A stretch of DNA of 64,000 nt from Mariannaea sp. PMI_226 (lineage: Eukaryota > Ascomycota > Sordariomycetes > Hypocreales > Nectriaceae). Both the position numbers and the translations under genes were made by a program. Below are positions 1 through 64,000 of the stretch, in pieces; the first letter of the stretch is position 1; each line of letters begins with the position of its first letter. Below the pieces are notes generated by a model. The model saw nothing but the letters and a program-made list of their open reading frames with translations, did not search any database and was not told where the DNA came from. The DNA lies in the NCBI GenBank assembly GCA_024336345.1, contig JANFOG010000009.1, positions 1,922,001 through 1,986,000 on the forward strand, in the 5' to 3' direction.

Positions 1-1770
1 ATGTTGTCGGCGTCAAGGATAGGCAAGTCACGGATCATTAGACCAGCCTCTACTCGGTCATATGTGTCGTCAATCTCTTCTTGGTACTCCAGAATTGTCA
101 GTTGTCTCTGGATTGTTCCCTTCCCAGCTCGCAGAAACGGTTTATTCTGTGTGGCGAAGAGGATGAGCTCCTTCGGGATTCTGCCAAACTTGGGTGCCTC
201 CTTGTTAGCTTCTGTGAGATGTGGCCATATCTTGTGTATAGCCTCTTGTGTTTCTTGCTCAGTTGTTGGAAAGTAACCAGGTTTCATCTCAATCAGAATG
301 CATGGCAAGAAGTGATACATGCCTGCTACGATGCAACCACTGACTTCAGGATGTGATGCGACGATGTTCTCAGTGTTTGTTGCATCGAATTTTAGCCCGT
401 TGCTTAGCGCAACCCAACTGTCTGCCCGCCCCCTGTAGACCCAGCAGCCTTGATGTTCAGGCTCCGGTCTTGGAGAGAATAGATCCTTGGTGTGGTACTC
501 CTCGATATCAGGGAGACACTTAAATGTGGCATATCGCCTCTCGACCTCCCCACTACGCGTCAAGACGAGCTCGAACATGTTGGGGAAGATTTCATCTAGT
601 CTGTGACCTATATCAAGCCACCTGATACAGTTAAAATGCTTGCTGTCTCCTGATGCGACTTGCTGTCCACAGAAGGACTCTGACTGCGCCCAGATGGGGA
701 GGATGTGGCGCATAATTTTAGACAGCCTCTCGCCCTTGACTGGGTTTAGAGGCCCTCCTGATATAAAACATTCTCCAACGGCACGGAGCCTCTCAGTCGC
801 AGGAGGATGGTCCATTAAATCCTCTAGGATGGATGGTGGGGCAAAGAAGGACTTCACAAGATTGGGATCCAGAATGTTGGTAATATTATCGCGAGTAAAC
901 CCCATGTCAGGATGCGGGAGAATATACTTGAGACCCTGAGTGAGACAGAATAACATTGGGAATACGCCGCCAGCCTATAGGATCACATATCAGTATCAAC
1001 AACGCGAGCGTCTTTCGATTGCCTCTTACATGACTCAGCGGAAATAGATTCAAATATCCAGGGGAATTTGCCACAAAGCGCATTGCTAGTTTGCCTCCCT
1101 GCTTCTTTGCAATCTCTTCGCCTTCCATCGAGGCAAAGGCACTGTTTACTGCATCATGATTCCAGTAGACGGGCTTGGGGTGTCCTGAAGTTCCCGACGT
1201 GTGAATGGCCAGGAAAGGCTTGCTCCTGACATCGTCTAGCTTTGCAGTGAAGGGAAACTCTTCGACGTCTTGTGTACCCGCCATTTCTTGCCACGTCAAT
1301 CCTGGTATGATTGGCATTATTTCCCTAGTGAGGTCCAACAGGGGCTTGAGTGAGTCAGTTGCTTCAGGGTCATATATCAGGGCCTGAGCTTTGGTGCTCT
1401 CGAATAGTCGCATGTTCGCCTTGGGTCGGTTCTTGAAGGACGGGAAGATGACCTGTGGGTTTCTTTAGTTAGCGGAAAATTACCGTGGCTAGACACATTC
1501 AAGGCCGTAGAGACATACAGTTTTTCCTGTTTTGATAGCAGCAAGCATCCAGATCGCATATCGCCAGTCGCTTTTTCCAATCCAGCAGAACGACTCGACG
1601 CCTACGGGTAGATGGTTCATTAGGAACCAACATGCCCTGTTGGTAGCATGGTGAATACGTTGAAAGGTGACTTCCTCTGGACCTTTGTCAGGATACACAA
1701 TCCATCCAGCGGTGCCCTCCGTGATGCGCTTCTCAACAAGATAAGGAAGTAAGTCCAAATGAGATACCAT
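1..1770 (-). CDS. NRPS-like (A-domain) adenylate-forming enzyme, partial, runs off left edge
   Basis: This is an adenylate-forming enzyme of the fungal NRPS-like/carboxylic-acid-reductase type. The family activates a carboxylic acid with ATP and normally has A-T-R or A-T-TE order; only the adenylation domain is inside the window. Three exons join in frame: 1770-1519, 1452-1030 and 974 to the edge, with GTATGT..CAG (1453-1518) and GTAAGA..TAG (975-1029) introns. Exon 2 holds the ATP-binding motif HTSGTSGHPKPV. The last exon is open throughout and ends with the A10-type motif KPFLRAGKGTIQR followed by the start of the linker. The ATG at 1770 is the first in frame, but frame and family-like sequence continue upstream to about 1869, so a small upstream exon is possible. 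I cannot predict the substrate. Confidence 0.85.
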
Positions 1771-1870
1771 ATTGAGCTTGGGGATTGTCTGCAGACGAGA
1801 CTTAACCGAAGTATCAAAGTTATGTGGGCTCGCCCAGGTTATTTGTATGTTAATGAAACCCAGAACCAAC

Positions 1871-4319
1871 GGCTTTAGTATTCTTAAAGCGTTTGAGTTA
1901 CAAGATTTCCGATGCCATTGTTCCGGCTAAAGATGCCTGCTACTGGTCGGCATCTGTAGCGCATAATACGTCGCAAGTCATTGAGATGGCTGTCAGATGC
2001 TAGTGTGCGCCTAGCCTGCGACTGTTTGGTGTATACTGTGTAGACCTGCTCCACATTTTGTTTTCGGCGTTTCCTTAAATCCTTTCTTATAATAAGAACC
2101 TCGCCCCCCCCCCCCTATAATTGCTCACCGCTGATTCAGCGCTATAGCCGAAGGGGTTGTTACTGCCAGTGGCTGCGTACTCCGTCTAGAAATGTCCTAG
2201 CGTCACCCACGAGCTTTGAAGTGCTCTCTCGCCATCGCAGGTTCTTTCTCCGATGCCGTTCCCGCCTCAGATATGGGTCGTGGGAGTATCAATGATTTCG
2301 CCGAATTGGCTGAATGTAAGCTCAACGAAGTGGCGGTCAGTTAAACCATCTTGGTCGATGATAAACGCCATGGCCGACATGAAAATGACGATCTTAACAA
2401 TTGGCGAATCTAGCATCCTACGACTTAGGGTTGAAGGGCAATGACCCATCATAAGTACTCTGTACTCTCTTGCTCCAAGAAACCTTCTAAATGACCCATT
2501 GTCTCCACATGTGTCTTAGGGCGTTCTGAGTGAGTTATAGCAAATATGTTGCTAGTGGGCACAATATCAGCCAGACCTGTGAAGGGATCTTGTTAGGATA
2601 CTGACAATTTGACAATATCAGCAGATGTTGAAACTAAAACCAGGGCACTAGGCCGTTAACGAAGTCACACACGTGTCCATCACCTAGTTCGTATCTGATA
2701 GCAGCTGGAATGCTTCACTAGCCAAGAGGCGGACTCATAGGGAAAGAGTAAATTCACATAATTGCATTCTAAATGTCTAACACCCAATTCAGCTTATTCC
2801 ATCATGGTAGAAACAGAATCAAAACTGGAGCTTTGGTTAGCGTACCTGGAAGTTCGTTCCCTTCCTGACAGTTGCCTACAAAACTCTAAAATAGAGAAGG
2901 AAATATACTCAGATTTGCGTAAGGTTTCTTTACGAACTGTAGATCTCATATTCCAGAACTCAGCAACAAGGATATAATGTTTTTTTTCTCTTTTTTTTCT
3001 TTTTTTTTGCATAACACGCGCTTCTTATAACTATCCACAAGCATCCACCGTTCCAAACTCTGCAAGACAAGACCTGCTGCATATTGGTTATAATGTATTC
3101 ATTCATATGTAAGCGTAAGCCATAAGTTGGAAGGTGTACGAAAAATACAGCCACAGTAATCGCACCCTGTGGAAACCACTATGTCCTGGGATCGATACTA
3201 GTGCTGTAGATCCTAGCAAGCTTAGGCTGGCAAGTATAGAGAACATTGTTGAGATGCGTGAGATGCGTAGTTGAGGTTATCGATATTGTGAAGAACAAAA
3301 AATTAATTTTGTGTTTTCGTCCTCCGGCTTGTTGCAAACGAGGCGCTGCCAACCAGTTATCATGATTCAAGAAACAGTTTACTGTCGTCCTCTTTATACT
3401 CAGGTAACGACCCGTCCATTACTCCGACACCCAGAATTATAATACTAATTTTTCGACTGACTGCAATGCCTCACATCCGCTACCATCCAAATAGCAGTTC
3501 ACATGCAGCAGATGGCCCTTTCAATGTCCCTTGCTATAAGCCGCAACCGATTCAAGGAGACTACGCGAAGGAATGGGCATGTGATTGAGGGAAGAAAAGC
3601 CCTTGATATGGATACAAACGGTGTGATAGAGAGCATTAATTCGGTTTGCTTGGAAGGAATGCCTCGGCAAGATGAATCCGCCGGATCACTTTTCCCAGGC
3701 TTCAATACGTTAAATCCATCATAGCCGGTTTCGAAACCAATATTCGGGCCTTCTACTGTTCATTTGATGCCTTCATTGCATCTCCTGACATCGTATTTCT
3801 TTCCTCGTAAGCGGCGACCCGTTTTCCGTTTTCATCCACTCTCACCTGGAACCTTTGAGTGGGGTTAACTGCAATTTAGCTACTATATACATAGTAGCTT
3901 ATTAGCCTCAACTAATTCTAATAAAAAACTAACCCGATTTGTTATAGCACTCATAAACCCAGAACCCAATCACTGGAGTTTGAATCGAATAGAATCCGCT
4001 TAAACGTATGAAATTGGAAGGTAACACAGCTTCTAATTATCATCAGTGCTCTCTTTCTCCTTCCGTGTAATAATGATGCCACTTTTGGAACGGTCCTGCT
4101 AGCATGTAACACCATGGCAAGCAAAGTGCCTAAAAAACACTTATCCAGGTATTGAAAATATCTTTCGTGTTCCTAGATTGCTCACATGTCGTCTTGTAAT
4201 GAGCACCTTCCGCCATACGAAGGAGAGCAATCTTCTCCTGCGCAAAGCCCGACCTTTTTGAAGCCTCCGTTTTGTAGCAACTAATACTACACCAGTATGA
4301 AGATTCCCGGTCCATTGCC
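1871..4319. other. Intergenic, no gene recognised
   Basis: Only short, overlapping reading frames without family resemblance are present. The stretch contains a C homopolymer near 2106 and a T-rich tract at about 2978-3008. I see no repeat shared with the rest of the window. Confidence 0.5.
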
Positions 4320-4877
4320 TTAGAAGGTTTCAGGAACATGTAGGTACCTCAATCGATGGAGTAGAGGTGGATGTAACCTTCCTGAACGCAGTCTGGAATG
4401 TGCTTGAATGTATGATAGCAGTATGGGATGGCATGGAATAGGTGAGGCCAGAGTCGAGCCACTATACCCTCGGAAGCCTGATTTATTGACTATACAAGAG
4501 ATAGAAAACTCACTGAGAATCTCCTTTACACAAGTCGTCCAAACCCAGGATAGGTTGTCTGCAAATTCCTTATTTAGGGTGTTTTCCTTAATATTAGCCA
4601 TACCGTTATTAATTAAACGCCCATAACAGCTCGCTCGTCTATTTTGTTCGTTGTCTGGAAAGCATCCCTGCTGCCGGCAAATGCAGCAGCCTCTGAGTCT
4701 GGATTTTCCGCCTCCTACGTAGTTACTACATATGATTGCTATGGTCTCTTGAGCAAATAACGTCCTCTTTAGTAGCACATGCTCCACATTCAATGCTATT
4801 TTCCCCAGACGCTTCACCGTCATCTTCAAGGCTAGAGCGCAGTTCCCGACTGCTACAATTTCCCTTGCCCTAGACAT
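4320..4877 (-). CDS. Doubtful hypothetical protein
   Basis: An open frame of about 185 codons starts at the ATG at 4877. The product is rich in Cys, Lys and Arg in its first half and includes a CxxC pair (GCCICRQQGC). No family is recognised, no signal peptide is obvious, and codon use does not separate it from noncoding sequence. It is listed only because it is longer than expected by chance in this area. Confidence 0.18.
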   Translation of the reverse strand: MSRAREIVAVGNCALALKMTVKRLGKIALNVEHVLLKRTLFAQETIAIICSNYVGGGKSRLRGCCICRQQGCFPDNEQNRRASCYGRLINNGMANIKENTLNKEFADNLSWVWTTCVKEILSEFSISCIVNKSGFRGYSGSTLASPIPCHPILLSYIQAHSRLRSGRLHPPLLHRLRYLHVPETF

Positions 4878-5029
4878 GATTGGATAGGGTTTGGTCTGGG
4901 GGACTTGGTGTAAATGCACAATCACTGACCAGCCACATGTTTAGGTGTGGTCATCTACATTCCGCACTAATAAACCATTTTTAATAAAACCTCTACATAA
5001 ATAGAAGATCAAATATTAAAAATAATTGG

Positions 5030-5310
5030 GAAGGGTAAATAGGCTACCGGTAATACAAGTGTCGTGAATTTTATATCGTTTTAAGCCTGCTAATCTGATA
5101 AGCCTTATATCTTAAATTTATAGCCCCCTAGCTAGTCATTACTTAGCCCGAAATCCAAATCTCAGGGCAGATGTTCGTACAACTATCTTCCTCTCTGCTA
5201 ATTTGACCCTTAAGTTTGGAAATGTATATACTTCCTTTACCTCTATCTATTCATATCTTCCTTGAGTATCTAGATGTTTATGTACTTCTTTTCTCTCTCT
5301 AATCTCATTG
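5030..5310 (+). repeat. Dispersed repeat, copy 1 (pairs with 38085-38390)
   Basis: The sequence from GGGTAAATAGGCTACC through the CT-rich tract ending near 5310 is clearly similar, in the same orientation, to 38085-38390 just downstream of the OrsD-like gene. Shared landmarks in order are GGGTAAA-AGGCTACC, an AATATCTTAA-like block, GGGCAGATGTTC, a CTTCCTCTCT block, a TTTGGA-AT block, and TAGATGT-TAT followed by TCTCTCTCTAAT. This copy is more AT-shifted than the other. It may be a terminal region of the same transposon family or a small non-autonomous element. Confidence 0.75.
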
Positions 5311-5336
5311 GTTAATATTCATCACTGGCTTACTCT

Positions 5337-5660
5337 TGAGTAGGTCGTCGAGATTGAACTTGACGTTCAAGGTACCACTGATGTACTCTTGTCGTTAGGT
5401 GCTGATCTTGATGGAAGGGATAAATTGGTCACAAATTTTGACGACTTGCTTGCATTTATTCGCATTTACTATATTGACCTTGTTGACTCTCCGATATAGC
5501 ATCTTAAAATCCTGCCAATACTGATTAACAATCTTCCTCTTGGATCGCTTGCGTCTGAGCTCCAAATACGTCTCACAGTTCCAGTTGAGGAAGACATGAT
5601 CAAGCCTTCGTCACAGAAACGGATATAAATCGCGGTTTCCCATGACCCGTATGCATTCTC
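5337..5660 (-). pseudogene. Decayed DUF3435-like tyrosine recombinase, N-terminal part
   Basis: On the minus strand a frame reads WNCETYLELRRKRSK, then QYWQDFKMLYRRV, then, after a TAA stop, EYISGTLNVKFNLDDLL. This order (a YL..R helix, a YW..F..LYRR block, then a ..L...FNL..LL block) is what I know from the N-terminal part of fungal DUF3435/FluG-domain proteins, a tyrosine-recombinase family used by large fungal mobile elements. The catalytic C-terminal half is not seen. It lies directly beside repeat copy 1. The family assignment rests on pattern memory only. Confidence 0.4.
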
Positions 5661-6692
5661 GCGGCAGAATATGCTCTTTGGTTAAATACCAACCCTGTTA
5701 CAGATCGGCTTGCTTGCTCTGAATGCTTGAGGAAGCTTGTCTCATGAATTTCTTTTTGATATAGCCAACTTTGGCTCTAGTATTGTCAATATCAACGGGA
5801 GGGATCAATCATGTTTCTTGCAGCCGCTGCCGCATAGTCTGATCGCATATTGAATCGGCTGTCCATTTCTGTTCCTCTGTTCTGATTTTGGAGTCTCGAT
5901 GCTGGTTTTGGCCGCATCTTGGAGAGCATGGACAATGTCCTGATAAAGTGGTTGACGCACAAGTACTAGAGCCAAGAAACATAAGCAACTAAAAAGGTTA
6001 CAAGAAGCTCAACTTCAAAAGGAACGAGGAAACAGTTAAAGAGTGAAGTAATAAGTGACCAAGTGAATGGGTTACAAGAAGGTATGAACTTCCGAGTGGA
6101 CAATAACCCGAGACGGCTTAGAGAAACCGTACTTAACAGTTAATGGTCAGCACGATCGAGGACTGTACCCATATTTATACTTATGTCTCGGTTACATGGC
6201 GCAAAGTATAACGCGTGACCTCCAAAATTCGGGTAGCAATGGCCGAGGAGGAGAAAAACGGCAGCGATTCAAGTTCATAAATATAGATCCCTCACCGACC
6301 TTCGCTGGAGGCAGAGAATCAAATGTTTGACCAGCAGCCGAACCCACCTAAAGCAGATCTGCTGGGCAAAACCGGCACGCTCAGACTTATGATACCATAT
6401 ATAATAATATATATTAATTAGATTATTTCTATAGTTATAATCTCGTAAGTATTAGGTCATATCAAGCTAGTGCTTGTAATATTCCTTAGATTATGGTGAT
6501 AAAAGGTGACTACCATGATGTTATAATTAGTGAGAAATATATTAGGTATCCTTTGCATGTGATTTGTCAGGGAACGGGACGTGATGCGGCCAATGAGCCT
6601 AACCGTCAGCCCGAGCTAGAAATTTCTGACACTCAGTTGATACGCGCTCAAGCTCCGTTTTTTCCCTTATGATGTATCAGCGGATAAGTAAA
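5661..6692. other. Transposon-derived or intergenic sequence, no gene
   Basis: The minus strand up to about 5940 still looks like broken continuation of the recombinase remnant. From 5980 to 6410 there is an A-rich, possibly repeat-derived stretch. On the minus strand it carries TATGGTATCATAAG near 6390-6405, reminiscent of retroelement primer-binding sites, but no partner repeat was found. 6400-6560 is AT-rich. Confidence 0.35.
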
Positions 6693-8580
6693 TTACATGA
6701 TGAATACTCCCGTCTGAGGCAGAAGAGATGTCCAACTTGCTCCCAGGCTACGTTGCGTCCAAATGGTCCGGAGGTGCTCAAGTCCACTCAGCAAATTGAT
6801 GAAGCCACTTCGATCAAAATGACGCAATAATTCACCCTCAAAGAATGATTTATGCTCGTCTGTGACACAGTCTGAGCCCGCTATAAATGTTGCCCAGATT
6901 AATACCTGTTCACCAGGTAACCCAGGAGGAAAGTCCTCCAGTGTCTCTTTGAAGCGTTGCACAAGGGTGGTTGAGGGCGGAACCGTGCAAGGTCGTGACG
7001 GACAGCCTAAGGAAGACGAAGTGGAGGAATCCCGGAGAACTTGTTGAAGGTAGATCTCATGGGCTTGCTCCACAAGACTCATAATGAGAGGAACAGCGCT
7101 GGCGGCATCAGGCCGCTGACGAGCGCAGTAGTTTAGGCACTCGAATGCTTGGACCATATGTTCTTGGGATGAGAGTATAGAGCGACCGCTTTCCTCGTCG
7201 AGGAGAGGAGCCGCGTAAACTCGCATCCTAAATCTTGTTAGCCATAGAACTTGGGAGAAAAAAACACCCTTGCTTTTTCAGTAGCCGCGGTAGGACCGTG
7301 AGCTTTCCTTTTCCCCTTCTGCATTGGGGGGCTACATCAATCGTTTCTTTCACTTACTTGTGAATTTGACGTATGATAAATTGAGACAAATCCCCGTCGT
7401 CGAGCTCAACTTCCCCTCCAATTGCTTGCAGAGCTGATTGTAGCATGTTGAACAAGATTGGGAAATCCTTGGACCCTGTCACCATGACAGAAACGAGAAG
7501 AATGAGGATTGTAAGTAAAACGAGATGTTGATCTTGCTTGTCACACGTCGCCAACTTTTGCCGCTTCTGTAAACCTTGTATGGCGTGTGCATAGAGCTGT
7601 TGTGAATTTGAATAATGCTGCTGTGCAGTGAAGAAAGAGAAACTAGGAACTCCTCGAGAAGATGATCGAGAGGAGTAGTGGGTGTGCCTTGCCTCCTGGC
7701 TGGATAGATGAAAGGCTGAAACTGCAAGCACAGCATCCATAACGAGCTGGTCTGCATGCGCTAGTGGTAGTACCAGATGGCGCCAGCCGTTGTGAATACC
7801 ATCTATTGCGATCATCTCTTTGGCAATATTGTCTGAAACTAGGACGAGAAGTTAGGCAAGAGTGTGTCCAACATGGTTCAACAGGATTTCACTTACAATG
7901 GAGGAGCAGGGCCCTTTTCCATGAAGTGATGCTATCCGGAATCCGCTGAAAGATATCAATAGTAGAAAAGGAAATACTTGTTTCGGGGCAACGACTTTGA
8001 TGAGTCAAATTTTGGCCACGTTTGTCTCGCTCACTTGGTTGCTGCATTGACGACGGAGCTAGATTATAATCCAGCTCGGTACTAAGATGGTTCGACGGCC
8101 CAGCAACCGATCCACCAGCACATGCGACTTCTGAAATAGTGTCGTCGTCTGCTGGAAAAGCGCAGTCGGTACTAGATGAGGTGAGGGTCAGATTATCGAG
8201 TGCCCATGATGTAGGTGTCAACATTGGCGGAGTCGTGGATGCTACGGCTGGCGGTGCTTGTTCGGCGTATATAGACTGCATGGTCATACCCGCCCACTTG
8301 CCCCGGACAGCAACCCCGGTATGAAAACGATGGCGAATCCCTAAGCCACTGCATTTCAAGCCCTTGTTGATGCATTTCTTGCATTCGGGTTCGCCTTTGT
8401 CGCAGTTTATGCGCCGTTGCGAGCACTCATAGCAGCCTGGGTCAGGAAGAGTTAGCCTAGACGAAGCTTTCGGTGTTTGACCGTGTTGCTGTCAACAGGT
8501 CTCGACTTGCTCAAAGACAGAGGATCGCTACCTTTGACCTTGGGTCGATAATGCTGACGCCTTTTCGGGGTACCGGTCAT
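6693..8580 (-). CDS. Zn2Cys6 fungal transcription factor
   Basis: This is a Gal4-type binuclear zinc cluster regulator, nuclear by family. Four exons, 8580-8532, 8436-7897, 7832-7358 and 7227-6693, join in frame to 532 codons. The introns are GT..AG, including GTAAGT donors at 7896 and 7357. The zinc cluster spans the first splice site, at about residues 18-43, with spacing C-x2-C-x6-C-x6-C-x2-C-x6-C (GCYECSQRRINC, then DKGEPECKKC, then INKGLKC). After a Ser/Thr/Pro-rich linker, a hydrophobic helical region (VLAVSAFHLSS and following) matches the fungal-specific regulatory domain. It is the nearest regulator to the FAD oxidase and permease genes on the same strand, so it is a reasonable local regulator; that is inference. 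Confidence 0.9.
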
Positions 8581-9602
8581 AGTCGTCGGGTGGTTAGGCG
8601 TCGACGTTCACTAGGGCTTGGTGAAGTGATACTTTGAGTAGGAGGCACAGACGTGATCTGGCATGAATAAGACTCGTTGGAGAGTCTTACAAGGGAGGAA
8701 GACGGGGGGACGGCGAAGTGGCGTACTAAAAAAGAAGTTATAATGAGTACCTGCGCTAATACATTCGAGAGGAGCGGGGTGCGGGGGATTGTGGGGGATG
8801 TCGTTGGGGCGAAAGCTGACTCGCCATCCCAACACTCATGTTTAGTTCGCGTGCTGTTCGATGCTCGACTTACGTACATCAAATCGAGGATGAATTAAGG
8901 TTTTCTCTTCAGCTGCGATGCTAGTCCTTTCAAAGCAAAGACAGCCGGTTGCATCATGTCTGGGCGAACCACGAATAAGTGGTCGTTTTTCCGCCCAGGG
9001 AATACTTCCGGAAATAAAGTGGGAATGTTAAATATCGTATCCTAGCGAAATACTCTAGCTACATCAAGAAGGAAAAATGAGCACACAGACATGGGTGCCT
9101 TGATAATTGATGTTGACAGATGGTATGAGAAAGGAGATAGTCCACTTGGTCAGTGCGAACTCGCATTGTATTCGAGTTACCATCATAACGGGAATCAGAT
9201 GGTAAGCGGTTGACAAGGAAAAAGATTGAGCTCTCGAAGTTACTTGGGTACCTAGAGCCCGACTTTTGTTCCCATCTCCTGCCTTGCCAGTTGCATCTTA
9301 GGAATGCTAGGATGCCCCAAAGTGTGTCAGAGCACGGAGTCGTGTGGGGTTCAGATGCCGAATACACATTTAATGAATCTGAAAAAAAGCGAGAATGTAA
9401 CACCATTCAAGATTATGTGAGGGAGTCAAGGTTGAGAGAATTCGTTCACGTCTCGGAGTTACTACAAATAACAGGCAAAAGCAAGAAAACGACAGTCCCT
9501 ACATCATTCAGCTTTCTAGCACTCAATCATCATGTACTCGAATGCTTGCTGACATTGTACACTTCCAGCTCTTCCTTCACCTTCGACTATCCGTCTCTCT
9601 CG
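8581..9602. other. Intergenic between regulator and oxidase genes
   Basis: Several short frames occur on both strands but none shows a domain, signal peptide or spliceable continuation. The stretch holds the regulator's 5' region and the oxidase's 3' region. No repeat was recognised. Confidence 0.5.
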
Positions 9603-11015
9603 TCATAGTTTCGCCTTTTGTGAGGTTTGATGAATATCTACAGATCTCTTCAACAAACGAATACGCTCCTGAGTCACCAACATGGATCGAGGATATTCCT
9701 CAGGGACCTCAATCCCGAGCATCAAGTATGACATCATCTCCGCTGTACGAAAAGCCTTTGTCATGCCGATGCCGTGGTAGGCACCAGATACCCACTGGTG
9801 GCTGCGCCCAGGAAATGGAAGTTTGCCTACGAATGGCGCGCCATCCTCGGTGAAGCCCAGGATTCCTGACCACGCATGCTGGATGTTGGCGGAAGCAGTT
9901 GGTGATGGCAAGGCAGCGACTTCATGAGCAAAGCCACGCAGATGTGCCATGGGAGAGAGATCGGTCTCGCTGTCATCACCAGTCGTGCGACGACCGGTAT
10001 TGGCGCGACCGACCACAACATCGCCCTGCTCTCGTTGGATGAGGTAGTCGTAGTCCTTCTCAGCGTACCGTAACCAAAATGAATATTGGCTATCAAGGCC
10101 TAGAGCCGATGACGTTCCGCTCTTGCTGCCATGCGTAATTGCTGGCGCATACTGTACCACGTTACCACGCACCGGCGATACAAAGGGTCTCAGCTCTGGC
10201 AGTAAATGACCTATCCACGCATTGGTAGCGTGCACAATATGGCGGGCTTTGATGGTACCACGGTCAGTGTGGACCGTTGCGAATTCATCGCCTGTTACGT
10301 CGTCCACCGACCTTACCACTGTGTTGGTTTGCACATTGACCTTGCCTTCCTGAATCAAACGTCCCATGAGCCCAGTGATCAATTTGTAAGGCCAGATTGA
10401 GGCGGAAGGGACACCAATCGCGCCAATGCAACGATCTGACAACTTCATGATCTGCCGCAGATGATTTCGCTCAGTGTAGACGGTGTACTGGGCCGCCAAG
10501 TGCGGCGCATGAACGCGCATATCCTCGAGGGCAGCCAGCGCCTTATCGAATGTCTTCTTGTCATAGTAAGCGTCAATTCCCTCAGTGAAGACGGCATCGC
10601 ATTCGATGCCGTTGTCGCGAGCGGCAACCGTCATGGCATCAAGGTGGCTGCGCTCAAAAGCGGATAACCGAATCGCCTCCTGGATGCCGTAGGCGCGCTT
10701 TCGGTCTTCCCAGACGGCAAATGCCATGGTCTTTATGTGTCCCCCATTTCGTCCAGTAGCACCGGAGCACAAGCTGCGAGCCTCGACGACGACAACCTTG
10801 AGATTGGGCCGCTTCGCCAGCAGATTGCGGGCAAGATTGGTGCCCGTCACCCCTGAACCGATGATAATGACGTCCACAGGGGCGGTAGGCCAAGGAGATT
10901 GGTGGTTAGCGAGAGGGTGAGGCTCGGACTGCCAGAACGACTTGGTGGGCTTCGGGTTTGGCACGCCAGGGTCGACGATACCAGCCTCGTAAACACCCTC
11001 CAGTGAGCTCGACAT
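9603..11015 (-). CDS. FAD-dependent oxidoreductase (DAO family)
   Basis: This is an intact single-exon gene of 470 codons with an ATG at 11015. The DAO-type flavoprotein family oxidises amines or amino acids; related proteins include sarcosine and gamma-glutamylputrescine oxidases. The Rossmann FAD motif GSGVTG is at residues 53-58 in a VDVIIIGSGVTG context. An acidic residue follows at the end of beta-2 (VVVVEAR, about 78), then the ATGRNGGH block at 86-93. Near the C-terminus, GILGFTEDGAPFVGKLP and GAYHGIGMTKAF are the usual second FAD-contact regions. There is no signal peptide. The length is normal for the family. It lies between a Zn2Cys6 regulator and an amino-acid permease on the same strand, which suggests catabolism of an imported amine or amino acid; the substrate is not predictable. 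Confidence 0.92.
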   Translation of the reverse strand: MSSSLEGVYEAGIVDPGVPNPKPTKSFWQSEPHPLANHQSPWPTAPVDVIIIGSGVTGTNLARNLLAKRPNLKVVVVEARSLCSGATGRNGGHIKTMAFAVWEDRKRAYGIQEAIRLSAFERSHLDAMTVAARDNGIECDAVFTEGIDAYYDKKTFDKALAALEDMRVHAPHLAAQYTVYTERNHLRQIMKLSDRCIGAIGVPSASIWPYKLITGLMGRLIQEGKVNVQTNTVVRSVDDVTGDEFATVHTDRGTIKARHIVHATNAWIGHLLPELRPFVSPVRGNVVQYAPAITHGSKSGTSSALGLDSQYSFWLRYAEKDYDYLIQREQGDVVVGRANTGRRTTGDDSETDLSPMAHLRGFAHEVAALPSPTASANIQHAWSGILGFTEDGAPFVGKLPFPGRSHQWVSGAYHGIGMTKAFRTAEMMSYLMLGIEVPEEYPRSMLVTQERIRLLKRSVDIHQTSQKAKL

Positions 11016-12023
11016 GGTGGTGATGGGAAAATGTGAATATGAACTGGAAATGACAGCGCAAATTGAGTTGGAATGTTAGCGATCGGAGGTTGTCCCAGAT
11101 TCGCGGAAGAAAAAGATGAGAGTTCATCCATCTGTACTCAATTGAGGGTTCTTAAGTAGACGTCTTGTAAAAAAAATCGCTGCAAGAAGGATATTTATTT
11201 CTCAAAAGCTAGTAAATATTATTAATCTATATTTAGAAGGTAAAAGAGTAGCAAATCAAGTACTACTCATTTGACTTTCCAAAATTAGTAATTCTTAGTA
11301 GAACCTTTATAGAAACCCATAATTAAGCTGTACACAATGCTTTACACTTTACTAAGGGAAAGAAATATGCTACGGGGTATCCTAGACCACTGTCCCTTCC
11401 GAGGTTCGGACTCCTACAATAATACTACGGAAAATGTATTCCCCTAAAGATTATAAATAAATAAAAACTATTAATTTTAATAAGTCAAATAAGTAGTTCT
11501 TTAGGGTAAATACTCTTTTAATTTTCTAAATGTAGCTTAATAACATTAAGCATCTGCTAAAAGGTCTTGAATACCCTTCTGATTCTATCCCTTTGCTTTA
11601 GGACCTTGTGCAATTAGTGTATGCATCGAAGTCCGCAATCAGATTAAGAGTTAATAAGCCCGCATCTATTTGAAAGCATTAGCATCACATTCCACACTTA
11701 TTTCAAGCTCTAGAAGCTTATTTGCACTAGCAACCGAATGTTTCCCAGTGATACATCCGGCCAGACACTGCCGATAGCTATAGATGTTTAAATCTTTTTA
11801 CAGATCTAAAAGTGACGCATCATGTACATCGAACGCGACGTCATTTGATATTTGAGAGAAGATAAGATGTAGACAAATCCAAGCTACTCAACAACATCGT
11901 TAGATTGGAAAAATTGAAGGACGTCTTTGGCTTGCTCAGGGCGGTGCCAAATCGACTACTTAAATATTAAGGCATATGGTTTTCCTGCAACCAGGAATAT
12001 GAACAATATAAAACTACATAGTA
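11016..12023. other. AT-rich upstream region of the oxidase gene
   Basis: This is the oxidase 5' region plus the permease 3' flank. 11160-11340 and 11445-11560 are AT-rich. The only structured item is the motif at 11398-11445, listed separately. No gene is visible. Confidence 0.5.
11398..11445. promoter_or_regulatory. Shared upstream motif, oxidase copy (CCG-N5-CGG)
   Basis: The 16-mer TCCGAGGTTCGGACTC is followed by about 30 bp that align, with one gap, to 14346-14392 upstream of the permease. The core is an inverted CCG-N5-CGG pair, a geometry used by some Zn2Cys6 dimers. It sits about 390-430 bp upstream of the oxidase ATG. Because similarity extends beyond the core, a small repeat or decayed tRNA-like B-box sequence (GGTTCGGACTCC) is an alternative. 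Confidence 0.4.
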
Positions 12024-14184
12024 CTACATCTCCGGAAGTCGTGGTCCGCTGTACTTCTTTCTTGCATATAGGAACCAGTTGAGTATAGCAAAAATAACCA
12101 TGACGCCGATGACAGCTGAGGTATAGTCTAAAGAGCAATTAATATGGGCGATCATGTATGTAAACAAATAGAACATCTCTTTCGCAGAAATGACTCGATC
12201 TAGATGCTTGAGGAAATAGAGAAACACACGGCCCCAGGTTAAGAGGTTAAGACTTACTCATGGATGAACCTGTAACAGGCAATTCGACCGGAAAAGAATA
12301 CATAATAGTGATAAATGGTGCGAATAGAAGTGTTACAATGTTAGCTATCCAGCCCATGATGCCGAGGCGAAGACCACGCGTCGGGGGAAGAACCGTCGAC
12401 GAGCGGCGATGCCAGAGCAAAAGTCCGGCTGGGAAGGCAAAGCTACATTGCTGTAGCAGCAGGCCAGAACCAATGAAGGCGTTGAACGCAGACGATGAGC
12501 CGAGATAAATGCAGCCGATTATGAAAATGACAGTCGCATTGACAATCAGTGACCAGACGGGAACCTGAAGTCGTGGATGAACGGATGCCAGCGAAGACGA
12601 GCCTAGCAAAGCGTTGTCTCGTGCAAACGCCCAAGTTAGGCGCGAAGCGACCTCCTGACAAGCGTTAAGCGCAAAGAGAGCGATGAGGAGTAATGCAACC
12701 ACGAAGATAGTGGCGGCTACGCGAGAACGCGTAGCTTGAAGCCAGATCTCATAGATGGGCACTCTTTGACATTGTGTGTTAGTCCATGGGCATAACCCTG
12801 TAGCGGAAGATTGGGGGTTGTAATATATAACACTTACCCTGTAGCGTTTTCGAGCACCTTGTCAAAGTCGTTGATGGTATAGAGCATGGCGATGGCAAAA
12901 GTAAACGCCGTAACGAACCCGATGAGGATTGTGCTGAACAATGCACGTGGTACCGTTTTTGTTGCGTCGGTCACCTCTTCTGCCAGGTGAACCGCACCAT
13001 CAATACCAGAGTAGATGAAGTTGGGATTGGCCATGCCGGTGAGGAAGACAACGGCAGAGGAGCTCCAGCCACTACTGTTGACAAAATTGGTCCACACAAA
13101 ATCACTGGAGTTAAACGATGTTGCCCGAGAGACGCAAGTGACGAGGATTACGAAGAAACACGTGAGTGAGAAGACAACTAGAAGTTAAAGAGAGAAGGAA
13201 TGTCAGCGTCAAGAGTTGTGAAATCGGTGAGTGGTTAACCATCTCAGCAAAGTGGTGCTTACAGCCGACATCATGGATCCAGGTAGTTCGGCGTTGAGCA
13301 AATATGTTATGCACGAGGACGAGAATGTTGGTTGCTTGGAAGAACAGGAAATATGTCCAAGTGGGAGCCTCGGTGTTCGGGTCTTCGAAGATGCGAATAG
13401 CTTGGATGAATTGCCCTGGTTGAATGGTGACGGAGGAGCAGATGGACAGCCAGCCGAAAATGTTCAAGGCCGCGCATGCGTAACTCTATAGCCCATGGTG
13501 ATAAACGTTAGAAAATCTTTTTTTTTAATTATTCACAGTCTTGTGATAATGCGTGGGGTATATAAGGCTTGTGGCCTTTTTGACGAACCAAGACTCGGCT
13601 TGCTGATGCCGGAGCAAGAATTGATGTCCAGTGATACGGACCTCCGGCCGTCGGATACACACTGGCCAGCTCCGCCATCGTGGCAGCCGAGCATCCCAGG
13701 GCTACCAATGTGACAATCATGCCATAGATGACGGTCACACTACCGCCTTGCTCGATGCCTACGACCAAAGTGGCCGCTAGGGCGACCCAGCTGTTGCAGA
13801 TATTGAAACCAGTGCAGAGAATTCCCACGGGTCCTATCGTCTTTTTCATTTTTGGTTCTAGTCCTAATCGTTCGAGAATGATATCCGTGTTGTCTATTTC
13901 TGCAACCACTTCATTTTGGGTGTTAGTCGGCAACTCTCTCTTTACTGAGAATGAACCCCGTTATCTTGACGAACCTTTCTCGACATCGGGCACAGAGCCT
14001 GTATATGCAGCATCTGGTTAGTTAGCGACAACCCTATCCTAGAAGTATGGAGCGACTCACCATCATAGCCGTTTGCGACATCATGAAGCTCGTCATTGGA
14101 GTCTGATGGGCACCCACTGTTAAGTGATCCATTACAATATTGTAACAATGTGGGGAAAGACCTACGTCTCTTCAGCGATCCCAT
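12024..14184 (-). CDS. Amino-acid/GABA-type permease (APC superfamily), with in-frame TAA or 30-nt intron
   Basis: This is a plasma-membrane amino-acid, GABA or choline transporter of the APC superfamily. Exons 14184-14162, 14116-14061, 14013-13589, 13485-13263, 13177-12838, 12763-12258 and 12127-12024 join in frame to 559 codons. The order of features is family-typical: a polar N-terminus, TIGPVGILCTGFNICNSW starting TM1, the GGPYHWTSIL motif after TM2, LNIFGWLSI, the IDGAVHLAEE motif, and many hydrophobic segments. The first intron (14117-14161, 45 nt, GTCTTT donor) is less certain. At 13961-13963 the N-terminal exon carries a TAA. It is removed if 13945-13974 (GTTCGT..CTCAG, 30 nt, a multiple of three) is spliced; otherwise the gene is truncated or restarts downstream. 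Next to the oxidase on the same strand, it is the likely importer for that pathway. Confidence 0.82.
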
Positions 14185-14345
14185 GATGGGAAATGTAAGT
14201 TATTGGGTTATATTGTGTTAAATTCAGTGGTAGGCACAGGCAGGCTGGGAATGTATTGAAATTGAATAAACGATGTAACTAAATTGAGGGTGTCAAGTAT
14301 TTATATTTCATACATTCTAGATAAAGCATCATATATCACACTATC

Positions 14346-14392
14346 TCCGGGAATCGGACTCTTAATGATAATCTTACGGTAAATATCCCCCC
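14346..14392. promoter_or_regulatory. Shared upstream motif, permease copy (CCG-N5-CGG)
   Basis: TCCGGGAATCGGACTC plus a following TACGGTAAAT-type block matches 11398-11445 in the same orientation. It lies about 160-210 bp upstream of the permease ATG. Both copies keep CCG-N5-CGG while the five central bases differ. Confidence 0.4.
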
Positions 14393-14399
14393 ACTGGGG

Positions 14400-16035
14400 A
14401 ACGCGCACTCTCCACTGTCTCATTATCCCCAGCTCGTTAATGCAACCCCTCTGGTCAGGACCTCATCTGCAACGAGCCTATGTAAGGAGGCCTGCAAACA
14501 AAAACAGATCATTACCTCATGCCTTCGGAAGACAGCCGCAGTGAGCCCTAGCTAACACCAAAACGAACAATAAAAAGAGTACTCTCACCCGACTAACAGC
14601 TCACTACTGCGAGCTAAACGAATGACTCAGGATGTTCCCCATAGATGCAAAATGTGGGGGCGGTCAACTAAAAACCCATCCTACGGCACTCCTTGGTCAT
14701 GTTTATTGCATACGGGTGGTCACCATATTGGCACATGCGAAGTGCGCCCGGAGTGGGGTCAGACCGACCTCTACAGTACCAGTACATTATTAGCCAACTA
14801 TTAGTCTCTCAAACAAAATGCGGAGTAAGTACTATACAATTATTGACGTCGTGGAGGCCCACCATGCTCTGTGTTGCCTATTTCGAAGTTGGTGCTGCGC
14901 AAATGCCAGGCTTAAGTCATTTACCGAGGATGGCATCCTACTATAACAATGCAATACCACGCCTTTGCCCAATCGGGGTCTGGACGAGTGTTGCAGTGAG
15001 GCAGAAGGAATTCTAACAGCCCTGAGACAAGGTGCCGCGACGGCAGCCCTGCTGACAATTAATATAGGTGAAGGAAATCCATATGTAAGCAGTGGCGTCA
15101 CGGGGCGCCTGACGCTTAGAGATACAGTGATAGTATTGATAGAGAACACGAGAGTATTCGTACAGCTAATTTACTAGGTGTTATTCCCAAGCGTTCCCTT
15201 AGTCTCCTTCTTATTGAATGGGCAACGGGCTTTTCCTCTAGGGTAGGCTCCGCCCGACACATGTGCGTTCAACACCATAGACTATCCCTTTCGGTATGCA
15301 AAGGCAACATTTGTATACCGGAACAGGGATGCTAGCCAATAAGATACTACAAGATAACAGGTACATAATTTCTCTATTAAATTAGCTTATAATAAAGGTA
15401 CTAATAATTTGCTCATAGTATATAGTACTATATTATATTAATTATCACCTTAATATAATTACAAGAACTTACCTTCCTATAAAGTTTCTATAACTTCACC
15501 TCCAAGAAGCTTAGAAATGTATTTCAGACGACAGTATTATCCAAATGTAATTTAAGGACGTAGACCGTAGAACGGTGTGCCTGGGATAGTAGTATTATCA
15601 CATATCAGCCCTGCTTCGTTGGGGCAGATTTCACCGCCAAAGAAGCTAAAGTAATTTCAGCTCTAGAAATTATACAAAATATGTACAGAAGAAGAGCAGG
15701 CTATCATTGCAAGCAGAAAGATTAGTTACAACTGATCTGCGAGACAACTGTATCGATAGGTGTATCCTGGACTAGTGGGCGCAGCACCAGCACGGAAGCC
15801 GGATGGCTGGCCTTGAGCCCGCTTGTTGAACTGCATACGGTTTTTTAGGTGGAATATGTGTTACCTTTGATGATATGATAGATGGTATATAGTATTCTTA
15901 CACTCTTCCATGATACCCATAACAACCTCACAGCAGACCCCATAGCAGACCCTAGATAACGAGCCAGTTGACACGACCGTTGGGAAACAACGGAGAGATT
16001 TTCGCATCCTGAGCCCCTTTCTCGTTCATCTTTTT
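14400..16035. other. Intergenic, no gene recognised
   Basis: Short frames at 14622-15177 on both strands show no family features. 15370-15530 is AT-rich. Nothing else is supported. Confidence 0.45.
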
Positions 16036-16587
16036 TCAATGTACATAGAAGTAGGGTGCATACAATGGGCCGCACCTAATTACTTCATTTGTAGTGGCGC
16101 AGGAGCTTCCAAGTTCGTAGCAACCACCATCATCGCACTGTTTCTCTGCATTTTTAGTAGGGATAGAGTCAAAAGACATACTTGAATACTAGTAGGTCCT
16201 GGCATCATTGTAAGTTATAGTAAGCGGACGACGTACTAACGTGCTCAAGACGCCTGTAGATCTAGACTGACATGCGAATGTAAAACAGTTGGTTCCTCCC
16301 GGGGGACAGCCGTCATTAAGTGCCCGTCGAGGCAGTGATTTTATCGGAAGTGTTTTTATTGATACAAGGTTGTCGGATTTGAGCGTGAGAGGTAAGGTAT
16401 TCTGTTTGTTGGAGTCGCCCTGTTTGCGAGGACGTTGCGCATTTCGTGGAATGAAGTCTTATTTGCCGTATTCTTCAAAGCCTAGGTCATGGCAAATGTC
16501 CTCTTTAGAGCGTTGGTGGTGAGACGTAGAGTGAACTATTACTGCAATGGTTAGGATGAATACAAGATAACTTTGCATGTCAATCAT
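16036..16587 (-). pseudogene. Small secreted Cys-containing protein, probably broken
   Basis: From the ATG at 16587 (or 16578) the frame opens with a signal-peptide-like stretch (MQSYLVFILTIAVIVHSTS) and then a polar region. A TAA follows about 42 codons in, at what looks like a former CAA. The same frame continues downstream for roughly 90 codons, including a Cys-bearing segment (DGCPPGGTNCFTFACQ). A further Cys-rich piece (KQCDDGGCYELGSSC) follows after one or two possible short introns whose borders I could not fix. Overall it resembles a fungal small secreted protein that has lost its frame. No family name is recognised. Confidence 0.4.
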
Positions 16588-17845
16588 TTGAATCGGTTAG
16601 AATATTTGTCAAGGCTTGCAAGTTACGAGTTCTGAGTTAACAGAATATTTGCTAAAGAACGTCGTCTTTCGTCTTGTCTCGGCACTTTTTAAGTATCATT
16701 ACACGCATGCAGTGCTTTGACAGAAATATATCGCTGTAACTTGGACCAACTGAAAGTGATTGCAACTAGTTGCTATCCCCGCTTTATCGTGGCACCACTC
16801 AGCTGAGCTGTACGCTTCAATTGGCAGTGTGGCACAAACTCTATTATTTCAACTCTTCTGTTACTGGCTGTTGTTAGTGCTAGATCCTATTTAGCCTCCG
16901 CCAACATTCGGAAAACATAGCCGGCGTAACCAACCATTTCCATTTCTTCAATAGCCATCTGGTTTTTACGTAGGCCTGACGTTTTCTTCCCTGCAGGGCG
17001 TACTTCTCTGGTGCCGGGAGCCGAATTCTGGATTAGGACAGTGCTGACGGTGCAAAAGGCGCAGAGAAATGTGCTACGGTACGGACAATGTGATAGGCGT
17101 AGCCATGTTCCGCAACAACGGGGGAACTGCGTCTGGGTTCTAGACCCTGATATGTGAGTAAATAGTAGCAGCAGGGTTGAGCAAGCACATCGTCAGCGGA
17201 GGGTTCTGTGAGGAGGGATATGGAGCAACAAGATGTGAGTCGCCAGGTAGATTACTATAGCGGATGGTATCTTTTGATTTTGCGCCGGTACCTTGTATTA
17301 AATACACCGTAGAATGAAAAGCAGACTTTCTCGGTGTGATGGCCTGGCGCAGTTTGGAAATACTAGCAAGCCATCTCGTAACTCTATTCATGACGAGAAC
17401 TCCGCGGATAGCATTTGCCACCCGATTGATTGATTACCTCCAAGGTGCGCAAAGTTATCCAGCCTTGAGAATCCTGATATAATGTGCTATGTAGTTTGGG
17501 GGATAATATGTCTCAGGCGCTACAACCTGAAAGAGGCGGAAACAAGCCAGCCTTAGATTTCTATGTTATACTGCTCTGTACCGCAGATACGACCTTTGCT
17601 ACTCGATTAGATCCTATGTCTGACTATCCTTGACCTCAAATCTCATATCCCCTCTACATCATTGAATAAGATGGGCCATATTGCTGCAGAAAGTCTTGTT
17701 CTCTGTTTGGCAGGCTCTCGATGTTCTCATACCCAGACAGCACCCGCCTCAAGACGTAAGCATCCAATAAAACGACCAAGATTGAAGCAACCCTGTCACA
17801 TTGTTAGAAGGGAATTACAAGAAGATTGAAAAAAGTGAGGGAGGC
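16588..17845. other. Intergenic, no gene recognised
   Basis: A 93-codon frame at 17140-17421 (minus) has no recognisable domain or splice support. The rest is unremarkable in composition. Confidence 0.45.
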
Positions 17846-18320
17846 CTACAGCCCGACAGCCGCAGAGATGAACAGCGCCTTGTATAAGCTGCAAATCAGA
17901 TGCCCAGTACATCGCACCAGGATCTTGTGCCTTATGTCGTAGACCGTCATGTCAGCAATGCCAGCGGCCCAGAGCGCACAGCTGATAGCATCAGTGACGA
18001 GATGCGTGACAACAGAAAAGGAATAGCAGCAGGAGAGGACGCGCAAGGCAAGTAGCCGTAGGATAGTAAAGTAAGCGGCTGCCGAGAACTGCGTTGAATG
18101 TGTTTCTTTTTAGTAATTTTATACCTTCAGCGGGTTGTAGATGGTTGCCTACAAAGTGGAAGAATAAATGCTTGCTGTGAAGGTGGAATACAAAGTAGGA
18201 GACGATAGAGATAACACCAAGACAAGATGCCGCCCATACAATGTGAAGGGTGATGGTAAGAAGGAAAGGGTACGGTAGCTTGTATCGGGGGTATTTGCTG
18301 CTCGTAATAGGAAAAGGCAT
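17846..18320 (-). CDS. MARVEL-like four-helix membrane protein
   Basis: Two exons, 18320-18153 and 18088-17846, are joined by a GTAGGC..CGCAG intron and give about 136 residues. Four hydrophobic segments can be seen: LPYPFLLTITLHIVWAAS followed by a second at VISIVSYFVF, a third around TILRLLALRVLSCCYSF, and a fourth near the C-terminus. The segment HLVTDAISCALWAAGIADM before the last helix is the D-and-W-containing pattern common in fungal MARVEL-domain proteins. The family sits in plasma or organelle membranes and its function here is unknown. The stop follows GLWG-type membrane-exit residues without a long tail, so a lost 3' exon is possible. No neighbour suggests a pathway. Confidence 0.65.
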
Positions 18321-19129
18321 TGGTATCTAGATAACAAGTACAGGTTAGGACTGAAATATTGTGGAGTAGAAGGAATGATTTTGTATGAATGAGAGAAGCT
18401 AATAATATATCGTAAGAATGGGGGGATTACTTTAATACATAATTGTCAAAAGACTCTGGTATAGTAACTTCCAGCGATGGCCCCCAACTATATCCCCATA
18501 ATACCTCAGGGCTAACAGCTTTCTCGTCAAGCGGTGGCCCTCAATCCGAATAACAAGCCATAGCCTAATCGCTGGGTTGATTACATAAGTGGACTGTTAG
18601 GGTTAGCGGGGAAGGTGGGAGTTTTCTTGTGATAATTGGATTGAGCTTGAGAATTGGGCGGTACGTACGTGACAGGACTGATCATACCCAATATCATATT
18701 ACCTGCACGGCATTTTTATACAGTGCAAGGTCGTTCAAATATCGTATAATATGATATTAAATATAGTGCAAGTACTGTGTAATCCAAGTAATACGAAGTC
18801 TCTGAGCATGTATGAGGCATTGTGAAGATCCCAATTTACAGGACTTTTTCCTAATGAAGTGTAATCCGGCTGGGCCTTTAATCTACTCTCAGCTGATGTG
18901 ATGCTAATAACACCACCAAATAAAGGCCTCGTCACAAACTCTTGAGCGTTGAATATGTGACAAGCTGGCCAGCTCTCTGATAGCTTTCAGTTCTTCTTTT
19001 CTTCGATGCAATCGATTTGTTAGTTTCCAAACACTTTCCCGGATTAAATAAGGCCTGAGCCCCTTACATGAAGCGTGTCAGACCCTGATTTTTCACCTAT
19101 TTCATCAACAAGTCTTATTCTATGAAAAA
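18321..19129. other. Intergenic, no gene recognised
   Basis: This holds the 5' flank of the MARVEL-like gene and the left flank of the hAT remnant. Short TATA-rich and ATAT-rich stretches occur near 18690-18770. No terminal inverted repeat for the transposon was found by eye. Confidence 0.4.
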
Positions 19130-20582
19130 GTGACTTTGCAGCGCTCAGATATTAGCGTTTCCTTCACAGCTTCATCATCCCAGACTTCCTTAGCCCCTGA
19201 TTCGTCGGTTATCAGCGACAACGGAGATCCTGACATTGGAGAGACATCTATTTCGCCGTTGTCAACCTCTCAGTTTAAGAAGAAGACGCGTAGGTCGAAG
19301 ATATGGGATCATACGCCCTTCGGAAGAAATGAGATCGTCCGTAATACAGAAGGCCAGACGGCGGTGCAAGTACTGTAAAGGGAAGTCTGCCGAATATTTC
19401 GAAAATGGAGGTACGACGCACATCTACAAGCACCTTCAATCTCACACTACTCTCGATATATTAACGCCGCATGAAGAAAAGGCTTCTAACTCAAAGAATA
19501 ACCGTCAAGAAGCATTGTCACGGATGTCTCAGAACGCGAATGCCCTCAAACCCCTTCGACACGATGACGAACTAACAAGTCTTGATGCTGATAAGTATGA
19601 GCAACTGTATGTAGATTGGATTGCAGACTGCGGAATCACACTTCATATGGCAACAAGAGAAACCTTTCGCGGGTAGGTACTTGAATATGCTTGATATTAA
19701 TGGTTCATACACTAATCTTATGCCCTCTTAGCTGGCTCAAATTCCTCAGTCCTGGAGTCCTCTCGATTTGCCTACATCACATCAAACGATTCGCGAGTGG
19801 GTGATGCGAACGTTTGAGAAACAACAGCGACGTATATGATAAGTTCTCCAATCAGCTATCTCGATAATACACTTCAGCATTGATATACGGTCGTCTCCAA
19901 AGAAGCTCGGTATTATTGGTATTATTTCACGCTGCATTGATAGCAACGGAGAGGCATAGGGCAAGAATTCAGAAGAGAATCAGAACCATATTGTGATAAA
20001 TGTCGTTGAGGACGACGGAATTCTCACCCAAATTAGATACTTTGTTTGAGATAATGCAGACTCGAATGATGCGTTGATGAAGTCGCTACAGAAATATAGC
20101 TGTCTACCACTTTATAGAGAGAAGAATACTAATGATGAATAGTGTTGAACGAGAAGCACAATATCATATCCGACGCAGAACATCACCGCCTTCGTTGTAA
20201 CGGTCATACCATTAATCTAGAAGCGCATGCGTTTATGTTCCCAAAACCCACACCCGACGAACCTCCTAAGAAAAACCAGGTGAAAAAGGACACTAAAAGC
20301 CAAAATATCCAGCCTTCAGACGCGGATATATTGAAGTGGAGGAAGACTGGTCCTCTTGGCAAGCTCCACAATATCGTTGTCTTTATCCGATGTAGTCCAC
20401 AACGGATACAGAGGTTTAAAGAAATCAGTGAGAAAAAGAGTCTTCTTCGTGACAACGATACAAGATGGAACTCAAAGTCCTACATGATTGAAGAGCCATT
20501 GAGCTTGCAGATCAAATTGATTACTACTGCTCAAAGGGGAAGGACCTTAAGCTTGATTTACGCGTGTTATATATCCAATTGA
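19130..20582 (+). mobile_element. Dead hAT-type DNA transposon (BED finger and transposase fragments)
   Basis: The first fragment (to 19674) contains a BED-type finger, CKYCKGKSAEYF followed by HIYKHLQSH. The middle (about 19680-20140) is broken by stops but still reads DNADSNDALMKSL, a hAT catalytic-region pattern. The third fragment (20142-20582) carries RCNGHTINLEAHAF, then WRKTGPLGKLHNIVVFIRCS, then RDNDTRWNSKSYMIEE. These are hallmark hAT transposase blocks in the right order. The C-terminal dimerisation domain is missing and sequence switches to an unrelated F-box gene by about 20.8 kb. The copy cannot be functional. Confidence 0.85.
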
Positions 20583-20855
20583 GAGGACAACACTATTGGT
20601 TTCTGGTTTCCGAGCAAGACTAGGCTGAGCTGAAACAAAATTTAGAACCTCCTCGAAGCATTCACCAATGCCACATGCAAAGGCAAAGGCAATACCTTAC
20701 ATGTTCCATTATAAGCTCCCTTTAATATGAAAGCTAACTAAGCTCAAAATCCAATGGCCTTGCTAGGCGGTGTAACTCTCTCCTGTTAAAGCAGCTGTGC
20801 GTACTCTGCTGATTACTTTTTACAGGTTCCATTAGGGTTTCACGATGAGTGGCAT

Positions 20856-22206
20856 ATGTATGGAGAACGAACTGATACTTCTGGGATCGTTTGTCTCTTC
20901 TCCTTATGTCTAACTTGCCGCCGGTTTCAACGTATCGCTCAGCCTTTGCTCTATCAGGTAGCCCTGCTAGAGGGCCAAGACAATGAGGATAAAGTTTTCC
21001 ACAATTTCCTAAGAGCACTTGTCGCAAATGTGCAACTCGGCGGCATTGCCCATGTCCTTACGGCATTCTGCCACGATTTCTACGGCCCAGGCCTCTACAA
21101 CACTGCAAGACGGCTGCAGAGCTTGCCTCCAAAGCTACTGGAGGTATTCGATAGAGATGGAGATGCTGAAACCTGTATGCCATCGGTCTGTCAGTATTCT
21201 ATATCGGATTTATGCCTAATCTTGAGTTATTGAATTTAACATTGCCTGTGACGGCTATGCTGTCGTGGATGATAAGTGGAAGATTTGATATAGAGCCTGG
21301 TGATCAATTTGGACGCTCAATAAAGCGGATAACGAATGGGAAAGAGAACTTAAACAAACAAAATTCAGTTCTTTTTGGGGATAACAAGACCGTCTCAAGC
21401 TTTGGGTTCCCACACCTCAAGGAACTGCGTCTGAAGACTGTCCCCAACGATGGCGCCTATGACATCGGCGACATGGAGCCCATCCTTCTACATCCAGGAA
21501 TTGAGACTCTCCGTCTGCTGGGAATCGCGTGGGTTGGGGTCAAAGCGCAGGAAATGCAGTGGCGAGAAATACCTTCCTCAGTACGTATCCTTGAGCTTCA
21601 TGACTGCCTCTTCGATGCCGCTGGGATAGAGGATGTGCTGCTGCGGTTCCCGAAGCTGGAGAGCCTCACAATTCACCATGGCAGCCCTAGTAGAGCCATG
21701 TATACAGAGCTCGAATGGGACGTGAAGATGGATGAGATTGGAGATGTGCTAAGAAGGCACGGAAAGAATTTGGTCCAGCTAAGTGTGCATACCGACGAGC
21801 ATGGCGAGAGTATGAATGCACTTGGATCTCTCCAGAGTTTGCATAAATTACGTCATCTAAAGGTTCTGCCAGCTCAGCTTATAGTGTCTTTATTTGGTTA
21901 TCGTGATCTTCAGAATCCCGAGACAGATCAGCTTATGGACTATTTGCCGCGTTCCCTTGAAACGTTGTATTTCTTCTATGGACCTGGTTTCACTGGAACC
22001 GTCAGTATCAGTTAGAGAGGTTTTGGGATGGACTTTATAGGTTAATTACTTGTGGGCTATTTCCTAACCTTTGCGAAATCAAGTTAGAAGATCTTGCTGG
22101 TCATTTAGAGCTACTAATACAAAAAGTTAAGGGCTGGAACTACTTTATTAACCCTGAGGGAAAGGGTGGAATAGATTTAAGAATTATAACTTTCTTGAAG
22201 AAATAA
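20856..22206 (+). pseudogene. F-box/LRR-like protein, frameshifted and 5'-truncated
   Basis: The first frame (20856-21233) starts inside an F-box-like helix (LCLTCRRFQRIAQPLLYQ). The second (21212-22015) has leucine-rich segments such as FPHLKELRLKT, PSSVRILELHDC and FPKLESLTIHHG. A third frame from about 22007 continues without a gap (QLERFWDGLYRLI to ITFLKK, stop at 22204-22206). The step near 22005 is a clean single-frame shift rather than an intron. The step near 21200 may be an intron or a shift. The F-box N-terminus is missing and the dead hAT element lies immediately upstream. The parent would be a substrate receptor of an SCF ubiquitin ligase. Confidence 0.65.
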
Positions 22207-24873
22207 ATATCACTTATAATGATTTCTTAAATAATAATTTTTTTATATAAATAGAAAAAAATTAAAGATAATATAATAAAATTAGAATAAAATTAGAATA
22301 AAGAGACAGGCTATAAGTAGCTAGGTATAGAGAAATAGGTACTAGTAGCTACATTTTAAGATTAAAGCTTATTAAGGGTCCTAAGTAATATTTTATTAAA
22401 TATTTGGTCAGGAGAAAACCCCACGCCCCAAAACCATCCATCTACATAGGTCTAGATGCGAAAGAATGTTATGCAAAATAGTTACGACAGGTAGCCCAGA
22501 ACAGCCACACCATAAATCTAGAAAGAGAAGGAAATTAGCTAAACAAATTATAGGAAATGAACCACTTAATTAAATGGAAGCAAAAACCATAAGTCATATA
22601 AAAAGTCGAAAAGTTAGGGCAAGAATAAGATATATAAAATAGTATGAAGATAACTTGTCCGCTATGTTTCGCAATTCTTTTATAAGGCCTATAGCTAGAT
22701 ATACAAGCCAATAAAATTGTAATAAGTAAAGTGAAAAGTGCATTATGTAATGTAAGCAGCATGTACTAAAGAAGTGAATTTCGTCCCCAACACACTAGCC
22801 GTACTGCTAAACACTGAGACCAAAATCACCATAATGCCATTTATTATACTAATAGATAATCAAGTGGACCGGACTATGGCTTTGGGGGTTAATTGAATCT
22901 AATTTAAAACATCGCTCAGCTTGGGTTAAGAAAAAATTAAAGTGAACGGCCTATGTAGTTATCATTAGCACCAACTTAATACCAGGGGACAAGTTCAGGG
23001 CGTATTCTGACAGACTGCATTATACAGGCTTGCTATAGCACATCTGCGTCAACGAATGCCACACAGCCATCATGGACATCAGCGACCGAGCCAGGCCAGG
23101 GGAGCTCTAGGGGCAACTCCGGCATGAATGCCCCATCATCTTGCTGACCGCCATGCTGCGGATCGTGCCGGAAGACTGGCTCTGTGAAGAGATGCTCGCC
23201 GCGACGGTGATGACGACGATGCTGCGAGACCGCACCAGCAAGGCAAACTGCACTGACCCCTTCCTAAGCACAGCTAATTCCTGAAATTCGGCTGCAGTAT
23301 CCAATAAATAAGACTTAATGAGACTCTCGGCTGGATACTTTGCAGCTGAGATCATCGGGGCCTAGAGCTCTTTCGCACAGCTATACTATCTAGTCAACCA
23401 AGACCAGTGATAGACTTGAAATATGTTATCCCCAGTGTCTAATGTCAGGCAGGTCCCGAACAGTCTGAGTGTTGAGGCTAATCTGCAGAATACCAGCCAC
23501 ACTCGTTTACACAAATGAATCAGAGTTCGACTTTTAAACACAAGGTTCTCCCCAATTATCGAGAGCATTGAGTGGTTAGGCACAACGAATCATGACGTGA
23601 CACTCAATGGGCGGTGGCAGGAAAGCGTGGGACGAACAGCACAGCCCGGCATTGATTTTTCCAAACTAAGCAAGTAATGAGTGGGAACATCCAAATCCAA
23701 TTGAACTCATCGTTTTAAAATGTAACAAGAGCGAAGTATAATTTATTTCTTACTACGCAATCGGCCGATACGGAATGATAATGAGACCCACAATGATTGG
23801 ACTTTGGAGCAGTGTCTTCGAGCAGTTGGCTGATTATACCAAAGCTATCCTATACAAAAGCTTAGAGCTTCAAGTTATGTAGCTAATGGTCAACTAGTGT
23901 CTGCTTCCTGTGCGAACCAACTGCATATGTAGGTCCTTGTTGTCACGTTGCTGTAAAAAAATGCAAGTTACCGAATTTGAACAAAGGATTGAAGCTTTCA
24001 TGGACGAAGGTCTTGTTGTCGCAGAGGAGCCGAAGATCAGAGTAGTCGCCAGTATCGAAAAGCTTTGTTCGTGTGATTGAGATAAACCAGTGTTTTTGAT
24101 GAAGATTTTAGAGGTGACGCACTCGCTGAGTTATTTCCTACATTCCTCTGCGTGTTCCTTTGTATTGAGGTTGAATTTAGGAACTATACTAAAAAGTTTT
24201 TAACATTATGTCCTGCTTATCAACTCTTGCTCGGTATGTAACCATTGCTGGCGTAATCTTTGTCTACGGGCATCCATATGAGCGGGTGTTAGTTGAAGAT
24301 CAGCGAAAGGTTCGGTGGATTGAATGCTTTTGCGGTCCCCAGGATAAGCCAAAATTGTTAGGATTGATAGAATGCCTTGGCTATTGGCAAAACGTCATTG
24401 AGTTCCATTTTTGCTAAGCACAGGATAGTTAGCAAGGGTTAGATTCCATGTGCCGGTATTGGTATTCGCCTTGATTATAACATCATTGGTTATGGACTGG
24501 TTGGTCCGAGTATCGGGCGTGTCGGAGCATGTCGGAGCATATCGCGGCGTCTATGAGGATGGCGGGATAGAAAAAGTAGCCAACAGGCACCTGTTGGCCG
24601 GGATAGATTTTGGGGTGATCGCGTTGGGAAAGTACATGGCCGCTGCTCGGCCAAGCTCGAACATAGCGCGTTGATGTTGAATCAATGAGGAGTAAGGCAA
24701 CAATACTGCAGTAGAAGATAGTCATGGGTCCAAGCATAGGCAGTCTATAGGAATGGGAAACCTAAAGATAAAACTAAAGATGGAGAGTCCTAGGAGCCTT
24801 CTCTGAAGTCTCTATCCTTCATCTGTTCCTTCTAGCTGTCTGCACAAGTGTGTCCTTCTCTAATAGCCTTTGG
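22207..24873. other. Intergenic, partly AT-rich, no gene
   Basis: 22190-22400 and 22500-22760 are AT-rich and carry only low-complexity frames. 23.0-24.8 kb has normal composition but no frame with domain, signal peptide or splice support. Confidence 0.45.
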
Positions 24874-24974
24874 CTTTTCTATATACCTTCCTTTTCCATA
24901 TACCTTCCTTTTCTATATACCTTCCTTTTCTATATACCTTCCTTTTCTATATACCTTCCTTTTCTATATATTTC
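24874..24974 (+). repeat. 17-bp tandem repeat, about six copies
   Basis: The unit TATATACCTTCCTTTTC is repeated nearly perfectly; the second copy starts CATATACC and the last drifts to TATATATTTCC. It creates an artificial reading frame rich in Tyr, Pro, Phe and Leu that should not be called a gene. Confidence 0.9.
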
Positions 24975-25040
24975 CTTCTTTATATTCTCTTTTTTATCTT
25001 CTGAATTCTATCTATTTTCTACAATGCTATAATGTAACAT

Positions 25041-25113
25041 AGAAGACTAGAAACATTAGAGCAAATAAGCTTTATATTGTAACCCTAACCCCAATCCAAA
25101 CCCTAACCCTAAA
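25041..25113 (+). repeat. Inverted-repeat arm (left) with telomere-like CCCTAA motifs
   Basis: AGAAGACTAGAAACATTAGAGC, read on through ATAAGCTTTATATTGTAACCCTAA and AAACCCTAACCCTAAA, matches the reverse complement of 29547-29620 over about 73 bp. It contains four CCCTAA-like units, the complement of the TTAGGG telomere repeat, so it is an interstitial telomere-like sequence within a larger repeated unit. Confidence 0.75.
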
Positions 25114-25279
25114 AATCGTAACCGTCCGCATAGGAGGAATATCTCAATAGTGGTACTTTCCGCTTACCAGTCTGCGGGTGCGTGAATTATAATTAAAGGT
25201 TTTATCTTCAGTTCCTAGCGAAATATAAGTCATTGTAGCCCTGAGAGTGTTTGTAGTAAATAGGGCACGGTTCACTCAC

Positions 25280-28016
25280 TCATGGATTGGTATGAGACTG
25301 GAACGAAGCAGCGAGTCCAACAATGTAGCGTCTAGGTGGCGGCTTATGTGTCCTCCATGTTCGATTGTTCTCTCCAATGATTATCGTTTTTTTCGCGGAG
25401 GGTGCGAAACTAATACCAAGTACTGTCAGTAAACACAGGTAGGTTTGCTAGTCGTAGGATAGATATATATACCCACCATTACTCCAGTCAGCTCCCCATC
25501 TCGGGGGACTCCAATCTCTGTGATCAACAAAGAGTTTGTGTAAAAGCTCGTGCTTCGGCTCACTAAAGCCTCTCCCCCGGGACTCTTCTCGCCTTCTTCA
25601 GATTCTTTCTTCTTCTGTCCAATATGTCGCTTCGGCTCCGGATGGAACCGATGTAGAAACTCGGTTTCCAGACCAAGTATGCCACTGCCAGCTGCACCCA
25701 CCTCTGCCGAAATTCGATCGAGGCTGAAGGCCTCATCAATTGACTTTGCCCACAAGAGAACTTCATATGGGTCAAGATTTTCTTCCGGGTCAGAGATAGG
25801 GTCCGGAAATATGTGAACGAATCCTAAAGAGGCATGCGACCAAACTGGAGCTAGTTTGCTATTGGGTTTACCGTGAACTGGAATCATATAAGAAGAAGGC
25901 GCCCAACAAGCCTTCTTAGGGTCAAATATCTTGGTTGGTTTGGTCGGTTTTCCTCGGCATTCAAGAATTCCAAGTCGTGTTATTGCTCCATCCTATTTTC
26001 AGATGGTAGTTAGATCAAGTACTATCTTGTTTATTCTCCCGTCACTTACGAAACCTAGTTGTACGGCAATTCTAACGAGGCAGTGTTCGTGGAATACAAT
26101 CAGTGGTCTCAGATCAGAGGTAGATGATGCTTCTCCATGGCTGTATGTTGTCTCGCCTGGTACCACAAACTGGAGTATTGTATTAGGCTCACTCATGACG
26201 ACAGTTGGGCGGGCCTTTGAGCTTACAGATATCCCAATGAATCCCGCATAGTTCTCTTCCAGGGAGGAATTTGTCGATGCCACGTGTAAATGTATCTCGG
26301 ATATCCACTGTCCGGCCTTCAGGTGCAATGCTTGCTTCTTTCGCCCTGGTCTCATTGTGTCTGAACCAAGTTTCCGGTAACTTTTAGCTATAATGACGTT
26401 GATTCCCGCCAAGTGGCCATCCTCGTTCCAAAATGTCTCGATAATAGCTTGGTCATTATCAATCTCTTGCCATAAATGGACCCAGAAGCACCTTTGGATA
26501 AGTGAGGTCTTGGGCATTTCAGTCTTCGCAATATTGAACATATAGCGGCATCGAGCCTTTTCTGCAATATCATGGTCAGGTTCCATTAGGGTCTTCTGCT
26601 TTTGAAGGCTGTCATAAGTGGTTCAAGTTGTCGAACAGCATTCCAGATACGTCGTCGATTTGCAATAGCCAGAAAAGGAACCGCGATCCCGTATTCTGCA
26701 GCAGTTACCTTGTTCAACCACAAGAAAAGCTCTTTCCAGTCTAGCTGAGTAAGATTCTCACGCTTCAATACATGCTCCATATCCCACAGCCAGGGCATGT
26801 GCGTTTGGATTCTGGATCGCCAGAAGTGGTTATCGCGAGTAGCACAGTCCACAGATTCGAATGCAGTAGAGAACGAGATTACATCGTGTATTTCCAACTG
26901 GCTCGCAATATATTGAATAATCAATGCCGGCAACCTGGAAAAGGGACCACCTTCTTGGCGGTAAGTTGGTCTCACGAGACTGGGGGTCAAGTTCGGAGAG
27001 AGTTGGAATGCGCCCAATTCGATTTGCTCAGCGAGACGGTTCCGAAAATCATCAGCAGAGATGGGGTTAGTAATAGAAAACTGTACAAGAACTCAGCGGT
27101 TGATATATTTTGTTCATGTTTGCTTGATAACTCTTACCTCTTCCCCCGGGACTGACGACCAAAAGGTGTCCTCAGACCCAGAGAGAACACCGTAGTCGAT
27201 TCTAAGATGGCATGTACCTTCCTCTGGCGAGAATCGACACATGGTCTCAAATAGAACATCTTTATCAATCTCAGCCGTCTAGCCACCTGATGAGATGACC
27301 CTGGCAAGAATTTCATAACAGGGAGGATGGAAGGGAAATACTGGCGTTTCGGGATCATCGAACGTGTAATAACTTAGAGGCACCAGCTTGGAGCACTCTG
27401 GTGACGGTAGCTACTGATATCATACCAAGGAAGGCTCGGATTCGCAGGTTGAGAATCGTCTGCATCGTGTGAGTAGTTGGTTCGACCATAGTAATACAGG
27501 GAATATTAACTAACCTGTCCCTATCGACAACTCAGCTTCACCCTAGCTAGGTCAGTGGTGGGGGTGTAAGAGAGGGCAGTGAGGCAACCAACGAATGCCC
27601 CGATTTGTGCAGAACCAGTGATGAAGGCCCTTCCAACTGTTAGCTATGTTGTAAAATATTTCAGTGGCCCGACATAGCTCAAACCTGTTTGTCCCTTCTG
27701 CCTCGGGGTTAAGACCGAGGCAGCGAACGTTTGCCAACCACGCGGTACTCTCATAACTGACAAGCCGAGGGTCATACTGCCAGTCCTCGTCTAGCGAGTA
27801 CCAACCATACTCTGCAGTCCCCATGTCAAGATCATCTCTGTCTTCCTCGTCTTTAGAATCTGAATGCAGAGGGCATTTTTCTCCATTCTGCAGTCTTAGA
27901 CGCATCTTCGCTACACGCCGATCCCGTCTTGCCAAGGCCGATGGAGAGTTCGAGCCAGGGTCTACCAATTTCATGGTAGCACCGCATAAGGCGCAGTAGC
28001 ATTCGAATCCGCCCAT
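25280..28016 (-). pseudogene. F-box protein of the DUF7600-like fungal family, probably inactivated
   Basis: The reading starts at the ATG at 28016 with MGGFECYCALCGATM and continues through LVSYESTAWLANVRCLGLN. Several GT..AG introns follow, among them the donors at 27684 and near 27120 and the intron ending near 25990. Later segments are FPFHPPCYEILARV, EIDKDVLFETMCRF and a CHLRIDYG block. An F-box comes next (FSRLPALIIQYIASQLEIHDV, about 26.9 kb), then the long C-terminal region (RCRYMFNIAKTEMPKT, LHLWQEI-like blocks, LGILECRG), ending at a TGA at 25280-25282. Two defects are visible: a TAG after VISSGG (about 27.28 kb) and a one-base frame step at about 26,587. The family is known only as F-box proteins of unknown substrate. 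Confidence 0.6.
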
Positions 28017-28323
28017 CGTTGACAATACACGAAAAAATTGGATAAAGTGAAGTTTAACCAAGTTCTATCAAAAGTCAAATGCAGCAGGGTGAGCAAGCAA
28101 TTGAGGCAAGGGTAACAAAAAGAACCAACTGCCATTCGTTTGGAAATTCATAGTGAGTGATTGTGATGGCTAATCTCTTCGTCAAAAAGGGTGCGGCCAC
28201 CCAATAGAAGAAGCAGAGCGCAGGCTCTGCCCACTACGAGTTCTTGCCTTTATACGCTTTGCTTATTTAGGTAGTAAGTGCAAACCTTCCCCTTTCTAGA
28301 TATAATCCCCAATCTCGATATAC

Positions 28324-28470
28324 CTTAATTATATAGCCCATGTCTTTAGCCTCAGCCTTACAGTTGTTGAGGCAGAGGCCGCCCCAGTCGGTCTTGGAGC
28401 CGCCCGAGGTATCCCGCTTATGGACCGTTCTTTTTCCAAGATCGAGTCGTCGGCGACTACTGGCATGTTC
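28324..28470 (-). CDS. Possible exon of a Kex2-processed secreted peptide
   Basis: On the minus strand a short open exon reads DLGKRTVHKRDTSGGSKTD followed by WGGLCLNNCKAEAKDMGYIIK, then a GTATATCG donor. The two KR dibasic sites and the C-x3-C pair look like a processed secreted peptide. GC content is higher than in the flanks. I could not connect it to a convincing signal-peptide exon or to a 3' exon, so it may be a remnant. Confidence 0.28.
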
Positions 28471-29136
28471 CTACCGCCCTAGGTCACACTATAGCTGCTC
28501 CGGCAGGGGATGACGGTAATGGCAGTGGCCATGCTGAGGAGGAGGAACTTCGGTGCATGTCTACACAAAGAGTTGGCCGCTTACTACGTATTGGTTGCGG
28601 GGACTTATGATTGGTCTCGATTAATTTTCTGCTGTTCATTGGTTAGTGGGGTGCGTCGGGGACCACTTCGTAATTATAGGCACAGCTGAATGCAGTAAGA
28701 TAGATCTTTCGTGCCGGAATTTCTAGCTTGGTTTCTGTTTATATTCGGCGAAGCCAACGTTTTGTACATATCACGCTGACGAATGAAACGTCATTGGGAT
28801 TTTCCAGGTAGCTAAGCGGGGAATGCACTCGGCGATATCAGCGACCATCATACGTATATTGAGTAACAGTGAGAGGTGGAGTTACAAACCCCGGCGACCA
28901 AGGGGACTTGAGCCTAGTATCACGAGTGCATCTTCGTTACATTGCCAAGCATGCACCGCAGCATGAGCAGAAAATGAACATGATAGTACTCCTGATTTGC
29001 TAGACTACTTCATTCGAAAGTATAAGTCAAAAAGTATAAGAATACTATACGTGAACAAAGGGGACTTTTTTCTCACTAGTACGAAATTCGATTAACTCCC
29101 TGCATTAGAAGAGTCAAAACTTAACTACAACTTACG

Positions 29137-29498
29137 ATGCACATATCAACACTCTTCTCGGTCCTTGTAATTGCTATGCCTATAGCATCTCAGGTGACAG
29201 AGCCTGTTGCTCTCATATTGGCAACAACACGAAACTCATTTTCATGTGAATTGCAACCAGAATGGACCATTTCGGATGGTGGATGCAATTATTTACCTGG
29301 CAATTGGCTGATTCTTAAGAAGATTACTGAGTCTTGTCGTAGTATGTATAACACTATAGAATCTAGAAAGCTCTCTAACTTTCAGCAGTTTTTGTTTACA
29401 GAAATAAGGACTGTACTGGAGGAGAAACTCAAATTTTTGAAACGATGGTTTGCTATAAGAGCAGCAATGCTTATAGCATTAAAGCTTTTTGTCATTAG
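29137..29498 (+). CDS. Small secreted cysteine-rich protein (105 aa)
   Basis: Exon 1 (29137-29341) encodes a signal peptide (MHISTLFSVLVIAMPIASQ) and three Cys (FSCELQ, GGCNYL, ESCR). A 44-nt intron (29342-29385) has GTATGT and CTAACTTTCAG ends. Exon 2 (29386-29498) reads on in frame with three more Cys (NKDCTGG, MVCYK, AFCH) and then a stop. Removing the intron gives 105 residues with six Cys, about 85 after signal cleavage. The exon-2 block with Y-x-N-K-D-C-T-G recalls small secreted beta-sheet proteins common in fungi, but I do not recognise a named family. It lies alone between degraded sequences, inside the inverted-repeat pair. An effector or antimicrobial role would be speculation. Confidence 0.7.
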
Positions 29499-29546
29499 TA
29501 CTTACACTTAGTTAGTTTGGCCCCTTAAGATCTCCAAACATTTTAA

Positions 29547-29620
29547 GATAATTAGGGTTTAGATTAGGGTTAGTATTACTATATAAAACTTATTTGCTCT
29601 AGTATTTCTAGTTTTCTACA
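29547..29620 (-). repeat. Inverted-repeat arm (right) with telomere-like TTAGGG motifs
   Basis: On the plus strand it reads AATTAGGGTTTAGATTAGGG, then TTAGTATTACTATATAAAAC and TTATTTGCTCTAGTATTTCT. This is the reverse complement of the left arm at 25041-25113 with scattered substitutions and one 4-bp gap. Together the arms enclose about 4.4 kb. Confidence 0.75.
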
Positions 29621-29639
29621 GCTCCCCATACCGTTTGAG

Positions 29640-31400
29640 GACCCACTCGCGGCCGAGCCTACCTATAACCACAACGACAATAACGAACAGCTGAAAGAGG
29701 CCGAAGCGGGCTCAGCCGGAGCATTGTGCAACCCACCACCAGTAGGTGATACCGGGCTACATAATATGCTATCCCAATATTACCCGGCTGAAGAAGAATG
29801 GAGTCAGTACGGTCAGGAGATAGAGGACTTCCTGCAATTAGTTGAGAAAAGCCTTCGCATCTCAGTATTACCAGTCTAAGGTACTATTGATTATTCTACC
29901 CAAACCCCCTTAAAGTGGTATCCTGAATTGCATTTATCGTTTACTTAGCTAATTTCAAACTATAGATATTGGCCGACCGCGAGCCACCTTTCTTCGCCAT
30001 CCAATTGGGGATGATGGCAAATTTCCTATATGCTAGTATTAATAGGTATTATTTTCTCTTTGAGTATATTAAGTCTTAGACCGGACCTAGGTACTCCTTG
30101 CCTGAGACCATCGTTATGGTGATGGCGCTTTGAAGCCTGCGCTTTAATATGTCTGGCATTATCGCTAAGGAGTTGGTGTCATATAGGAATCGATGGAAAC
30201 CGACCTGGCGTAATAAAACGCGAGATGATTAGTGGCTGGACGCTAAGGTTGAGTATGAGGGGCTTGGTCTTTATAAGACCTTATAAGACTATAGGTTTGG
30301 CTGGTGGCTCCCGGGCAAGTTTGATTGGGACAATTGGCGTTTTAAAAGTGATGTTGGCGATTGACTGATTATGGGTAATGGCGTTCTCCAGCCTGATTAT
30401 GGTTGCCAATGGAAAGTTATTAGGAAATCCGCGACGTCTACGTACGCATGTGACAGGCCAAGGTATGGGCTCAGCGCTACTCTGTCCGAGAGTTGCTAAC
30501 CAATTGGTATATCTGGTTTGAATATTTATATAGCACTGTTATTGAGCTCTTCTAGTATGATGTCTGGTGTGTAGTTAAGAAAAGTCTTGGGTGGAAGACC
30601 GGCTTCGATCTTATTGATAAGGCGGCTGCCCGATTCTCCAAAAGTAATCCCCCATCATATTGTTATGACGTCTTTCAGAACTCCTTCCATGACTATTGCT
30701 GGAATATTAGCCATACTTGACCTTATCTCCTGGTGGGTAATAAGATCCGCTCTCTAGATGTGTGGGATCTTATCTGCGACCTCTTTGGATTTGATGTCCT
30801 TAATGGGCGATTTGAATAGCGAAAATGCCTTAAATCCACTCCTTATTGTATTGCTATTAGATGTAGTATCGAATTTGTAAGTGATGTGCTAGGACAAGCA
30901 GAGGCGTGTTGTTGGTTTGTAAAGCTTGGCCGCCTGCTCTTACTTACGCATTGGATCCTCCCCTGGCCTAATTCTACTGAGCTCATCTTGATTATGAAGG
31001 AGAGCTGTAGTAAATAAAACCTTAAGTGGCGGCTTATCTGGGCTTCCCTTGTTTACATTACTTCTGAACCTGCTGCGTCTATACAATCATCGTTCGACCG
31101 TACCTATGTGCTATATTGAGGATCAAGAGTGCTAAATTACGATTTGTGACAAACTTTGTCAACCCTTACATGTCATCAATGCTGAACGATTTGGGCTGTC
31201 TGGCTGGACACCAAACTCTGACCCTTCTGACTCCCGCTTCCATTGGGCCCCTAACGACCTTCTCCGATGTACCGGCCCTATCTTGTCTATTGAATTTTTT
31301 ACTATTGGCCGAGCTATAGAGCCTTGTAGCAAGGGGAAGATTTACCCACTTGCTGAATGAGGTCAGCCGCCGGTGCTCCGCTTGGTAAATTGCATACGGA
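29640..31400 (+). pseudogene. Unidentified, stop-riddled coding remnant
   Basis: A plus-strand frame can be followed through many TAG/TAA/TGA codons and some frame steps. Recognisable protein-like pieces are LADREPPFFAIQLGMMANF, RNRWKPTWRNKTRDD, WWLPGKFDWDNWRFKSD, WKVIGKSRDVYAYVRRQA, FQNSFHDYCWNISHT and SLDVWDLICDLFGFDVLNG. High Trp content and stops at apparent Gln or Trp codons suggest a RIP-mutated repeat gene. I do not recognise the family. Confidence 0.4.
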
Positions 31401-32394
31401 ATTGTACACTTGAGGAGCTGGACTAGCTATTCAGCGACCTCATCGCAGCCGCACAATCAGAGGTATAATTGCAAGAACCTGAGAGCAACTCTGCTGCTCA
31501 ACCCGTTTCAAACTTAGATATTGATATGATTTGCCTAGAACTAGACCAATACGGACTAGATTGGATTCTCAACCGGATAGGAAGCGGCAATTTGATGGAA
31601 CCCACATTGGCTACAAGCGACATGACGAGCAAAGCTGCAAGCGATAGTGATACTCTCGACTCAAGTAGCATATGGAATCCACCCAGACGGCTGGGGCGCG
31701 CCCTGAGGCCCGGCTAGTTACGTGTATCCTCTATCAACTACGATGAACTAAGCGAGCTTGAAATAGACCTGGCTGGGATAGCATATATTAGGGGTCACTG
31801 TTGCCAATTCTTGAGAAGAGAGCGATGTCCGCCTGGGGTAACATATTGGCTGGGGTAGAGTGGGAAAAGCTGACGAAGATACGTAAATCCACACAGAATC
31901 GAATTCTAGACAAAGCTTGGACGCAGGCTCCGATGAGCACCCAGGCAATAGAAATGGTACAATAATTTCAATTCAGAGGTATCTAATAGCAGTTCGTTCT
32001 ATGAAATCTTCTGCCAACTAAATAAACTTAAAAAAAAAAGAACAATTCTGGCATACTTTATACCTCAACCCTCGCTGAGCTCGGCGCTTGCAAAACGCGA
32101 CCGGCAGCTATGAAGGAAGATGTGGGGAGAGAGGCGATCTTGGATTCCCGTTTGAAGTAGAAGTGAGCAAGTTGCGAGTCATATTCTCATCTTTGGCTAT
32201 CTTTAGCTATGGAGGCAAAAAAGGATGATAATGGCTTTACAAAGAGGCATATTATCAGATATATTACCTCATCCCAAGACAACTAATCACCACATAAAGG
32301 TCTCTAGCCTGTAGCTGCGGGTCAAGGTCTTTAATGCCGATATATAAGCAACCGTGTTCAAGACGAAATATTTCCCTCGGAGCTCGCTCTTGAT
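31401..32394. other. Intergenic, no gene recognised
   Basis: An 82-codon acidic frame at 31469-31717 (plus) may be a further piece of the remnant upstream. Otherwise this is only the 3' flank of the secreted-protein gene. No repeat was seen. Confidence 0.4.
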
Positions 32395-33070
32395 CTAGAG
32401 ATCGTGATGGGAGTCCGTCATTGACAACTCATTTCCTAGAGCATAGTGTAGTGTTCCATGCGAGTAGTTGGGACCATACGCAAGCGCATTACTCTTGGCA
32501 CTGGTAAACACGACAGGTTCGGTCTGTCGGAACCGTGTCTCAATCCTCGCTTCTGGAATAGTCTCCTCTGAAAAGCCCTCCTTTCCGATGCTATTGAATA
32601 CCAAGACAAGCTTGTGCTCGGTAGAGGAGTCCTTGGGCGACGCGCAGGAGAACTCCCACTTCGCATTGACCCAGTAGTTGTCTATGAGACGGAGATGTCC
32701 CATTCCGCGACCCTTGTCGTCGATGGGGAGGGGCTGACCTACTACCCGCACGCCAGATGGGTCGCAGACCAGGTTAGATTCTTCGAGATCGATGCGCAAG
32801 ATCTGAAAGGAAAGATTAGCTAACAAGTAATGATGGCAGTCAAAAGGCATGCTCACAGGGTGGTATATTTCGCCACCTTTGGTCTTAATCTCGAGGGGGA
32901 AGCTAACAGCGGGGCTATCTGAGGGCGGGATGCATCCTGGCCACAGGGCGGTTAACTAGACACTGCCTGAGAGCGTTATCGTTCCACCTACCTAGAGCTG
33001 CGCAAATGTTGAATGCAGAAGCGGACGATGCGAGCGCCGCCGCGCAGAGGGAGATGTTGAGAGGGCGCAT
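32395..33070 (-). CDS. Small secreted protein (188 aa), three exons
   Basis: Exons 33070-32992, 32936-32857 and 32802-32395 join in frame with 55-nt (GTAGGT..CCAG) and 54-nt (GTGAGC..TTTCAG) introns. The product starts with a clear signal peptide (MRPLNISLCAAALASSASAF). The mature part has Cys in NICAA, GCIPP, LVCDPSG and EFSCASP, and reads like a compact beta-rich secreted protein (VSFPLEIKTKGG, RIDLEESNLVCD, HLRLIDNYWVNAKWEF). It has no transmembrane helix and no C-terminal anchor signal. Both introns remove sequence that would otherwise break the frame, which supports a live gene. No named family is recognised; plant- or host-facing fungal secreted proteins of this size and exon pattern are common. 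Confidence 0.75.
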
Positions 33071-34250
33071 TTTGGGGTAGCTGGGGCTATTGGCGATTGA
33101 GTGGTTGAATGTTTAAATGGCAATTTATTGCAGCTTTTTTCTTTTCTTTTGGAGATGAGGTTCTTGGGAGATTTTATCATCCTCACCCGTGGCATGCGCT
33201 GTAATTATAGCAGGTTTGGGACCTAGCTGTTGCCTGGCGCGAGTGCCCAAAAGACACGTTTGTGCTTCAGCAGGCCAGGATTCGTATTATTCGTATTGAT
33301 CTCTCACCTTGGGATATTGCAGAATGGGGAAGCTAGCATGACATAAAACAATCAACTGTACTATGGTATAGTAACCAAACCTGGTAGATTGCGGCAGTGC
33401 AGACACTCATCACCAAGACTCATAATAAAAGAAGGCCGGGCGGGTATCGAGCGGTTCAGCGGCTGCTCCACCTTCGCCGGACTCACATTCAACAAAGGCC
33501 ATTGGATTACAAACGAGAACATGGCTGTAAATTCATTTTGTGGCTAGCTATTTGCCCGTACTGGCCTAGTCCAACAAGCTTGGGAGGTGTCAGTCAGTTA
33601 GAACTGAACACGAAACAATACAGCACCTTCAGGGTCCCATATTCCCGTAATTCAAGCCGAGCTCCCCGCTGACCCAAGAAGTTTAGCTTGCAGATGAGGA
33701 AACGTGTTGGTATCCGCCATCACGCGACGTTGGGCCTCTCTTTTCTCACCCTTAGCGGCATAATAGGCGCACAATTTGGGCAATGTATGACACAGAAGGG
33801 CTTGAAGAGATCAGGACACAATTTGAGAATTGCATGTGCCACATAGGATAGGGGCAACTTCAAGGCATAGAAGGTCTTGATTTCTAGCTGTAGGAAAGGT
33901 CCTACAGCAGGCTAGTTATCTTCTGTGGATGGAGCTGTCTATAGGGGCTTGAGCCCTATAACGTCTCACTGAAGCTGTTACTATAGGCAGTGTTTCACTT
34001 ACACAGGCCATAGCTGGCGCTGCCCTCACCGGTCCAGCAGGCCCGATGTGACCGCTATTTGACATCACACAATCAGTCTTGCCTGGTAGGTATTGTGATC
34101 AGCTTCGGCCTATTGAGTGATCTTGTTATAATCTGTCAAATCGTTAGGTTTCCGGTATAGTAATGTAAGGAACTCGGACAGCTTGCTAAGGCAATAATCC
34201 TAGACTACTTTTATCCTTCTCTATTAATAGTATGATTCTGACAATTCCCT
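33071..34250. other. Intergenic, no gene recognised
   Basis: A 91-codon frame at 33397-33672 (plus) shows no domain. The stretch is otherwise ordinary in composition and contains the 5' flank of the secreted-protein gene. Confidence 0.4.
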
Positions 34251-35479
34251 TCTAGCAATGACTATATCTACCATTGGTTATCTATATAATAATTCCATAA
34301 TATTACGTCCTAATTAGCCTCAGATCACATACATACAGCCCTATAAATTTCTCACTAATTAGCAATAGATTATAAATCTAAATTATAATCTAGAAATTAG
34401 ATTATAATTTATTTTATAATTTAATACTATTAATTATAATTTTAAATTATAATTTAAAAATAGAAACCTAATAAAGTTTATTTAGATTTAGTTTTAAATC
34501 TTTAGAAATTATAATAATCTAACTTATTCCTTGTAAGGGATACTGGCTAGAGTGATATTAAGACTTAAGGGTAGGTTATCTTATGTCATTAGACTTTAAC
34601 TTGCTGAGCGGTTAGGCACCGTTTGGCAAGCTATTATAACATTTAGGATTACCCGAAGTTTAACCGGGGCTTACCCCAGGATTCGCCGGGCGCTTGGCGA
34701 ATGGTCGCTAAGCAGTTAGCATCTTCTTATAATTATCCCCCCCTTTCACAGGCCTGGTCCCTTAGGCCGTTGCTAATTTATTAATGCTGACTCATCCTTA
34801 TTAGCACGTGACTAATTCAGCTCGGATTATGTACATAACCTAGCATTTGGTTTGCACCTTAGTCTTAGGCTATGTGACTAGCACAGACCACTAAGGCTAA
34901 ACTATTTCTCCGCCAGCCTCGTGATAGCTTCTTTAATTCCTTATAACTTCATGAGCTATATTTTCAAGCTGCCTCTTCCTACGCTTCTATTATTTATTGT
35001 CGTGTGCCCTTAATCGTCGCCTCCCCCTATAAAAATATTGCGGTTTCCCTCTAAACCCGTCCTATTTCCATTGTCGGCAGTTTGGCCTCAAGAAACTCTT
35101 TTTGCTTTTGCTGGATTACTTAGTTACACGTCTTAACACATCTCGCCGCGTCTTGCCGCATCTCACCTAAGATGCTATTAATTTAATAGACAGTCCCTCC
35201 TTATTCTGTCATCATTACGTATTGTTAAAGAAGCCATCCCTAATTATTGCTAAGATATTAGCTAAGTCATGGATCTTAATAACCTCTTTTACTATAATTC
35301 CTCCTGGCGGATTATTATATGCAAAGAGTATAAAACTATACCGCAGACCAACCTTTCCCACTATATCTACCTATATTATAATTTATTACATCTTTATAAC
35401 TTTATAACAATTAATTTATTTATAAAGACCTTCAAGCATTTATATTTACAATAAGATCCAGATGAGATCTATAAAGCAG
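34251..35479. other. AT-rich flank of the OrsD-like element
   Basis: 34360-34520 is almost pure A/T with repeated TTATAAT and AATTATAA words. 34600-35200 is moderately AT-rich. I could not define an element end here, though the left border of the OrsD-like element should lie in this stretch. Confidence 0.4.
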
Positions 35480-35985
35480 TCTGATTATTGCCAATTACTA
35501 TACCCATTTGGTTTCTTAATATATTCTATGATTGCATTAGTTATTAGCTCTGCACAGACAATAGGAGCCGCTATGCCTGCCGAGGTCGTATAGCTATTGA
35601 AGACCACCTCAGGAAGGTATATAATCAGTCGCCTCACAAGTCGGGTTGATGGTGCATTGGGTCGGTTGGTGGTATTGAGGGGTTAGTTTATGCTGGCTTG
35701 GTATGGAATTAGGTGTTGTGTCAAACTCTCTTTTGCAACTCCCGATGTTGTTATTTTATAGTTAATGAAGGGGGAGGCCATTATAAAGTGGGTATAATTA
35801 AAGCACTGCGTCCAGAGGATGAAGATACAAGTGGCAGGTCTATGCCCTCTTCATCTAGGCTTTAGGGTCTGATAGACCTTAAGCTAGCTAGGCAAGAAGG
35901 AGAAGAGGCTGTTAATATATCCCAAGAGGTGGACTCCACGAACCTTATATCTCCGGACGTAAGGCATCAGTCGCAGTGGCTCTAA
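35480..35985 (+). pseudogene. Decayed N-terminal zinc-finger region of the OrsD-like gene
   Basis: In the frames leading into the intact 685-codon gene, a finger-like piece reads CTDNRSRYACRGRIAIEDHL followed by an H near 35.6 kb. Closer in, DVRHQSQWL precedes the start MTEWPRFL. In OrsD/DUF3505-type proteins a C2H2-like finger is followed by a PWL..T.WP.Y junction, so this appears to be the original N-terminus. It is interrupted by several stops (TAG, TAA and TGA), including TAA immediately before 35986. Confidence 0.5.
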
Positions 35986-38043
35986 ATGACCGAATGGCCT
36001 CGTTTCCTAAAGCCCTATATATACGAATTGTGCCATGTTGCCACATTGATATGTTTGCCCGATTTGAGTAAACTGCATGCTCAACAGACAACCAACTCAG
36101 ACGCTCTGCTTTGCATCCTTCTCAGCTCGCTTGAACATATTACAACCCGAGCCCGAGGCTCACTTAAGGAAGGAAGACTAAATATCTTTAACCAGCACCA
36201 TCTCAACTCATTCATTATTGGTCGCTCATCGCAAAAGCCTATCCTTCACAATCTGAGAGAGGATACCTACAGAAAGTACGGGAGGGTTCTCCAACACTTG
36301 TTGTGCTATGTGTTTCGTCTTGCGTGGCAGAAAACGGGACCAAGATTGCACTACCGGCTTACCGATGGGCAGGAAATAGCGATGATGGAGGCGGTCCATA
36401 CAGCATCAGAGCTAGACCAGAGCAGTGGCGATGGGCTCAGTCCGGATCAGACTGAAGACCTCATTAAGCGACTTGATGACAAGTGTCTTATGTTCATAGT
36501 CTCACTCCTAGACCACAAGCTGTACAGCGACATTTACGATAGCATTGTGGTGAGCTTCCTTGCAGCAATGGGTATCCGACCAGCTTCAACATCCAGCAGT
36601 GAGCAGAAATTATATGATGCTGTTGATTTTACTCCCAAATTATCGGCACTTATTAAGATGGGTCAACTCCTTATTGCTAAGAGGGCACTACTTGCAGTTA
36701 GGCTCGATGAAGTCGACTTCCCAGCTCAGGCTTTGGAGGACATGCAAGATCGGTTTATAACGAAGGACTCGAGGTCACCAATCAGCTGGTCGTTAAAGCT
36801 TCGTGCCTATAGTAAAGCTATTAAGGATAATACAACGAGTCTTGGTTACATCGACTGGTCAGATGACAATGAAAACCTGAGCTACAAGAAGATGCAGTTC
36901 TCCATAACAGGACTCCGACATCTTATTACCACAGAAGTTAAGGCTGCTCAAAGCCAGTTGGCTGACCTTCTCCTCATACCCCCTAATACTGAAAGGGAGG
37001 ACATTATACCTAATATTAGCTTACGGTCATTGTTAGATGATCCATCTGAAAGTAGATCAGACTGGAACTTCACACATCATCCACAAAATGAAGTCCTCCA
37101 TGGACATCAGAGATGGATTCTCAATCGAATACTCAAGGAAGAGTTTCTTCGAAATGACTTTTTTGAGAATGAAAAAATAGCAAAATGGAGACTGCAAGTT
37201 GTTGGTAGGTATCTATCTACTGTTAATACTTTTCTTGAGCGACTTCTCCTTCTTATTCACCTTACAGGGGGTCAGCCAGCACGTGGAACAGAGTTATTAT
37301 GTATTCAGCACTCTAACTCAAGGGATAGGTCGGGCGGACGTCGCAATATCTTCATAGAAAATGGATTGGTGGGCTTTGTGACTTACTATCACAAAGGGTA
37401 TAGTATTACTGGTACTACCAAGATCATACATCGATATCTACCTAGTGAGGTGGGGGAACTTCTAGTTTACTATATTTGGCTTGTGGTTCCATTCCTCGAT
37501 CAGTTGTCTCGATTAGCAAAGATCTCAGGTTTCGGAAGAGGGATAACGCCATATCTATGGGGTGAATTTTGCATCCCGCCGATCTTCTTAGCCTGGGATA
37601 AGAAGGAGCCCACCACGTCATGCCCCAAGACAGCTGACAAGATCGCTCGAAGAGAGAAGAAGAAAAAGTCTCGGGCACTCAGGAGATTACAAGAAACTGC
37701 GAAGCCTAACATATCTAATAATTCATGGCCAAGCACACAATTGTCCGACATTTTATGCCGGGCATTCAAGCTTTCTCTTGGGACAGAGACGAGTATCCAG
37801 CTGTGGAGGCATGCGGCTATTGCTATTTCACGCCGACATCTGCAGCAGGCAAAGTTCAAGCGGGACTTTATTGAAGCAGTATCTTGGGCATGGAATGACG
37901 AGATGGCAGCGCACTCAACTAAATTAGCAGGTCTAACCTATGCACGAGGGCTTGAGGAGGCGCCTGGACATATTGCTGGAGCAAAGGCTGAATATCGACG
38001 TATTTGTCGTGAGTGGCATGGGTGGCTTGGATTTGGTAGATAA
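35986..38043 (+). CDS. OrsD-like transposon protein with tyrosine-recombinase signature (685 aa)
   Basis: This is one uninterrupted 685-codon frame in otherwise mutated surroundings. The N-terminal segment (MTEWPRFLKPYIYEL) and the block GGQPARGTELL ... GLVGFVTYYHKGYSITGTTK are familiar from fungal OrsD/DUF3505 proteins, often seen near RecQ-like helicases in repeats. Reading for recombinase residues gives R433 in QPARGTE, K470 in YYHKGY, a box-II-like SIQLWRHAAIAISRRHL with Q605xxR608-H609, H643 in AAHSTK and Y652 in LTYARG. That is the R-K-H/QxxR-H-Y order and spacing of tyrosine recombinases (box II compares with the usual HxLRH, the last part with GHSS...Y). The first His of box II is replaced by Gln. 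Function as a Crypton-like integrase is inference. Its 5' zinc-finger part is decayed, and a dispersed repeat follows 3'. Confidence 0.75.
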   Translation: MTEWPRFLKPYIYELCHVATLICLPDLSKLHAQQTTNSDALLCILLSSLEHITTRARGSLKEGRLNIFNQHHLNSFIIGRSSQKPILHNLREDTYRKYGRVLQHLLCYVFRLAWQKTGPRLHYRLTDGQEIAMMEAVHTASELDQSSGDGLSPDQTEDLIKRLDDKCLMFIVSLLDHKLYSDIYDSIVVSFLAAMGIRPASTSSSEQKLYDAVDFTPKLSALIKMGQLLIAKRALLAVRLDEVDFPAQALEDMQDRFITKDSRSPISWSLKLRAYSKAIKDNTTSLGYIDWSDDNENLSYKKMQFSITGLRHLITTEVKAAQSQLADLLLIPPNTEREDIIPNISLRSLLDDPSESRSDWNFTHHPQNEVLHGHQRWILNRILKEEFLRNDFFENEKIAKWRLQVVGRYLSTVNTFLERLLLLIHLTGGQPARGTELLCIQHSNSRDRSGGRRNIFIENGLVGFVTYYHKGYSITGTTKIIHRYLPSEVGELLVYYIWLVVPFLDQLSRLAKISGFGRGITPYLWGEFCIPPIFLAWDKKEPTTSCPKTADKIARREKKKKSRALRRLQETAKPNISNNSWPSTQLSDILCRAFKLSLGTETSIQLWRHAAIAISRRHLQQAKFKRDFIEAVSWAWNDEMAAHSTKLAGLTYARGLEEAPGHIAGAKAEYRRICREWHGWLGFGR

Positions 38044-38084
38044 TGTCAGTAATATATGTAAAAATAGTAGCTATTAAATTGTTA

Positions 38085-38390
38085 AGGGTAAACAGGCTAC
38101 CAGTGATGCGGGTATGGGTAAATTTATACACTTTTTAACCCTACTAACCTTACCACCCTAATATCTTAACTTCATAACCCACTACCCTTTACTTATCATT
38201 AACCCCAATCCCAATCTTAGGGGCAGATGTTCATATACCTATTCCCTTCCTCTCTACTAGATTTACCCTTAGGTTTGGATATCTATATACCCTTCCTCTA
38301 CCTCTCTTTATTAAATCTCATCCCTATATTTAGATGTCTATATACTCTTCTCTCTCTCTCTCTAATTTCCTTTATTAAGAAGTCCCTCTA
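38085..38390 (+). repeat. Dispersed repeat, copy 2 (pairs with 5030-5310)
   Basis: It begins GGGTAAACAGGCTACC about 45 bp after the OrsD-like stop codon and follows copy 1 block by block in the same orientation: ATATCTTAAC, GGGGCAGATGTTC, TTCCTCTCTACTAG, TTAGGTTTGGATAT and TCTCTCTCTCTCTAATT. Position suggests it is the 3' end of the mobile element, with copy 1 marking another insertion of the family. Confidence 0.75.
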
Positions 38391-38876
38391 ACTTACCACA
38401 CCCTACTAATTAAATAAACCAATATAATTAAATAAAGAATTTAAAAACCTATTATTTAATCTTTCTCTCCTTCTTTCCACCCCCCCCCTATAATATATTA
38501 TTTTTCCTTTTTTTTTTACATTATTATCTCTCCTCTACCCTATAAAAATAATCATTTCCCTTTAAAATAAAATATTACCTAACCCACATTACTAATCTTC
38601 AATATAGTCTTATTTTAAAATAGTAATATATTTATTTATAACCCTCTATTATACCTCTAAACCAACCCTTAGCTATTATTAAACTTATTAAATTGAAAAT
38701 AGACTTAAATGCCTTATTTAATAAATAAGAATAATTATTTAAAATCATTAGGCCACCTAAGCCTCCTTCTCTATCATTTACCAAAATTAAATTACTTCAA
38801 AAATAAGCCAAATTATATTATTTTACTATTACTAAACTGCCTATTAATATTATTAACTTTTCTTAATTATATAATA
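38391..38876. other. AT-rich pre-insertion sequence left of the retroelement
   Basis: This is strongly AT-rich sequence with frequent TTATTA and ATTTAA words, a C run near 38480 and a T run near 38508. It carries no gene. It ends with ATATAATA (38869-38876), which is repeated directly after the right terminal repeat at 51071-51078. Confidence 0.6.
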
Positions 38877-39038
38877 TGTCTTTTTCAGATTTATAATATC
38901 TATTTTTGTTATTTATTTACGAATTTTCCAGCTGTAAAGGCTTGGATACCTATCATTCTTGGACCACAGCAGCTCCGGTTTTGGGCTGGTTGTGTTGTTT
39001 TGTTGTGTTGTTTTTAGCCATTTCCTCGCCTAAACAAA
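38877..39038 (+). repeat. Left terminal direct repeat (LTR-like, 162 bp)
   Basis: It starts TGTCTTTTTCAGATTTATAA and ends CTCGCCTAAACAAA. It differs from the right copy at only a handful of sites, mostly C/T and A/G. TTGGAGG follows, a possible but unproven primer-binding site. Confidence 0.85.
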
Positions 39039-40230
39039 TTGGAGGTTATGGTGGGGGGAGAAAAGGGTTTTTGTTGTATTGGAAAGAAAATCGACATTTG
39101 AGCCGATTGGTCGCCGAACACCCGGCTTTTTCGTCCTTGAAGGCATCACGGCAAGCCAACAGCAAGGAAACCATTTGATCAAACGGTTGCCCTTATGCAC
39201 TTCTTAGCTGCACCTGCGAACCTAGATATTGAGGTTATTGGGGCGTGAGTGTTGTGAAAGAAGAAGAGCAAGTTCTTGAGGACGATTTCTCAAGCATCAG
39301 AAGTGCGGCCGACAGATTACCAGAAATCCTTCCAAGAGGCAGCTGACCATTTGATCAAATGGTCTATTAGCTTCTTAGGGATTCTCAAGGCCAGCTACGT
39401 CTTTGGTGCTTACACAAGGGAAGTGGTGGCGAAAAAAGCAAAGAGAGCCGATCACGAGTGTGAAAGGCAGGGGTTGGAGACGGCATTATGGAAGTGGCTT
39501 GCGAATAGTGGCTACCGTAATACCTAGGATTCTTCTTCCACCACGATCCCAGGGGAAAGCATCCGATCGAAAGGTTCCTTTGCTCTTCTACTGCCTTCTA
39601 GATCAACATATAGCTGAAAAGCTTGTGTGGAGTCAAAAACATGAGGAAGATAGTGGTGTCTATGTGTGTACAGATAGCACAGACTGATGTGCATATATCC
39701 TCAAGTAGCTAAGGATATTGTATGAAGTAATAATGGGTCTCGCCCAACTAGTTATTAGAATGTATATAGCCAATACATCTCGTCGTAGATCGATCGCTAA
39801 AATACCTTATGTGCGATCTCGCGATGCATCCCCAAGCTTCAAGCAGTCTGCTAAGAGAGCTTGAGTGTGCAGAAAGTCTTCCAAACCATTCGATTAAATG
39901 CTTAGGATTGAGATTGATGAAAATTTGAAGTTATTGTTGATTGTGTTAATCCTTTTGTGGTTGCTCACCAAGGACAATATAGTGACGATATTTGCAATAG
40001 GACTCGCGGCGTGGGTGAAGTATAAAGACCAAGAGACTCATCGATAAGAATAGGAAGAAGAAGGACAAATAACAGCTTAATTTTCAGAAGACCTTAGAAA
40101 GACAATCTCTTTATCTTCTGTTGTGTTTTCTCCTTCTTTTTAGCTCTCCAGCTCTTAGAGTCCTTTATCTTAAGCTCTTCTTACAATATCTCGACCTTCT
40201 ACTAAGTGTTAACCATCCAATCAAATCATT

Positions 40231-41460
40231 ATGGGAGATATTATTTAGTCTGATCTGACTGACATCTCTGAAGTCAGAGATAATGAAAGCACCCATAGGA
40301 AATTGGTCACATTTGACGATCTGTCCTTGCTCCTTAAAGGGATCTTGAAAGGCAATATTGGCAGGCGTCCTTCGCCTACTATTGGTCTCTTAAGCAAGTT
40401 TGACGGCACCGATGTCACCCGCTTCCTCAGACGATACGATCATTATATAGAAGATGGAGATGTCTTTAAGGAAAAACGCTATGAAGTCTTTGAAGACTAT
40501 ATAGAGGGATCCATTAGAGAAGAAGTTAGACGCATTACTGAAGGACTTGATTGGGAGACTGCTTAAGCAAGACTGAAGCAGACTTTCATGATCTATGACA
40601 CTAAGCAGATCTAATCCTATGGAGACCAGCTTTGCATTATGAATATGGACCGATTTGAGCTCGACTATGCCAAGATCGTGCATTGGTTGGCCAACTATAT
40701 ATATGTTTGCAAGAAGGTTGATCCAATCGGATGGAGAGGATCTGTTTTAAACGCCAAAGCTATCTTTAAGGCTATGCTAATGATGATCTAAGAGACCTTG
40801 CTGTATGAGAATCTGGGGTTAACTCCCAACCAACTGTGTGAGAAAGGATATGAATCCCTTCATAATATAGTCAGTAGCTTTGTTTATAGATGAATGCTAT
40901 TGTATATACAATCTTGTGGAACGCTTGGTGTTCCAGATTATATTAGGAAGGAAAGTTCTTATATAACATTCCAACTAAGCACCCTTATTATCCCAAAGAG
41001 ATAGACTTCTCCAGCTCCTTAGTCAATTTTGAAAAAGGAAAAGCCTGTTAAATTGGATAATGCTTAAAGAATTGATGATTTGATTAAGGGATTTAAAGAA
41101 ATGAAGATTAACGCCCTCCAGCATGAGGAGAAAACTACAGGAATTTTGAAAGCTCTATTGGATAGGATGGAAGCTAAGACGCAGTCTTCCTTCTATACCC
41201 AGTCCAATTCATTTGATTAGATGAGATAGCTTGATGATATTTATATTAACGCAGTTGGTGGCTTTAGCTATAACTGTTGGTATTGTGGCAAGCCAGGGCA
41301 TAGACCCAACATTTGCTATAAGCTTAGGGATGACCAAACCGATGGTTATAGTGATTATGATTTTGGTAGCCAGTTTGTTTAATATGGAAGACAGGAGACT
41401 ATTCTCCCGCCTTCCCTTATTTATCGATTTTAGAAGATAAGTTGTATTTGAAGACTTTTG
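40231..41460 (+). pseudogene. gag-like gene with CCHC zinc knuckle
   Basis: The frame begins at the ATG at 40231 (MGDII), directly after a palindrome copy at 40212-40229. A capsid-like helical region follows (FDGTDVTRFLRRYDHYIEDG, then a REEVRRITEGLDWETA segment). At 41275-41316 a CCHC knuckle reads CWYCGKPGHRPNICYKL (C-x2-C-x4-H-x4-C), the nucleic-acid-binding motif of retroelement Gag. At least eight in-frame TAG/TAA/TGA codons interrupt it. Family knowledge: Gag packages element RNA in cytoplasmic particles. Confidence 0.8.
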
Positions 41461-44400
41461 GTGTTTTGGGCTGAGAGATTTCCTAGTTCTTTGGCTTGTA
41501 TTATAGCCAAAAGGATGAAGGAAAGGAAATCAGCTATTGGATCTTGGGAAGCTACCCAGGAAGAAAGAGCTTATATTGATGAGTTTCTTAAAAGGAACCC
41601 AAGTTCTCCTCATAAGTTGAGACCCATAGTTGGATTTGAGGAAAAGAGAACACCTCTCCCAAGGGATAACCCAATAACTGAAGAAGTTATTAATATAAAT
41701 ATTATTATTATCAATAACCCAAATGAAGAGGAAAAACCATTTAATTAGATAATTAGCACTAACCACATTATGGTGAACGCCTCCAAAGACCAGGATATAT
41801 TGATGGGTGGTACTAAGGGGAGCTATGTAGCGGAGAAGAACCCTTCTTGACGATCTATGAGGAGTGACGACACTCAGACTTAAGGAAAAGCGACTATTTC
41901 TGATGGTGAAGAATAGGGTCAGGAGCTTATCCTTAAGCTGACCAAAGAGTTCCTCCAGAAGAAGTTTGGGGTGATTGGCGAAGACCTTTGCCATCTGAAC
42001 CCTAAGCTTGGAAGATATCTAGCCAACGGTCTTTCTGATGTAGTTGAGGGAGTTAGTAATAAGAGATAGATCGACCCGGACCTAGAAGTAGGACGAAAGA
42101 GAAAGCATGCCCGGATTAACACAGTTGCTCTTGAAGTCCCGACTTTAAATAATGACTACTATAATGACCTATTACGGTTGAGTGGTCTCTGCAATGTCGT
42201 AACTTTTGGAGAAGCTGCAGAATGCACTCTTAAAAAGAAGGATGAAGTTCTTGGCTTTAGTGATTACCTTATCACTGCAGAAGGTAATGTCGAACTTATT
42301 AAAGGAAATGGACAATTAGTGGACTTAAAACCATCTAATTAAATAATTGTGGCCACTACTGTAGGAGCTATGGTTGTGCCGGATGGAAAAGTTCTTTCCT
42401 ACTGTCAAGAGCTGCCGAGGATCCAGGTCAGACTGAATGATCCAGAAGGACCAACTCTCTAAGCGCTTATTAATATAGGGTCAGAAGGGAACATCATTTC
42501 TAAAGCTCTTCTGAAGAAATGTGGTATATCTTACTCTCCTGCCGATGCTAGTACCATGACTTACTCCAATAATTGGGTGCAGATGCTTGGGGAGGTAGAA
42601 GTGAGATTGTTTCTTGGAAATATTTGGATCTCTCAGAGGATATATATGGCTCCTGCTGGCCAAATCCTTATAGAGTTTATTTTGGGGATGCCTATTGTTA
42701 GATCGACAAGGGTATCTTTTGATTATATGACCAGGAATAGAATAATGCTGCTTAGGTGCCAATTGGGTACTGTGAGAATCATTACTCCAGCTGCTGGGAA
42801 TATTCGCTAGGAAATGCCTGAGATGGGTTAAGTTGAACCTAAATGCTCGCATCTTAAGGTCAATTCTGTTATTATATTATCTGAGGAACCTAATTTATTG
42901 GGGTTATTGGAATATAATGATGAGGTGCATTTGATCGCACCTTTGGATGAGGAAGAAGGCATGGGGCTCTTGAGATAAGTGGCTGAATATTATGTTAAGG
43001 AATATAGGGTGGCTCTTGATGAGGCATAAAGAGAAAGAGCTGCCCTGAAGAAACGACCGAAGTTGGGTAGGAAGGTTGTTAATGTGTATATTATGTATAA
43101 GAAGAAAGGAGTTAAGATTTACCCTAGGGATGATGTTCCATCGGATGGTTCTATCCCTAAAGGAGATCCCTTTTGGAGAGATAAAAAGTGGAAGGAAGTT
43201 TAAGGACTTCTTTAGGAAGATTCTAACTATTCTAACCATATTACGCCTAAGTTTTCGATTATTGAGAGAGGATTAAGGATTTATGGTAAGAGGTTGAAAG
43301 GGCTATCCGATTAAGTGGAAGGAACACTCTTTGAGGAAGAGAAAAAGATCTATCTTTAGATTCTTTATAATAGAGAGGTAGCTTTATTTTGGGAATTTGA
43401 GGAATGTGGGATGCTTGACCCGATAGTTGCTCTATTATAAGTTATTTGAGTTATTAAGTATAAAGTGTGGCAAGTAGGAAGCATTCCTCTTCCACAGGGA
43501 CTGCTGGAACTAGCTACTAAGATTCTGAGATCACAGATGGAGAAGAAAAGACTGGAGGAAGGCCATACTTCCTATAGGAACCTGTGGTTCCTAGTGGCTA
43601 AGAAGAATGGAGACTATCGACTGATTAATTTAGCAACTCAATATAACTAGCATACTATTAGGGATATATTAAGTTCTATAGGAGCTGATGAATTTTCAGC
43701 TGACTTTGCGATATATTCCCTTATATCTCTTTTGGACTTCTACTCAAAATACGATCAAGTCCCCCTAGATGAGAAGAGTAGAGATTTGACCACATTTAAC
43801 ACTCCAATTGGCCTCCTCAGAATGTGCACCCTGCCTCAAGGGGCGACTAACTTAGTGGCCTAGTTTATTAGGATTATTACCAAAATCCTATTTAAATTAA
43901 TCCCTGATGTTTGCTGACCTTTTGTGGATAATATTGCTATTAAGGGACCGAAGACAATCTATAATAATGATGAAATTATGCTGGGAGTCCGCCGATATGT
44001 CCTTAAATACTTAATCAATATTGATAAGGTTTTGGTTAATATAGAGCTTTCTGATTGCACAATCTCTAGAGCCAAGTCAAAATTCTATTAGCAATCTGCT
44101 ATTATCATTGGATATCTATGTGGCATACATGGCAGGTCTCCAGAGGAAGGCAAGATCCTAAAGATCCAGGATTGGAAGCTCTACACTGATGTCTCTGAGG
44201 TATGGGCTTTTCTTGGTCTCATGGGATATTATAGGCAATGGATTAAATCCTTTGCCTGGTTGGCTAGTGCTCTAACCATCCTCCTAAGGAAAGGATAGAA
44301 TTGGAAGTGGGAAAAAGAGCAACAAGATATAATGGATACTCTTAAGGCTTATATTATGAAACCTCCTATTCTCATTACCCTAGATTGTTTAGAAGGGTAT

Positions 44401-46200
44401 GAACCTATTATCTTGATGGTTGATGTTAGCAATAGAGGATGGGGGTGTGGTCTTATGTAGCTACATAAGGGGAAAAGACATCCTGTTTGATTTGAGTTAG
44501 GCGTCTGGATCAAGGCAGAGATAAACTACAATCCGATAAAGAAGAAGTGCAGAGCGGTCTTATATACACTTAGAAGACTTAGAGGATTCCTTTATAATGT
44601 TTATTTCATCTTGGAAACTAACTCCCTAATCTTAGCACACCAACTAAAAGGGAAAGCAAATGATATTCCAGGCGCCCTTATCATTAGGTGGCTTAGCTAT
44701 ATTATGCTTTTTGATTTCACTATTGTTTATATACCCAAAAAGAAGAACCCTATGGCCGATACCTTATTATGAAAAAGCAAAGGACCATTTAATTAAATAG
44801 ATGCAGAAGGTGAGGGAGATATGGATGACTTCATTAATACACAATTGAATATGATCACCCTCAACAATGCTGTCTCCATGAAGCCGCTGCTGCGCTCAGG
44901 ATATTCAGGAACCTCAATATCAATTGCCCATTTCCTTTAGACACAGGAGGTGCCCAATGACCTAAATAACCATCAAGCAAGTAGATTTAGGAAGATGGCC
45001 CTTAAATATTTGGTTTAAGACTCTTAGCTGTGGAGGCATTAGGCAAATCTAGTTGCCGAACCTGCTTTTGTTATAGATAATTCTAAAGCCAGAAAGAAGA
45101 TTGTCAGATTGGTTCATGAAGATAGTGGTCATAAGGGACGAGAGGTTACCTACATCCTTATTAATAAACAATACTATTGGAAAGGATTGTGGAATGATAT
45201 TAAGGAAGCTATTATAGCTTATACCGTCTGCCAAAAGCACGCCCCCTGGAGACCAAAAGAAATGGCTATCCTAATTGCTCCTATACTTCCTATAAAAAAA
45301 GTTCACTTTAATGCTTAATATCTTCCAAATGATCGAAAGATAAAGTATCTTATAGAGGCAAGATGTGATTTTATTGGCTATTTAGAAGCTCGACCTTTTG
45401 CTGCCTTAAACTATAAGAATATAAAGGATTTTGTTCTTTTTGTGGTATTTTGATATGGAGTTATTGTTATTGCTATTCTAGATAATGGAAGAGAGAACCA
45501 GAAAGACCTAAAGTAAGTCCTAGAAGATATAGGCATTGCTATCACCTTTATATCACCTTATAACCCAAAGTCAAATGGTTTTATAGAGTCTGGACATCAG
45601 TCTCTTATTAATTTCTTTAAGAAGTACCCTGACGGGCCTGGAATAAGGTGGTCTAGCAAGCTTGAGAGAGCTTTGTTGGCAGATAGAGCATCTATTAGAG
45701 CTTCTTACAGTTATTTTCCATTCTTTTTAATATATGGTTGGGAGCCTATTTTACCTTTGGAAGTCAATCTTCCTACCTGGAGACTTATAGACTGGGATTC
45801 TATTAGAACTCATGACGATCTATTGGAGGCACAACTTAGGATTCTAGAACGCAAGGATGATAATCTAGAGGAAGTAAGGATCAAAATCATAGAATTCAGA
45901 AAGGCTCTCTTAGAGAGGATTGATAATACAAACACTTATAGACTCTGACTTTATCCCCTTTAGCTAGAAGACCTCGTCTTGAAATTTGACCATTAGAAAC
46001 TGATCGATCTATTAAGGAATACCAAAATAAAACCAAAATAGATTGGTCTATACTGGATTCTAGCTAGAGTTTATAATAGCTCAATATTTAAGTTGGAAAC
46101 ACTTAATGGAATTGCTCTCTTCGGAATTATATATAGTGACTATCTTAAGAAATTCATTAAGGATGACTCTAGATGGTGAATTAATGAACTAATTATAAAG
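41460..46200 (+). pseudogene. pol-like polyprotein: protease, RT, RNase H, integrase (Ty3 order)
   Basis: The protease region at about 42420-42790 has ALINIGSEGNIISKALL (from a D-S-G-type motif, with the Asp changed) and IEFILGMPIV. The RT region (about 43460-44300) has LWFLVAKKNGDYRLI, LRMCTLPQGATN, the active-site box PFVDNIAIKGP (a YVDD derivative, one Asp mutated) and AFLGLMGYYRQWIKSFA. RNase H and connection follow at about 44380-44770 (INYNPIKKKCRAVLYTLRRL, then IVYIPKKKNPMADTLL). Integrase spans about 45080-45950, with an HHCC zinc domain (HEDSGHKG ... TVCQKH) and the DD-E core (RCDFIGYLE, ILDNGREN, IESGHQSLINFF). A C-terminal segment resembling the post-integrase domain follows to 46190. 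More than twenty stops, mainly at apparent Gln codons, make it inactive. Confidence 0.85.
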
Positions 46201-47021
46201 CTGATTGCCCAAAGATATAGAGGATTATTTAATTAAATGGTCTCTTACTTCTCTAAGCGCCAATTTCAAAAACCCACAATTAATAATAATGAAAAAGAGG
46301 AAAACCACTAAGACTCCAGGACACATTCTGGTAAACCATTGGAGACTCCAAAGAAACTTAAAATCAGACTATTGTATATCCTAGAGGAATTTAGAGCATA
46401 GTATAGAGCAATTCCAATTACTTAAAGTTATTTTATAATAATAACCACTTAGCTTTCTTTTGGTTATTGTTAGGGGAGGGTTTTGATATAAATAAGGGAA
46501 AACCCCAACCCTATTTAGAAAATTTTTAAAGAATTGAAAAGAATACTTAAGAATCTTAAAGAATATATAAGAATATCTTAAAATGAGTAAAAAGTTTGCT
46601 AAAATCTAGAAAAATGGCCCGAAAATTAAGGAGTGTTGAATAAGGAGGCGACCGCCTTACTATTATTACATTAAGCATTCCACATAAATGATAACCACAA
46701 AAGAAGAAGAACTGACTTAATTTTTAAAATAAGGACCATTTAATTAAATATTATCACTACCCCTATCTCCGCCTTGCGATCAAATGCCAATATAAGCTGC
46801 GAAAAGACTGCCCTAATTGCCACTATCTAGGCAGATTGCACTTAAGGAAATACAAATCCACAAGCCACCTCCTTATTGCATACCAATAGTGCTCATTTAA
46901 AAGCTAATTGTTTTAACCATTTATTACCCTTAAAGGATAGAAGCTTATAAGTAATTTAAAGAGCTAATTTAGGGTGAAGGACATCAGAAGGAATATCTTT
47001 ATCTAAAATATAAGTAGAGTG

Positions 47022-47660
47022 ATGACCAACAAGAGGACGATTTCGAGGACCAAATTCTCAAGGACTAGCAGATTGATATTCCGGAAAGATGATCTAATTG
47101 CATTTAGTGTATCCATGCTAGATGCAGTTGGAGCACTTATTGTTTATAAACCTAGGAAGAGAACAATAAATAGTAAAGGGAGCTAGGATATGCTCTTAAT
47201 TAATTATGATTATAGTGGTGTATAATTGGATGCATTTAGAATAGCAGATTGGATTAGATTGACCAAAAAAAGAAACCAGAAGAGCTTTGAGATATTCTGG
47301 ATAGGAAGAAAGGCAAGAGAAAAATTAACCGGCTGGGTGGGCATGTTCTGCAGCAATGTAGATAGAGCTCAGCTTTATCCTATTTAGTATGATGAGACCA
47401 TTGGTAAGGACCCGATCTAGCTTGCTAATCAATTGGAAGAATTGCATAATAGTGGATTTAGGAGGCGCGTTTTTGGGCCCTTGACGAAAGGCAAGCTTAA
47501 TATATATCGGTCAACTAAGGCGATTAAGGGTGAGGTAGCTATAAATCTAGATTTCGAGACTCTTATGGATCTAAATACTATTTGATTAGATGGTTCCACT
47601 TATGATGAGGTATGGGGAGGCAACTTACCAGCTTTTGCTAAGGACTTTCAATAAAGTTCT
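47022..47660 (+). pseudogene. Unrecognised ORF downstream of integrase
   Basis: The frame starts at the ATG at 47022 and includes FRKDDLIAFSVSMLDAVGAL, RNQKSFEIFWIGRKAREKL, TGWVGMFCSNVDRAQLYPI and NLDFETLMDLN, with several TAG/TGA codons. It is basic at the N-terminus. I recognise no domain. It lies between the pol end and the peptidase region in the same orientation, so it is probably an additional element gene. Confidence 0.4.
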
Positions 47661-48449
47661 AAGGAGAAATGTGGTATCCATTATGGTTGTTCCATAATAA
47701 AAAGGTCTTATATATTAGATCATTAGTATGTAGAGTGGACTTAGCCTTAAGATAAATATTAAGGAGATTTTTTTAAAATTATAATAATAAAAAAGCCCGA
47801 AATGAGTCAAACTTCCCAAAGATGTCAGCTTCAGACAAGGGCATAGATTGAGACCTCTCTATAATAATGCCTAATAGGAGGAAGCAAAAGAAATGATATT
47901 AAAAGGGAGAAGAAGAGGCAAGAAAAGAATAAGGAAGAAGAGAAAGGCAGCTCCAAAGGCATCCAATATAAGGGATTAGGGGCACAAACTATAGTTAGGA
48001 TAACCACTATAAATCACGGTCGAAGGCGAGCAAACTGATCACAAAGAATATCAAACAACTCCTTATCACTCACTTATTTCTATATAAGCAAATTACCCCT
48101 CACGAGGATATTTTAAGATCCAGTTTGCTAGAGTGTTTTCCTCTTTGATTTACCCTAATTATATATCGCAAATCGCGCTCTACTCATCTTCCTTAGCCGA
48201 CAAAACAATCCTTAAGCAGCAAACCATTTAATCAAATAGCTAGCTACCCAAGCATTTAGTTTTCTTTTTCTCTTCCCCTTTTAAAATCTTGCTCTTATAC
48301 TTATAATTATTAATCCCTCTAGCATACCACCTATCTTCATTGCCCCACCTATTTAGTTCTTCTTCCATTATTTTAAACATAATATCTTTATTACAAGCGA
48401 TATTATAAATTACTTATTGGTTCTTTGTGAAGGTGGATTCAATCAAATT

Positions 48450-49480
48450 CATTTAAATATGTATTTATGGAGAAGGGGGAGGTAAGAGTTTTCTAACTGC
48501 AAATGAGGATATTATTACTATAGACCTCAGAGGGATTTATAAATACTAACTTGCTCAGTTCTAAGCTCGAATAGATTGGTCTTATTGGGCTAATAATAAC
48601 AAAATCCATCTTTCTATTAATACTAAAGGAGATATCTCTTTTGCCTTGCGCTATATTAAATCTCGAGCTCCTTTTTAAAATGGGATCATTAATTGGAAGG
48701 ATTGGAAAGCATATTGTAACGATCTCTGGCAGATGTTCCAAGAACTTCAAGATGGCGGATGGGCGATGAATTTTCAGCTCACATCTTTCCTCATTATGAC
48801 CATATATAGTATTGACAATATTATTATTATTGATCAAGATGTAATATATATCAAATCTTCTAAGGTGATTAAAAATACCAAAGGGATTGCCAAAAGGAAT
48901 TAATCAAATGCTTTACTCCCTTTAAGCTATAAAATCACTATTTATAATAACCTCACCTTCGGATATCCATCTCTTGCTGCCCTAAAAGCTAAGATGTTCA
49001 ATAAGTGTCTGTTTACTAGCTATATCAATTTTGATTAGAACTACTGGACCTACTTTATATTTAATAGAAAGCTTGCACACCTATATTTTTATAACATCTT
49101 GAGAGACGGGAGGGAGAGATGAGCCAAGACTACTTGCCTAGTTTTCCGAGAGTTCCTCACAAAAGCTAGTCTGCCATTTGACTTTAGCTTCCTGGGCATG
49201 CCAGTTATACCCCAGACTGACGGTTGGAGCTGTGGTTATCTTTATGCCTTTATCTTGAGCTAGCATTTGTATTGTCTTATTGGTCTAAGTTATCTATAGC
49301 TACTCTAAGCTATTAGCTTGCAATTCCTATAAATAGATAATAATGTTGAGCCAGTCTTTGGCACTCCTGAGATATATCTTTAAGACTGGACCTTGGCCCC
49401 TTGGAAGGCAGCCGGGCAAGCTATAAGACCTATAATAAAATGTATTCATATTCTTATCCTGATGGTCATTCTTAATGAAC
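48450..49480 (+). pseudogene. Ulp1/C48-like cysteine peptidase region
   Basis: A stop-interrupted frame reads GKSFLTANEDIITIDLRGIY, then IINWKDWKAYCNDLWQMFQE. Later NYWTYFIFNRKLAHLYFYNI resembles the HW...I......I..YDS core of Ulp1-type peptidases. QTDGWSCGYLYAFIL at 49213-49257 matches the Q-x-D-x-x-S/N-C-G active-site Cys box. The spacing and order of the two blocks fit a C48 fold; the catalytic His is not certain. Ulp1-type proteases process SUMO-like modifiers and are known in some DNA transposons and plant elements. About fifteen TAG/TAA codons interrupt the frame. Confidence 0.55.
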
Positions 49481-49869
49481 TTAGCATCTAAGACCAAACC
49501 TTCCTTATTGATAGAATTGAGATTAAGTTATGCTAGTATTAGACTATTAGGTATACTCCTTGGAGCGGGAATAATTCGATCAAAAGGTCTGAGCTATATA
49601 TTGACCTTAGGGGATTCCAATATCTTGAGTGGGAAAGTAGAGGTGCCACAAAAAGTTATTATATTAATAGGATCATTTTAAGAACTAAGCTAAATAATTA
49701 TTCTTGAGTTTGACATTCTTGGCCAGTTGTTAATATCCAATTCCCTTAGGTCTTAAGGGAAGTTATTGATAGGTGGACTGGCGAGGGGTTTAGGACTGAT
49801 AATGGTTTTACTCCCTTGCTCTCCTTGGTTTAGCTGAGCATCTTTATTAATGTTAGCCCAGGATTTGTC

Positions 49870-50560
49870 CGTTAGACTTAGGTCAACCAGCTTAGAGACA
49901 GTCTGTTCAACCCAGAAGTTGGTATGGAAGATGGTCCACCTAGGTCTCCCAGAAGCTGGGGACAGTTTGTAAGATTCTTAGCCAGTGAATTGATGGGCAA
50001 GGAAGCTAGTGACGCCAATGTCCAGCGAATCTTTGAGCAATCTGGTCTGACCACAATGCAAGTGGCTTCACCTATTGTCATAAATACTAGCAGTGATGAT
50101 GTTGAAGTTGATGAGGATATTGAGAGTGTCTTCTACCTTAACATCTCTCTAATGGAAGGGATGTAGGAGCTTTGAGGCGCTATGCTGGTCGAAATGAATA
50201 ATGACAGGATCATCCGACATTGTAAAAGAGCCGATCAATTCCCTCCCAAACATGCTTCTGCTGTTATGACTAGTGAAGTTGCTGATAGATTGCGGCTCCC
50301 TATTATTCCTGATAGAGTCATGCAGTACAGCCCGTCTACTAGCACCTATGTGTCTTATATCCCGAATGGTATGGTGAGTATAGATTAGTGGAGGGAGATT
50401 TATAGCAAGATAGATAGGGCTTTTGGCAAAGGAAAGACTGTGGAGGACCAAAAGTCTAAAAGGAAATAGCGATGGTTGGCAAGAGAAGCTCGTAGGGAGT
50501 AGTGGAAGCTTGTGGGTTTGGAGGAGGATATCTTGATGACGGGGAGGTGTTTTCTTATTC
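49870..50560 (+). pseudogene. Unrecognised 3'-terminal ORF of the retroelement
   Basis: A nearly open frame includes MEDGPPRSPRSWGQFVRFLA, ELMGKEASDANVQRIFEQSG, an acidic DDVEVDEDIESVFYLN, RADQFPPKHASAVMTSEVAD and IDRAFGKGKTVEDQKSKRK. It has only a few stops, so it is the least damaged extra frame of the element. The middle is acidic and the end basic. No domain is recognised. A DNA-binding role at the palindromes is an untested idea. Confidence 0.4.
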
Positions 50561-50774
50561 TGTTTGATGGAAGCATTTGATCAGATGGTCTACTATTGGG
50601 GAGGTATATGATAGCTGGGGAGGCTTCTTTTCTATTGTTTTAGTTATACGATACCTGCGTACTTGAGGGCAAGTGTGGTGTCGCATGGGGAGGCGTGTGT
50701 TGAGGTCACGTGACCTTCCTGTTTAGGAAATTGGGTGGAGGATTTTAATTGGTCAGGATAGATACATACTTCCG

Positions 50775-50830
50775 GAGGTGGATATAAAAACCCGGATGTC
50801 CACATCTTTTGATAGACATGAACTTCAGCA
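50775..50830 (+). promoter_or_regulatory. TATA-like promoter just upstream of the right terminal repeat
   Basis: GGTGGATATAAAAACCCGG followed after about 40 bp by GAACTTCAGCATCGTCAATT looks like a fungal core promoter. It lies about 125 bp before the right terminal repeat and is absent before the left one. Confidence 0.35.
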
Positions 50831-50908
50831 TCGTCAATTCACATTATTTTTGGGCCAATTGGGTTTAGTTCTTTTGTAAAGCATTTGATCAGATGCTCCT
50901 GATCATAA

Positions 50909-51070
50909 TGTCTTTTTTAGATTTGTGATATCTATTTTTGTTATTTATTTACGAATTTTCCAGCCGTAAAGGCTTGGACACCTATCATTCTTGGACCACA
51001 GCAGCTCCGGTTTTGGGCTGGTTGTGTTGTTTTGTTGTGTTGTTTTCAGCCATTTCCTCGCCCAAACAAA
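50909..51070 (+). repeat. Right terminal direct repeat (LTR-like, 162 bp)
   Basis: It starts TGTCTTTTTTAGATTTGTGA and ends CTCGCCCAAACAAA, then ATATAATATT follows. It is near-identical to 38877-39038. Confidence 0.85.
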
Positions 51071-54000
51071 ATATAATATTAAAGTTTATTATATTTTTAT
51101 AAAATATAAAGCTATACCTTTATATTATTTATAGTAATGCTAAATACAGCATTATTAATTATATAAACTTTATTACTCTTATAGGAGGTTAGCTAATGGT
51201 TAAGGTATTTAGCAATAGTAATATAAAATGTAGTGCCCCTAAGATATTAATTGGTTATAACCTATAAGCTACTAGCTTTAAATGGGCCTTCTCCTTTGAA
51301 TTTAATAATAAAAAATAGGTAAAGTAAGTGCTAGGTATTAGCCATTATTTTATTTTTATAGAGAATAGTTAGGCTTATTGCTTAAAGAAGGCACCCTATT
51401 AATTATATTTATAGAGTATATCTAGTATAAATATACTAACTTTATATTTAGATTTAGTGTTCGGAATGGTATATTAGGCTATTAACTATTAGTTACTATA
51501 ATCTAAAATATCTTTAGAATGGGCCTTGGGAAATATCTTATTTCTAAAGTAATCTTCAATCTTTAATTCCTTAGCACCTATCTAAAGATTATTTAAATCC
51601 TTATTTTGCTATACTTCTTTAGTTAAGGGCTTAGGTAAGTCTCAATCCCTATTTATATATTTAATAAGATCTATAATTTAAATTAGGAACTCCTTTTATA
51701 GTAGGTGTATGTGGATATTATTAGCTATTAAGTTTATATATTAATAGTTAAGATCCTTAATTAGGCTTCTTATAGCTCATAAGGAGCTTAATAAAGTTAC
51801 TAATGTACTATATATATTTTCTTATAATATATTTAATAAAGGCATTAGTGGCATTATGAACCCATTGGAATCCTGTCTATACCCTATCTAAGGTGCTAAC
51901 TTTATAAATTGCCTTAAGATAGGTTTATTAATTAGTTAATTAAGGCAGCTGTCCGACCGGCAGTATATATATTGGTTAGACTCAATTGATTTAAATTATT
52001 TAAAAATAAAGCTATTTAAATGAGGATATGATTTAAAGTTATTAATAAAGTTCTTTAGAAAGGAGATATGGGGAGTATTTAGCTTTAGATAATAAATAAA
52101 GCTTGCTTACTAAAATATTAGCAATTGATATTTAAATGTTTATATAATTATACTTTATCTTTAAATTAGGGTCCTTTACCTTCCTTAACTCTAGCTAAAT
52201 AGAGTCTCTTTATAACTTATTAATTAGCCTTAAGTTTCCTTTTCCTTAACTTTAGTATACCTAAAATAATTGCTTCTATTAGAGAAAACACACTTAGGTT
52301 TTATAGATTTATTTAATAAGAAATTAATATATTTTCTTAAAATAGTATTATTAATAATATACCTACTTCTTTTTTAATAGAATTAAATAATTTATTTAAT
52401 AAATATTTAAATAATCTTATTAAAGGGCGCAAGCTAGCCTTATAAATCCTATTCTTTATAATAAAATAGTCCCAAGAGTGTTTATAAGAAATGGATAATA
52501 ATATTAAATTTAATTATTAGAAAGGCTAGCTTAGAGTGGGGTTGAGCATAAAAGTCAGGCAGGTGGCAGGCGCTTAAGGATAATTAGCTATAAAAAGTTA
52601 ATAAGCCCCACTTAGTGGTTGGTATATGTAATGGAGAGCAGCTATTATAGGTGGCTAATACTATTATTGGCTGCTATAATTGAGGTTATGCTATATCTAT
52701 GTAAATAATATAACATTAGACACTATTAGTAGTTTTAGCAATTTCTATATCTATTAAACACACTTTAGGCTAAATGTGGAAAATTGTAGACAGGTATAGC
52801 ATGATCTAGTATTTTTATAGAATATCTATAAATCTAAATTATTATTTTAAATAAGCTATTTATAAAAAAAAAAAAGTCTTAGATAAAGCTTATCTTTAAG
52901 TTTAGGTAAAAAATAAAGATATAGTATAATTATATTATAGGTTAAAAAAGCAAATAGCTTACCTACCTAATATACCCTATGCATCTTTATAATAAAGCGC
53001 AATGCATTCTATTATAGCTAACTAATAAGAAATAGATAAAGCGCATCCTTCATTAGAGCTAATAATTAATACCTGCAAGGATGTCTAGCTCACTTATGTC
53101 TCTCCTCTTAAATATTATTAAACACTTTTATATATTATTTAATTAATGGCAATATGGCTTTATTAGAGGAAATAATAATATTATTAGTATAGATTATTAT
53201 TATAAGTAATATTAAGTTTTATTAATTGATTGGGTGGTTGGGTAACTCTATTGCTAATTGATAAGCCTTTAGGTTATATAGATATAAATTCATTTAGCAT
53301 TTCTAACTTTTTTATAAGATATAATATATAAAAGCATACAATATTATCTAGATAATAAGGATATATAATAAAATTATATTCTTTTTCTTATTTTGATATA
53401 TTTATATACACTAACCCTTATTATTTAGTAGTCTAATCTCTCCATTAGTGGCTAATGCCGCCGCCTTTTGGCTATTGTAGAATATAAATGAATAAGCCTA
53501 AACTTAAGATAATCTGGTTTTATTAGATTTATTTACTAATGATGTCCTTTTTTCTATTCTAGTGTGTAAATGAACCTAATTGAGTTTAATCTTTCTTTTT
53601 ATTAATATGATTATTAATTATTACTATTATAGGTAGTGGAGAATGAAAACCGCAATGCAATAGAGCTACTGTTCGGCCGGATTTCTCTAGTAACAATTCT
53701 TATATGCCACTTAAGTCTTCTAGTAGATCCTGCCTTCTAAGCTTTATATTCCCTACCCTAATTAGCACAAACTTGTATATAATAAAATAGCCTATTAATT
53801 ATATTTAGATAAATATATTTAATTCTATAAACTAAGGCCATTGGAAGAATAAAGAAGCTAGAGGTATAATAATAATAATAAGATTAAATTAAGTATAAGG
53901 ATATTAGATTGGGGTTTATTTAAGTTTTTATTAATAATCTTAAGTTAATGCTTAATTAATATTATTATAAGAAGGAAGAGTTTATCTTTATTGCTACTTA

Positions 54001-54250
54001 TAAGTGCCTCTAGTGTGTATATTATATTATAAAGAAGGCATCTATAGCTTGTTGCTAAATTAATCTTCTGGGAAGCGTTTTTCTAAATATTCTTCCATTT
54101 AGTATATTAAATTAATTTTATATATTATTATTAAATAACTCCTGCTTATAGTCTAAGCGCTAATTAGAGCTATTATAAGGCCTAATTGGCCTGTGATGGT
54201 TATATGGCATATTTGCTTAAGAAAGCTATTAGCCGAGCTGGGGATGCTTT
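51071..54250. other. AT-rich, heavily mutated block without readable gene
   Basis: About 3.2 kb is dominated by TTATTA, TATAAT and TTTAAA words and stops in all frames. Isolated GC islands (around 51945, 53455 and 53690) interrupt it. It is best explained as RIP-mutated repeat DNA. The parent family is no longer readable to me. Confidence 0.6.
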
Positions 54251-55662
54251 ACGCATAATAGTCATATTGCGTTATGTCACGCTATATTGCGTTTAGGCTT
54301 TCAATTATGCGCCCCTATAATGTGGAAGAGCTAGCCAATATGAAGCCTAGATGGACTGCACCTGCATCAGAGCTGTCCACCATGAAATGCAAAGATGCCT
54401 GGCTCACCCACCGGGAGAGCCAAGGCCGGCGGAGCTCACCCGGCTCACCCGGATCGCGCGATTGGCCGGAGCTGTGGAGCCAAATGCGGATTTTCCATTG
54501 AGTCCCAGATGGCAGGAGAGAGAGTCGACCCACTGAAGCCTGACACCACAGATCTCTGGTAGACTTAGCCCTCCACAACTGGAGTGTGTGGTATCCCGAC
54601 GTATTGAAGAAGGGTTGATTGATTTATTGATTTATTCCTACGGTAGACAAGGCCCTGCGACCAGCTGGGGCGGTCTCGGCAAATGCCCGGCCTGCCCCTC
54701 TTCACTTGTTGAAAAAAACAGCGGCCATCTGTCCCCAGAAAATCTCTCCCTTAGCACTATAACCTCTACATTAACTTTGGCTGGTTGAAGAGGGGACGCC
54801 ATCTTATGTCGCTTCCGGGATACCCGACTGGCAAATCAGGAAGGAGATCCTTAACTCTGCATGCACGGCCTACCTACATTTACTCCGAATCCATGATCGA
54901 AGAAGACCTTAACAAGGTTGGCGTGTGTTCGCCCTGACACGACCTAACGGTGCCAGTGCCTCCGGCCAGCTAGTCCAGGTGAGGAGAAAGGGTAGTATTT
55001 GCTTGGACCTCTTCTCATGTAAGAGAGCAATTCTTAAGTCTCAGGGTTCCCCGACTGTTTCGCTGATCAACGCATCTCCGAACACTTAGTTTGTGGGGGA
55101 AAAAAAAAGGTCTTGTAGGAGTCAGGGACCAGATCGCTCCACCCTTCTTTTATCCGTGCCTATTTGCAGTCTCTCGAACTCTTACTTGAGCAATCTCATG
55201 TTTGGTATGCTGAGGCAATATCAAGGTTCCGCCACCTTAGGACAGAGGCTAATCGTAAAACAACTTCCAGAACAGATCCAGTAGGATTCCCAGCTCAACC
55301 TCGAAACACAAACGCGAGAGGCTGTCAGAACTTGTAAATCTTCATTATCGCCCGCATTACAAGGCCAGCTCTCTTATTGCTGTGTCAGCATGCACGGCTC
55401 AGTCGATAGCTATGTGAACAGGAGCACTTAGAAAGTACTGAATTTTCTTCTTACAATCAACTACATAGACAAGAAAGACAATCCCAACATCCCTCCCACC
55501 ATCATTAGGAAAACTTTCTCCACTAAGGCTGAAATAGCCCGAGGTCCCAAGCCACCCGAGCGATATTATATCGCATAAGTATTTGAGAACTGCTCCATTG
55601 TTCAGCTTCTGAGCGATCGCGATCATGCAGGAATTAGCTAGCTATGTCAGAGAGGCTAGCAT
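54251..55662. other. Intergenic; composition returns to normal; no firm gene
   Basis: The AT-rich block ends sharply near 54.3 kb. Overlapping frames at 54274-54788 are GC-rich but show no domain. A 75-codon frame at 55399-55626 (minus, ATG at 55626) contains YLCDIISLGWLGTSGYFSLS. It might be an exon, but nothing supports it further. Confidence 0.4.
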
Positions 55663-56111
55663 CTACAAGTTTTCTTGCTTCGCATCTCCAGGTTGATCCC
55701 GAACCTGAGTGGTCATCTGCTCATGAAGGTGGCTAGCTGACCTCAAATCACCAGTCTTCTTCTCACCTCGCAAGGGTTGGCTAGCGTCGTTATCAACGTT
55801 ACTAGCGCTGGGTACTGGAGCTGAGGGATATGATATGTTTTCCCGCAGGGGGTGTTCGCTGCCAGTATCCACGCCGCCGATGTTAGAGGGCTGATGAGCC
55901 TGTGAGAGGGCAAAGTCACCCGAATCAAAAAACTTTCTTCCCTGGTATCGATGGCTGAATTAGCCTGGTTCTAAGCAGCTAGTATGCTAGAGTGTTTCTC
56001 TACCTCTAACTGGCCGTGGAGAAGTTTTCCTCTGGTTGGCATTCTTCCGTACATATGCAAGATGTGTTTATCTTTCTCGGTAGGAGCCGGAGCCGTCTTG
56101 GGAGGATCCAT
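55663..56111 (-). CDS. Endosulfine/Igo1-like PP2A inhibitor paralog (128 aa)
   Basis: Two exons, 56111-56004 and 55941-55663, with a 62-nt GTAGAG..CCAG intron give 128 residues. Exon 1 contains KHILHMYGRMPTRGKLLHGQ, matching the conserved YG.LP...LL...L helix. Exon 2 opens with GRKFFDSGDFALSQA, the hallmark FDSGDY/F box with Ser43. It then continues GSEHPLRENISYP as in fungal Igo1. In the family the Greatwall/Rim15 kinase phosphorylates this Ser and the protein then inhibits PP2A-B55, controlling quiescence and mitotic entry. Differences from typical Igo1 (HGQLEG for a KLKER-like stretch, and a diverged tail) suggest a paralog rather than the main copy. A truncated 3' copy lies at 60.7 kb. 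Confidence 0.85.
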
Positions 56112-56763
56112 ATCCGCAGGGTCGTGTATAAGTTAGAAATAGAAATACGAAAGAGATGGTGAGGAAGGCCCATCAAAAGCGAACTAAGTTAATGTCGTCA
56201 TCTTATGCCACAATAAGCTGAACACGTGATGGAAAAGAGGGAAGGCAACCGCAGCAAATTGGGCATTGCAAGCCACCGGCGTGGCATTACGGGATATTTC
56301 GACAGTAGTTTATCTACGCCGAGCTGTGAACTCAAATGGAAGAGCTCTGAGTCTGGTTTCTCCCACTACTGACGGTCTTTCAAGTATCACTTTCTATGCA
56401 GCATGTTTCTACTATCACCATCCGCTAGTAATGACGAGTACTGCATGAGATTTGTCATCGAGCCCGAGCTTTACACTTAAATAGCCGGTTTGCCCAAAGG
56501 TCATGCTCTATTCGAGGGGATATCCTAATGATAATATGGTCGAAGAGCCTGTACGGCCCCCAACACATTCAAAGGATCAGGGGTACAAAGTGCTGACAAA
56601 GAACGCGAGATTATGTGGTTGAAATGGATCATGTGGTTAAAATGAAATCGAGATTATCTAGATCCAAGTCTATTATACAGTACGATACCAAGTTAGTATT
56701 TCTCCCTTGTGGCCCACGACTTAGTAAATGCACATGATTAGCTTCTATACAAGCTAATATTTC
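56112..56763. other. Intergenic, no gene recognised
   Basis: This is the 5' flank of the endosulfine gene and the 3' flank of the next gene. A 60-codon frame at 56266-56448 (plus) has no support. Confidence 0.5.
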
Positions 56764-57294
56764 TCAAAGACGTTTTCGTTTGGTTCCCGCCCGAGCCCCG
56801 TAAGATGACCGAATCGAACTAGTTGGAGTGATTATTGGTCGCTCACACTCCTTGTCTGGTAAATGTGGCATAATCCCAGTGCTACTGATAACAGAAGTAG
56901 AAGCATGATACGATGGATGCCAAAGATGATGGGTAGGGAGATAAGAGGCGAAGTAGGCAACAAGCGAATCTAAGGAATTTGTACGGAAGAGTTGGATAGC
57001 ATGCTGCCATTGAGGCGTACCGACAAGACGTGGGTTCGCGATGATCTCGAAACTGGCAGATTCAAGAGTGTCGTTCAATTCGCGGAGGCGTTGTTGCCTG
57101 CGATTATTGGCCAATTGATGAAATTCAGCGGGGGAGTTTGCCTTCTGTGAGATCTCGAAGATATCGTGATAAAATGCATTAGGGTCTTGAATGGGGGATT
57201 GATAGGTGTTGTACTGGTCGTGAAGTTTGGTGAATAAATCTTCTCTCTTCATTTTGAACTTCCATGCTGGCCATTCCCAGTGTGAATCATCCAT
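56764..57294 (-). CDS. Conserved fungal hypothetical protein (176 aa)
   Basis: This is an intact single-exon frame with an ATG at 57294. The N-terminus MDDSHWEWPAWKFKMKREDL and the central parts YQSPIQDPNAFYHD, LRELNDTLESASFEIIANPR and ATQLF-like LFRTNSLDSLVAYFASYLP match a hypothetical family I know as widespread in Aspergillus and Fusarium genomes. The protein is rich in charged and aromatic residues, with no signal peptide or membrane helix. The tail is Ser-rich and ends in a basic KRKRL, a possible nuclear signal. Function is unknown. The stop precedes an ordinary AT-rich 3' flank. Confidence 0.8.
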   Translation of the reverse strand: MDDSHWEWPAWKFKMKREDLFTKLHDQYNTYQSPIQDPNAFYHDIFEISQKANSPAEFHQLANNRRQQRLRELNDTLESASFEIIANPRLVGTPQWQHAIQLFRTNSLDSLVAYFASYLPTHHLWHPSYHASTSVISSTGIMPHLPDKECERPIITPTSSIRSSYGARAGTKRKRL

Positions 57295-57597
57295 GTCGTA
57301 AGGAAGTGTGTTCGTACCATGGGGCGAGGTTAAAACAGTGAGTGTAGATGGCGGGGTAATTTAAAATAAACTATAACCGGAAAGGATGAGGGGAGGGAAA
57401 TCTTTCGTGAGAGAAAGTGGGCATGCCTTTTGGCTGTGGAATTGGAGGAGCGGCTTTTGTCGCCCTAACGGAAAAGGAAATAATAAATTTCTCGTATCCC
57501 CGGGTTTAAATCAAGTTTTCTCAACCACCCATTACTGCATCTAACCAACGGGAGGACAGTAAACCGCCACTAGCGGGGTCAGAGTGAACGCAAACCC

Positions 57598-57630
57598 GTG
57601 CCCTTCCGTCAATTTCTTTAAGTTTCAGCC
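57598..57630 (-). other. 33-nt fragment of 18S rRNA (antisense)
   Basis: GTGCCCTTCCGTCAATTTCT followed by TTAAGTTTCAGCC is the reverse complement of the universally conserved segment of fungal SSU rRNA containing GAAACTTAAAGAAATTGACG. Flanking sequence does not continue the rRNA, and a T tract follows. It is a tiny rDNA-derived insertion. Confidence 0.75.
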
Positions 57631-60600
57631 GTCTTCTTTTTTTTTTTTTCATATAAAATTTTAAACTAAAAAATAATAATATTTATATCCAACTGGCTTC
57701 ACGAACTTATCCGATTGTTATATTGTAATCTTCTGCCGCTGGATGGAGCAATTTCGTCCCGATTCTTGTTTGTGTCTTGCTCAAAGCAACAAAAAAAAAA
57801 AAAAAAAAAAGGAAAAAGAAGATGTTTAATTTTGAATTAAAAATTTTTAAAAAATATATTTAGTAAGTAACGCTGAAAATGCAGATGTATCTGTCTCTTC
57901 TGGGTGATGTAGCGAGATAAAAGGGACTATCTCTACAAACGTGCGCCACGCGATCCCGTCTGTTGGCAACTCATGGTGGAAAAGGCCGAACAATCTTGAC
58001 GCTTACACTATTTGTAGGATATTGTACCATCAGGCATGCAAGTCTAATCTCCGCGTTCTTACGCACCATAAGGCAACAACAAGAGTACACAGCGACTACT
58101 ATGTCAAGTCAATAGGCTGACGGGATGAAACCACCTGAGACTGCTTCCAATGAAATGCTGACTCACTGTAATATACAGACAAGATCGGATAATTTGAGTT
58201 TAATCCCCGATCTGGCCATGTTGACATATTCTGTTCGGCGAGCTCCGGGTTCAACTCGCTCTTTGCAGTCTTATGCTACATCTTCTTGCCCGGAGGATGG
58301 CTCCTCTCTTTTGTCTTCCTTGCCGACAGTTCAGCTTCCTCCCGCGCAATGCTTGCATCAAACCGAGCGCCTTTGGAGGGCTCGTGACTGTGCATCATGG
58401 CCTATTTAGGTACTTGTTAGTCGGAAGGTCCAGAAGATCAACGCTATTTGAGGCGACGGACAGCGCAGCCAGGTTCAGGCTTGAATCTGTCTTTGATTTT
58501 CTCTGGATCTGGAAAATAAAGGTGTGTGAGCTACATAACTACCGGAAGCATGATAGATGACGAACATGTTCCTCATGCAACTCATTCATGATTTTATCCC
58601 GATCCACTGGTCACTTGTCAGTGTGCAAAAAGCTGGAAAAGGATGGTCTTTATGCGGACACACTATATCCTGCAGCGTTGAAGCCATCTTTTGCTACCGC
58701 ATTCGCCACCTCCGAAGAGTAGTATCTTTTCTGATAAGTGGAGTCAAGTTCATTTGACTTGGGGAACCCAACGCTCGATTGATTGCCTCTGTTAGCAAGC
58801 CCATATATCGATTCCACAACAACTTTGAGCTCACAAGCGGAACACAATTGCGCTATATTAGTATTCCATTAGCATAGTACAGTATACTCAAAAAAAAATC
58901 TTGGCAACATACGAATGTAATGGTGCATTCAGGACCCTTATAATTTTGAACACTTTATACCGTATAGCGCTCTTGCTGTTGATTTGGTAACACCATATTG
59001 CTTTAGGAAATAGAGTAGACCATTCTATTAACGCCCAGATTGCCGCAGGCGATTGGATGGAAAGGCTTGGACAGCTAAGCTGGCTCTACCTGAATTGATG
59101 CCGATACATACCTTTGGCACTTGGTAAGAAATAAGTTGGGGTTGGGGAGTAGGTTGTTGAGAAGTGGGAAATCATTGGGTAGAGGGGGAGAGGTTCTAAT
59201 AAGCGCATAGAGTGACGTCTAGGAACACCTAGCCAAGCTGTATAATAATATATATACTATAGACCTAACCACAGAACATCTATAATATAACTCCCTTATA
59301 ATACTCATTTATCTTATTTTTATAATTATTATTTTATTATTATAAATTTCCAATTATTATCCTATATATATTATTATATTTACTCCCTAATTAAGATTAA
59401 ATTATATATCTACTTTTGCTAATACCTTGGAAAAATAAAGATAACCTCAGGATAGTACTGGTAGGTTCTCTAGTACGTATTAGACCAGATCTCGTTTACT
59501 TTTGGTAGGTTGTGCCTATCAGTAACTATGACAGCTTTACTAATATCTTATCAGGATGCTGGAGGCACAAGATCAAAGTTCGTCGGAGACATCCTTGGTC
59601 CGGTACGGGAACCATCCCAACAGCGGCAATATGACGACCAATATCTGGCCTGTGCGCAATGCGCCAGTTCCAACCGGGAGTGCCGCTTCGGTAGCATAAT
59701 ATCCCGGCGTTGTCGTTGCGGGCTGGGCAAAAATTGACTACCGATTTATACACTACCATTGAGACGACCATTGAGATTACCATTGAGACTTTCCCATTTT
59801 TAGGCAAGGGCGCTAAGGAAGCCGATCCGGGAACTCGAGGTTACGGCAAGCTGAGACTCATAGCAGAATGCACCTTATAAATCACATTATAAATTATTTC
59901 AATATTCTAATTTATAATTTATAAAACTTTTCTTTCTTATAATATCATTTATAAAGACGAGGTTGCTGTTTCAGTTTACTAGGTGTAATGTGAATGCTGC
60001 GGAGGCTCATCGCGGTTGCCGTCCAAGTTGTATGCTCGCACGTCCGAAGTCATAGCAAGAATATGGTTAGGACGCAGATTGGGACAATAAGTGACCCAGA
60101 CCCATCTGGTGGTTTGAAGGCGCTATAATTAATCCCTGTGGACCGTCTCTCGCAACCTCCAATTAGCCCTGAAGATATGCGGTGCAGTCCATTGCGACGG
60201 CTTGCTGAGCTTAGCGGTAGTGAATCAAGCTCATCCTAGCGTTAACGCGTAGGCTGATAAATTGGGTTGATGCGGAAAATGACGCAACTAGCACGTACCG
60301 ACGCGCTTATGACCTAGGAAAGATGTCAGTATCACGCACGCCAGCAGGCGACATGCAAACCAGTTGACCCGCCTGTATCTCTAAGTCTTGTTTTCGTCAG
60401 CCATCAATGCTCTAACCTGTCGCATCTACCGACCTTTCACAAGCGAATACAACCAGCTAGCTGAGGCCCCTTGTATACAAAATAACATCTCAAAGACTAT
60501 CTCACCCTCCGAGTTCGCCCACAACCGCGTCTATCGCTTCTGAAAAGCGGCTTAAAGACTCACCATAGACTACTTTATGGACTATAGATAGCAGAATGAG

Positions 60601-60704
60601 GAATACCAACGAAACCAAGCCACAACATATCGTATTGGGTTCTGAGCATTACACTATTTTTGAAATTTCTATCGCTTGATGTTGATACAAGAATTATCTA
60701 GTTA
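57631..60704. other. Intergenic, no gene recognised
   Basis: A T run sits near 57640 and a roughly 20-nt A run near 57791. Overlapping frames at 58125-58847 and 59510-59737 lack domains; the latter has CAQCASSNRECRF but no continuation. 59240-59420 and 59870-59960 are AT-rich. Confidence 0.4.
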
Positions 60705-60830
60705 CATCATAGATCCTAGCATCTATACGTCGCTTTCTTGCTTCGAGTCTCCAGGCCCACCCCGTATCCGAGTAGCCATCTCCTCTTAAGGTGGCTGACT
60801 GGAACTGGGTCTTCTCCTCATCTCGAAGAT
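60705..60830 (-). pseudogene. Truncated 3' copy of the endosulfine gene
   Basis: About 120 bp align with the last exon of the endosulfine-like gene and its stop region (about 55655-55770). Shared blocks read on the minus strand are GATGAGGAGAAGAC/GGTGAGAAGAAGAC, GTCAG-CCACCTT, GCCTGGAGA and CGAAGCAAGAAA, then TAGATGCTAG. Frame and the FDSGDF exon start are lost. It documents a second duplication event. Confidence 0.6.
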
Positions 60831-61097
60831 CAAAGCTGGCCATATATATTAGACAGTAGGACACACCATAGCCCGTCTTGGTTGCCGCCGTGCGAAACAG
60901 GTATTGTGTGACCCAACCCAACTTGGGATTAGGAATATACGTGCTAGAGTCTTTTGCACATTCCGTCAGTCTCTCGTCACCCCTTGGCACCATTTAACTG
61001 GGTTTTAGATACAAATTCTTCCGGTGCTAACTATAGAGATTACCTGATACAGACTGGAACGTCTCGAAAACGACCGTACATACGTTATAAATGCGAC

Positions 61098-61940
61098 TTA
61101 CTTTGCTGCCCACGAAATGTTGCGCTCGAATCCATTTGCCAAATAGCTTTGAATCAGGGTGCAGTTGCAGTCTGAGTGCAGCAAGATCTCACATTTGAGC
61201 CAGTAGATTTCTGTGGTGAGGGCCTCGACTTCGCTACTGAGTTTAATGTGCCGCTGTTCCATCTTCTTCTCCGCAGATTCGAGTTTCTCGTTACTCTCTC
61301 GCTTCCGGATGCGACATAGATTGGCAGCTTTGCGATTTCTCTCGAGTTTTGTATTCTTCCAAACTTTGCTCTTTGCGGAACCGCGGCCGGCCTCGTCGCG
61401 GGGGACACTGCTCATGCTAACTTGATTCTTCCGCAAAATGTTTGTATCTTTGTCGAGAGTAGACTTTCGCCTGGAACTCTTTGTAGCCGGAACTTCATCT
61501 GAAAGCGGTATTTTTCTTCGACGGGGCTGCTTCTTGGGGTTCTTCATCGTCGTTTCCTCGTGTTTTAGTTGGTTATATGAGCTCGACGGCGAGTTTGGGG
61601 GGACTAATGCTGCGAATTCTTGCACTGAGCTTTGGAGTTTGGCCGTAAAGCTCCGGTAATTCTGGTCAATCTGGGAGTATGTTTGGTCGCTGTAAGGGAT
61701 GGAACCAGTCTTATCGGGAGTCAAGGCATGTTGTGACGGTGTTCCAGTGATGTCGTGCCACTGAGAGAATCCGTCTTGATGTTCTGAGGTGCTCGGGAGT
61801 AGAGCACAGTCGAAAGCCGTCCATTGATTGTTGAAGACATAGGGTACGTTTACCTCGTACGAGTTCCAGGTTAATCTGGCTCCTTCATCGGCGGCTGCAT
61901 CCACGGCCGTACTGAATGGAAACTGAGCATTAAGCATCAT
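61098..61940 (-). CDS. bZIP transcription factor, Atf/AtfA-like
   Basis: This is a nuclear basic-leucine-zipper factor. From the first in-frame ATG at 61940 the protein has 280 residues; a stop lies 51 nt upstream of that ATG. A Pro/Ser-rich N-terminus is followed by basic patches (PKKQPRRRKIPL, SSRRKS). The DNA-contact region is RNRKAANLCRIRKR (about 201-214, the N-x7-R signature), then a zipper from KLESAEKKMEQ through VEALTTEIYWLKCEILL. The C-terminal HSDCNCTLIQSYL is typical of fungal AtfA/Atf1 relatives, which act downstream of the Hog1/Sty1 stress MAP kinase. The C-terminus ends shortly after this box, as in the family. The N-terminal HRA-like activation domains of full Atf1 are not evident, so it is a short paralog. 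Confidence 0.88.
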   Translation of the reverse strand: MMLNAQFPFSTAVDAAADEGARLTWNSYEVNVPYVFNNQWTAFDCALLPSTSEHQDGFSQWHDITGTPSQHALTPDKTGSIPYSDQTYSQIDQNYRSFTAKLQSSVQEFAALVPPNSPSSSYNQLKHEETTMKNPKKQPRRRKIPLSDEVPATKSSRRKSTLDKDTNILRKNQVSMSSVPRDEAGRGSAKSKVWKNTKLERNRKAANLCRIRKRESNEKLESAEKKMEQRHIKLSSEVEALTTEIYWLKCEILLHSDCNCTLIQSYLANGFERNISWAAK

Positions 61941-61989
61941 TATGGAGTTTGTATAGCTTGAAGAACTTATTGACGTTGTGTTCTCCAAT

Positions 61990-63874
61990 CAAGATGTAAT
62001 AAATGCAATGTTAGATTGCTGAAGCAAGATTTCTGACTGCTGAATAGTCAAGATAAATTGTGTCGAACCAAATCTCAACTGAGATGGCTGGGACTGGGAC
62101 CGCTGGCGGTGGGCGGGCATGCGATGACTCCCATCGCCTATGGCCAAGGTTGTAGAGCTAAAATACCAATACCAAGCATATGCACAACGTAGGGACAGCA
62201 GATCAGTCCAGAGCGTGGGACTCTCGCCTCCTCGAGGTGAATGGTTATGTTGTGGGTCGTGACGATATAGCCCGGAGACATCGCCGATTGGCTGTATTTA
62301 CCGGAGCTGCACGCCCGTGTCCCTCGCTGGCTGTGATTGGCCAGACCTCAGGAGTGAATGGGCGAAACGGAAAATTAATGCGTCATGTTGACAAGTGGAA
62401 TGAACAGTGGCGAGAGTGGGCCCCTGCAGGTGAGAACTGTTGGGCATCGAGGTCTATTGGCCTTGACTACGATAGGATTCTTATCCGTGCTGCCTCAACG
62501 TTTTTGGCACTCATCGGGCTTCGGGTAGGTGAAAGGACTGGAATCTCGCCTAGACAGATTTTATCGATCGCAAGGTGGCACAATTAAGGCGATCATTTCG
62601 TGGAGACAGCTGCAGCTTGAAAGATAGTGATTCAAATTAGGCAGGATCTACCGATAGATGGCCCCATGTAAAATACCTATCCTATATAACAGCCATCGGT
62701 TACATACCGGCGACATGGCTCTGCGTAAGGCTCTCTCCAGAGTCAGTACAGAGCCTGGTGGCTTCTGGCTTCCGCGAACGAGCATGTCTTGGGAACAGGT
62801 GGGTGGGTACTCCTAGAAGGTGAGCGAGGACCAATAAGCGTACTGCGTTAAGCGCAAATCCTCCCCCCCCCGATCGGAACGGCGCGTAGTCGACGGATCT
62901 AATAGCAGAGATTCATGCTTTCACTAACGCCCACAAAGCAGCCGCAACGTAGAATCAATAGCCAGGTTGAGATTCCCGTAGCACCCACATAGCCCGCACA
63001 TACAGTAGCCCGCACAGTATCAAGACCGGGGTCGCTTGTTTTGTCAGCTGTTAAGTGAAGTAATCTAAAAAATACTCCCGACTTCATGTTACTGTACGTT
63101 CGTGGTTCAAAACGCGCGTGTCAAGTGTCCCATTTACGCCAGCGTGAATCGTTTCACGGTGTACTAGGTCGGGCTAATTATTATGGTCACTCGGTTGCTC
63201 GTGCGGGTCACCATCTCGCTTGCTCTTGAAGCAATGCGTGTAAACCGTCGGCAATATGACGCTAAGCTTCCAGAAACGATTGGCCCACGGCTTATCCAAC
63301 CAGTGGCAAGCTACTCAAGCTGGATTGCTGTTGTACCCATATCTGGAAGCTAAGAGGTACAACGCCGTACGACCATAGTTGTCTCCAGATCCTCACGAGT
63401 GGTCATTGCACGCCGCCTCTCCAATGCTCGAATTCGAAAGCACAATACCAACAGATCATCCCATTTTCTCGCATGCCGTTTTCCCGTGCCAGGGCTCATG
63501 GAGGTGCCGCTGGTCGCCCACTGCCCGCCAACCGTGGTGACCTCGACAACCAGATCGTCACTTACCTCAACATCAAACCCGACTCGGGCTACGCGCCTCT
63601 GGCGTGGCAGTTATAAGGCAGCCCCACCATCGGACGTCACGGTTTGAAACCGAATCCATACTTTATTCCAAGCTTAGAGACGACGTCGGCCAGTCGAGTC
63701 TCGATCCTGAAGACGAAAAAAACATAAGACGCCCAGATTGAACGCCCAATGTGAATCCTGCTAACGCCGTTGGTCATTCTCAGCAATACATCGAATGGAT
63801 AATCATATCTAGTAATTCTCGATTTGAGCTTGGCTTTGCTGGGGTCAAATGTAGTCTCTGCGCTGAATCTATTC
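61990..63874. other. Intergenic, no firm gene
   Basis: A GC-rich 135-codon frame at 62180-62587 (plus, ATG start) shows no domain. A C run lies near 62866. A 98-codon frame at 63637-63933 (minus) overlaps the last exon-like frame at the edge in a different register. Nothing else is supported. Confidence 0.4.
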
Positions 63875-64000
63875 TCAATCAAACAAGAGCTCGGAAAACA
63901 GCTCTCTCGCTTCGGTTGGATCCCAGTCGACAATGTGCCCTTCCCTCGAGTCGGTCATCTTTCTCTCTACAAAGGGCTCCATGGCCGCTCTCTCTATTTC
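63875..64000 (-). CDS. Possible 3'-terminal coding part of a gene beyond the right edge
   Basis: From the window edge a minus-strand frame stays open for 41 codons and ends at TGA (63875-63877). The peptide is strongly charged (REGHIVDWDPTEARELFSEL, then LFD) and looks more protein-like than the other frames there. No family is recognised from so short a piece. Confidence 0.3.
   Translation of the reverse strand, partial: EIERAAMEPFVERKMTDSREGHIVDWDPTEARELFSELLFD

What the first reader, a model, noticed from the sequence alone, without database searches (positions are those of the whole stretch)
39170..50897. An 18-bp palindrome is scattered through a whole 12-kb retroelement
Seen: ACCATTTGATCAAATGGT, perfect at 39346, recurs with small changes at 17 or more sites from just inside the left terminal repeat to just before the right one. 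I noticed no copy elsewhere in the window. Spacing is irregular and the flanks of copies are unrelated, so these are not tandem or segmental duplications. Known: VANDAL elements of plants carry short repeated motifs bound by an element-encoded anti-silencing protein, and some fungal factors bind inverted half-sites. Inference: the motif may be a binding site for an element-encoded or host protein (anti-silencing, transcription, packaging or nuclear positioning), or an RNA hairpin series. I know of no described fungal LTR element with such an array.
Basis: partly seen in the sequence, partly recalled or inferred. Interest (0 to 1): 0.88.

Follow-up and report, generated by a model that had tools for sequence, protein, structure and literature searches.

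The report
Palindrome arrays shared by unrelated transposons
In this fungal genome the same 18-letter mirror-image DNA word is scattered through unrelated kinds of jumping genes and its best copies are almost absent elsewhere, as if these genetic parasites had each come to carry the docking site of one DNA-binding protein that is still unidentified.

Summary
The observation largely holds. The 12.2-kb element (38876-51070) is a RIP-damaged Ty3 retrotransposon with 12 palindrome copies at up to 3 mismatches, RIP changes allowed, against 0.2 in shuffles. "No copy elsewhere in the window" is wrong: 22561 lies in an LTR of a second family. Genome-wide there are 17 exact copies and 147 within 3 mismatches, against 10 for the reversed pattern. 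Of the 42 sites with 0-1 mismatch, 40 fall in Ty3 family A (this element), Ty3 family B and its LTR, a Fot/pogo DNA transposon C with an intact ORF, and a contig-end LINE-like family E; one more lies in a Copia locus. A, B and C carry arrays. Two sister pogo families of nearly equal length lack the six C sites, and C departs from both exactly there (identity 0.43-0.45 against 0.63-0.64), so the sites arose by concentrated substitution. Half-sites do not covary significantly, which disfavours an RNA hairpin. Best reading: a double-stranded DNA site for a symmetric protein whose binding helps the elements (transcription or anti-silencing). The protein is unknown. VANDAL/VANC is the nearest analogue; sharing across element classes and extension into coding sequence differ from it.

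The parts
38876..39038 (+). 5' LTR of Ty3 family A element
   Evidence: 96% identical to 50908-51070; 32 of 37 genome matches of a query covering LTR plus internal start cover the LTR part only
50908..51070 (+). 3' LTR of the element
39170..39187 (.). palindrome, 1 mismatch
39346..39363 (.). palindrome, exact
39885..39902 (.). palindrome site, 2 mismatches (RIP-tolerant)
40212..40229 (.). weak palindrome site, 4 mismatches
41208..41225 (.). weak site, 5 mismatches, in gag reading frame
   Evidence: near chance on its own
41736..41753 (.). palindrome site, 2 mismatches, in gag-pol frame
42330..42347 (.). palindrome site, 2 mismatches; homologous position also a site in family B
44784..44801 (.). 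palindrome site, 1 mismatch, just after the RNase H piece; homologous position also a site in family B
46224..46241 (.). palindrome site, 1 mismatch
46735..46752 (.). palindrome site, 1 mismatch
47577..47594 (.). palindrome site, 1 mismatch, in ORF2 region
48223..48240 (.). palindrome site, 1 mismatch
48895..48912 (.). weak site, 4 mismatches
49571..49588 (.). weak site, 4 mismatches
50572..50589 (.). palindrome site, 2 mismatches
50880..50897 (.). palindrome site, 3 mismatches, next to the 3' LTR; sites of the same pattern lie beside family-A LTR matches on C5, C9, C11 and C20
43501..44280 (+). reverse transcriptase region (read with X at stops)
   Evidence: Pfam RVT_1 5.1e-9
44491..44772 (+). 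RNase H region
   Evidence: Pfam RT_RNaseH 6.6e-6
45043..45948 (+). integrase region (H2C2 and core pieces)
   Evidence: Pfam Integrase_H2C2 1e-13; rve_3 4e-4, below its cut-off
46965..47700 (+). ORF2 region, degenerate, unknown function
   Evidence: no Pfam hit; short tblastx match to family B
48433..50580 (+). ORF3 region, degenerate; C48-peptidase-like stretch near 49215 by eye only
   Evidence: no Pfam hit, no convincing PDB hit; homologous region in family B
22397..22798 (-). LTR copy of Ty3 family B
22561..22578 (.). palindrome (RIP form, 2 mismatches) inside the family B LTR copy

Best explanation
The palindrome is a double-stranded DNA binding site for a symmetric (probably homodimeric) sequence-specific protein. 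Mobile elements of several classes in this fungus have acquired and multiplied the site because occupancy helps them, most likely by activating or de-silencing their chromatin over the whole element. Shown: arrays in families A, B and C; single sites in the B LTR, in a LINE-like 5' region and in one Copia locus; the best sites (0-1 mismatch) almost confined to mobile elements; concentrated substitution at the sites in C relative to two sister families; no significant covariation of the half-sites. Inferred: that a protein binds, that it is a dimer, that binding benefits the elements, and that the protein is host-encoded (slightly favoured, because four element types share the site) rather than encoded by one element and pirated by others.
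For: Enrichment in A (3 copies) and B against shuffles. Of 42 sites with 0-1 mismatch, 40 lie in families A-E; of 31 sites of ASCATYYGATCRRATGST, 30 lie in mobile elements (control pattern 0) and 1 is unassigned. C shows no tblastx similarity to A or B, has DDE_1 4.8e-29, and has two sisters of nearly equal length without sites at up to 4 mismatches. C departs from both sisters at the six sites (0.426 and 0.454, random means 0.639 and 0.631; 0 and 6 of 5000 random sets as low) while the sisters agree about normally there (0.583 against 0.644). One C site changed the peptide: PFDQ occurs in C alone among 34 aligned transposases. Coding sites in C and the Copia locus use all three frames. Half-sites do not covary (p 0.16). 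Two sites are shared at homologous positions by A and B, which are 31-45% identical over pol.
Against: No binding protein was identified. Among 41 homology-selected B LTR copies the palindrome is no better conserved than the rest (rank 111 of 366 windows by non-transition changes, 124 by identity), as expected for dead copies but no support. Three of the six C sites have 4 mismatches. Four short blastn matches (25-69 bp) join B and the C3 copy of C, around sites; the flanks were not separated from the sites. E has one site in each of the 4 copies read (10 matches in the genome) and the Copia piece is single-copy. Residues over two C sites are common in database relatives (HLIRC 23 of 34, AIDQM 18 of 34), several of them Fusarium, so part of the array may be older than C; their DNA could not be read. 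Of the 147 sites within 3 mismatches only 49 were listed, so most 2-3-mismatch sites were not placed. Benefit to the element is inferred only from gain.
Confidence: 0.5

Rival explanations
1. VANC-like system: a protein encoded by the Ty3 lineage itself (ORF2 or ORF3 of A/B) binds the palindrome and removes silencing; the pogo, LINE-like and Copia elements have evolved the site to exploit it.
For: A and B both carry the array plus homologous extra coding regions beyond pol. Precedent: VANC6 motifs also occur in AT9TSD1, unrelated to VANDAL, some copies of which are de-repressed (passage read in PMC5735166).
Against: ORF2 and ORF3 have no Pfam hit; ORF3 has no convincing PDB hit (3 listed, best E 0.43) and no database hit; ORF2 was searched in Pfam only. 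The A and B copies read here are degraded, while C has an intact ORF.
Confidence: 0.27
2. The palindrome is the site of a host surveillance repressor, such as a CENP-B-like, pogo-derived protein as in S. pombe, which silences these elements.
For: S. pombe CENP-B homologues sit on Tf2 LTRs and silence them (passages read in PMC4981269); the genome holds many pogo-type transposase sequences (63 matches), some with open frames.
Against: Elements should lose, not gain, a repressor's site; C shows concentrated change towards six sites.
Confidence: 0.12
3. The site is a pogo transposase recognition sequence that the retroelements carry by coincidence or capture.
For: In C the two best sites sit 69 and 91 bp from the ends, flanking the ORF.
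Against: Sister pogo families with 46-bp inverted repeats and 57-58% tblastx identity have no site at up to 4 mismatches; four more C sites are internal.
Confidence: 0.04
4. RNA hairpin series (packaging, export or RNA stability).
For: A 7-bp stem with a GATC loop is possible in principle; counting G-U, pairing is slightly above shuffle (p 0.06).
Against: No significant Watson-Crick covariation overall (p 0.16) or within A, B or C; a DNA transposon shares the motif; E copies carry uncompensated single changes.
Confidence: 0.04
5. Chance or AT-rich composition.
For: RIP drives sites towards ATTTAATTAAAT-like words; at 4-5 mismatches many matches are chance (C10 copy: 31 seen against 10.25 expected at up to 4).
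Confidence: 0.01

Closest known systems
VANDAL transposons and VANC anti-silencing proteins (Arabidopsis)
   Same: Many copies of one short motif inside an element; the motif can also occur in an unrelated element (AT9TSD1); the target sites evolve quickly (passages read)
   Different: VANDAL motifs sit in tandem repeats of noncoding DNA and are thought to spread by repeat formation; here they are an 18-bp palindrome, dispersed, in coding and noncoding DNA, gained by substitution in C, and shared by Ty3, pogo, LINE-like and Copia sequences. No VANC homologue found (Pfam only for ORF2).
S. pombe Tf2 LTR elements with CENP-B homologues (Abp1, Cbh1, Cbh2)
   Same: One host DNA-binding protein family acts on a fungal LTR element (passages read)
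   Different: Acts at LTRs as a repressor; no dispersed internal palindrome array described in the passages seen.
MoIsw2 palindromic motifs in Magnaporthe transposons
   Same: ChIP-seq palindromic motifs overlapping fungal transposons (passages read in PMC11481914)
   Different: The motif letters were not visible to me, so identity is untested; [quoted passage not shown] the paper is about a host remodeller.
Fungal DNA transposons encoding TET/JBP dioxygenases
   Same: Possible element-carried anti-silencing in fungi (PMC12730594, search listing only)
   Different: An enzyme gene, not a cis-array; no such gene was looked for here.
Drosophila gypsy Su(Hw) site cluster (recalled, no call)
   Same: A retrotransposon carrying a cluster of sites for a host protein
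   Different: One compact cluster in one element, not dispersed and not shared across classes.

Membership tests
Ty3/Gypsy LTR retrotransposon (families A and B) | LTRs plus RT, RNase H and integrase in pol | tested here: met
   A: LTR pair, RVT_1, RT_RNaseH, Integrase_H2C2. B: homologous pol by tblastx, same-strand LTR pairs 13,348 and 13,351 bp apart; B domains not scanned on their own
Fot/pogo DNA transposon (family C) | DDE_1 transposase, HTH DNA-binding domain, terminal inverted repeats | tested here: met
   559-aa open frame with DDE_1, HTH_psq, HTH_Tnp_Tc5; 45-bp inverted ends; a named Fot5 transposase among its relatives. Target duplication not tested
VANDAL/VANC-type anti-silencing system | Multiple short motifs within the element | tested here: met
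VANDAL/VANC-type anti-silencing system | Motifs in noncoding tandem repeats | tested here: not met
   Dispersed, unrelated flanks, partly coding
VANDAL/VANC-type anti-silencing system | Element encodes a VANC-family protein | tested here: inconclusive
   ORF2/ORF3 without Pfam hits in degraded copies; ORF3 without database hits
VANDAL/VANC-type anti-silencing system | Loss of silencing marks at motif-bearing copies when the factor is expressed | not testable with these tools
   needs experiment
CENP-B-type host surveillance | Host pogo-derived protein binds the element | not testable with these tools
   candidate transposase sequences exist; binding unknown
LINE (family E) | Reverse transcriptase domain | tested here: inconclusive
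   Only the first 446 aa read; weak zinc finger, no RT domain in that part; open frames of 969, 1068 and 1073 aa at three copies
Ty1/Copia (locus F) | Integrase core and RVT_2 | tested here: met
   RVT_2 8.6e-19, SH3_retrovirus 1.9e-15; rve 2.9e-5, below its cut-off

The most novel reading that the evidence does not exclude
One trans-acting protein serves as a common licence for mobile DNA in this fungus: unrelated elements (Ty3, pogo, LINE-like, Copia) have convergently evolved sites, and in three families arrays, of the same 18-bp palindrome, even inside coding sequence, to recruit it and escape silencing: a community-wide anti-silencing signal.
Probability: 0.3. Interest if true: 0.92.

Novelty: new variant of a known kind. 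Interest (0 to 1): 0.74.

Why it matters
Sequence-specific binding arrays in transposons are known from single systems such as VANDAL/VANC. The same array in unrelated element classes of one genome, gained by substitution even at the cost of a protein change, would mean that mobile elements converge on one host or pirated factor. It gives a concrete probe sequence for fishing out that factor and for testing how fungal elements evade silencing.

Tried and rejected
Chance and composition were rejected by shuffles and the reversed-pattern control. A peptide-level repeat (PFDQM) was considered because several sites in the A gag-pol frame read that way; rejected since C and the Copia locus also use other frames (HLIRC; NRSIG and TIRSNG, where the central stop triplet reads CGA) and since many sites are noncoding. 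Transposase end-recognition was rejected from the sister pogo families. The 400-bp repeat was first read as a MITE from its inverted ends, then corrected to the LTR of family B. Conservation of the palindrome among B LTR copies was tested and not found. In A, transversions at sites against the rest between the window and C10 copies were 4 of 252 against about 487 of 11,868 (p 0.05): suggestive only. A less RIP-damaged B copy on C19 was sought; the stretch fetched held no B sequence. Searches for the transposase in viral contigs gave no relative; in prokaryote contigs one fungal-looking contig without sites at up to 3 mismatches. Eight viral-contig loci with one exact palindrome each had no further site at up to 3 mismatches. 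The host species was not identified: the window gene used for naming looks like a mobile-element gene. Literature: the six papers holding ATTTGATCAAAT were not about this (listing); in the listings (1 to 15 rows shown each) I saw no fungal element with such an array. Open-licence papers only; passages, not whole texts, were read in five of them.
Full report
What is in the window. The stretch 38876-51070 is one LTR element: 163-bp repeats, 96% alike, at 38876-39038 and 50908-51070, with reverse transcriptase (RVT_1 5.1e-9), RNase H (6.6e-6) and integrase zinc-binding (1e-13) pieces. It is a Ty3/Gypsy element riddled with stops. Differences between this copy and the C24 copy are almost purely C-T/G-A changes (15.8% transitions against 0.04% transversions outside the sites), the pattern of RIP. 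I call it family A. Beyond pol lie two further degraded coding regions, ORF2 (46965-47700) and ORF3 (48433-50580), with no Pfam hit; ORF3 also has no convincing PDB hit and no database relative.

The palindrome. Plain matching gives 7 sites within 3 mismatches in the window against 0.01 expected. Allowing the four CpA/TpG positions to be RIP-changed gives 12 sites at up to 3 mismatches in family A against 0.2 in shuffles, and 15 and 16 in the C24 and C10 copies against 0.65 and 1.05. Weak sites at 4-5 mismatches blend into chance, most of all in the 15% GC C10 copy (31 seen, 10.25 expected at up to 4).

Not private to this element. Genome-wide there are 17 exact palindromes and 147 within 3 mismatches; the same pattern read backwards gives 10. 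The tool lists only the first 49 places; these include every site with 0-1 mismatch, 42 in all. I placed those by reading their surroundings or by the coordinates of family hits: 40 lie in five groups. (i) Family A. (ii) Family B, a different Ty3 family (31-45% protein identity to A over pol, DNA mostly unalignable), with 18 sites at up to 3 mismatches in 11.8 kb against 0.65 expected. (iii) A ~400-bp repeat, the commonest carrier (14 of the 17 exact sites, including diverged copies). It is the LTR of B: a copy stands immediately upstream of the B stretch on C1, another about 1.15 kb beyond the last B sequence held on C19, in matching orientation, and two same-strand pairs stand 13,348 and 13,351 bp apart. 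(iv) Family C, an 1868-bp Fot/pogo transposon with 45-bp inverted ends and an open 559-aa transposase frame. (v) Family E, a LINE-like family mostly near contig ends (so probably subtelomeric), with open frames up to 1073 aa, whose site lies about 160 bp before the ATG in the copy read. The remaining two are a single-copy Copia locus (RVT_2 8.6e-19) and one unassigned place outside any long frame (L076). A two-mismatch site, L069, is also unassigned. A second pattern without RIP letters, ASCATYYGATCRRATGST, gave 31 sites (control 0): 30 in mobile elements by position and 1 unassigned. Most exact sites are LTR copies descended from one ancestral site, so independent origins are far fewer than sites.

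Gain by substitution. Family C has six sites (1, 2, 3 and three times 4 mismatches), against 0.85 expected at up to 4 mismatches in the whole 4.5-kb stretch. It has no tblastx similarity to A or B; against B the C3 copy of C shows four short blastn matches of 25-69 bp around sites. Two other pogo families in the same genome, L077 and L078, are 1868 and 1863 bp long, align to C without gaps at five of the six sites (one extra base in L077 at the sixth), and have no site at up to 4 mismatches. At the six sites C is 0.426 and 0.454 identical to them, against 0.639 and 0.631 for random sets of windows (0 and 6 of 5000 as low), while the sisters agree about normally there (0.583 against 0.644). So substitutions were concentrated on the C lineage at the sites. 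One site altered a peptide: PFDQ appears in C only among 34 aligned transposases. At two other sites the residues are common (HLIRC 23 of 34, AIDQM 18 of 34), so those may be older than C. The C and Copia coding sites use all three frames, and the third-frame ones read CGA where TGA would stop translation.

DNA site, not RNA hairpin. Over 45 sites from A, B, C, E and the Copia locus, A4, A9 and T10 never vary (the sites were chosen by similarity, so this is partly built in), and the half-sites vary independently (Watson-Crick pairing 0.837 against 0.827 shuffled, p 0.16; counting G-U p 0.06). That is what a dimeric protein on double-stranded DNA would give.

Results against my reading. Among 41 homology-selected B LTR copies the palindrome is not better kept than other positions (rank 111 of 366): dead copies drift. 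In A the evidence for preservation is marginal (p 0.05). Families E and the Copia locus show single sites. No binder is known.

How it most likely works. A site that unrelated elements gain is most simply a site that helps them. Positions next to the pogo ORF, in the LINE-like 5' region, in the B LTR and beside the A LTRs fit a role in transcription; the extension of arrays through 12 kb and more of partly coding DNA in A and B, and through the pogo ORF, goes beyond an ordinary promoter and fits chromatin opening, insulation or anti-silencing along the element. Whether the protein is host-made or made by one of the elements (ORF2/ORF3) and pirated is open.

Known relatives. VANDAL/VANC in Arabidopsis is the nearest analogue: I read passages of PMC5735166 and PMC10398659, which describe motifs in noncoding tandem repeats and, in the first, one unrelated element sharing VANC6 motifs. 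S. pombe CENP-B proteins on Tf2 (passages of PMC4981269) show a host protein on fungal LTR elements. MoIsw2 (passages of PMC11481914) has palindromic ChIP motifs overlapping transposons in Magnaporthe; the letters were not visible to me. In the searches named under Tried and rejected I saw no description of this palindrome.

Noticed in passing
window 49195-49260: ORF3 contains a stretch resembling the C48 (Ulp1) peptidase active-site region, by eye only; family B has a homologous stretch. Ulp1 domains are known in Mutator and Ginger1 transposons (passages of PMC2836005). Pfam does not confirm it.
   Followed up: partly
window 35986-38043: 685-aa open frame next to the element; many of its fungal relatives carry an OrsD (PF12013) domain. 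It looks like a mobile-element gene rather than a host gene.
   Followed up: partly
G000 C14:178871-181408 and C8:834898-863822: Family B LTR copies stand between two halves of pogo-type transposase sequences, so family B appears to have inserted into pogo copies.
   Followed up: no
window 38876-51070 and L031/L032: The window copy and the C24 copy differ almost only by transitions (transversions 0.04% outside the sites), so they look like copies of one recent element separated mainly by RIP.
   Followed up: partly
L090: A contig filed under a Frankia alni MAG encodes a fungal-type pogo transposase (56% identity), probably fungal contamination of the bin.
   Followed up: no
L076 1037-1054 (C19:2062136): A one-mismatch palindrome at a place with no repeat similarity among fetched loci; possibly a genuine host site.
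   Followed up: partly
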